Source: a virus. From it: a DNA stretch of 31,891 nt. Positions 1 through 31,891 of this stretch are shown piece after piece (position 1 is the first letter of the stretch; the number at the start of each line of letters is the position of its first letter). Made by a program: the position numbers and the translations under genes. The DNA lies in the IMG/VR virus record IMGVR_UViG_3300020469_000158, positions 1-31,891 of that record; one strand, given 5' to 3'. The notes under the pieces are model-generated. The model did not search any database and had not been told where the DNA came from. It was given only the letters and a program-made list of their open reading frames with translations.

Positions 1-441
1 GGAGGTAATGCTTATATAGAAAACAAAAAAAGTACACATCCAATTTTATTTACTACAAATTCTAATGAAAGAATGCGTATTGATAGTTCAGGAAATGTAG
101 GAATCGGAAATACAAACCCATCACAAAAACTTCACGTTACAGGTTCTATATTAGCATCGAGTGATGTTGTAGCTTTTTCAGATAAAAAATTAAAAGAAAA
201 TATCAAAACTTTAGATGGCTCTAAAGTATATGATATGCGTGGTGTTAGCTTTACTAGAAAAGATACTGGTAAAGATAGTAGCGGTGTTATAGCGCAAGAA
301 ATACAAAAAATAGCACCAGAATTAGTAACTGATAATGATGGAACATTAAGTGTTGCATATGGAAACTTGACTGGATATTTAATCGAAGCAGTTAAAGAAT
401 TAAAAGCAGAGATAGAAGAACTTAAAAAACAAATTAAGTAA
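1..441 (+). CDS. Tail fibre C-terminus with S74 chaperone domain (5' partial)
   Basis: The frame is open to the left edge, so the true start lies outside the window. The first ATG in frame is at 73, but coding clearly precedes it because a fibre motif of the RIDSSGNVGIG type straddles it. The C-terminal ~100 residues look like a Peptidase_S74 intramolecular chaperone: DVVAFSDKKLKENI, then GVIAQEIQK and a terminal coiled coil (EAVKELKAEIEELKKQ). In this family the chaperone drives fibre trimerisation and then cuts itself off at a Ser-Asp bond; the candidate bond is the Ser/Asp encoded at 178-183. The missing N-terminus is probably the open frame at the right edge (29611 onward), which has the same codon style and TFAG-type modules. 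Confidence 0.88.
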   Translation, partial: GGNAYIENKKSTHPILFTTNSNERMRIDSSGNVGIGNTNPSQKLHVTGSILASSDVVAFSDKKLKENIKTLDGSKVYDMRGVSFTRKDTGKDSSGVIAQEIQKIAPELVTDNDGTLSVAYGNLTGYLIEAVKELKAEIEELKKQIK

Positions 442-962
442 TGGCAGTACCTACAAGCGGCAGTATAGAAATGTTAAAATTAGCTAGGGAAAGAAAAGGT
501 TTTGGCTACACATCTAGCGGAACAATAACTAACCCTATACATTTATCAGATTTGTCAAGATTAAGTGGCGGTAATACAAGTGGATCTGGCACAAGCTACC
601 CTGCGGTAAATTTACTAAATCCAGCTACTAATAGACCAGACGGTTCTAACCCTCAATCAATAGGTGAATTTAGAGGTTATGAGCAAAATGTATCATTAAC
701 AGCTTTTGATTTTATATTTAGTAGTTCAAGCTCAAATAATGCTTGTTTGTCTGGAATACCTAGTGGACCTTACTATCATAATGACGGTAATAATTTGTTT
801 CCTGATTCTTTAGACGGAACATATACCGCATTTCAAAACACCTCTGGCAGTTTAGTAGCAGCGACTGGATTTTATCAAGTATTTACAAGTGGCGGTAGCA
901 GTTCAAATAAATTTATACAAGTAGGCAGTAATGGTTCAATAATAGGTGGTGGTAATTGTTAA
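441..962 (+). CDS. Putative virion-associated protein following the tail fibre
   Basis: 173 residues; the ATG overlaps the stop of the fibre gene (TAATG), so the two are translationally coupled. Residues 1-80 contain GSIEMLKLARERKGFGY and GEFRGYEQN, separated by a Gly/Ser/Asn-rich stretch. The rest is Ser/Gly-rich and low in charge, as in small beta-rich appendage proteins. I do not recognise a named family. Position directly behind the S74 fibre suggests a fibre accessory or receptor-binding protein, but that is inference from context only. Confidence 0.7.
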   Translation: MAVPTSGSIEMLKLARERKGFGYTSSGTITNPIHLSDLSRLSGGNTSGSGTSYPAVNLLNPATNRPDGSNPQSIGEFRGYEQNVSLTAFDFIFSSSSSNNACLSGIPSGPYYHNDGNNLFPDSLDGTYTAFQNTSGSLVAATGFYQVFTSGGSSSNKFIQVGSNGSIIGGGNC

Positions 963-990
963 AATAAAATTAATTAATAAATAAATAAAA

Positions 991-1308
991 ATGGCAAATA
1001 AATTAAATTACGAATGGCAAATAAATGCACTTGATGCAAAAATTAAAGAGGACGACCACAGTGACGTTATATATAACGTGCACTGGGGTTACAATGCGTC
1101 AAAAGGCGATTATATGGCTAATATGATTGGTACACACTCGGTTGTGTACGATAAAGATGACTTTATAGAATACAAAGATCTTAAAAAAGAAGATGTTGTA
1201 AAATGGCTAGAAGCAGGTTTAGACGTAGACAGTATGAAGCTAAACCTAAAAGGTCAAATAGAGTTACAAGAAAATCCAGTAGACATTGTTTTGCGTCCTG
1301 ACTGGTAA
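991..1308 (+). CDS. Hypothetical protein, acidic, 105 aa
   Basis: An acidic, soluble protein rich in Lys and Asp with no signal peptide or membrane segment. Tyr, Trp and Asp recur in what looks like an alternating beta pattern (VIYNVHWGYNASKGDY), followed by a helical part (KDLKKEDVVKWLEAGLDVDS). The start is preceded by an A/T-rich stretch typical of this genome. Similar small proteins sit near tail-fibre genes in other marine phages, but I cannot assign a function. Confidence 0.75.
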   Translation: MANKLNYEWQINALDAKIKEDDHSDVIYNVHWGYNASKGDYMANMIGTHSVVYDKDDFIEYKDLKKEDVVKWLEAGLDVDSMKLNLKGQIELQENPVDIVLRPDW

Positions 1309-1339
1309 TTTATTATATTAGACAAAAAAATATAATATT

Positions 1340-1588
1340 ATGATTAAAAAAATAGAAGAACAAGAGTTAAAGAAAATACAAAATTACGAGCAACAAATGA
1401 CAAGTATAAAATTGGAACTAGGTAGTATTCAGTTAAATACGCATATTCTTAAAAACACATATACAACAATAATGCAAGAATATAATAATCTAAGAAAGGA
1501 GCTCGAAGAAAAATACGGCAAAGTTAGTATTAATGTTTCAGATGGCTCTTACGAAGAAATTAAAGAAGATGAGCCAAGTAATAAATGA
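1340..1588 (+). CDS. Small coiled-coil protein
   Basis: 82 residues, nearly all predicted helix with heptad-like spacing of Leu/Ile (EEQELKKIQNYEQQMTSIKL, then LRKELEEKYGK) and an acidic, unstructured C-terminus. It resembles the small coiled-coil proteins found just before lysis genes in Bacteroidota phages. Its last 20 bases overlap the next gene, a membrane protein, so the pair may be coupled. No enzymatic motif is visible. Confidence 0.7.
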   Translation: MIKKIEEQELKKIQNYEQQMTSIKLELGSIQLNTHILKNTYTTIMQEYNNLRKELEEKYGKVSINVSDGSYEEIKEDEPSNK

Positions 1589-1850
1589 AGAAACACAAGT
1601 AAAACTTGATCTTAAAACTATAGGTTTAATTTTAACTGGTGCAATCTCACTTGCTGGACTTTATTTCACATTAACTGCTGAGATAGAGCTAGCAAAAGAA
1701 TTGCCTAAACCCGAGCTTACTAGAACAGAGTATGACTTAAAGGACCAGCTTATTAGGGAGACTATTGAGAATACAGCAGAACAAGTGCAAGAGAACTCGG
1801 AAAAACTAGATAAAATAGATGAAAAACTATATGAAATTATACAGAGATGA
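1569..1850 (+). CDS. Single-span membrane protein with coiled-coil tail, possible lysis accessory
   Basis: I start this gene at the ATG at 1569 (MSQVINEETQ) rather than upstream at 1533, because the earlier residues only repeat the out-of-frame overlap with the preceding gene. A single hydrophobic segment lies at residues 16-36 (IGLILTGAISLAGLYFTL), followed by a charged C-terminal part with Glu/Lys heptads (NTAEQVQENSEKLDKIDEKL). This is the shape of a small holin-like or lysis-regulating protein. It sits immediately upstream of a secreted protein and the endolysin, which supports a lysis role; the exact role is not determinable. Confidence 0.7.
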   Translation: MSQVINEETQVKLDLKTIGLILTGAISLAGLYFTLTAEIELAKELPKPELTRTEYDLKDQLIRETIENTAEQVQENSEKLDKIDEKLYEIIQR

Positions 1851-2182
1851 AACAAATATTTGTCCTGATTGCGTTTTTTGTATATGCAACAGCTAGTGCA
1901 CAAGACTACACAGTGCTACATATAAACAGCTCGTGGAATAATAGAAACGACTATAAAGACCTAAATAAAATACAAGGTGCTAAAATCGTCAGAGCTTTAC
2001 TAGAAGAGCAAAAAGAATCAATTAGAAATCAAATTAAATCAGTTCCAGTTATCTTTTTATATAGAGAACGCAACTTAATAGGTAGATGGGATGCTGGTAT
2101 ATCACTATCTATAAAAACACCTGTAAGCCAAATACAACAGGTTATAGATAAAAGCAGATACACAAGAGTTGCAACAAACTAA
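1847..2182 (+). CDS. Secreted thioredoxin-fold-like protein without CxxC
   Basis: Starts with ATGA overlapping the previous stop. Residues 1-18 are a clear signal peptide (basic start, FVLIAFFVYA core) with a signal peptidase I site ASA before Gln19. The mature part begins with a strand (YTVLHINSSW), then a Lys/Asp-rich helix, then SVPVIFLY, which looks like the cis-proline region (Pro67) of thioredoxin-fold proteins, followed by a GRWDAGISLS strand. Where a thioredoxin would have WCxxC there is WNNRN, so it should have no redox activity. Location between membrane lysis proteins and the endolysin suggests a periplasmic role late in infection. The fold assignment is pattern-based. Confidence 0.65.
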   Translation: MKQIFVLIAFFVYATASAQDYTVLHINSSWNNRNDYKDLNKIQGAKIVRALLEEQKESIRNQIKSVPVIFLYRERNLIGRWDAGISLSIKTPVSQIQQVIDKSRYTRVATN

Positions 2183-2188
2183 TAAATT

Positions 2189-2653
2189 ATGATATCTGAA
2201 CATATATCAGAAAAAGAAGCAACTAAAAGTATTACAGCTTTGCGTTTGGGTATAGATAATACCCCAAACGGCAAAGCACTTGTTAATATGAAAATGCTTG
2301 CTGATAATATATTTGAACCTCTTAGGTCTTGGGTAGGTGGACCAATTAAAATTACAAGCTTTTATCGCAGCCCTGATTTATGCCTTGCGTTGGGATCAAA
2401 AATATCAAGTCAACATTGTAAGGGTCAAGCTGTCGATATAGATGATGTGTATGGTCACAAAACTAACAAAGAAATGTTTTATTGGATCAAAGATAATTTA
2501 GACTTTGATCAAATGATATGGGAATTTGGAAACGAAGAAAATCCTGATTGGCTACATATATCTTATGTAGACAAAGAAAAGAATCGTAACAGAATACTAA
2601 AAGCTGTTAGAGACAAAAACGGTGTAAAATATATTGACATAACAAATGTATAA
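2189..2653 (+). CDS. Endolysin, M15-family peptidase
   Basis: 154 residues resembling Peptidase_M15_3 enzymes, which cut peptide crosslinks in peptidoglycan. The zinc site is visible: His76 and Asp83 in SQHCKGQAVDID, and His123 in DWLHISY. The substrate-side motif ITSFYRSPDLCLALG also matches the family. There is no signal peptide, so release to the periplasm would depend on a holin; holin-like genes lie on both sides. This is the intact M15 gene of the window; a second, degenerate M15 protein lies at 3458-3784. Confidence 0.88.
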   Translation: MISEHISEKEATKSITALRLGIDNTPNGKALVNMKMLADNIFEPLRSWVGGPIKITSFYRSPDLCLALGSKISSQHCKGQAVDIDDVYGHKTNKEMFYWIKDNLDFDQMIWEFGNEENPDWLHISYVDKEKNRNRILKAVRDKNGVKYIDITNV

Positions 2654-2792
2654 TGTCGAGTTTAGAGTAATAAACAGAGCAGAAGTTGGCTTATTGCTTG
2701 GTTTCTCATACTTTGTAAAAGATAGTGTTGATGATTTTAATGAACTCAATATATATTTATTTTTTATTGTTTTACACATAAAATGGTGGTAA
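2646..2792 (+). CDS. Small membrane protein, possible holin
   Basis: 48 residues (MYNVEFRVINRAEVG...). The ATG lies inside the end of the endolysin gene and the stop lies one base before the next ATG, so it fills the gap exactly. The C-terminal third is a hydrophobic segment (IYLFFIVLHIKWW) ending in Lys-Trp-Trp, typical of a membrane anchor at the interface. Tight packing between endolysin and holin-like gene suggests a lysis accessory. Short length limits certainty. Confidence 0.55.
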   Translation: MYNVEFRVINRAEVGLLLGFSYFVKDSVDDFNELNIYLFFIVLHIKWW

Positions 2793-2793
2793 T

Positions 2794-3258
2794 ATGAGTA
2801 AAAAGAAATTTGGTGAAACTACAGTTGGTAAAATGCTGCTTGGTGCAGCAGGTCTAATCAACCCTACACTAGGAAGTGTATTACAAGGCGTTACAAGCCC
2901 AAAAGAAGCTATAGCTGAGATAGGTAAATCTAAAATATCAAATGATGATAAAATAAAGCTACAGCAGTTAATTTATGATCAACAAAACAAAGAGATTGAA
3001 TCAATCACAACAAGATGGAAAGCTGACGCTGCAAGCGACAGTTGGTTAAGCAAGAATGTGAGACCACTTGTTTTGGTTTGGTGTATTGTTATCTTTTCCT
3101 TTGCTGGTATATTAGACAGTGTTGACAATGTTCCTTTTCATATCAACTCAACTTGGAATGATACATTTGAAAAAGTAATGATGGCTGTTGTATTAGCATA
3201 TTTCGGAGGTCGGACTACAGAAAAAGCTACAAGCATATTTAAAGGTAAGAATGGCTAA
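2794..3258 (+). CDS. Holin-like protein, 3TM (GTA-type) family
   Basis: 154 residues. N-terminal region with a weakly hydrophobic LLGAAGLINPTLGSVL segment, a charged helical middle (KISNDDKIKLQQLIYDQQNK), then two membrane segments: VRPLVLVWCIVIFSFAGIL (about 89-107) and VMMAVVLAYFGGRTTEKATS (about 128-147). The pattern of RP before the second segment and a final YFGGRTTEK is characteristic of the 3TM holin family first described in gene transfer agents. It would permeabilise the inner membrane to release the endolysin encoded just upstream. Confidence 0.78.
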   Translation: MSKKKFGETTVGKMLLGAAGLINPTLGSVLQGVTSPKEAIAEIGKSKISNDDKIKLQQLIYDQQNKEIESITTRWKADAASDSWLSKNVRPLVLVWCIVIFSFAGILDSVDNVPFHINSTWNDTFEKVMMAVVLAYFGGRTTEKATSIFKGKNG

Positions 3259-3376
3259 AAAGGCAGGTTATATACATCAGTTTAGAACTAAAAAGAAAAG
3301 ACCTGGCGTGCACTCTAAAAACGCATCAAGAAACCAAACAGGATACAAAAAGAAATATATAGGTCAAGGTAAATAA
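3251..3376 (+). CDS. Small basic protein, 41 aa
   Basis: Overlaps the end of the holin-like gene by 8 bases. The peptide is rich in Lys and Arg (FRTKKKRPGVHSKNASRN, ending YIGQGK). Similar short basic proteins with a KKRPGVHSKN core occur in many phages of Bacteroidota and are likely genuine, with unknown function. The frame continues past its TAA (3374-3376) directly into the M15-like frame that follows. Confidence 0.65.
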   Translation: MAKKAGYIHQFRTKKKRPGVHSKNASRNQTGYKKKYIGQGK

Positions 3377-3457
3377 CAAGTTATCGTACTTAAATACTTT
3401 ACATACAACGAATTTAATTGTCCTTATTCAAGGTATAGTGATACTGGTTATCACTAT

Positions 3458-3784
3458 ATGGACAGAGAGTTTTTAATGATGTTAGATGAAGCCAGGCATT
3501 TGTGTAAGATCAAGTTTAAAATAGTCAAAGGTTATGTGTCTCCTGACGGTCAAACAAGAAAAAACGAGCTAAATAATTCATCACATTTATTAGGCAGAGC
3601 TTGTGAAATATTCTGTCAAAACAACTACAAAAGATATAGAATAATGACTGCATTGTTGGAAGTAGGATTTACTAGAATAGCTTTTTCAGACAACAGAATT
3701 TATGTAGATAACGATGACTTGAAGCCAGACTCAATATGGTATTATCGACCTGTAAATAAAAAATTCTATATAAACCCTATATAA
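3458..3784 (+). CDS. Degenerate M15 D-Ala-D-Ala carboxypeptidase-like protein
   Basis: Resembles small phage M15A peptidases: SSHLLGRACEI matches SxHxxGxAxDI, and GFTRIAFSDNRIYVDNDD matches GFxRIGIxxxFIHVDxD. Two zinc ligands differ: Asp is Glu50 and the final His is Tyr82; only His43 remains, so catalysis is doubtful. The conserved N-terminus (YFTYNEFNCPYSRYSD) is readable in the same frame from 3395, but no ATG, GTG or TTG lies between the TAA at 3374-3376 and the ATG at 3458. Either translation uses an unusual start, or the gene is decaying. An intact M15 endolysin lies at 2189-2653. Confidence 0.65.
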   Translation: MDREFLMMLDEARHLCKIKFKIVKGYVSPDGQTRKNELNNSSHLLGRACEIFCQNNYKRYRIMTALLEVGFTRIAFSDNRIYVDNDDLKPDSIWYYRPVNKKFYINPI

Positions 3785-3840
3785 TATATTATATAATAAG
3801 TAAATAAATTATATTATATATATAATATAATATATTATAT
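3785..3840. other. AT-only tract between lysis and early genes
   Basis: 56 bases with a single G (3800) and no C, made of overlapping TATAAT/ATATTA palindromes. It separates the end of the lysis cluster from the first early gene. Such a stretch melts easily and could be a DNA-unwinding element or a promoter-proximal spacer; the sequence alone does not decide. Confidence 0.5.
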
Positions 3841-3863
3841 AACAACGCTATATAAGCGTTGTT
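3841..3863. promoter_or_regulatory. Perfect 9-bp inverted repeat upstream of the early promoter
   Basis: AACAACGCT (3841-3849) and AGCGTTGTT (3855-3863) are exact reverse complements around ATATA. The + strand is followed by A residues, not T, so it is a poor terminator in that direction, and the minus strand lacks a T run too. It sits where the -33 element of the 3876 promoter would be, which suggests an operator. Confidence 0.5.
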
Positions 3864-3875
3864 AAAAAAAAATAA

Positions 3876-3883
3876 TATATTTG
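3876..3883 (+). promoter_or_regulatory. Promoter -7 box TATATTTG for the gene at 3887
   Basis: Exact match to the Bacteroidota TAnnTTTG element. A TTG at 3859-3861 gives only a 14-bp spacer, so the upstream half is weak. The box ends four bases before the ATG at 3887, so the expected transcription start is at or next to the start codon. Confidence 0.6.
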
Positions 3884-3886
3884 AAT

Positions 3887-4090
3887 ATGTCAATAAAAGA
3901 AACAGAATATTTAAACAACTATGTTAAGGTGGTTAAGATACTAGACAAAGTAACTTGTTTAGACAAAAAAGAAATAAACGAGTTAAAGGGATGTTTAGTG
4001 GCAATAGCATTTTACAATAACCAATTACAAACAGAGGTAGACAATAAAAATGCAGACAAGCTACTAAACAATCATTTTGATATTAAATAA
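3887..4090 (+). CDS. Hypothetical early protein, 67 aa
   Basis: I choose the ATG at 3887 (MSIKETEYLNNYVK) over a TTG at 3881, because the TTG forms part of the promoter -7 box. The product is a small, mixed-charge, mostly helical protein (VVKILDKVTCLDKKEINELKG) with no recognised domain. It is the first gene of the early block, followed closely by the ERF gene with its own promoter. First-position early proteins often act against the host or regulate, but nothing in the sequence shows that here. Confidence 0.65.
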   Translation: MSIKETEYLNNYVKVVKILDKVTCLDKKEINELKGCLVAIAFYNNQLQTEVDNKNADKLLNNHFDIK

Positions 4091-4105
4091 TTTATTATAT
4101 ATTTG
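4076..4105 (+). promoter_or_regulatory. Promoter for the ERF gene (TTTG, 18 bp, TATATTTG)
   Basis: TTTG at 4076-4079 and TATATTTG at 4098-4105 with an 18-bp spacer match both halves of the Bacteroidota vegetative promoter. The -33 half lies inside the end of the previous gene. Transcription should begin about 4109-4111, and the ERF ATG is at 4111, so the mRNA is probably leaderless. Confidence 0.72.
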
Positions 4106-4110
4106 TTTCA

Positions 4111-4647
4111 ATGAAATCACTAATTACAAAACTTGTGGCTATCCAGCAAAAGCTGAAAGCCCCAAAAAATCAACGCAATAAGTTCGGTAACTATAATTAC
4201 CGATCTTGTGAAGATATCTTAGAGTCTGTTAAGCCACTCTTAAACGCAGAAGGTTTAGTATTGACGCTTACAGACAAGATAAATAGCGATCCGTTGTATT
4301 GTGAAGCTACGGCTACAATTACAAATGGTGACGAATCGTTAACAGTAACTGCTCAAGCCGGTATCAATCCTGATAAAAAAGGAATGGATGTTGCACAGTC
4401 TTACGGTGCATCATCTAGCTATGCAAGAAAATATGCCTTAAATGGTTTGTTCTTGATAGACGACACCAAGGATGCAGATGCTACAAACGATCACGGGAAA
4501 AAACCTGTAAAAAAAGAAATGCTGACACCTAAACATCCGAACTTTAATAAAGTAAAACAATATTTAAGTTCAGGTGGTAGTGTAGATAATGTGTATGATA
4601 AATACACAGTATCAGACTCAGCTATGTCTCAATTAATTAATACATAA
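4111..4647 (+). CDS. erf: ERF-family single-strand annealing protein
   Basis: 178 residues matching the ERF superfamily of phage recombinases, which anneal complementary single strands during recombination and replication. Visible family features are an N-terminal helix (LVAIQQKLKAPKNQRNKFG), the YNYRSCEDILESVKPLL motif, a beta region (LTVTAQAGIN) and the SYGASSSYARKYALNGLF signature, followed by a polar tail. It is paired with an SSB-like protein four bases downstream and a RecE-like exonuclease at 8049-8783, the usual partner for processing ends. Start at 4111 is supported by the promoter immediately upstream and by family N-termini. Confidence 0.9.
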   Translation: MKSLITKLVAIQQKLKAPKNQRNKFGNYNYRSCEDILESVKPLLNAEGLVLTLTDKINSDPLYCEATATITNGDESLTVTAQAGINPDKKGMDVAQSYGASSSYARKYALNGLFLIDDTKDADATNDHGKKPVKKEMLTPKHPNFNKVKQYLSSGGSVDNVYDKYTVSDSAMSQLINT

Positions 4648-4650
4648 CTT

Positions 4651-4914
4651 ATGGCAACAATCGCAAGTATATCTTTAGATATAAAAAAAATAGACAAGTC
4701 TAAACTAAAAGACGGAAGGTATTTAAATCTTGATTTATCTATTAGAGATGAATTAAATGAATACGGTCAAAATGTTTCTGTTTATTACAATAGAAGTAAG
4801 GAACAGAGAGATCAGGGAGTTCCCAAGTCTTATCTTGGAAACGGTAAAGTCGTCTGGACTGACGGTAACATATCTACTGGCAAAAGCTCACAGCAAGAGA
4901 CAGTAGATTTTTAG
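4651..4914 (+). CDS. Putative single-stranded DNA-binding protein
   Basis: 87 residues: a beta-rich body (ASISLDIKKIDKSKLKDGRY, LNLDLSIRDELNEYGQN), then a YNRSKEQRDQGVPKSYLGNGKVV segment, and a polar C-terminus ending in TVDF, an acidic/aromatic tail like that of SSBs. A similar arrangement (KIDKSK, then SKEEREAGV, then LGN) occurs in small phage SSB-like proteins of gut and marine Bacteroidota phages. Adjacent to the ERF gene, it probably coats ssDNA for annealing and replication. Assignment rests on pattern and context. Confidence 0.6.
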   Translation: MATIASISLDIKKIDKSKLKDGRYLNLDLSIRDELNEYGQNVSVYYNRSKEQRDQGVPKSYLGNGKVVWTDGNISTGKSSQQETVDF

Positions 4915-4932
4915 TTTTGTGTTTTGTTTTAG

Positions 4933-4963
4933 GGGTGGGCAGAGATGTCCACCCTTTTTTTTT
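4933..4963 (+). terminator. Rho-independent terminator inside the early block
   Basis: GGGTGGGC (4933-4940) pairs with GTCCACCC (4947-4954), one G-U wobble, loop AGAGAT, followed by nine T residues (4955-4963). It lies between the SSB-like gene and the ATPase gene, seven bases upstream of the latter's ATG, so it would end or attenuate early transcripts. Confidence 0.8.
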
Positions 4964-4969
4964 GCTTTT

Positions 4970-5794
4970 ATGAATCTTGAAGATAAATTTATTAGTTTAA
5001 CCAAAAAAGTATACATTGATCCTAATGAAAGAGTTGAGTATCCTCCAGTTGCTATATCTTATGGCTACTATAAAAGTGGTGAAAACCATTACCCTGTTCC
5101 TATTGGCACTTATGGTAATTTTTCTTTTATACAAGCGGCTCCAAAATCCAAGAAAACGTTTCTAGTATCTATGTTATGTTCCTGTTATTTAACAGGTCAA
5201 ACAAATTTTACAGGTGACTTAGTTGGTTACAGAGGAGATTTAAAGCTTGTACACTTTGACACAGAGCAAGGTAAGTTCCACGCACAAAAAGTATTCAGAA
5301 GAGTAATAGATATGGGTCAAACTGACAACTCTTTCTACGATACATACGGACTTAGAACTTTAGATATAGTTGATAGAAATTTATTTATTGAATTGTATCT
5401 TGAAAAGAATTACGACAAGGTTGGACTAATGGTTATTGATGGTGTGGCTGATTTAGTTTCTGATGTTAATGATATTAGAGAATCAAATGAACTTGTACAA
5501 AAAATAATGTACTGGACAGAAAAATATAATATACATATTGTATGTGTAATACACAGTAATTTCAACTCCGATAAACCTACAGGTCACTTAGGATCTGCAC
5601 TAGAGAAAAAAACGGAAACACAAATCAAACTACAAGTAAACGAACAAGACGATAACATAGTACAGGTTTCTTGCAAAAGAAGCAGAAGTATACCTTTTGA
5701 GGATTTCAGTTTTGAAGTCTGTAGAGATGGTTACCCAAGAATTATAGATAAAATTGATACACTACTAAATATAAAGTCAAATGGATCTAGATAA
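4970..5794 (+). CDS. RecA-fold ATPase, probable replicative helicase (RepA-like)
   Basis: I start at the ATG at 4970 (MNLEDKFISL); an upstream frame to 4919 runs through a terminator hairpin and encodes implausible residues. 274 residues with a RecA-type core: P-loop AAPKSKKT (56-63), HFDTEQ (95-100), Walker B LMVIDGVAD (153-161) and VCVIHSN (191-197) as a likely sensor segment. This matches AAA_25/RepA-like ATPases, which act as hexameric DNA helicases or as recombination mediators. Neighbouring ERF, SSB-like and RusA genes fit a replication/recombination role. No separate DnaB-type helicase or polymerase was recognised. Confidence 0.75.
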   Translation: MNLEDKFISLTKKVYIDPNERVEYPPVAISYGYYKSGENHYPVPIGTYGNFSFIQAAPKSKKTFLVSMLCSCYLTGQTNFTGDLVGYRGDLKLVHFDTEQGKFHAQKVFRRVIDMGQTDNSFYDTYGLRTLDIVDRNLFIELYLEKNYDKVGLMVIDGVADLVSDVNDIRESNELVQKIMYWTEKYNIHIVCVIHSNFNSDKPTGHLGSALEKKTETQIKLQVNEQDDNIVQVSCKRSRSIPFEDFSFEVCRDGYPRIIDKIDTLLNIKSNGSR

Positions 5795-5999
5795 AGAAAT
5801 TAGATACTTCAAAGAGTATAGAAAAAAATTAATACAATTTATTATTGTCAATACTTGCTACTCACAAACACCAGGTTATTATAAAGGACAAGGCAGAGTA
5901 AAGTTCAAGCCAAGACAAATGTTAGGTTTTCTAAAAGAGATTAGTGATTTAGAAAAACATATAAGCAAATTAGAATTCAAAACAGATTTATGGAATTAA
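5781..5999 (+). CDS. Hypothetical protein, 72 aa
   Basis: Overlaps the ATPase gene by 14 bases and the RusA gene by 10, so it is translated as part of a coupled run. Basic and helical (KEIRYFKEYRKKLIQF, then KFKPRQMLGFLKEISDLEKHI). No recognised domain; coupling to the ATPase and resolvase suggests a small replication accessory, which is inference only. Confidence 0.65.
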   Translation: MDLDKEIRYFKEYRKKLIQFIIVNTCYSQTPGYYKGQGRVKFKPRQMLGFLKEISDLEKHISKLEFKTDLWN

Positions 6000-6400
6000 C
6001 ACTTACATATCATATTAGACCAGTAGCCCATCAATCAGTTAGAATGTCCAAAAGGGGCTACACATATACACCAAAAAATATAATAAAATATAAAAAAGCT
6101 ATTGTTGAGCAAACTAAATCTCAATTACCTGAAGACTTTGAGATTGTTAAACACAGTACGCCAATAACAGTTGAGTATTTACACTATATCTACAAGTATC
6201 CTACTAAGTGGCGTAAGAAACAAAAACAAGAGTTTACTTACAGAATAGCAACTCCAGATTTACTTGACAACATCAACAAAGCGTTTATGGACGCTTTGGA
6301 AGGTGTAGTGTTTGAAAACGATTCAAGCGTGTGTTATGTTAAGGAATTAAAAAAATATTACGGAGAAGAATATAAAATTCAATTAAAATTATTATATTAA
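5990..6400 (+). CDS. rusA: RusA-family Holliday junction resolvase
   Basis: 136 residues matching RusA, a dimeric magnesium-dependent endonuclease that cuts four-way junctions. The signature TPDLLDNINKAFMDALEGVVF carries the expected acidic residues Asp90, Asp93 and Asp101, and END (109-111) aligns with the later acidic site. The N-terminal RPVAHQSVRMSKRG and KYKKAIVEQTK also fit. It would resolve branched DNA produced by ERF-driven recombination before packaging. Overlaps the upstream gene by 10 bases. Confidence 0.9.
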   Translation: MELTLTYHIRPVAHQSVRMSKRGYTYTPKNIIKYKKAIVEQTKSQLPEDFEIVKHSTPITVEYLHYIYKYPTKWRKKQKQEFTYRIATPDLLDNINKAFMDALEGVVFENDSSVCYVKELKKYYGEEYKIQLKLLY

Positions 6401-6405
6401 GGCAG

Positions 6406-6684
6406 ATGGATAGAAAAAAAATACCAGTTTATTCAGGTGTGCTTAATTATTTTCCAGATGCAATAAGAGAGGTTGCCAGGTGTAGTTACAAAGGTAACCA
6501 GCAACACAATCCACATAAAAGATTGCATTGGGACAGATCAAAGTCTGGTGATGAGCTTGATGCTCTTACTAGACATTTGTTGCAAGCGGGTACTTTTGAC
6601 ACTGACGGCATTAGACATTCTGCTAAAGTTGCCTGGAGAGCATTAGCCAATTTACAAAAAGAAATAGAAAATGATACTAAATGA
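6406..6684 (+). CDS. DUF5664-like (dATP/dGTP diphosphohydrolase-type) protein
   Basis: 92 residues resembling the DUF5664 family, which is annotated as dATP/dGTP diphosphohydrolase-like and related to MazG-type all-helical NTP hydrolases. Visible features: PDAIREVARCSYKG, then LHWDRSKSGDELDALTRHLLQAG, DTDGIRHSAKVAWRALANLQ. Order of Asp, Glu-Leu-Asp-Ala and His-x3-Ala matches the family. If active it would alter the dNTP pool; whether that supports modified-base synthesis cannot be read here. It is followed by a sigma-like gene overlapping by 14 bases. Confidence 0.62.
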   Translation: MDRKKIPVYSGVLNYFPDAIREVARCSYKGNQQHNPHKRLHWDRSKSGDELDALTRHLLQAGTFDTDGIRHSAKVAWRALANLQKEIENDTK

Positions 6685-7258
6685 ATTATCTAAACGAAAT
6701 AAAGAGTGGCATAGGATTGCTCTCTCTATTTGTAAAGATGAGCATTTAGCAAACGACCTGGTACAACTTATGTATTTTAGAATATTAAAGTACATAAAAG
6801 ACATTGACAAAATAAAAGTCAATGGTAAAATAAATTCCTTATACATATACGTCACAATTAAAAATCTGTATTATCAACACAAGAACGCTGAAAAGAAAAA
6901 TACAAGATTAGAGTATCAGGATTATGACAGTTTTGACGACAGCAACAACATAAACTATTACCCGTTAAACTTAACGACATCTATTGATGATGAAAAAAAT
7001 ATGATCTCATTTGAAAAGGCTCATCAAAAACTAATTGACAAAATAAACAATGAAATAAAAACTTGGCATTGGTACGATGAAAAGCTTTTTAGATTATATT
7101 ATTATACAGATAAAAGTTTGAGAAAGATTGCAAGTGAAACAGGTATATCGCTAACAAGTATTTATAATTCCTGTAAGAATTATAAAATAATTATAGAGCA
7201 AAAATTCGGAGAAGATTTTGCAGATTTCTTCAACAAGGATTACGATAAAATTAAATAA
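6671..7258 (+). CDS. Sigma factor-like protein (ECF/sigma-70 type)
   Basis: 195 residues with two parts that resemble sigma factors. Residues 8-70 look like region 2 (WHRIALSICKDEHLANDLVQ, then MYFRILKYIK and a helix NSLYIYVTIKNLYY). Residues about 137-175 look like a region 4 helix-turn-helix (EKLFRLYYYTDKSLRKIASE then TGISLTSIYNSC). A Lys/Asp-rich linker separates them. Similar proteins are known in Bacteroidota phages and may redirect host RNA polymerase to middle or late promoters, though a related terminase-like or DNA-binding role is possible. Located within the coupled early run. Confidence 0.62.
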   Translation: MILNELSKRNKEWHRIALSICKDEHLANDLVQLMYFRILKYIKDIDKIKVNGKINSLYIYVTIKNLYYQHKNAEKKNTRLEYQDYDSFDDSNNINYYPLNLTTSIDDEKNMISFEKAHQKLIDKINNEIKTWHWYDEKLFRLYYYTDKSLRKIASETGISLTSIYNSCKNYKIIIEQKFGEDFADFFNKDYDKIK

Positions 7259-7259
7259 T

Positions 7260-7667
7260 ATGAAAGAACCAAAAGATAAAAGAACAAAAGAATATAAAGA
7301 ATGGAAAAAGAATTTCGACAACAAGTCTAAAGGACTTGGTGACGATATAGAAAAAATAACTGAAGCTACAGGAATAAAGAAAGCTGTTAAGTGGGCGTTT
7401 GGAGAAGATTGTGGTTGCGATGAAAGGAAAGACAAACTCAATAGGTTGTTTGACTATAGAAAACCAAAGTGTTTAACAGAAGAAGAGTATAACTATTTAG
7501 ATGTACTATTCAACACAAAAGGTAGTGTGTTGTCGGCTGACAAGGTTACAAGGTGTATAAACATATATAATAGGGTTTTTAGTGCTTATCAAAGAGGAAC
7601 TGGTTGCAGCTCTTGCTTTGTATCAAACGTATACAACCCATTAAAAAAACTATATGAGAACTATTAG
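7260..7667 (+). CDS. Conserved Cys-containing phage protein of unknown function
   Basis: I start at the ATG at 7260 (MKEPKDKRTKEYKEW), one base after the sigma-like stop, rather than 42 bases upstream inside that gene. 135 residues with the widespread signature GLGDDIEKITEATGIKKAVK then FGEDCGCDERKDKL, and a C-terminal GCSSCF. Many Bacteroidota phages encode this family next to replication genes, but its function is unknown. The two CxC or CxxC pairs could bind metal. Confidence 0.72.
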   Translation: MKEPKDKRTKEYKEWKKNFDNKSKGLGDDIEKITEATGIKKAVKWAFGEDCGCDERKDKLNRLFDYRKPKCLTEEEYNYLDVLFNTKGSVLSADKVTRCINIYNRVFSAYQRGTGCSSCFVSNVYNPLKKLYENY

Positions 7668-8052
7668 TAATGAGAAAGAATTGTTTAACTATCTAAAGCT
7701 TTATCATTTTACAGACTTAGTAAAATCAAAACACAAAATGTCTAAGTGGGATTGTTACTCAAGCATTTGGGGATACAGGATTGAGCTTAAGTGTAGGAAG
7801 AAACATTATGAAGATTTGATAATAGAAAAAACTAAATACGATTATCTGGTAAGAGAATGTTTTGGGTCTGATGAAACCCCACTATATATATGCAGTACAC
7901 CTGAAGGTATATTTTGTTATAACCTTTTCTTAGCTGAACCTAGGTGGGAGGTCAATACGAAAAACCCAGCTACTACTAACTTCAACAATAGACAAAGAGT
8001 TGAAAAAACTGTAGCCTATATAAGTGTTGAAAAAGCAACAAAGATATTATGA
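7654..8052 (+). CDS. Putative PD-(D/E)XK-like nuclease
   Basis: 132 residues. WDCYSSIWGYRIELKCRKKH resembles a nuclease core with Asp then Glu-x-Lys (about residues 31, 42 and 44), followed by KTKYDYLVRECFGSD and a beta strand PLYICSTPEGIFCYN, as in restriction-endonuclease-fold proteins of the Vsr/HJ resolvase kind. Overlaps the previous gene by 14 bases and the RecE-like gene by 4. The motif is compatible, but I cannot confirm the fold. Confidence 0.5.
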   Translation: MRTISNEKELFNYLKLYHFTDLVKSKHKMSKWDCYSSIWGYRIELKCRKKHYEDLIIEKTKYDYLVRECFGSDETPLYICSTPEGIFCYNLFLAEPRWEVNTKNPATTNFNNRQRVEKTVAYISVEKATKIL

Positions 8053-8783
8053 AAACAATAAGACTACTTGATGGTTCCGAATGGGATAGAGATGAAATAA
8101 TAAAGAAGATGTATGATAATGAATTTTATTACGGCTATCTAGGTGTTAATTGTTTATCATCATCATCTTGTAAAAAACTATGTGAAAGCGTTGAGGACTA
8201 TTTATTTGAGGATGCTGCTCTTAACTCAAACCTAAAACCACTAAGAGACGGCAGACTTTTTCACGTCACTGTATTAGAAGCAGATAAACTGGATGAGTAT
8301 TATGATTTTGTAGACGTGGGTACAAGAAGAAATAAAGAGTTTAAGTCGCAGTTTGCCTTGTCTAAAAAGGAAGTTATGCTTTATAAAGAGAAGTTGTGGG
8401 CAGAAGATCTTAAAGATAATATTCTTAAACACAGTAGGTCAAAGTATTTAATTGAAAATGGCAAACCTGAAGTTCCAAACATAAACTATGTTTTTGGATT
8501 ACCTTTTAGAGGAAAGGCTGATTTATTGTGTAATGACAGGGTGGTTGACATAAAGACCACTGGCGATATTGATAACTGGGATTACAATAAATATTTTTAT
8601 GGCTACGATATGCAAGCATATCTGTATATGAAATTGTTTGATAAAGAAACCTTTGAATTTGTTATAATAGATAAGCGTACAAAAAAGGTAAAGACGGATG
8701 AGGTTACAGAGGATTTTATTAGATCAGGAGAACGAAAAGTTAAAAAGGCAGTTGCAAATTATGTCAAATACTTTGCAATTTAA
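8049..8783 (+). CDS. RecE-like PD-(D/E)XK exonuclease
   Basis: 244 residues similar to phage exonucleases of the PDDEXK (DUF3799, exonuclease VIII-like) family, which resect double-stranded DNA to give 3' single strands. Visible: LSSSSCKKL near the N-terminus, GRLFHVTVLE (68-77), the core RGKADLLCNDRVVDIKTT with Asp158, Asp167 and Lys169, and YDMQAYLYM with Gln189. Paired with the ERF annealing protein (4111-4647) it forms a standard two-component phage recombination system. A copy of the genome's repeat (8425-8438) lies inside the coding sequence. Confidence 0.82.
   Translation: MKTIRLLDGSEWDRDEIIKKMYDNEFYYGYLGVNCLSSSSCKKLCESVEDYLFEDAALNSNLKPLRDGRLFHVTVLEADKLDEYYDFVDVGTRRNKEFKSQFALSKKEVMLYKEKLWAEDLKDNILKHSRSKYLIENGKPEVPNINYVFGLPFRGKADLLCNDRVVDIKTTGDIDNWDYNKYFYGYDMQAYLYMKLFDKETFEFVIIDKRTKKVKTDEVTEDFIRSGERKVKKAVANYVKYFAI
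8425..8438 (+). repeat. Scattered copy of the TTAAACGCAGTAGG repeat
   Basis: TTAAACACAGTAGG, one mismatch to the array A unit and extended by GTCAAA like the third array A copy. It lies inside the RecE-like exonuclease gene, where it encodes LKHSR. Confidence 0.7.
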
Positions 8784-8967
8784 TGACCCGTTATCAAAAT
8801 TATATTTTGATTTCACAGTAGAGGATTTAGCAGAGGGCTCTACCATCGAGGAATGCGAAAGAACCTTAAAGTTTTTTGAGGACTTAGAATTGTATGAAGA
8901 ATGTGAAGGAATATATTTAGCTATAAAGTCAGCAAAATTTTTCATAGGTTTGTCACAAATTAATTAA
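8761..8967 (+). CDS. Hypothetical acidic protein, 68 aa
   Basis: I use the ATG at 8761 (MSNTLQFNDPLSKLYF), which overlaps the exonuclease gene by 23 bases; an earlier start at 8698 would lie deep in that gene. The product is acidic and helical (TIEECERTLKFFEDLELYEE). No domain recognised. Position between the exonuclease and DnaA-like genes fits a small accessory protein. Confidence 0.6.
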   Translation: MSNTLQFNDPLSKLYFDFTVEDLAEGSTIEECERTLKFFEDLELYEECEGIYLAIKSAKFFIGLSQIN

Positions 8968-8971
8968 CAAT

Positions 8972-9376
8972 ATGAAATTATCACAAATAAAATCGTTCGT
9001 AGAAAATTACACAGAATTAGATTTAGATTATAAAACAAGACAAAGATGTTTTGTTTACGCAAGAGCTGTGTATTTTTACCTAGCAAAAAAACACACAAGA
9101 AATAGTTTGAAAACACTAGCTGACTCCCTACAGGTTCATCACACATCTGTAATTCATTCTTTAAATAATGTAATGCCAGTTGTTTTTAAGTACGACAAAC
9201 ACTTAACAACTTTATGCAAAAACTTTAGCCAGGAATATAAACACTTTGTGAACAATACAAAAAAAGGCAAACAGCATTTGCTTGATGAAAACATTAACTT
9301 AAAGTTAGAGATCGTAAAATATAAAACAATGATCAAAGATATGAATGAGAAACAAAGCGTACAACAAGGATGTTGA
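8972..9376 (+). CDS. DnaA-domain-IV-like DNA-binding protein
   Basis: 134 residues. Residues 22-65 resemble the C-terminal DNA-binding domain of DnaA: RQRCFVYARAVYFYLAKKHT, then SLKTLADSLQVHHTSVIHSL, comparable to the R-D-H-S-T-V-x-H motif that reads DnaA boxes (here HHTSVIHS, 56-63). The AAA+ domain is absent, and the C-terminus is coiled coil (LLDENINLKLEIVKYKTMI). Such stand-alone domains in phages may bind origins or regulate. Located just before the terminase genes. Confidence 0.65.
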   Translation: MKLSQIKSFVENYTELDLDYKTRQRCFVYARAVYFYLAKKHTRNSLKTLADSLQVHHTSVIHSLNNVMPVVFKYDKHLTTLCKNFSQEYKHFVNNTKKGKQHLLDENINLKLEIVKYKTMIKDMNEKQSVQQGC

Positions 9377-9605
9377 TAAAAGTAAGTTTAACATAGGGTA
9401 CAACCTTGAAGCTGTATCTTGGTGTTTTAAAAACGGATACAAGTTATATCCAAAGCCACTTGGGAAACTTTACTTAATTATACTAGAGTATAAAGGAACT
9501 AAAGCAGAAAGCGAAAAACTATATACAAAGACTAATTGGAGTGACAAGATTTGGAAAACATATCAGCATATATATAAAACAAAATGCCTAGAAAGAAAAC
9601 AGTAA
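9345..9605 (+). CDS. Hypothetical basic protein, 86 aa
   Basis: Overlaps the DnaA-like gene by 32 bases and the next gene by 22. Contains FNIGYNLEAVSWCFKNGY and YPKPLGKLYLIILEYKG, then WSDKIWKTYQHIYKTKC. The motif recurs in small proteins upstream of terminases in Bacteroidota phages. Function unknown; possibly linked to DNA packaging. Confidence 0.65.
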   Translation: MRNKAYNKDVDKSKFNIGYNLEAVSWCFKNGYKLYPKPLGKLYLIILEYKGTKAESEKLYTKTNWSDKIWKTYQHIYKTKCLERKQ

Positions 9606-9973
9606 GAAAGTATATGAAATCTACTGACGGTAGAAAGAATAACGGTCAGAAGCCAGGAGACGCTGTTTTAAGGCGTTCTCTGGCTAGTTCTAGTAAAATG
9701 AATGTCGCTAAACGCAATAGGTCAAAAGTGTTGGCTACAGACGCTATAAGACAGATATACGGATCTGAACAAGAGTTCTGGAAACTTATAGCTGAGAATG
9801 CAAGAGACTCACAGTTTGACCGTAAGATGATCGTTGAGTATGTTTATGGTAAGCCAAAAGATTATGTTGACTTAGGTGGTAATGCAGAAAAGGTAGATAT
9901 ATCCATAATGAATTTCTTTGAGGGAAGTCAAGAGAAAACAATAGATATAGATGAAGGCACCGAGGCTGAATAG
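9584..9973 (+). CDS. terS: Putative terminase small subunit
   Basis: 129 residues directly upstream of, and overlapping by 23 bases, the large terminase gene. A basic N-terminus (MPRKKTVRKYMKSTDGR) precedes a helical core (KVLATDAIRQIYGSEQEFW, then DRKMIVEYVYGKPKD) and an acidic tail ending DIDEGTEAE. The core and position match small terminase subunits or their DNA-binding domains, which recognise the packaging start. A near-copy of the genome's repeat (9708-9721) lies inside it. No classic helix-turn-helix motif stands out, so the call rests largely on context. Confidence 0.65.
   Translation: MPRKKTVRKYMKSTDGRKNNGQKPGDAVLRRSLASSSKMNVAKRNRSKVLATDAIRQIYGSEQEFWKLIAENARDSQFDRKMIVEYVYGKPKDYVDLGGNAEKVDISIMNFFEGSQEKTIDIDEGTEAE
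9708..9721 (+). repeat. Scattered copy of the repeat inside the small terminase gene
   Basis: CTAAACGCAATAGG, two mismatches, again extended by GTCAAA. It encodes AKRNR in the putative small terminase subunit. Confidence 0.65.
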
Positions 9974-11162
9974 CAAGTACCAAGCTTTTGGTAATCAATC
10001 AAGATATTTTATAGTTACAGGCGGTAGGGGCAGTGGTAAATCATTTGCAGTAAATGTATTCTTATTGTTGCTTACTTACGAAAGAGGTCACAAGATATTG
10101 TTTACAAGATATACAATGGTCTCAGCAGCATCATCTATCATCCCAGAGTTTATTGAGAAGCTAGAGCTTATGGGTGTGGTCGAGGACTTTAGAATAACTA
10201 AAGATGAGATAACAAACATAAAAACACAATCAAGTATATTATTTAAAGGAATTAGAACAGCGTCAGGAAACCAAACTGCTGCACTCAAATCATTAAACGC
10301 AATAACTGCTTTTGTACTTGATGAAGCCGAAGAGCTGACAAACGAAGACGACTTTGATAAGATAGATCAGTCTGTTAGGGTAAAGAATAAACTCAATAGG
10401 GTTATATTAATACTCAACCCAACAACAAAAGAGCACTGGATATTTGGAAGGTTTTTTCAGAACAGAGACATTCCTGACGGATATAATGGTATGAAACAAA
10501 GCATCACCTACATACACACAACCTACTTAGACAACAAAGATAATTTATCGTTATCGTTCCTTAATCAGATACAAGAGATAAGAAGAAGAAGACCAGAGAA
10601 ATATGTTCATCAGATAATGGGAGCTTGGTTAGAAAAGCAAGAAGGTGTTATATTCAAGAACTGGAGGATAGGAGACTTCAATGAGAACTATGAAATATAC
10701 TATGGTCAAGATTTTGGATTTAGTATTGATCCGACTGTGCTAACTAAACTTAGCATAGATAAAAAAGGTAGGCGTATATTTTGTAAAGTAATGTATTGTA
10801 AAGCTGGACTTTCTACATCACAGATTGCAGACTTCAATATCAGATATGCAGGACCACATTTAATAATATCTGATAACTCTGAGCCGAGACTTATAAAAGA
10901 AGTCAAGGCGAAGGGAGTGAACATTACCCCGACCATTAAACGCAGTGGGTCTATACTTACAGGTATTGCATTACTGCAAGACTTTGATTTAATAATAGAT
11001 CCTGACTCTACGGATCTTGTCAAAGAATTAAATAATTATGTTTGGGCAACTAAAGGTCAAACAAAACCTGTTGATAAATTCAATCACTGCATCGACTCAA
11101 TCCGCTACGCAGCTCAATACGCTTTAGAAGGATTTAATAAAGGCACTTACTCTATTCGTTAA
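9951..11162 (+). CDS. terL: Terminase large subunit
   Basis: 403 residues with an ATPase and a nuclease half. Walker A GGRGSGKS is at 24-31 and Walker B FVLDEAEE at 121-128. The RNase H-like nuclease has Asp254 (YGQDFGF), Asp308 (LIISDNSEP) and Asp382 (HCIDSIRYAAQY). This is the Terminase_3/XtmB type, the motor that pumps DNA into the prohead and cuts it. The ATG at 9951 overlaps the small-subunit gene. The stop codon lies inside the first unit of repeat array A, and repeat-like sequences also occur in the gene (10293-10306, 10935-10950). Confidence 0.95.
   Translation: MKAPRLNSKYQAFGNQSRYFIVTGGRGSGKSFAVNVFLLLLTYERGHKILFTRYTMVSAASSIIPEFIEKLELMGVVEDFRITKDEITNIKTQSSILFKGIRTASGNQTAALKSLNAITAFVLDEAEELTNEDDFDKIDQSVRVKNKLNRVILILNPTTKEHWIFGRFFQNRDIPDGYNGMKQSITYIHTTYLDNKDNLSLSFLNQIQEIRRRRPEKYVHQIMGAWLEKQEGVIFKNWRIGDFNENYEIYYGQDFGFSIDPTVLTKLSIDKKGRRIFCKVMYCKAGLSTSQIADFNIRYAGPHLIISDNSEPRLIKEVKAKGVNITPTIKRSGSILTGIALLQDFDLIIDPDSTDLVKELNNYVWATKGQTKPVDKFNHCIDSIRYAAQYALEGFNKGTYSIR
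10935..10950 (+). repeat. Scattered copy of the repeat inside the large terminase gene
   Basis: ATTAAACGCAGTGGGT, one mismatch to the 14-bp core. It encodes IKRSG, between the second and third nuclease acidic residues. Confidence 0.7.
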
Positions 11163-11214
11163 ACGCAGTAGGGTAATCATTAAACGCAGTAGGTTTATCG
11201 TTAAACGCAGTAGG
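11159..11214 (+). repeat. Repeat array A: three 14-bp units at exact 21-bp spacing
   Basis: TTAAACGCAGTAGG occurs at 11159-11172, 11180-11193 and 11201-11214, all in the same orientation and exactly 21 bp apart, about two helical turns. The terminase stop codon TAA is inside the first unit. Regular spacing on one DNA face points to cooperative protein binding. Confidence 0.9.
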
Positions 11215-11302
11215 TCAAATACTTACACAAAAAATAATTAACATTTTATACACAATTATTAAAAAAAGTTTTATATATTGCATCCAACAAAACATTTTAA
11301 TT

Positions 11303-11494
11303 ATGAAAGAAAAACAATTTAAAAGCAAATTAGTTGAGTGGTATAATGATTATAAAATATCCGTAAGGGTTGAATATTGGTTAGACCCTGAGACTAATGA
11401 TGTAGTTCTTGATAAACAAGAAATGAGACAGTCGCTAAGATCTGAGATACAAAGACTTAGTAGACTTTTAAGATTTGGTGAAATACCAGAATAA
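11303..11494 (+). CDS. Hypothetical protein, 63 aa
   Basis: First gene after repeat array A, preceded by an A/T-rich region. Helical with alternating charge (FKSKLVEWYNDYKISVRVEY, then EMRQSLRSEIQRLSRLLRFG). Followed by a 13-bp perfect hairpin (11500-11530). No recognised domain. Confidence 0.65.
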   Translation: MKEKQFKSKLVEWYNDYKISVRVEYWLDPETNDVVLDKQEMRQSLRSEIQRLSRLLRFGEIPE

Positions 11495-11499
11495 ATTCT

Positions 11500-11530
11500 T
11501 TCATTGGGTTTGCATGACAAACCCAATGAA
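11500..11530. repeat. 13-bp perfect inverted repeat
   Basis: TTCATTGGGTTTG (11500-11512) and CAAACCCAATGAA (11518-11530) are exact reverse complements around CATGA. No T run follows on either strand, so it may be a partial terminator, an RNA-processing or stability hairpin, or a protein-binding site. Confidence 0.7.
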
Positions 11531-11550
11531 TAACTATTAAATTAAATAAT

Positions 11551-11814
11551 ATGAATAATAAACTAAAACAATTTATAAAAGAGTCCGAGAATGGTAAAAT
11601 ATTCTCGGCTACCTTCATTAAGAAGGACGGAACCGAAAGGAGAATGAGCGCTAGGCGTGGAGTCTCTAAAGGTGTAACAGGACAGGGAATGTCTTTTGAC
11701 CCTATGTCAAAGGGATTGCTTGTTGTGTTTGATATGCAAAAGCTTGCATATAGAATGATTAACCTACTTACTTTAAAACAGGTTAATATAAATGGTAAAC
11801 AAATAAAATTATGA
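11551..11814 (+). CDS. SH3-type beta-barrel-like protein
   Basis: 87 residues resembling a phage family described as SH3 beta-barrel fold proteins: KIFSATFIKKDGTERRMSAR, GVSKGVTGQG, then KGLLVVFDMQKLAYRMINLL and VNINGKQIKL. The order of strands and the basic surface suggest nucleic-acid or protein binding, but no specific partner can be named. It lies in the small-gene module between the repeat arrays. Confidence 0.65.
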   Translation: MNNKLKQFIKESENGKIFSATFIKKDGTERRMSARRGVSKGVTGQGMSFDPMSKGLLVVFDMQKLAYRMINLLTLKQVNINGKQIKL

Positions 11815-11972
11815 AAAATAAAAAACCAATATGGAAAAAAAATAAATACGGAAAATGGTATAAGTTAAAGCCTGTAACTGATAAGATTGCATTCATCCCT
11901 TGTGATGAGTTTGATCAAACTTACAAATGGCAAAAAACAAATAAAGGTTACCCAGCAAAAAGATTAAAATAA
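11811..11972 (+). CDS. Small basic protein, 53 aa
   Basis: ATGA overlap with the preceding gene. A very basic peptide with three Trp residues (PIWKKNKYGKWYKLKPVTDK, IPCDEFDQTYKW). Too short for a confident domain call; the tight overlap and codon use support a real gene. Confidence 0.55.
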   Translation: MKNKKPIWKKNKYGKWYKLKPVTDKIAFIPCDEFDQTYKWQKTNKGYPAKRLK

Positions 11973-11993
11973 ATAATATAAAAACAAAACATT

Positions 11994-12224
11994 ATGAAAA
12001 TACAAGAATTTAAAAAAGCAATGAAAGAAGTTTTCGGAGATAGATATATTGACGGAGACTCAGAAGGTTCTTTGAACCTTAGATCAAAGAAAGACGACTC
12101 GATTGATTTAAGAGAGTCCGCACACAAATTACTATTTCAGGGAAATTCTAAACAAAGATTAGAAGGAGCTGGAATGTTAAAGGTGTTAGATAAGTTAAAT
12201 TTAGATAATGGTAAAACAAAATAA
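11994..12224 (+). CDS. Hypothetical protein, 76 aa
   Basis: Starts MKIQEFKKAMKEVFGDRYI and continues with acidic and helical residues (SIDLRESAHKLLFQGNSKQR, then LEGAGMLKVLDKLN). Two bases separate it from the next gene. No recognised domain. Confidence 0.62.
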   Translation: MKIQEFKKAMKEVFGDRYIDGDSEGSLNLRSKKDDSIDLRESAHKLLFQGNSKQRLEGAGMLKVLDKLNLDNGKTK

Positions 12225-12226
12225 TT

Positions 12227-12637
12227 ATGGCTACAAGATGTACAATTAAAATAGATGGCGTAAAGTACGCTAAGATATATAAGCATTGGGACGGATATCC
12301 TGAAGCGAATTACTTATGGTTAACTAAGTTTAACGATAGATTTAATAAGGAACGAGGAGATGATCCGAGTTATAAGTTTGCTCAATTACTTAGGTTCTCT
12401 AGTAAATATTCAGGCACTTATAATCTAGACAAGTCTGAGTTTACAGGCTGGGGAGTAACTAAATATGATGCTGAGTGTTGGGAAGAGTACGAGTACCATC
12501 TAACTAACAAAGAAGTTGAGGTTTATAGAGTAAGCTTTGATGATAAAGATAATCAGTATCTTGAGAGAATCCCTGAGAGTGAGGTTAAGGTTATGATTAA
12601 AGGTTTAAATGAATCATTAGCAAAAGGTATATTATGA
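12227..12637 (+). CDS. Conserved phage protein, HWDGYP family
   Basis: 136 residues with TRCTIKIDGVKYAKIYKHWD then GYPEANYLWLTKF. The motif (A/T)R(C/A)xIKI...IYxHWDGYPE recurs in small phage proteins across several host phyla. The central part is aromatic and acidic (TGWGVTKYDAECWEEYEYHL). The function of the family is not known to me. It overlaps the next gene by 4 bases. Confidence 0.7.
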   Translation: MATRCTIKIDGVKYAKIYKHWDGYPEANYLWLTKFNDRFNKERGDDPSYKFAQLLRFSSKYSGTYNLDKSEFTGWGVTKYDAECWEEYEYHLTNKEVEVYRVSFDDKDNQYLERIPESEVKVMIKGLNESLAKGIL

Positions 12638-12903
12638 AAATGAAAGATAAAATAGCTGATCTTGAAAAGCAACTTGAGTCAGCAAAAAGACATACCTACA
12701 TTCACGACAGCCATACGATACAAGTATCGGACGGTGAGCTTTATGTTGGTTATGGAGATTTTGATAATAATAAAACTTTGGTTTGGAATGTTGATGATTT
12801 ATTTAATGATTTAGATTTTATAATAACAAAGGTTACAGAAGAGAAAGCTAAGTTATATAAATGGAGACTTAATAGAATTAAAAATTCAATAAAAGAGTTA
12901 TGA
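12634..12903 (+). CDS. Hypothetical protein, 89 aa
   Basis: ATGA overlap at its start. Begins with a short coiled coil (MKDKIADLEKQLESAKRH), followed by a beta-like segment (HTIQVSDGELYVGYGDFD) and a basic helical tail. No recognised domain. The sequence ends one base after the ATG of the next gene. Confidence 0.62.
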   Translation: MKMKDKIADLEKQLESAKRHTYIHDSHTIQVSDGELYVGYGDFDNNKTLVWNVDDLFNDLDFIITKVTEEKAKLYKWRLNRIKNSIKEL

Positions 12904-13058
12904 GAACATTCGGCAGAATATTAAAGAGGTTTTTCTGTTCAAAGGGAACACAGATTTGGCTCTGTGTTCCTTCTGTTATGGAGAATAAAGAATATAAAGA
13001 AAAGTTTATAATGGATACAATAAACTTTTTACAGGAAACAATAAAAGTAAAGTTATGA
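12900..13058 (+). CDS. Small basic protein with internal hairpin-coding stretch
   Basis: 52 residues in an ATGA overlap with the preceding gene and an ATGA overlap with the next. N-terminal basic segment MRTFGRILKRFFCSKGTQIW. A 10-bp perfect hairpin (GGAACACAGA at 12945-12954 with TCTGTGTTCC at 12961-12970) lies within it, so the coding call could be doubted and the region might instead hold a regulatory hairpin with a shorter gene from 12979. Confidence 0.45.
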   Translation: MRTFGRILKRFFCSKGTQIWLCVPSVMENKEYKEKFIMDTINFLQETIKVKL

Positions 13059-13234
13059 CAAATAGAGAAGACTTAGCAAGGGTGCTAAAAGATTATCAGC
13101 ATTTGGTTAATCAATACCAAAAGAAAGAAACTGAAGTATTAGATAAAGATTATATGATACAAGAGTTACAGGATAAGATAGACTTACTATCGGCAAACAT
13201 AGAAGTATTACAAAACAAAATATATGAGCAGTAA
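13055..13234 (+). CDS. Small coiled-coil protein, 59 aa
   Basis: Overlaps neighbours on both sides. Predicted almost fully helical (MTNREDLARVLKDYQHLVNQ, then MIQELQDKIDLLSANIEVLQ). No recognised domain. Confidence 0.58.
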   Translation: MTNREDLARVLKDYQHLVNQYQKKETEVLDKDYMIQELQDKIDLLSANIEVLQNKIYEQ

Positions 13235-13448
13235 AAAAGGAGTTTATAGTATTAACGATAAGCATTATGATCTTAATATTTATTATGAATACAGTTATGA
13301 TGTTGGCGATTGGATGCAACCGCCAACAAATGATGTAGATGTTTATAAGGTTGAGCTGAATGATGAAGACATAACTGAATTTTATTTTGATTATATGTCA
13401 GGTTTGTTTGAAGATCAAGTTTATCAATTCGCTTTACAAGATCATTAA
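13224..13448 (+). CDS. Acidic protein, 74 aa
   Basis: Overlaps the previous gene by 11 bases. Rich in Asp, Tyr and Phe (NIYYEYSYDVGDWMQPPTND, then ELNDEDITEFYFDYM), suggestive of a DNA-mimic-like surface charge, although that is only a composition argument. Its TAA stop lies inside the first unit of repeat array B, as the terminase stop does in array A. Confidence 0.6.
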   Translation: MSSKKGVYSINDKHYDLNIYYEYSYDVGDWMQPPTNDVDVYKVELNDEDITEFYFDYMSGLFEDQVYQFALQDH

Positions 13449-13548
13449 ACATAGTGGGTTCTTAAACATAGTGGGTCATTAAACATAGTAGGTTTTTGGG
13501 GTGTAAAAAAAAAATATACTAATCATTAAACGCAGTAGGTTTTTGGGG
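13445..13548 (+). repeat. Repeat array B: three 17-bp-spaced units plus one exact array-A unit
   Basis: TTAAACATAGTGGG at 13445-13458 and 13462-13475, TTAAACATAGTAGG at 13479-13492 (17 bp apart), then TTAAACGCAGTAGG at 13526-13539. The last two are each followed by TTTTTGGGG. A 23-bp exact match joins 13520-13542 to 11174-11196 in array A. Confidence 0.88.
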
Positions 13549-13655
13549 TTTTTCGGCTAAATTTTTTTATAGCTATAAAATTATTTTTTATTTATTGTGC
13601 ATAAAGTGTTAATTATTTTTATTATATTTACATAGTAATATTAAAACAAAACAAT

Positions 13656-13946
13656 ATGAGAAAAATTACAAAAAGCGAATTATTAAAAGTCAGGTTTGAA
13701 GTAACTACCTTTTTTGATAATTTAAGCGAAGAAGACAAACAAAATTGTCTGGGTGCTTTAGCTTATGCACAGGCACCAATTAAAGATTTAAAAGAGGAGT
13801 TTAATTTTTATGGTCAAAAAGAAACCACTTTAAAAGCAAAATATTCTTTTTTAATGAATACTAAATTAAATTTTTTGAGGGGGTTTTTAATTAGATTAGA
13901 AAACGCCTTTAATAATATGTCTAACACTAAAAACAAAACAAAATGA
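13656..13946 (+). CDS. Hypothetical helical protein, 96 aa
   Basis: First gene after array B, preceded by an A/T-rich, promoter-like stretch (a TATATTTA at 13623-13630 matches seven of eight of the Bacteroidota -7 box). Basic and helical (KITKSELLKVRFEVTTFFDN, then LNFLRGFLIRLENAFNN), with a Lys/Asn-rich end. No recognised domain. Overlaps the next gene by 4 bases. Confidence 0.65.
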   Translation: MRKITKSELLKVRFEVTTFFDNLSEEDKQNCLGALAYAQAPIKDLKEEFNFYGQKETTLKAKYSFLMNTKLNFLRGFLIRLENAFNNMSNTKNKTK

Positions 13947-14257
13947 AAATTAAAACATACAATTTAAAAAGCCCACGAACAGGGAATTCCGTGGCGAATC
14001 AATTCGAAATCATTCACGAGCACGAAAACTTTCGTACGATCTTTTTTCAGTCTTATGACTCCGTAATTGCAAAGCTCCACTTAAACAACAAGGGAGACTG
14101 GGCGATTACTTTAGACCCTAATGACTGGGACTATTCAAGAACAACTCTAAAATATTTAAGAGTGTTCCTAGATAATTATATTGGTTTTGATGGCTTAACA
14201 AAAGACATCAGAAATAATATCGAATCAGGTTTATATAAATTAACTGATCTTAATTAA
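13943..14257 (+). CDS. Conserved phage protein, DUF8033-like
   Basis: 104 residues with YNLKSPRTGNSVANQFEIIH, FFQSYDSVIAKLHLNNKG and DPNDWDYSRTTLKYLRVFLD. This combination, with SPRTGxxVxNQF early, FQSYxSxIA in the middle and WDYSRTTxKY late, is a small phage family that I associate with DUF8033. Function unknown. It lies in a module of small non-essential-looking genes. Confidence 0.68.
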   Translation: MKIKTYNLKSPRTGNSVANQFEIIHEHENFRTIFFQSYDSVIAKLHLNNKGDWAITLDPNDWDYSRTTLKYLRVFLDNYIGFDGLTKDIRNNIESGLYKLTDLN

Positions 14258-14258
14258 T

Positions 14259-14414
14259 ATGAGTAGTAAAGAAAGATTTAAAAGAGCTGTACGCCTTGCC
14301 AAGGAGCAAGGCAAAGCTAACAGAAATAAAACGAGATCTGTATTAAATAGTATATTTGATACAGGTATTAAAACACAATTAAATAATATAAAACAAAATG
14401 AAAGTAATAACTGA
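14259..14414 (+). CDS. Small basic protein, 51 aa
   Basis: Starts two bases after the previous stop and overlaps the next gene by 17. Strongly basic (SSKERFKRAVRLAKEQGKAN, RNKTRSVLNSIF). A GCCTTGC/GCAAGGC hairpin lies in the coding part at 14293-14312. Likely real from spacing, though short. Confidence 0.5.
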   Translation: MSSKERFKRAVRLAKEQGKANRNKTRSVLNSIFDTGIKTQLNNIKQNESNN

Positions 14415-14628
14415 AACAAATTTAATAGACTTTGATTTCTGGTCTGGTGCTAAATATTTTTCTGGTAAGTTAACTTATTCAGAATTAAAAACCATCAGCG
14501 AACATTTACAAGAGATTTACCCTGATGGAATGACGGATACTCAAATAAATGATTTTTTCTGGTTTGAAGAAGATTTCATTTGTAAATTAATTGGCGAAGA
14601 TCTTGACGAAATACTTGAAAGAGTTTAA
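14398..14628 (+). CDS. Conserved phage protein, FWSGAK family
   Basis: 76 residues: ITETNLIDFDFWSGAKYFSG, LKTISEHLQEIYPDGMTDTQ and INDFFWFEEDFICKLIGED. The ordered motifs FxFWSGAK, LYPDGMTxTQIND and FWFExDxI occur in many small phage proteins of Firmicutes and Bacteroidota, with no known function. Acidic and helical. Confidence 0.72.
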   Translation: MKVITETNLIDFDFWSGAKYFSGKLTYSELKTISEHLQEIYPDGMTDTQINDFFWFEEDFICKLIGEDLDEILERV

Positions 14629-14651
14629 ATAATAATTATAAATAAAACAAA

Positions 14652-14756
14652 ATGAAAAATAATATAAGTAAAGTAACTGAGGGTTATTCCTTCCTATTAG
14701 CGTTTAGCGTTGTTTTAACAGCGTTCGCAATAGCTGTTGAGTTGTTTATTGTATAA
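14652..14756 (+). CDS. Very small membrane protein, 34 aa
   Basis: A single hydrophobic helix (SFLLAFSVVLTAFAIAVELF) with a short charged N-terminus. It is the last gene before the terminator at 14777-14800. Single-helix micro-proteins of this size can be toxins or membrane regulators, but composition is the only evidence. Confidence 0.5.
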   Translation: MKNNISKVTEGYSFLLAFSVVLTAFAIAVELFIV

Positions 14757-14776
14757 AGCAATAGAAATTCTCTAAG

Positions 14777-14800
14777 CCCCTCTAAATGAGGGGTTTTTTT
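14777..14800 (+). terminator. Rho-independent terminator
   Basis: CCCCTC (14777-14782) pairs with GAGGGG (14788-14793), loop TAAAT, followed by seven T residues (14794-14800). It closes the small-gene run 13656-14756. Confidence 0.85.
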
Positions 14801-15204
14801 ATGTCTTGATTTTGCCGAGTCTTTTCTCCTTTCATTTTTCTACTATCAAAACATATTTCAGATTTATTTTCCTCTTTAATTTCCTATTTTACAGATAAAA
14901 TCAAAAAGTAACGTAAAATAAGCAACCGAGTATGTAATTATACACCTTTAATTAAATCAACCCAAAACGATTTACTAGGTCAGGAAAAAACACAGGTATC
15001 CCGAGTCCACCTATGTATTTGTCTATAAGTCCAATTGATATATTATGTCTGTAGAGGATTATTCGAGTCTCGCTATGTGGCGATCCTCGTATGTCTTATA
15101 CATAGACTATCATTTTTTTTTGACTTTGTTGTGCTTTTTAGGGGGTCACTTATTAAAAGTTATTAACACTTGGTACAATATAAGTGGTATTTGATTTACT
15201 ATAT
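14801..15204. other. Non-coding region with short direct repeats and folding potential
   Basis: No convincing gene on either strand. CGAGTC occurs at 14816-14821, 15002-15007 and 15064-15069, the latter two each followed three bases later by CTATGT. TATGTCT occurs at 15044-15050 and 15090-15096. GAGGAT (15054-15059) pairs with ATCCTC (15083-15088), and CGC/GCG nest inside. GTCTAT (15021-15026) could pair with ATAGAC (15102-15107). A T9 run follows at 15112-15120, and a weak promoter candidate lies at 15170-15198 (TTG, 18 bp, TTGATTTA). This could be the late-gene promoter region, a structured RNA or an origin-related site. Confidence 0.45.
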
Positions 15205-15915
15205 ATGAAAAAATCATTTACACTTGAAGTACCAATGTCTATTGACGATATACCGCTTTGCAGGTATCAAAAATATGTAAAAATAATTGAGGATAATAAA
15301 GATAATGAAGATCAAGAATTTTTAAGCCTAAAGTTGTTGAGCATATTTTGTAATATAACAATGAAAGACGCATATAAAATGCCTTTATCAGAATACGACT
15401 CACTACTTAAACATCTGTCTGAATTACTGTCGTCAAAACCTAAAATAAAAACAAGGTTTACAATGAAAGATAGAAACGGTAAAAAATTAGAATTTGGCTT
15501 CTTGCCAAATTTAGACAAAATGACTTTAGGTGAATATGTAGATGCTGAAAGGTATATATCAAAATGGGAGGATATGCACAAAGCTATGGCTGTATTATAT
15601 AGACCTATAATAGCAGGCAATAAAGACTTCTACAAAATAGAAAAATATCAAGGAACTGACAAGTATTCTGAAGTTATGAAAGACGCACCCGTAACAGTTG
15701 CTTTGGGTAGTATACTTTTTTTTTTGAGTTTAGGGATAGAGTTGTCGAAAATTACTCTGGACTCTTTACTCAATCATCAAGAGACATCGAAAGAGGAGCT
15801 TACAGTCAAGGGTTCGGAAAAAAATGGGGATGGTATCAATCAATATATTCACTTGCAAAAGGAGATGTATTTAAAATTGACAAGACTACAGAAATTAATT
15901 TACACAAAGCAATGA
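15205..15915 (+). CDS. Tail assembly chaperone, short (G-like) frame
   Basis: I start at the ATG at 15205 (MKKSFTLEVPMSIDDIPLCR); an in-frame GTG at 15184 precedes it but adds residues unlike the family. The 236-residue product has the character of siphovirus tail assembly chaperones: DIPLCRYQKYVKIIEDNKD, then LLSIFCNITMKDAYKMPLSE and LEFGFLPNLDKMTLGEYVDA. These proteins coat the tape-measure protein while tail tube polymerises. A slippery A AAA AAT at 15819-15825 allows entry into a second frame ending at 15983, see the next entry. Confidence 0.78.
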   Translation: MKKSFTLEVPMSIDDIPLCRYQKYVKIIEDNKDNEDQEFLSLKLLSIFCNITMKDAYKMPLSEYDSLLKHLSELLSSKPKIKTRFTMKDRNGKKLEFGFLPNLDKMTLGEYVDAERYISKWEDMHKAMAVLYRPIIAGNKDFYKIEKYQGTDKYSEVMKDAPVTVALGSILFFLSLGIELSKITLDSLLNHQETSKEELTVKGSEKNGDGINQYIHLQKEMYLKLTRLQKLIYTKQ

Positions 15916-15983
15916 TGTGGTTGGAGTTTGAAAAGGAGAAATCAGATTTAGAAGAGAGAATGATAAAAAAAGCATATAAATAA
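15205..15983 (+). CDS. Tail assembly chaperone, long (GT-like) -1 frameshift product
   Basis: A -1 slip at the heptamer 15819-15825 (codons AAA then AAT in the original frame) leads into an open frame that begins WGWYQSIYSLAKGDVF and ends with the TAA at 15981-15983, giving a 259-residue fusion. The extension contains NLHKAMMWLEFEKEKSDLEE, and WGWYxxIYSLAxGD is a recurrent start for the T domain of such chaperones in flavobacterial phages. The stop of this frame overlaps the ATG of the next gene (TAATG), as at other boundaries here, which supports translation of the frame. Sequencing error in the A7 run is the alternative. Confidence 0.72.
15819..15825 (+). promoter_or_regulatory. Slippery heptamer A AAA AAT for -1 frameshifting
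   Basis: Fits the X XXY YYZ rule in the upstream frame: X and Y are A, Z is T. A GAGGAG at 15793-15798 is about 20 bases upstream, further than the usual SD-like stimulator. A strong downstream hairpin is not obvious. See the two chaperone entries. Confidence 0.68.
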
Positions 15984-16444
15984 TGATAGCAGTATACGAA
16001 ACATTAGAAAAAATAAAAGATAAGTTAAGAGAAAATCCAACAATACAAACGGTAACGTTTGGTGACTTAATGGAAGTAGACTTAGCTAAAACATCAATAT
16101 TTCCCATAGCACACGTTGTAATGGGAAATGTTTCATTTAGAGATCATATTGTCATTATGAACCTAAGAATATTATTTTTAGATATAGTAGATGACAATAG
16201 AGCTCCAAATTCTTTTGATCAGTTTTTTGGTAACGACAATTTAATAGACATCTTAAACACTCAACTTTCTGCTGCGAATATTTTGCAGGAAAATCTTAGA
16301 AGGGGTTCAGGTTATGCAGATTTATTTCAAGTTAAAGGAGATATAAATTGTCAGCCATTTTTAGATACACTAGAAAACCAATTAGCTGGCTGGGGAATGG
16401 ATTTAGTATTAGAATTACCAAATAAAACTACAAGCGTTTGTTGA
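15983..16444 (+). CDS. Putative tail terminator or tail completion protein
   Basis: 153 residues, beginning MIAVYETLEKIKDKLRENPT, then TVTFGDLMEVDLAKTSIFPI and a repetitive beta part (HIVIMNLRILFLDIVDDNR), and FLDTLENQLAGWGMDLVLEL. Similar proteins follow chaperones or precede neck proteins in Bacteroidota siphophages, consistent with a tail terminator or head-tail completion role. Position next to the neck protein supports this, but no named signature was recognised. Confidence 0.52.
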   Translation: MIAVYETLEKIKDKLRENPTIQTVTFGDLMEVDLAKTSIFPIAHVVMGNVSFRDHIVIMNLRILFLDIVDDNRAPNSFDQFFGNDNLIDILNTQLSAANILQENLRRGSGYADLFQVKGDINCQPFLDTLENQLAGWGMDLVLELPNKTTSVC

Positions 16445-16445
16445 T

Positions 16446-16583
16446 ATGCCACTAACTAAAAAAAGACCAGGAGAGAAAAGAAAAGACTTTATGATGAGAT
16501 GTATGACAGATCCCATTATGAGAAAAGAATATAAAAATACAGATCAAAGGTTGGCTGTATGTATAACTCAATACAATAAGTAA
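16446..16583 (+). CDS. Small conserved phage protein, RCMTDPxM-type
   Basis: 45 residues, starting MPLTKKRPGEKRKDFMMRCM and ending TDQRLAVCITQYNK. The order F-M-x-R-C-M-x-D-P-x-M, then QRxAVCxxQ, is a recurrent short module in phages, sometimes fused to prohead proteases. Its stop overlaps the next ATG (TAATG). Function unknown, with two conserved Cys possibly binding metal. Confidence 0.6.
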   Translation: MPLTKKRPGEKRKDFMMRCMTDPIMRKEYKNTDQRLAVCITQYNK

Positions 16584-17047
16584 TGGCTTTTACAATAGAA
16601 GATGTTTTGACTGAGCTAGGTAACAAAATGGTTACCGAAATAAAAGCTGAACTTGAATCTAAAAAGAAAAGAGTAACGGGAACTCTGATTGATAATTTAC
16701 AGTCTGAAGCAGTTGGTAAACAATTAATAATTAAATCTGTTGGTGCAGAAAAATATCAAAGTGTAATTGATTTAGGCAGGAGACCTGGTAAAGGTTTTTT
16801 TCCACCAAATAAATTAGAAAAATTTGTTTCCGTAAAGGGATTGACACCTAACAAAGCAAGAAATGTAAAAACTGAAAGAGATCTTTATTTTGTAATACAA
16901 AGAAAAATTAAGAATGAAGGTATACAGGGTATAGGATATTCTACAGCTTCTTTGCAAAAGTTTGGTCCAATTATAGGTCAGGCTGTAGGTTTAAAGTATC
17001 AAGAAGAGTTAGCAAGAATAATGAAAGAATTAAAACAATTTATATAA
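16583..17047 (+). CDS. Putative neck/head-tail connector (HK97 gp10-like)
   Basis: 154 residues: LTELGNKMVTEIKAELESKK, TGTLIDNLQSEAVGKQLIIK, then YQSVIDLGRRPGKGFFPPNK and SLQKFGPIIGQAVGLKYQEE. The segment xVIDxGRxPG and the mixed helix-beta layout resemble HK97 gp10-like minor structural proteins. Such proteins occupy the head-tail interface. Flanking chaperone and tail genes support this. The stop overlaps the start of the next gene. Confidence 0.55.
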   Translation: MAFTIEDVLTELGNKMVTEIKAELESKKKRVTGTLIDNLQSEAVGKQLIIKSVGAEKYQSVIDLGRRPGKGFFPPNKLEKFVSVKGLTPNKARNVKTERDLYFVIQRKIKNEGIQGIGYSTASLQKFGPIIGQAVGLKYQEELARIMKELKQFI

Positions 17048-18822
17048 TGGCAATCAATTATACACCACAATTAGTTAGAAGTCCAATATTCTACAAAGCA
17101 GCACAAGCTCTTGGTGAAAAGTTTGTGTACAATATATTTATATATACTGGACATCATACTACAAATAAACCAGCTAGTGCTACATACACAATAACGAAAG
17201 ATAAATTAGCTGATGTTGTTGAAGTTGGATCAGCAACTGCAACAACATCCAGTAAACTAGTAGATAGTGTAAAACTATTTACAGAAACCGTTGAAGTAGG
17301 AGATTTAGTGTTCAACACAACAGATAATACAATAGCAATAGTAAGTGCTATAGATAGCGACACTACATTGTCTATAGACACAAATATTATGGAGTCTGGT
17401 GAAGGTTATAAAATATTTAGTAAAACTTCAGCTACTATAGAGATTGCTGAACTCATTAGGGATTTCTTTAAAACTGAATATTATAACTTAGCCGTAGACG
17501 CAGTATGGTGTGATATAACAACTGAAGTACAGATTGTTTCTGGAACAACTACAGCTACAACATCTAATAAGTTGGTAGACAGCACAGCTACATTTATAAG
17601 ACAATTATTGCCATCATCTTTTACAGTAACTGCAAAAAATACGACAGACAACACTTCAGCTACAGTATCTGCTGTAGACAGCGATACTACGCTTTCAGTT
17701 AGTAGTGATATATTTGCTAGTGGTGAAAAATATACATTAACAGTACCAGCAACTGCAAGCAACAATACACCTTGGATTAATTTAGATGGTTATGGGTTTT
17801 TTAAGGATGGTATAAATCCAGGTAACTCAATACTTGTAGATAAACAAGTATTGATGACCAATTCAACAATATACTATAAAAAAGGAAAAGATATTATTAT
17901 TCCTGTGTATGCACCAAATCAATCAACATTAACTTTCAGTATTGGTGGTGTATCAAATGTATTTTGGAACAGTGTAGATGAGTTTTGGAATACTTATGAA
18001 AATACTTGGGGAAACATAATAACACCAATAAAAATTACAGACGGAGCTGTAAAGGACTCTGGTACTGCTACAGGTACAACTACAAACAAACTTGTTGATA
18101 GTAACCAAAACTTTTTAACTACAGTAAAAGTTGGTATGACAGTTTACAACAGTACAGACAAAACTGTATCAAATGTAACTGCTGTAGATAGTAACACGCA
18201 GCTTACTTTAGCTGATAATATTATGGCTACTGGAGAAGCATATCAGATACAAGACGGTAAAAGCTCAGATAAAATACAATATGTTATTATTTCACAAACA
18301 AATGGATTTAGCGGAGGAACTGTAACGGTAACAGATGGTTTAGGAAAATCACTAAGCAGGGTTATAAAACTAGAAGAAATAGCGTGTACAAAATACACGC
18401 CTTTTAGAGTTATATTTTATAATAGGTTTGGTGCACTGCAAGACATTATATTTAGTAAAAAATCTGTTAGACAACTACAAACAAAGTTTGATAAATTTAA
18501 AAGAAGCACTATAAACTTCAATGAAGCATCTTTTGCTTATGATAAATATAAAGCACAAAAACAAAGAATAGATATACAAGGTGAAGAGTCAATAACATTA
18601 AATACAGATTTCTTAGAAGAAGCAATATCTGATCCTATACAAGAGCTTCTTATGAGTCAGCAAATATGGATAGATGAAGGTATCGCAAATACACAAACGT
18701 CAGTAAGTCCAGTTATAATTAAAACTTCTGATGTTGAATTTAAAACAAGCGTTAACAACAAAGTTGTAAACTACACTATAGAATTTGAGTTTGCAAACGA
18801 TAAAATACAAGATATTAGATAA
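17047..18822 (+). CDS. Tail structural protein with three inserted beta repeats
   Basis: 591 residues starting MAINYTPQLVRSPIFYKAAQ. A ~65-residue repeat occurs three times, at residues about 61-124, 165-233 and 338-401, each of the form TxTxKLVDSxxxF...VxxxDSxTxLxLxxxIMxxGExYxI. Between repeats 2 and 3 is a conserved body (NLDGYGFFKDGINPG, IIIPVYAPNQSTLTF). After repeat 3, CTKYTPFRVIFYNRFGALQD is typical of tail or distal-tail proteins of Bacteroidota phages. Gene order places it in the tail. The repeats are probably surface-exposed decorations; specific function is inferred. Confidence 0.62.
   Translation: MAINYTPQLVRSPIFYKAAQALGEKFVYNIFIYTGHHTTNKPASATYTITKDKLADVVEVGSATATTSSKLVDSVKLFTETVEVGDLVFNTTDNTIAIVSAIDSDTTLSIDTNIMESGEGYKIFSKTSATIEIAELIRDFFKTEYYNLAVDAVWCDITTEVQIVSGTTTATTSNKLVDSTATFIRQLLPSSFTVTAKNTTDNTSATVSAVDSDTTLSVSSDIFASGEKYTLTVPATASNNTPWINLDGYGFFKDGINPGNSILVDKQVLMTNSTIYYKKGKDIIIPVYAPNQSTLTFSIGGVSNVFWNSVDEFWNTYENTWGNIITPIKITDGAVKDSGTATGTTTNKLVDSNQNFLTTVKVGMTVYNSTDKTVSNVTAVDSNTQLTLADNIMATGEAYQIQDGKSSDKIQYVIISQTNGFSGGTVTVTDGLGKSLSRVIKLEEIACTKYTPFRVIFYNRFGALQDIIFSKKSVRQLQTKFDKFKRSTINFNEASFAYDKYKAQKQRIDIQGEESITLNTDFLEEAISDPIQELLMSQQIWIDEGIANTQTSVSPVIIKTSDVEFKTSVNNKVVNYTIEFEFANDKIQDIR
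17227..18249 (+). repeat. Three intragenic domain repeats in the 17047 gene
   Basis: Copies at about 17227-17418, 17539-17745 and 18058-18249 share at protein level KLVDS, then a DSDTTL/DSNTQL turn and (I/S)MxxGExY. Copies diverged at base level; the third has TGTTTNKLVDSNQNF and copy 1 TATTSSKLVDSVKLF. Confidence 0.8.
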
Positions 18823-20948
18823 TGTATACAATACAATTATTTATAAAAGACAATGATGGGTCTGATGTAAGAGTAGATTTATTTAAGGATGAGTCTGTAA
18901 CTATAACGCAAACTATACAAAACATAAGAGATATAGGTGCAATATTTACAGATTTTACAAGGACTTTCAATATACCTGCTTCACCAAATACAAATAGATT
19001 ATTCAAGCATTATTATAATTCTGATATCGTTAGTTCAAGTAATAATCTAATTTCCGACTTTGACGCAAGAAGCAGAAAAGATGCAAGAATAGAATTAAAT
19101 CACACACCATTTAAAAAAGGTCAAATAAGGCTTGATGGTGTGCTTATGAAAGACAATAAACCTAATTCGTATAAAATTACTTTTTTTGGTAACACAGTAA
19201 AATTGTCAACTGTTCTTAGAGATCTAAAATTAGATGCACTAGATTTAAGTGTTTTAGATACCACATATACTGAAGCCAACTTAAAAACAAAATTACAATC
19301 GGCTATAAGCGATTTAATTGTACCTATAATTACACATACAAGAAGGTTGGTTTACAATTCTGGAGACACTACTGGTCAGCCAATTTATAGTGGGATTATT
19401 GACAATATAGCTGTACACAGTCCTGTAAGGGTAGATGCCAACAGGGGTTTACGTGTAAAAGATTTAAAATATGCCATTAGGGTTCATAAAATTATAGAAG
19501 CTATAGAAGCTAGATTTTCTGAAATAAAATTCTCTACCGACTTTCTTAACACTACTAATCAACCGTACTATAATTTATTTATGTGGTTACATAGAAAAGA
19601 GGGTGATGTGGGTACGGACGCACAGGTTGGTGAACCTTTTGTTCAATCGTTAAACACATTTGCAACAGGAACTTTTGTGCCTGCAAATAGTCCAGATCAA
19701 GTTAGTAGTAGTATTGTATCTGACGGAACAACATTAACTGTATCAGGTACTGATAATTTAAACTTCAATATATCCGTAACACCAAGTGACAACAGTATTA
19801 ATTACAGTTTGTCTGTTTCTATTGATGGTGAACAAAAGTTTAACACACAAGGAACAGGAGTGCTTTCGATAGATATGATAAGTCTTGGTGTTAATCCAAT
19901 ACAAACAGGTGATTACACATTTTCAATATCTTCTACATCTTCAGCTACAGTAACTTTTACATATTCTGTAACAATGACCACTCAAGGTGTTAGTGACCCA
20001 CAAATAGTTGATGAACAAACATATTCTGTTAGTTCATCAAGTTCTATTTCATTTACACAAGCACAAGCCTTTATTATTAGTAAAGAATTACCTGATATAA
20101 AAATTATAGATTTTTTAACAGGTATATTTAAAATGTTCAATTTGACAGCGTTTGTTGAAGATGATGGAACTATTAAAATACAAACACTTGATTCTTTTTA
20201 TGCTAGTGGCGTAAGTAGAAATATAACTGACTTTGTAGACATAAACCAGTCAGAAATAAACAACTCTTTACCTTTTAGGGAAATAGATTTTAGGTATCAA
20301 GGAAGGCAGTCTTTTTTTGCTGATACACACGAAAAGATATTTAATTTAGAATGGGGTACAGAAACTATAAACTTTAGTGATGTAACACAGGACGGTAGTG
20401 TGTACAAAATTGAATTACCATTTGAACACCATAAGTTTCAAAGATTATTAGATTTAAATGACACCACTGGAGACACTTCTACTGATGTACAATTTGGTTG
20501 GTCTGTAAATATAGATCAAAGCCCTTTCATCGGGAAGCCTGTTTTGTTTTATCCTGTTAGAAAAACAAGCGGTACAGCAATACAGTTAAAAGACTCGAGC
20601 AACAATACACTAGGGGCAATAAGCACATATATATTGCCGTCTAACACATTGACTCTTGCAACAGATAGTCAATCAATACATTTCTCCACTGAACTCAGTG
20701 AGTACACAAACGAGACTGTACTAAACAACTTATTCAGTGAATATTACAAAACATATATAAGTGATGTTTTTGACTCGAAGAATAGACTTACTAGGGTCAC
20801 AGCTTATTTACCAGCTAAAATATTACTGAATTTATCTCTAGCAGACAGGCTTGAGATAAATCAAAAGAGTTATAAAATAAACTCAATAACTACCGATATG
20901 GAAAACGGTAAAAGTGAATTAGAATTAATAAACAATTTCAATGCTTAA
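18822..20948 (+). CDS. Large tail/baseplate protein
   Basis: 708 residues. N-terminus MYTIQLFIKDNDGSDVRVDL then TFNIPASPNTNRLFKHYYNS; a Ser/Thr-rich beta section near residues 270-410; then KELPDIKIIDFLTGIFKMFN and a C-terminal beta section ending SYKINSITTDMENGKSELEL. This layout matches the large tail protein encoded before the tape measure in Bacteroidota siphophages, probably a baseplate hub or distal-tail component. TAATG coupling joins it to the previous gene. Confidence 0.6.
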   Translation: MYTIQLFIKDNDGSDVRVDLFKDESVTITQTIQNIRDIGAIFTDFTRTFNIPASPNTNRLFKHYYNSDIVSSSNNLISDFDARSRKDARIELNHTPFKKGQIRLDGVLMKDNKPNSYKITFFGNTVKLSTVLRDLKLDALDLSVLDTTYTEANLKTKLQSAISDLIVPIITHTRRLVYNSGDTTGQPIYSGIIDNIAVHSPVRVDANRGLRVKDLKYAIRVHKIIEAIEARFSEIKFSTDFLNTTNQPYYNLFMWLHRKEGDVGTDAQVGEPFVQSLNTFATGTFVPANSPDQVSSSIVSDGTTLTVSGTDNLNFNISVTPSDNSINYSLSVSIDGEQKFNTQGTGVLSIDMISLGVNPIQTGDYTFSISSTSSATVTFTYSVTMTTQGVSDPQIVDEQTYSVSSSSSISFTQAQAFIISKELPDIKIIDFLTGIFKMFNLTAFVEDDGTIKIQTLDSFYASGVSRNITDFVDINQSEINNSLPFREIDFRYQGRQSFFADTHEKIFNLEWGTETINFSDVTQDGSVYKIELPFEHHKFQRLLDLNDTTGDTSTDVQFGWSVNIDQSPFIGKPVLFYPVRKTSGTAIQLKDSSNNTLGAISTYILPSNTLTLATDSQSIHFSTELSEYTNETVLNNLFSEYYKTYISDVFDSKNRLTRVTAYLPAKILLNLSLADRLEINQKSYKINSITTDMENGKSELELINNFNA

Positions 20949-21081
20949 AAATATATTAGACTTATTAAAATTAGATGATTACTATGGGGTATCACCATAT
21001 ATAGATATTGCAAAGGGCAAATACGAAGCTCCAAGCAACCTAAAAGAAGCGTATAATAAAATAAAACGATTTAACAAATGA
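20941..21081 (+). CDS. Small protein between tail protein and tape measure, 46 aa
   Basis: Overlaps the end of the large tail gene by 8 bases and the tape-measure ATG by 4. Composition is mixed-charge (MLKNILDLLKLDDYYGVSPY, then YEAPSNLKEAYNKIKRF). The exact fit between two structural genes supports it; function unknown. Confidence 0.6.
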   Translation: MLKNILDLLKLDDYYGVSPYIDIAKGKYEAPSNLKEAYNKIKRFNK

Positions 21082-23102
21082 ACGAAGAAGAATTTATACT
21101 CAAGATAATTGTAGATGATGGTCAGTTTCTGGTAAAATTACCTAATGCAGAAAAAAAGGTAAAAAGCCTAGGGCAAGCTATGAAGTTTGCTGAAAAAAAA
21201 TCACAAGAATTTAGTGAAAGCATAAAAGATAATTCACAAAAAAATGCTGATCTTATAAACTCATCTGGTTTAGCTGGAGCTACATTAACTGAGTTTGGAA
21301 GAACTATATCTGATTTACCATTCGGTATAACTGCGATTACAAACAACTTGTCACAGCTCGGTACTCTATTTACAACTTTAGTTGCTAAAACCGGAGGAAC
21401 TACTAATGCGCTTTTTTTATTAGGTAAACAATTAGCACAAGGTCCGCTTGCTATAATTCTTGTTTTTCAAGTTTTGATATCCTTGTTACAATCTTTCCAA
21501 AAAGAGATTAAAAACTTTGTTCTTGGTGTTGAAGAAGCAAATGAAGCAACTAAAAAACTTCGTTCAAACTTTTTTGGTTTATCTGAAGAGATAAAAGAAA
21601 ACAACAAAGAATTAAAAAAACAAGATAAAGCAATAGCAAAAAACATTAAAAAGCTTCTAAACAAAACAGAAATATTAATCAAAAACAAAAACGCACAACA
21701 CAATTTAAATAGAACAGAAGAATCTTTTAATAATCGTAACAAATTTAACATAGATCAAATGAATAAAAGAGTTGCTGCGTTAAAAGATCTCGGAGTTCAA
21801 ATAGACGAGACCAGGTTGTTAGAAGAAGGTTATGTTGAATCACTAAAAAACGGTGAAGGCACTATAAGTAATGTTGCTGAAAAATTAAATCAAAGGAGGA
21901 TAGATTTAGAAAAAGAAAGACTGTCTGGAAGAAAAACAGATGTTGAGCTTTTACAAGCAGAAATAGCTTTGTTTATAGATACACAAGAATCTCTAAATAT
22001 CAAAGCAGAACAATACCTCAAGTCAGAAGAATATCAAATGCTACAAGCAAAACTTGCCAAAGCACAAAATGAAGCATTTTTAAAAGCAAGAAATGCAAGG
22101 TTTGCTGAAGAAGTTGAAGCAGAGGTCAAATATAGAAAAGATTTAGCAGAAGCAACTGCAGCTCTTTTTGAAAAAGATGCTGAATCAATGAAAGAACCAC
22201 TGACGGTTGTTGAAGACTTTTATGACGATGGTATTGACTCTCTACTTGAGTTTAACAGGTTTAGAGAACAGTTTATTGAGAAAAGTGAACTCGAAATACT
22301 AAACATTATGGAGCAGGCTGCTTTACAAAAAGCAAAAAAGCTAGCTGAAGAAAGTAATGGTTTAATAGATTTTGAAACAGAAAAAACTAGAATAGTAGAG
22401 TTTTTCTCAAACAAAAGAAGAATGTTGTTGAATGAAGAATTAAATCAAACTTTATTGCAAGTTCAAGATATGATTGGTCAAATATCAAGTGCCTTGAATG
22501 CTCTTACAGACGCTGAACTCAGTAGGGAGGAAAGAAAAACTACAATAGTCAATAACCAACTTACGGAAAGATTAAGAAATGAAAAACTATCAGCAGATCA
22601 AAAAAAAGCTATCAATAAACAAATAGAAAATAACGAGATAGCTCTGCAGAAAAAAAGAGATAAAATAGCTGAAAAGAACTTTAAACTACAAAAGGCAGCT
22701 ATGATAGCTAACGCCCTTGTTGAAACTTTTAGAACTGGCATTTTAGCATACGGTTCACAATTAATTATTGGCGATCCAACCTCTCCAATTAGAGCTCAAA
22801 TAGCTCAAGGTATTGCGTTGGCTACGGGCTTGGCTCAAGTCGCAGCAATAGCAAGGACTAAATTTGTTCCATCTGCTATTTCAGCACCCTCTTCAGGCTC
22901 GGGTTTTAGTGGTTCGAGTAGAGGGCAATCTTCTGCGGTAGACCCTGCATTCAACATAGTAGGTACTGGTCAGCAGTTTCAGTTAGCACAAGTTATTGCA
23001 CAAAGAACAGGAGAACCTATTAGGGCTTTTGTTGTAAGTGGAGATGTAAGGACAGGTTTAGCACTTGATAGAAATATAATTAATAGTTCAAAACTAGATT
23101 AA
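21078..23102 (+). CDS. Tape-measure protein
   Basis: 674 residues, mostly helical with long charged coiled coils (about 160-370 and 440-560), a hydrophobic glycine-containing region (residues ~65-140, including LGKQLAQGPLAIILVFQVLI), and an Ala/Gly/Ser-rich C-terminus (QGIALATGLAQVAAIART, then SSGSGFSGSSRGQSS). This is typical of siphovirus tape measures, which set tail length and help DNA cross the membrane. At roughly 0.15 nm per residue the tail would be near 100 nm. The tail chaperone with frameshift is upstream, as expected for its partner. Confidence 0.78.
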   Translation: MNEEEFILKIIVDDGQFLVKLPNAEKKVKSLGQAMKFAEKKSQEFSESIKDNSQKNADLINSSGLAGATLTEFGRTISDLPFGITAITNNLSQLGTLFTTLVAKTGGTTNALFLLGKQLAQGPLAIILVFQVLISLLQSFQKEIKNFVLGVEEANEATKKLRSNFFGLSEEIKENNKELKKQDKAIAKNIKKLLNKTEILIKNKNAQHNLNRTEESFNNRNKFNIDQMNKRVAALKDLGVQIDETRLLEEGYVESLKNGEGTISNVAEKLNQRRIDLEKERLSGRKTDVELLQAEIALFIDTQESLNIKAEQYLKSEEYQMLQAKLAKAQNEAFLKARNARFAEEVEAEVKYRKDLAEATAALFEKDAESMKEPLTVVEDFYDDGIDSLLEFNRFREQFIEKSELEILNIMEQAALQKAKKLAEESNGLIDFETEKTRIVEFFSNKRRMLLNEELNQTLLQVQDMIGQISSALNALTDAELSREERKTTIVNNQLTERLRNEKLSADQKKAINKQIENNEIALQKKRDKIAEKNFKLQKAAMIANALVETFRTGILAYGSQLIIGDPTSPIRAQIAQGIALATGLAQVAAIARTKFVPSAISAPSSGSGFSGSSRGQSSAVDPAFNIVGTGQQFQLAQVIAQRTGEPIRAFVVSGDVRTGLALDRNIINSSKLD

Positions 23103-23133
23103 AACAAAATAATTAAAAAAAGATTTACTTAAT

Positions 23134-24609
23134 ATGGATAGTTTTAAAATTATAGAGCTCGTTTTAGACGAAGATAGCGAGATCACAGGAATACAAGCAA
23201 TTTCTATAGTAGACGACCCTGCTATAGAAGAAGAATTTATTGCTTTACAATCACAAGAGGTCAAATTGGCTGAAGTAGATAAAGAAAAGAAAATTATTAT
23301 GGGTCCAGCATTAATTCCTGATAAAAAAATATACAGGAAGTTTGAAGACCAAGAATATTTTATTTATTTCAGTGAAGATACTGTAAAAAGAGCTTCAGAG
23401 CTCTTTTTAACAAAAGGTAATCAAAACAACAGTAGTTTAGAACATAAAATAGACCTAAACGGATTATCTGTGGTAGAGTCCTGGATTATTGAAGATGAAA
23501 AACAAGATAAATCAAGAAAATATGGTTTTAATTTACCTGTAGGAACTTGGATGGTATCTATGAAGGTGAATAACAATGAAATATGGGAAAACTACGTAAA
23601 GACAGGTAAAGTTAGGGGTTTTTCAATAGAAGGGCACTTTGTTGACGCACTAAAACTACAAGAAGAGGAAGAAGAAGCTCTTTCAGTTATAGAAGAGCTT
23701 ACTGATGCTTTAAGTGTTAAGCTAAAAACATATAATGACTACGGATCTGGTGTTAGAAACAATGCCAAAAGGGGTATCGAACTCAATAAGAAGGTAAAAA
23801 ATAAATGCGCAACAGGTGTCGGTAAAGTTAGAGCACAGCAACTCAGTAGAGGTGAAAAACTTTCAGTGTCAACAATAAAAAGAATGTACTCTTTTCTAAG
23901 TAGAGCAGAAACTTACTATGATGCGGGTGACAGTAAAGCTTGTGGCACTATTTCGTATTTACTATGGGGCGGCAAGGCTGGATTAAATTGGTCGAGGGGT
24001 AAGTTAAAAGAATTAGGTGAGCTAAAGCTAGCTTCTATGGGTGTTGATGATAATTTTGCAATTATTGATGACAGATTAGCTTATTCTACAAAAGAAAAAG
24101 CTGAAGAAATGGCTAAGAATATAGGATGTAAAGGACACCATACACACGAATTTGAAGGAAAGATTTGGTATATGCCTTGCGAGAAACATATGTTAGCAGA
24201 AGTGGGACCTAGAGGTGGTGTTAGAAAAAGCCCTAAAGCTCCAGGATCGAAAACACCTAACAAAAACCCAAAAGGCAAAGGAAGTGCAAAAGGATCTGCA
24301 AAAGGTAAAACAGGGGCAAAGGTTTCAGCAAAAGATAGAGCTTCATTGCAAAAGAAAGCAGATGAATTTAATAAAAAATATAAACAAAAACTTGGTTACG
24401 GTGTAACTGTAGGTATGTTGTCTTCAGTGTTTCAAAGGGGTTTAGGAGCTTTTAACACAAGCCATTCACCCAATGTGAAATCACCCTCACAATGGGCACA
24501 CGCCAGAGTAAATGCGTTTATGTATTTAGTTAAAAATGGAAGACCGCAAAACGCTAAATATACAACTGATAATGATTTATTACCATCTAAACATCCAAAA
24601 AACAGATGA
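23134..24609 (+). CDS. XkdF-like prohead protease fused to several small domains
   Basis: 491 residues. N-terminal part to ~170 resembles XkdF-type putative serine proteases: ITGIQAISIVDDPAIEEEFI, then a beta region and GFSIEGHFVDALKL. Next (about 200-290) is a domain with NNAKRGIELNKKVKNKCATG, RAQQLSRGEKLSVSTIKRMY and ACGTISYLLWGGKAG. Next is GCKGHHTHEFEGKIWYMPCE (about 330-350), a His/Cys motif that could bind metal, then a Lys/Gly/Ser linker. The C-terminus has VFQRGLGAFNTSHSP and WAHARVNAF, resembling DUF5824. Such fusions are common in phage head-maturation genes; the usual XkdF protein is much shorter. Confidence 0.66.
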   Translation: MDSFKIIELVLDEDSEITGIQAISIVDDPAIEEEFIALQSQEVKLAEVDKEKKIIMGPALIPDKKIYRKFEDQEYFIYFSEDTVKRASELFLTKGNQNNSSLEHKIDLNGLSVVESWIIEDEKQDKSRKYGFNLPVGTWMVSMKVNNNEIWENYVKTGKVRGFSIEGHFVDALKLQEEEEEALSVIEELTDALSVKLKTYNDYGSGVRNNAKRGIELNKKVKNKCATGVGKVRAQQLSRGEKLSVSTIKRMYSFLSRAETYYDAGDSKACGTISYLLWGGKAGLNWSRGKLKELGELKLASMGVDDNFAIIDDRLAYSTKEKAEEMAKNIGCKGHHTHEFEGKIWYMPCEKHMLAEVGPRGGVRKSPKAPGSKTPNKNPKGKGSAKGSAKGKTGAKVSAKDRASLQKKADEFNKKYKQKLGYGVTVGMLSSVFQRGLGAFNTSHSPNVKSPSQWAHARVNAFMYLVKNGRPQNAKYTTDNDLLPSKHPKNR

Positions 24610-24746
24610 TAAAAAAACCATTTAAAACACCAAGTAGAACAAGCCCAAGGTCTTCACGCAGGGCTTGTTTATGTGATGACGGTAAAACATATTCGTCAAA
24701 ATGTTGTAAAGGTAACTTAATCAATCAAGGTATTGGTAAAGTTTAA
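24606..24746 (+). CDS. Small Cys-containing protein, CxC...CC type
   Basis: 46 residues overlapping the protease stop (ATGA). The C-terminal half has ACLCDDGKTYSSKCCKG and NQGIGKV, a pattern common in short Bacteroidota phage proteins; four Cys could bind a metal. A 9-bp hairpin (AACAAGCCC at 24638-24646, GGGCTTGTT at 24661-24669) falls within the coding region. Confidence 0.62.
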   Translation: MIKKPFKTPSRTSPRSSRRACLCDDGKTYSSKCCKGNLINQGIGKV

Positions 24747-24795
24747 AAATACAACAAGGTAAATAAATATTGATAAACCTAATATATATATAGTT

Positions 24796-25326
24796 ATGAA
24801 AGCAAGTGAAATAGTAGACAAATTCAAAAATGTCCTTCTAAATACAGAAGTAGAGTCAGATGAGCAAGTTTCTGAGCCTACAGAAGTAGAAGTAAATGAA
24901 GAAGTTGCTCTTAGCGAGCAAGTAGAAAACTCTGAGGTTCAAGAAAAAGTTGAGCTTGAAGAGGAAGTGGAAGCTGGATACGGTATGGATGATAAGAAAA
25001 ACAAGAGAATGGAAGATGAAGACGGAGATGACGGTATGGCTAAATATGCTACAAAAGAAGATTTAGCAAAAGCTATGGCGGAAATCAAAGCGATGATTTC
25101 AAAATTATCTAGCGAAGAAGCTCAAGATGTTCCTGAAGAATTATCTTCTAAAGAAGAAGTTTCTGAAGAAAAGCAAGAGCTTTCAGCACAAGAACCAGTA
25201 GTTGAGCCTTTAGCTCACGATCCAGAAGGTCAAGTAGGTACAAAAAGAAAAGTGCTATTTGGTCAAAATAGAAAATTATCTACTCTTGATAGAGTAATGG
25301 AAACAATAGTAAATAAAAATAAATAA
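24796..25326 (+). CDS. Putative scaffolding protein
   Basis: 176 residues, very acidic and repetitive (EPTEVEVNEEVALSEQVENS, then VELEEEVEAGYG), with a middle helical section (TKEDLAKAMAEIKAMISKL) and a basic C-terminal helix (KRKVLFGQNRKLSTLDRVME). This matches capsid scaffolds, which guide procapsid assembly through a basic C-terminal contact and are degraded by the protease. It lies between the protease and capsid genes, in the usual place. Confidence 0.72.
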   Translation: MKASEIVDKFKNVLLNTEVESDEQVSEPTEVEVNEEVALSEQVENSEVQEKVELEEEVEAGYGMDDKKNKRMEDEDGDDGMAKYATKEDLAKAMAEIKAMISKLSSEEAQDVPEELSSKEEVSEEKQELSAQEPVVEPLAHDPEGQVGTKRKVLFGQNRKLSTLDRVMETIVNKNK

Positions 25327-25328
25327 TT

Positions 25329-25748
25329 ATGGCAGTTTTAACACACGTAAATAATGATGTTGTAAGAATTAAGAATGATGTTGATGCAGTATCAGCAGCA
25401 GTCACGCTTACAGCAGCAGATAGCGGTAAATGGTACGAGCTTGCAGCGAGTGCAGGAGTAGTAGTAACATTACCAGCAGTAGAATCTGGACTAAATTTTA
25501 GATTTGTTGTAGCAAATGCTTTTGATACATCAAACTATGTAATTGATAGTGCAGAAGGAGATAATATAGATGGTATATTAGTAGTAAATGGAGCAAGTGT
25601 AGCAGCTTCTGGAGAAGATCAAATTAACTTTGTTGCGTCAGCAGAATCTGTTGGTGACTTTATTGATATGTGGTCAGACGGTAACAAATGGTATGTTTGG
25701 GGTATCGGAAACTCAGCAGGTTCAATTACAGCTACTGATCCAAATTAA
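25329..25748 (+). CDS. Putative capsid decoration or head-fibre protein
   Basis: 139 residues with beta-like repeats (VTLTAADSGKWYELAASAGV, then FVVANAFDTSNYVIDSAEGD) and a C-terminal DMWSDGNKWYVWGIGNSAGS. Such small beta proteins directly before the major capsid protein often decorate the outer capsid. There is no recognised family signature; the call is from position and composition. Confidence 0.55.
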   Translation: MAVLTHVNNDVVRIKNDVDAVSAAVTLTAADSGKWYELAASAGVVVTLPAVESGLNFRFVVANAFDTSNYVIDSAEGDNIDGILVVNGASVAASGEDQINFVASAESVGDFIDMWSDGNKWYVWGIGNSAGSITATDPN

Positions 25749-25775
25749 TAATTAAAATATAAAAATAGAAAAGAT

Positions 25776-26678
25776 ATGGCGACTACAACTTCGATAACAA
25801 CTACTTACGCAGGCGAATTTGCTGGTGAGTATATAGCAGCAGCTTTATTAAGTGGTGAAACGTTATCAAACGGAGGGGTTACAATTAAACCCAATATTAA
25901 ATTTAAAGAAGTAATTAAAAAGCTGTCAATGAACGACATTTTAAAAGATGCGTCTTGTGACTTTGATCCTACTTCTAATGTAACATTAACAGAAAGAATT
26001 TTACAACCAGAGGAATTTCAAGTAAACCTACAGTTATGTAAAAAAGACTTCAGACAAGACTGGGATGCACAATCTATGGGCTTTAGCCAATACGATAATC
26101 TTCCAGGTAAATTTTCTGATTTCTTAATTGCACAGGTTGCAGCTAAAGTAGCTCAAAAAGTTGAGCAAAACATTTGGCAAGGTGCAACTGCAAACGCAGG
26201 TGAATTTAACGGCTTCCAAGCATTACTAGCGGCAGACGGTGACGTTGTTGACCAAGCGGCAGTAGGTGGTGGACTATCAGCAGCTAACATTATTGCTGAG
26301 TTAGGTAAAGTAGTAGATAAAATTCCTTCTGGAGTTTACGGTAAAGAGGACTTAAGAATCTATCTTCCAACAAGTGCAGCTAAGTTTTATATTCAAGCGC
26401 AAGCGGCTTTAGGTTATAGAGAATTATTCCACGTTGGACAAACTGAAATGAACTTCCAAGGTATTCCATTATTTACAGCTCCTGGATTAGGAGATGATAA
26501 AATGGTTGCTGCTCAATCATCAAACCTATTCTTTGGAACTGGTTTATTAAATGACTGGCAAGAAGTTAAGCTTATTGATATGGCTGACATTGACGGAAGC
26601 CAAAACGTAAGAATCGTTTTAAGAGGAAGTGCTGGCGTACAACACGGAATCGGATCTGATATCGTATTATACGCTTAA
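25776..26678 (+). CDS. Major capsid protein (HK97 fold)
   Basis: 300 residues. Contains LQPEEFQVNLQLCKKDFRQD, a helical spine (FSDFLIAQVAAKVAQKVEQN), a middle region (YGKEDLRIYLPTSAAKFYIQ) and the A-domain-like end (FQGIPLFTAPGLGDDKMVAA, ... IVLRGSAGVQHGIGSDIVLY). This arrangement is typical of major capsid proteins of Bacteroidota siphophages. Position between scaffold/decoration genes and portal supports the call. A hairpin follows the stop (26691-26712). Confidence 0.8.
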   Translation: MATTTSITTTYAGEFAGEYIAAALLSGETLSNGGVTIKPNIKFKEVIKKLSMNDILKDASCDFDPTSNVTLTERILQPEEFQVNLQLCKKDFRQDWDAQSMGFSQYDNLPGKFSDFLIAQVAAKVAQKVEQNIWQGATANAGEFNGFQALLAADGDVVDQAAVGGGLSAANIIAELGKVVDKIPSGVYGKEDLRIYLPTSAAKFYIQAQAALGYRELFHVGQTEMNFQGIPLFTAPGLGDDKMVAAQSSNLFFGTGLLNDWQEVKLIDMADIDGSQNVRIVLRGSAGVQHGIGSDIVLYA

Positions 26679-26690
26679 TAATGTTTAATC

Positions 26691-26712
26691 AAGGGGGCGT
26701 TTTAGCCCCCTT
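26691..26712 (+). terminator. Strong hairpin after the capsid gene, partial terminator
   Basis: AAGGGGGC (26691-26698) pairs with GCCCCCTT (26705-26712), loop GTTTTA. The following sequence ATAAAAATAATA has only a short T context, so it may act as a stability hairpin that keeps capsid mRNA high or as a weak terminator. Confidence 0.6.
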
Positions 26713-26727
26713 ATAAAAATAATAAAT

Positions 26728-27351
26728 ATGAGTTGTGATTTAACAAAAGGAAGACAAAGACCTTGTAAAGACTCTGTAGGTGGACTGAAGGCAGTATACT
26801 TTATTGATTATGGTATGAGTGGTTTAGTGATGAACACTACTTCAGGTACTGAAGACAATATTGCTGCAATTGCAGGCAGTAATACTGCTTACAGATATGA
26901 TCTTAAAGGCAACTCCAATTTAGAGCAAACCGTTACTTCTTCGACAGACACAGGAGGTACGTTCTTTGAACAAACTCTAACTTTGGTTTTACCAAAACTA
27001 ACACCAAAAGATCACAAAGAATTAAAATTAATCTCTTTTGCTAGACCTCACATAATTATCAAGGACAACAACGATAATTACTTTATGGCAGGTTTAGAAC
27101 ACGGAATGGATGTAACTGGAGGAACTATTTCTTCAGGTGCAGGTATGGGAGATTTAAGTGGGTACTCATTGACTTTTACAGGTCAAGAAAGAGCTCCTGC
27201 TAATTTTTGTGATATTTCGGCAGAAACAGATACGCAACTATCCTTTAGTAATAATGGTGGTGCTGCGTCAAACGTATCTGTTGTACCAGGTACAGTAGCT
27301 GATGTAGATGTAGATGATGACCAATCTGGTATACCAGGCGGAGGTAATTAG
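26728..27351 (+). CDS. Putative major tail (tube) protein
   Basis: 207 residues starting MSCDLTKGRQRPCKDSVGGL. A beta-rich body with TFFEQTLTLVLPKLTPKDHK, HIIIKDNNDNYFMAGLEHGM and TGGTISSGAGMGDLSGYSLT resembles tail-tube-like structural proteins of Bacteroidota siphophages. The C-terminus ends in acidic DVDVDDDQSGIPGGG. It follows the capsid gene after a hairpin, so it may be expressed at high level too. Tail-tube assignment is from layout; it is unusual to lie between capsid and portal genes. Confidence 0.5.
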   Translation: MSCDLTKGRQRPCKDSVGGLKAVYFIDYGMSGLVMNTTSGTEDNIAAIAGSNTAYRYDLKGNSNLEQTVTSSTDTGGTFFEQTLTLVLPKLTPKDHKELKLISFARPHIIIKDNNDNYFMAGLEHGMDVTGGTISSGAGMGDLSGYSLTFTGQERAPANFCDISAETDTQLSFSNNGGAASNVSVVPGTVADVDVDDDQSGIPGGGN

Positions 27352-27374
27352 TGATTTTTCATAAGTTTTGTAAG

Positions 27375-27401
27375 AAAGCCCTGTTATGCAGGGCTTTTTT
27401 T
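27375..27401 (+). terminator. Rho-independent terminator
   Basis: AAAGCCCTG (27375-27383) pairs with CAGGGCTTT (27389-27397), loop TTATG, with T residues from 27395 to 27401. It lies between the putative tail-tube gene and the small beta protein before the portal. Confidence 0.85.
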
Positions 27402-27435
27402 ATAAACACATTTGTCTTAATTTGATTATCTTATT

Positions 27436-27792
27436 ATGATAGTATTACAACCTGTAACAAGTTCACAAACAATTAGAATTGTACCAAGATCTTATAAGGC
27501 TGACAGCACTGTTAGCTTAACAATTACAGAAGACGGAACAAGAAAAACACAAACATTAAATAATCTTACTTCAACATATAACGGTAATTTTATAGATATA
27601 CCTTGTTCATTTACTATACTATCAGAAGGTAAAATGTATTTACTTGAACTTACAAGATCAAGTAATTTATTATTTAGAACTAAAGCTTATTGCACAGCAC
27701 AAACAAACAGAACTATACCGCACACATTAAATACTGGCGAGTACACTGAGCATAGTGCAGAAGCTGCTGGTCAAAAATATATAACAATATAA
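27436..27792 (+). CDS. Small beta-rich structural protein
   Basis: 118 residues with many strand-forming Thr/Ser/Ile/Val stretches (TSSQTIRIVPRSYKADSTVS, then FIDIPCSFTILSEGKMYLLE) and no clear helices. Two bases separate its stop from the portal ATG. Beta-sandwich proteins next to a portal or tail tube may be virion decorations; no specific family recognised. Confidence 0.55.
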   Translation: MIVLQPVTSSQTIRIVPRSYKADSTVSLTITEDGTRKTQTLNNLTSTYNGNFIDIPCSFTILSEGKMYLLELTRSSNLLFRTKAYCTAQTNRTIPHTLNTGEYTEHSAEAAGQKYITI

Positions 27793-27793
27793 T

Positions 27794-29029
27794 ATGGCAA
27801 GAAAAAAAACATATAACAATAACATTAGAGTAGTAAATCTTCAAGGTTACACAATACCAGAAGTAAAAGAAGATTATAAAAATGACTGGATTGACTATGG
27901 TGAAAACAACGACTACTTTAACAACCTAATACAATTATATCTTAGCAGCCCAACAAACTCTTGTTGTGTGAATGGTATTGTAGATATGATTTACGGTAAA
28001 GGAATTGATGCTACTGACAGTGCTGAAAAGCCAGAGATGTACGCACAAATGAAACAATTATTAAAAGCTGATCAAGTTAAAAAAATTGTAAATGATTTTA
28101 AATTATTAGGACAAGCTTCTATACAGGTGGTTTACAATAGAAATAAAAGCCAGATAACGAACCTAGTACATTTCCCAATGGAGACGTTGAGAGCAGAAAA
28201 AACTAGAGAAGGTAAAATTAAAGCATATTATTATCACCCTAAGTGGTCTGAAATAAAGCCCTCTGATAAACCTAAAAGGATACCTTGCTTTGGTTTTGGA
28301 GGTAAAAGAGAACTTAGAGAAATCTTTGTAATAAAACCTTATAGACCAGGTTTTTATTATTATGCACCCGTTGATTATCACGGATGTTTACAGTATTGTT
28401 CTTTGGAAGAAGAGGTTTCAAATTACCACATAAACAACATAAAGAATGGATTACAGCCAAACCTGTTAATTAACTTTAACAATGGCGTTCCTGATGAAGA
28501 AGCACAACAATTAATAGAAAGAAAAATCCAAGATAAGTTTGGAGGAACTTCAAATTCTGGCAAGTTCATTCTTGCTTTCAACGATGACCCTGATCGTAAA
28601 GCCGATATAGAGCCTATACACTTACCTGATGCCCACGCACAGTACCAGTTTTTAGCAGATGAAGCGAGGGAAAAAATAATGTTAGGTCACAGAATTGTTT
28701 CTCCAATATTACTTGGGATAAAAGACAATACAGGATTTGGTAATAACGCAGAAGAGCTTAGAACAGCTTCAATACTTATGGACAACATAGTTATCCGACC
28801 ATTCCAACAAACACTCTTAGAAGCGTTTAAAACGGTCCTAGAGTTCAATAAAATTGATCTTAACTTATACTTTGTTACTTTACAACCAATAGAGTTTACT
28901 GAATTAGATAACATTCAGACAAAGATTAAGAGGGAAGAAGAAACTGGTGAGAAATTATCAGCGATAGATAAAATCAAAAACATATTTAAAACTAAAGAAG
29001 ATGAAGGCACTGTTCGTAACGACAAATGA
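27794..29029 (+). CDS. Portal protein
   Basis: 411 residues. Hallmarks of siphovirus portals: NTSCC-like N-terminal region (SSPTNSCCVNGIVDMIYGKG), the wing (KKIVNDFKLLGQASIQVVYN then FPMETLRAEKTREGKIKAYY), the stem helix region (EEVSNYHINNIKNGLQPNLL), a tunnel-loop-like region (AREKIMLGHRIVSPILLGIK) and a C-terminal helix (NAEELRTASILMDNIVIRPF). It forms the dodecameric channel for DNA entry and the platform for the connector encoded next. It lies about 16.6 kb downstream of the terminase, further than usual. Confidence 0.85.
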   Translation: MARKKTYNNNIRVVNLQGYTIPEVKEDYKNDWIDYGENNDYFNNLIQLYLSSPTNSCCVNGIVDMIYGKGIDATDSAEKPEMYAQMKQLLKADQVKKIVNDFKLLGQASIQVVYNRNKSQITNLVHFPMETLRAEKTREGKIKAYYYHPKWSEIKPSDKPKRIPCFGFGGKRELREIFVIKPYRPGFYYYAPVDYHGCLQYCSLEEEVSNYHINNIKNGLQPNLLINFNNGVPDEEAQQLIERKIQDKFGGTSNSGKFILAFNDDPDRKADIEPIHLPDAHAQYQFLADEAREKIMLGHRIVSPILLGIKDNTGFGNNAEELRTASILMDNIVIRPFQQTLLEAFKTVLEFNKIDLNLYFVTLQPIEFTELDNIQTKIKREEETGEKLSAIDKIKNIFKTKEDEGTVRNDK

Positions 29030-29510
29030 TTTAAGGCGTAAGTCTATTATCGGTGGAGCAGTAGATGCCGATAAATTTATACAGTTTATAGAAGTAGCTC
29101 AAGATATACATATACAAAATTATCTAGGTACTAAATTGTACACTAAAATCGAGGGACTAATTACTGGTGGCACAATAGATGCAAATGTCAATGCTAATTA
29201 TAAAATATTACTAAATACATATCTAACACCAATGTTGATATGGTTTGCTCAAAGTGATTATTATATGTTTGCATCGTATCAGGTTTCTAATGGTGGTGTT
29301 TTTAGACATCGAAGCGAGTCTTCAGAGACTCCTTCGATGCAAGAGATTAAATCACTTGTTGATAGCTCAAGAGATAAAGCTGAATTTTATACAAGAAGAT
29401 TTTTAGATTACATAGATAGAAACAGTACATTGTTTCCAGAATATAATGAAGCGAATGATGATGGTATGTATCCTGATAAAAATGAGAATTTTAACAGTTG
29501 GGTTCTATGA
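29001..29510 (+). CDS. Head-tail connector (DUF6712-like adaptor)
   Basis: 169 residues overlapping the portal gene by 29 bases. NDLRRKSIIGGAVDADKFIQ, then EVAQDIHIQNYLGTKLYTKI and a helical section (YLTPMLIWFAQSDYYMFASY) match the DUF6712-type adaptor of Bacteroidota phages, comparable to gp6-like connectors that dock under the portal. The C-terminus (FLDYIDRNSTLFPEYNEAND) also fits. Confidence 0.68.
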   Translation: MKALFVTTNDLRRKSIIGGAVDADKFIQFIEVAQDIHIQNYLGTKLYTKIEGLITGGTIDANVNANYKILLNTYLTPMLIWFAQSDYYMFASYQVSNGGVFRHRSESSETPSMQEIKSLVDSSRDKAEFYTRRFLDYIDRNSTLFPEYNEANDDGMYPDKNENFNSWVL

Positions 29511-29608
29511 AAAAAATGACATACAAGCCTAAAGAAAAGAATATCGTTAAACTTAAAACGTTTATTGAAAAGGTTCTGCCAAAACAAAACGTTACTAAAA
29601 AAATATAA
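29507..29608 (+). CDS. Small basic protein, 33 aa
   Basis: ATGA overlap with the connector stop; ends two bases before the tail-fibre ATG. Composition is Lys-rich (KKMTYKPKEKNIVKLKTFIE). Perfect spacing supports coding, but the length is short and no family is recognised. Confidence 0.5.
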   Translation: MKKMTYKPKEKNIVKLKTFIEKVLPKQNVTKKI

Positions 29609-29610
29609 AT

Positions 29611-31891
29611 ATGGGTACTACTCTAACGGGAACTTTTATAAGTCAAACATTTGATGCCTTACTAAAAGTAACAGACAACGATAATTTAACAGCAACACCA
29701 AAAAGAATTACAGATGGTCTTGGTAACGACACGCCTTTATTTATTTCTACTGCTAGGATTGGTATTGGTGTTTCACCCACTACTGATTTTCAGGTTTCTG
29801 GTAATTCACAATTAGGCGGTAATTTAACTGTTACAGGTAACTTAGTTGTACAGGGTACTACAACTACAGTTGACACAGATACCTTGTCTGTAAAAGATCC
29901 GTTAATTATTGTAGGATCAGATAACACTTCTAGTGACGCAGTAGATTTAGGTTTTTATGGAGTGTATGATACTTGCGGAACCTTAGACTTGTATGCTGGT
30001 TTGTTTAGGGATGCAAGTGATGCAAAATTTCATTTATTTAGAGATTTACAAGTTGAACCTACAACTACAGTAAACAAAAGTGCAACTGGTTATACAGTTG
30101 CCACTTTGGTAAGTAATCTTGAAGGTAATGTAATTGGTAATGTAACAGGTAATGTTTCAGGTTCAGCAGCAACGGTAACAGGTGCAGCTCAAACTGCTAT
30201 TACATCAGTTGGAACATTAACAGCTTTACAAGTTGATAATATAAATATAAATGGAAATACTATTTCTAGTACCGCAGGTACAGACTTAAACATTACTCCT
30301 TTAACAGGTCAGCAAATTGTGTTGGACGGAACTATTGTCGTTGATGCGGGTGTGGTTACTGGTGCAACCTCTATAACATCTACAGCTTTTGTAGGTGCTT
30401 TGTCAGGTAATGTAACGGGTAATGTAAGCGGAAGTTCTGGTTCAACAACAGGTAATGCTGCTACAGCTACTGCTTTACAAAATGCAAGAACAATAGGAGG
30501 CGTATCTTTTGATGGTACTAGTAATATAGATTTACCAGGTGTAAATACAGCAGGAGATCAAAATACAAGCGGGAATGCAGCAACGGCTACAAAAATAGCA
30601 AGTATTACTAATAGTAATATTGTTCAACTCACATCGTCTCAAACACTAACAAATAAAACAATAGATTTAGATAACAATACAGTTTCTAATATAGAAGTTG
30701 ACAATTTAAAAAGTGGTGTTTTAGATACAGACTTAAGTTCAGTATCTGGTTCTGACGATACATTAGCCTCTGCAAAAGCAATTAAAACTTATGTAGATAC
30801 ACAGATAACATCAGAAGATTTAGATATTGCTGGTGATAGTGGAACAGGATCAATTGATTTAGATTCACAAACATTTACAATTGCTGGTGGAACAAACGTA
30901 ACAACTTCTGTAAGCGGACAAACAGTTACAATAAACGCAACTGGTTCTATTGATGGTAGCGGTACTGCTAATGATGTAGTAATGTGGCAAGATAGTAACA
31001 CACTAACCGATGCACCTATTGCTATTTCTGGAAACAACACAACTTTTGCTGGTGGAATGAATTTAGTAGGTAATTTTATAAATGTAGGCAACGGACAAAG
31101 TAATGCTGAAAATTATTTACAATTAGGTCATTCAAGAACAGGAAACGGATTTGCTTATATAGATTTTGTTGGAGATACGACATATTCAGATTTTGGTTTA
31201 AGAATTATTAGAAATGATTCAGGTGCAAATACTACTTCAGATATTATTCATAGAGGTACTGGTAATTTTAATATTACAACTAATGATGCTGCAAGTTTAA
31301 GATTTCAAACAAGTAACACAAATGCTCTTACTATTGATAGTTCACAAAATGCAACTTTTGCAGGAAACATCGGTCTTGGCGGCGCAACTAGCCCTAGTAG
31401 ACTCTTACACGTAGATAATACATCTAACGCAACTAAAGCTAGTGCATATTTCTACACAAACGCGCAACACACTGGAACAACAACTCAATCTCACGTTGCA
31501 ATATATTCTGATAACGCAAGTTCTACTGGTACATTAATATACGGTAGAGGCGATGGCACTGGTGATTTACTTATACTAAATAAAGGTGGTACAAATAAAC
31601 TTGTTGTTGATGATGATGGTAATGCAACTTTTGCAGGAACTGTTTTAATTGATGGAGTTAGTAATTACACAGGATTAGAAGTAAAAGGAACAGGTGCATC
31701 AAGACCATCAGTTAATCTTTCAAATGTAACCACAGGTATTTTAGGTCAAATGTACGCAACAGAAAGTAGTGCTTTAGTGTTTGCAACAACGACAAGTGGA
31801 ACAACTGCTTTGACTCTAGATTCATCACAAAACGCAACTTTTGCAGGAACAATAGATTCAGGTACTATAACTTCTACTGGTGTTGTTAAAG
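29611..31891 (+). CDS. Tail fibre protein N-terminal part (3' partial)
   Basis: Open from the ATG at 29611 to the right edge (760 codons plus one base, no stop). The start (MGTTLTGTFISQTFDALLKV) matches the N-terminal part of many marine-phage fibres. Next come LTVTGNLVVQGTTTTVDTDT, GNVIGNVTGNVSGSAATVTG and shaft motifs of the TNKTIDLDNNTVSNI type. Repeated modules in the right half each end in SSQNATFAG, NNTTFAG or GNATFAG, typical of repeated fibre shaft. The C-terminus with the S74 chaperone is probably the piece at the left edge. The repeats may have broken assembly here. Confidence 0.82.
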   Translation, partial: MGTTLTGTFISQTFDALLKVTDNDNLTATPKRITDGLGNDTPLFISTARIGIGVSPTTDFQVSGNSQLGGNLTVTGNLVVQGTTTTVDTDTLSVKDPLIIVGSDNTSSDAVDLGFYGVYDTCGTLDLYAGLFRDASDAKFHLFRDLQVEPTTTVNKSATGYTVATLVSNLEGNVIGNVTGNVSGSAATVTGAAQTAITSVGTLTALQVDNININGNTISSTAGTDLNITPLTGQQIVLDGTIVVDAGVVTGATSITSTAFVGALSGNVTGNVSGSSGSTTGNAATATALQNARTIGGVSFDGTSNIDLPGVNTAGDQNTSGNAATATKIASITNSNIVQLTSSQTLTNKTIDLDNNTVSNIEVDNLKSGVLDTDLSSVSGSDDTLASAKAIKTYVDTQITSEDLDIAGDSGTGSIDLDSQTFTIAGGTNVTTSVSGQTVTINATGSIDGSGTANDVVMWQDSNTLTDAPIAISGNNTTFAGGMNLVGNFINVGNGQSNAENYLQLGHSRTGNGFAYIDFVGDTTYSDFGLRIIRNDSGANTTSDIIHRGTGNFNITTNDAASLRFQTSNTNALTIDSSQNATFAGNIGLGGATSPSRLLHVDNTSNATKASAYFYTNAQHTGTTTQSHVAIYSDNASSTGTLIYGRGDGTGDLLILNKGGTNKLVVDDDGNATFAGTVLIDGVSNYTGLEVKGTGASRPSVNLSNVTTGILGQMYATESSALVFATTTSGTTALTLDSSQNATFAGTIDSGTITSTGVVK
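31341..31850 (+). repeat. TFAG-type module-boundary repeats in the tail fibre
   Basis: Near-identical bases (core GCAACTTTTGCAGGAA) occur at 31351-31366, 31624-31639 and 31834-31849, each encoding NATFAG; a diverged copy encoding NTTFAG is near 31036. They mark boundaries of fibre modules. Confidence 0.78.

Follow-up and report, generated by a model that had tools for sequence, protein, structure and literature searches.

A direction-locked 14-bp repeat forms odd-spaced arrays at gene borders of uncultured marine Bacteroidetes phages and has an ECF-sigma-like candidate reader

Repeat arrays and single copies in the window

The window, an IMG/VR virus record analysed over its whole length of 31,891 bases, carries phage genes that include those for an ERF recombinase, RusA, a RecE-like exonuclease, the terminase large subunit and the portal. 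The first of two tandem arrays of a 14-bp unit starts at the stop codon of the terminase large subunit gene (9951–11162, + strand). In this array A, three exact copies of TTAAACGCAGTAGG begin at 11159, 11180 and 11201 on the + strand (span 11159–11214), 21 bp apart in both steps, and the first of them holds the TAA stop codon of the terminase gene. Array B (13445–13492, + strand) consists of TTAAACATAGTGGG at 13445 and 13462 and TTAAACATAGTAGG at 13479, again exact matches, with both spacings at 17 bp; its first unit holds the TAA stop codon of the open reading frame at 13224–13448, and 47 bp past the third unit comes an extra GC-type unit, TTAAACGCAGTAGG (13526–13539, + strand). Each array is followed by an A/T-rich leader. 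That of array A (11215–11302, + strand), which contains a DnaA-box-like TTATACACA at 11246–11254, probably holds the promoter of the small-gene block; that of array B (13540–13655, + strand), with a DnaA-box-like TTATGCACA on the minus strand at 13596–13604, may likewise hold a promoter.

The initial annotation of this DNA had reported these array positions, the 21- and 17-bp spacings, the + strand and the overlap with stop codons, all of which we confirmed in the window. It missed the near-consensus copies on the same strand within genes and the occurrence of the same arrays throughout a phage lineage. With up to three mismatches, the window holds 21 matches to the unit compared with 3.2 expected, a number reached by 0 of 100 dinucleotide shuffles.

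The intragenic copies in the window, all on the + strand, lie in the genes for the ERF recombinase (TTAAACGCAGAAGG, 4240–4253, one mismatch), the RusA-like protein (TTAAACACAGTACG, 6147–6160, two mismatches), the RecE-like exonuclease (TTAAACACAGTAGG, 8425–8438, one mismatch), the presumed small terminase (CTAAACGCAATAGG, 9708–9721, two mismatches), the terminase large subunit (TTAAACGCAGTGGG, 10936–10949, one mismatch to the main consensus) and the presumed tape-measure protein (TTCAACATAGTAGG, 22950–22963, one mismatch to the AT-type unit). Across 40 records (described below), the terminase large subunit gene has a copy with at most one mismatch in 18, and the tape-measure copy at 22950 is kept in 8. 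Intragenic copies at this threshold total 54, at about 12 distinct gene positions, compared with 0–1 after codon shuffling. Some orthologous copies show a GC/AT switch within the unit despite the resulting amino acid change, and the nucleotide motif itself therefore seems to be under selection.

Conservation, motif groups and spacing across the lineage

The initial annotation had named absence of such arrays from close relatives as evidence against its reading; we found the opposite. At least two units lie directly 3′ of the terminase stop codon in 73 of the 74 contigs that have a close terminase relative and enough downstream sequence. Judged by this distribution, the unit is a lineage-wide element, and its carriers are a family of uncultured marine Bacteroidetes phages. 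Tandem unit pairs occurred in at least 119 stretches of viral contigs, whereas a scan of bacterial and archaeal genomes with a slightly looser pattern (one genome per species, 84,980 species) returned only 4. We assembled 39 further records, many of them near genome length and with terminases 59–97% identical where present, and the unit is present in all 39. Together with the window, these make 40 records (1.18 Mb), which have nearly all their genes on a single strand. Sites within one mismatch of the unit number 314 on the coding strand, compared with 0 on the opposite strand.

No enrichment was found in host genomes: an exact match occurs in 7 of 60 host-order genomes, with 10 matches in total. 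The isolated relative P12024L has many structural genes in common with these phages and no arrays, and none were found in phages 11b and Harreka. A blastn search with array A against isolated phages gave weak partial matches only, mostly to enterobacterial phages, and a literature search for the 14-mer found no paper.

The consensus of motif group 1 is Y(TC/CR)-TTAAAC-(GC/AT)-AGT-R-GG, followed by T-rich sequence. Positions 6 and 7 of the unit switch jointly between GC and AT, and covariation within the unit is confined to neighbouring dinucleotides (positions 6–7; positions 12–13, GG or CC; and the two bases preceding the unit). Positions 11 and 12 vary jointly in group 2, and CTCTTTAACA forms part of the group 3 unit. 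In more distant terminase relatives, the arrays, at the same gene borders or at others, are built from units that differ from the 14-mer yet are related to it, including GTTTAAYATRATGGGG/ACCCC, TTTAAYATRATGGGG or ATACCCC, TTTAACATTATGGGG or CCCC, CTCTTTAACATAGTAGGGG or CCC, TTTTNCATAGGGG and others. The motif is uniform within a genome and differs between sublineages, as expected if the site and its reader coevolve.

Tandem arrays contain 2–6 units and occupy up to about four junctions per genome: after the terminase gene, after blocks of small variable genes, between the genes at 26728 and 27436, and beside or before the lysin gene. The commonest lies directly 3′ of the terminase gene. The genes between arrays vary strongly among relatives while the arrays persist. 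The first unit usually overlaps a stop codon or comes just after one, and 53 arrays have the stop codon beginning at unit position +1, 29 at −6; the array that precedes the lysin gene ends with a unit directly adjoining the start codon. Intrinsic terminators follow 7 of 75 arrays on the 3′ side, compared with 89 of 429 other intergenic gene ends. Arrays do adjoin an intrinsic terminator at the 26728–27436 junction, at one junction the array sits between the stop codon and the terminator, and some arrays come after the terminator hairpin. Of the 75 arrays, 39 have the Bacteroidetes-type promoter element TAnnTTTG in the 250 nt downstream, compared with 17% of random windows, and 27 have it in the 250 nt upstream.

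The most interesting part of the finding is the rule that spacings are odd. Across relatives, unit spacings range from 17 to 33 bp and are almost always odd. After near-identical spacers were collapsed and those with a hidden degenerate unit removed, odd and even spacings numbered 91:14 in group 1 (n = 105), 24:3 in group 2 (n = 27) and 11:1 in group 3 (n = 12), corresponding to P values against equal odds of 5e-15, 5e-5 and 0.006, respectively, when kinship of the phages is ignored. Spacings of this range span all helical phases, so the fixed phasing seen in the window is an accident of its two arrays. The initial annotation had taken that phasing to imply a cooperatively binding protein; only parity is conserved across relatives, and spacings of 17, 19, 21, 23, 25, 27 and 29 bp reach every face of the helix, leaving helical phasing with cooperative binding unsupported.

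None of the mechanisms considered (promoter, roadblock, RNA element, packaging site or origin) predicts parity. RNA hairpins were dismissed as its cause, as no consistent structure emerged from folding 192 arrays, from base-pair accumulation or from spacer swaps, and spacer ends inspected by eye do not pair; inspection also showed no hidden inverted half-sites in the spacers. It is very unlikely, though conceivable, that odd spacing is functional by placing neighbouring units in opposite two-nucleotide registers, such that a reader stepping two nucleotides at a time would recognize the unit in its own register. Such stepwise reading, if true, would amount to a signal in the sequence that tells a translocase to stop or load, and we know of no phage with a signal of this two-nucleotide-register kind. 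A strict two-base reading register within the unit was dropped because positions 11 and 12 vary jointly in group 2. Ordinary binding of a protein to double-stranded DNA does not predict the odd-spacing rule, which was observed in each of three motif groups; the rule points to a parity-sensing mechanism.

Candidate readers and competing explanations

Lineage conservation, the strand lock and an excess of intragenic copies well beyond chance make it well supported, on these genomic comparisons, that a specific factor reads the repeat. The leading candidate is an ECF-sigma-like protein of 195 amino acids (6671–7258, + strand) with a region 2-like part and a region 4-like helix-turn-helix at about residues 149–172. 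TIGR02937 matches 25 of the 26 members of its family, the window protein itself scoring 34.3 bits, under the curated cut-off of 42.9 bits, and PHROG 1740 matches 19 of 26. An AlphaFold model predicts two helical domains (mean pLDDT 82, pTM 0.44), for which the best Foldseek matches in the PDB are ECF sigma factors. When conserved protein families were scored for short stretches that are invariant in motif-1 genomes and altered under other motifs, the C-terminal helix-turn-helix of the sigma-like protein ranked first (3.23), ahead of a small family (3.00) and the next score of 2.25. In group 1, the segment I-S-(L/V)-T-S-(I/L)-(Y/F)-N-S-x-K-N-Y of this helix-turn-helix is kept in all aligned records, while identity over the whole protein drops to 37%. 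The sigma-like protein of P12024L, a phage with no arrays, differs in its C-terminal region, and the protein was not found in phages 11b and Harreka. Array genomes of group 2a have one common motif and quite different helix-turn-helix sequences, and one genome, G045, combines a group-1-like helix with a group 2 motif. Phylogeny alone could be the source of the helix-turn-helix signal, and the lead of this candidate is modest.

The second candidate is the presumed terminase small subunit (9584–9973, + strand), as members of its family were found nowhere outside the array-bearing lineage; its name rests on its location ahead of the large subunit, and it gave no Pfam or PHROG match. A RecA-fold ATPase (4919–5794, Pfam AAA_25) is present in all array-bearing records except apparent fragments, and also in 11b and Harreka. 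A DnaA-domain protein was discarded as reader, its domain also occurring in P12024L and Harreka, where arrays were not found.

We tentatively propose, with somewhat less than even confidence, that the unit is the direction-locked site of a lineage-specific transcription regulator, the most likely reader being the ECF-sigma-like protein. The 14-bp unit would be an asymmetric DNA recognition site read in one direction, with tandem arrays marking the borders of transcription units and weaker single copies lying within genes. The region 4-like helix-turn-helix would bind the unit, in which the AAC of TTAAAC resembles ECF −35 elements, and each array would serve the gene block downstream as a cluster of phage promoters or activation sites, presumably by initiation and not blocking. 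Consistent with this proposal are the strand lock, the conservation in 73 of 74 contigs, the intragenic copies, the location at transcription-unit borders and the top score of the sigma-like helix-turn-helix. Less easily reconciled with it are the occurrence of TAnnTTTG upstream as well as downstream (27 of 75 arrays) and the odd spacing, which sigma recognition does not predict. A search beyond the last unit for a conserved −10-like motif at constant distance found none. At the lysin gene, with the final unit directly next to the start codon, transcription from an ordinary promoter would begin within the gene, which counts against a plain promoter. An activator at a fixed promoter distance was rejected, the distances being scattered over about 70–240 bp.

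A protein bound in one orientation might instead block RNA polymerase where transcription units end, and to a weaker extent within genes, in the manner of a stoperator or terminator. We consider this unlikely, although a roadblock of this kind fits the layout about equally well: the unit is asymmetric, has one orientation relative to transcription, occurs in many copies, overlaps stop codons and in places start codons, and diverges in motif between sublineages, and intrinsic terminators are less frequent at arrays than at the remaining intergenic gene ends. Against it, no repressor or integrase was recognized among the profiled genes of the window, arrays adjoin an intrinsic terminator at the 26728–27436 junction, and clustering with odd spacing is not predicted. 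Restriction to the sense strand, the start of arrays at stop codons, where untranslated RNA begins, and the array between stop codon and terminator would also suit an element of the nascent transcript or 3′ untranslated region, serving nut/boxA-like antitermination, processing or protein binding. The group 3 unit adds to this, as it contains CTCTTTAACA, the E. coli rrn boxA core. Such an RNA-level role is nevertheless unlikely, given that arrays fold no better than shuffled sequences (mean z = +0.58), host rRNA leaders carry a different boxA-like sequence (about GTTCTTTGAAAATATTG), the other motif groups are far from boxA and some arrays come after the terminator hairpin.

The strand lock, intragenic copies and odd spacing would all be accommodated by a Chi-like DNA signal that a translocating motor (a helicase, nuclease or packaging motor) reads in one direction; intergenic clustering would then reflect only freedom from coding constraint, and with two-nucleotide steps odd spacing would guarantee one unit per register. 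The RecA-fold ATPase of the array-bearing records could supply such a motor, but its presence in 11b and Harreka, where arrays were not found, its absence from the families that covary with the motif and the coupled columns of group 2 (positions 11 and 12), which break a single two-base register, make this quite unlikely; to our knowledge, it is not established that motors of this type read specific sequences. A Chi-like motif of the host was rejected, as host genomes are not enriched for the unit. Recognition of the arrays by the terminase for packaging is highly improbable: the commonest array lies directly 3′ of the terminase gene and the family of the presumed small terminase turned up solely alongside arrays, yet several arrays per genome stand at unrelated junctions and single copies in many genes. 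Most improbable of all the explanations weighed is that the arrays are boundary repeats for exchange of small-gene cassettes by ERF/RecE recombination, kept similar solely by recombination within the genome. The strongly differing gene content between persistent arrays, and motifs uniform within and different between sublineages, agree with it, but the selected intragenic copies and the odd spacing are left unaccounted for.

The initial annotation had offered a packaging recogniser, a regulator of the two small-gene runs or the iterons of an origin. Several dispersed array junctions per genome and single copies in many genes make both packaging recognition and origin iterons unlikely, and the regulator is the option that survives. 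The finding defines a putative control element, so far unnamed, that is common to a widespread, mostly uncultured marine phage lineage and comes with a candidate reader; in genomic data, the repeat can also serve as a practical marker of these phages.

Comparison with known systems

Typical ECF −35 elements contain AAC, as does the unit, and the phages encode an ECF-sigma-like protein; unlike ECF sigma promoters, the arrays consist of tandem copies and lack a −10 element at a fixed distance. With replication iterons they have in common tandem direct repeats, the 17–21-bp spacing and adjoining A/T-rich DNA, but they are dispersed over several sites, are not helically phased and are accompanied by intragenic copies on one strand. 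A packaging site occupies one locus per genome, in contrast to up to about four array junctions here, and unlike a Chi-like host signal the unit is not enriched in host chromosomes (60 host-order genomes). As with nut/boxA, the unit is a sense-strand element near terminators, with CTCTTTAACA in group 3; the host boxA is about GTTCTTTGAAAATATTG, which led us to reject host rRNA boxA as the identity of the unit, the other motif groups mismatch and there is no structure signal.

In mycobacteriophages, stoperators are bound by the phage repressor, which blocks elongation and gives immunity. The arrays described here differ from stoperators in their tandem arrangement of 2–6 units with odd spacing, in that no repressor or integrase was recognized among the profiled window genes, and in lineage and host. 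The intergenic repeats of halovirus HF2 are reported to carry promoters, and a reporter gene was used there to test promoter activity (PMC8707807). HF2 repeats are longer (29–58 bp), have AT-rich motifs and belong to an archaeal virus, and promoter activity of the phage unit is putative; like them, the phage arrays are virus-wide, intergenic and placed at gene borders (PMC8707807). Published stoperators are described as asymmetric repressor sites that stop elongation (PMC9283540). Like the stoperators of cluster A mycobacteriophages, on which see also PMC6550527, the phage unit is a short asymmetric site present in many copies and one orientation relative to transcription, occupies small intergenic gaps with overlap of stop and start codons, and has a subgroup-specific motif.

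Small-gene block and leaders of the arrays

The block of small genes flanked by arrays A and B (window 11303–13448) varies strongly in content among related phages, in which a further array is often found at its end. The leaders that follow the two arrays have in common a 37-nt inverted repeat, one copy each, with 89% complementarity between 11230–11266 and 13584–13620. Both copies contain a DnaA-box-like sequence, TTATACACA at 11246 in the former and TTATGCACA, on the minus strand, at 13596 in the latter.

Genome ends and a bacterial contig

In a related 35.3-kb record (G016), the terminase gene and its array are present twice, once at each end (loci L014 and L016), and the record must therefore exceed one genome length, with permuted or redundant ends. 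The window is bounded on either side by incomplete tail-fibre-like ORFs that extend beyond the record (1–441 and 29611–31890) and whose frames do not join directly; circular permutation of this genome, with a small gap, is possible.

An array of two units, 17 bp apart with a TTC spacer, also occurs in a Flavobacteriaceae genome, on a contig of 1.13 Mb (L194:3543–3573), where it is perhaps a phage remnant. A tyrosine-recombinase-like gene lies about 1.1 kb away, and a hairpin sequence near this array is found beside phage arrays too.

Neighbouring genes and their relatives

The protein encoded at 6406–6684 matches the N-terminal dATP/dGTP diphosphohydrolase family (PF18909, E = 2.5e-10), a family linked to 2-aminoadenine phages; no purZ-like gene was noted. 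A conserved cysteine-rich protein of unknown function (7218–7667; DCGC...C..C) has relatives in phage P12024L and in many records of the window's phage lineage. The small protein encoded at 8972–9376 contains DnaA domain IV (Pfam Bac_DnaA_C, E = 3e-11) without an AAA domain, and this domain IV is also present in phages P12024L and Harreka.
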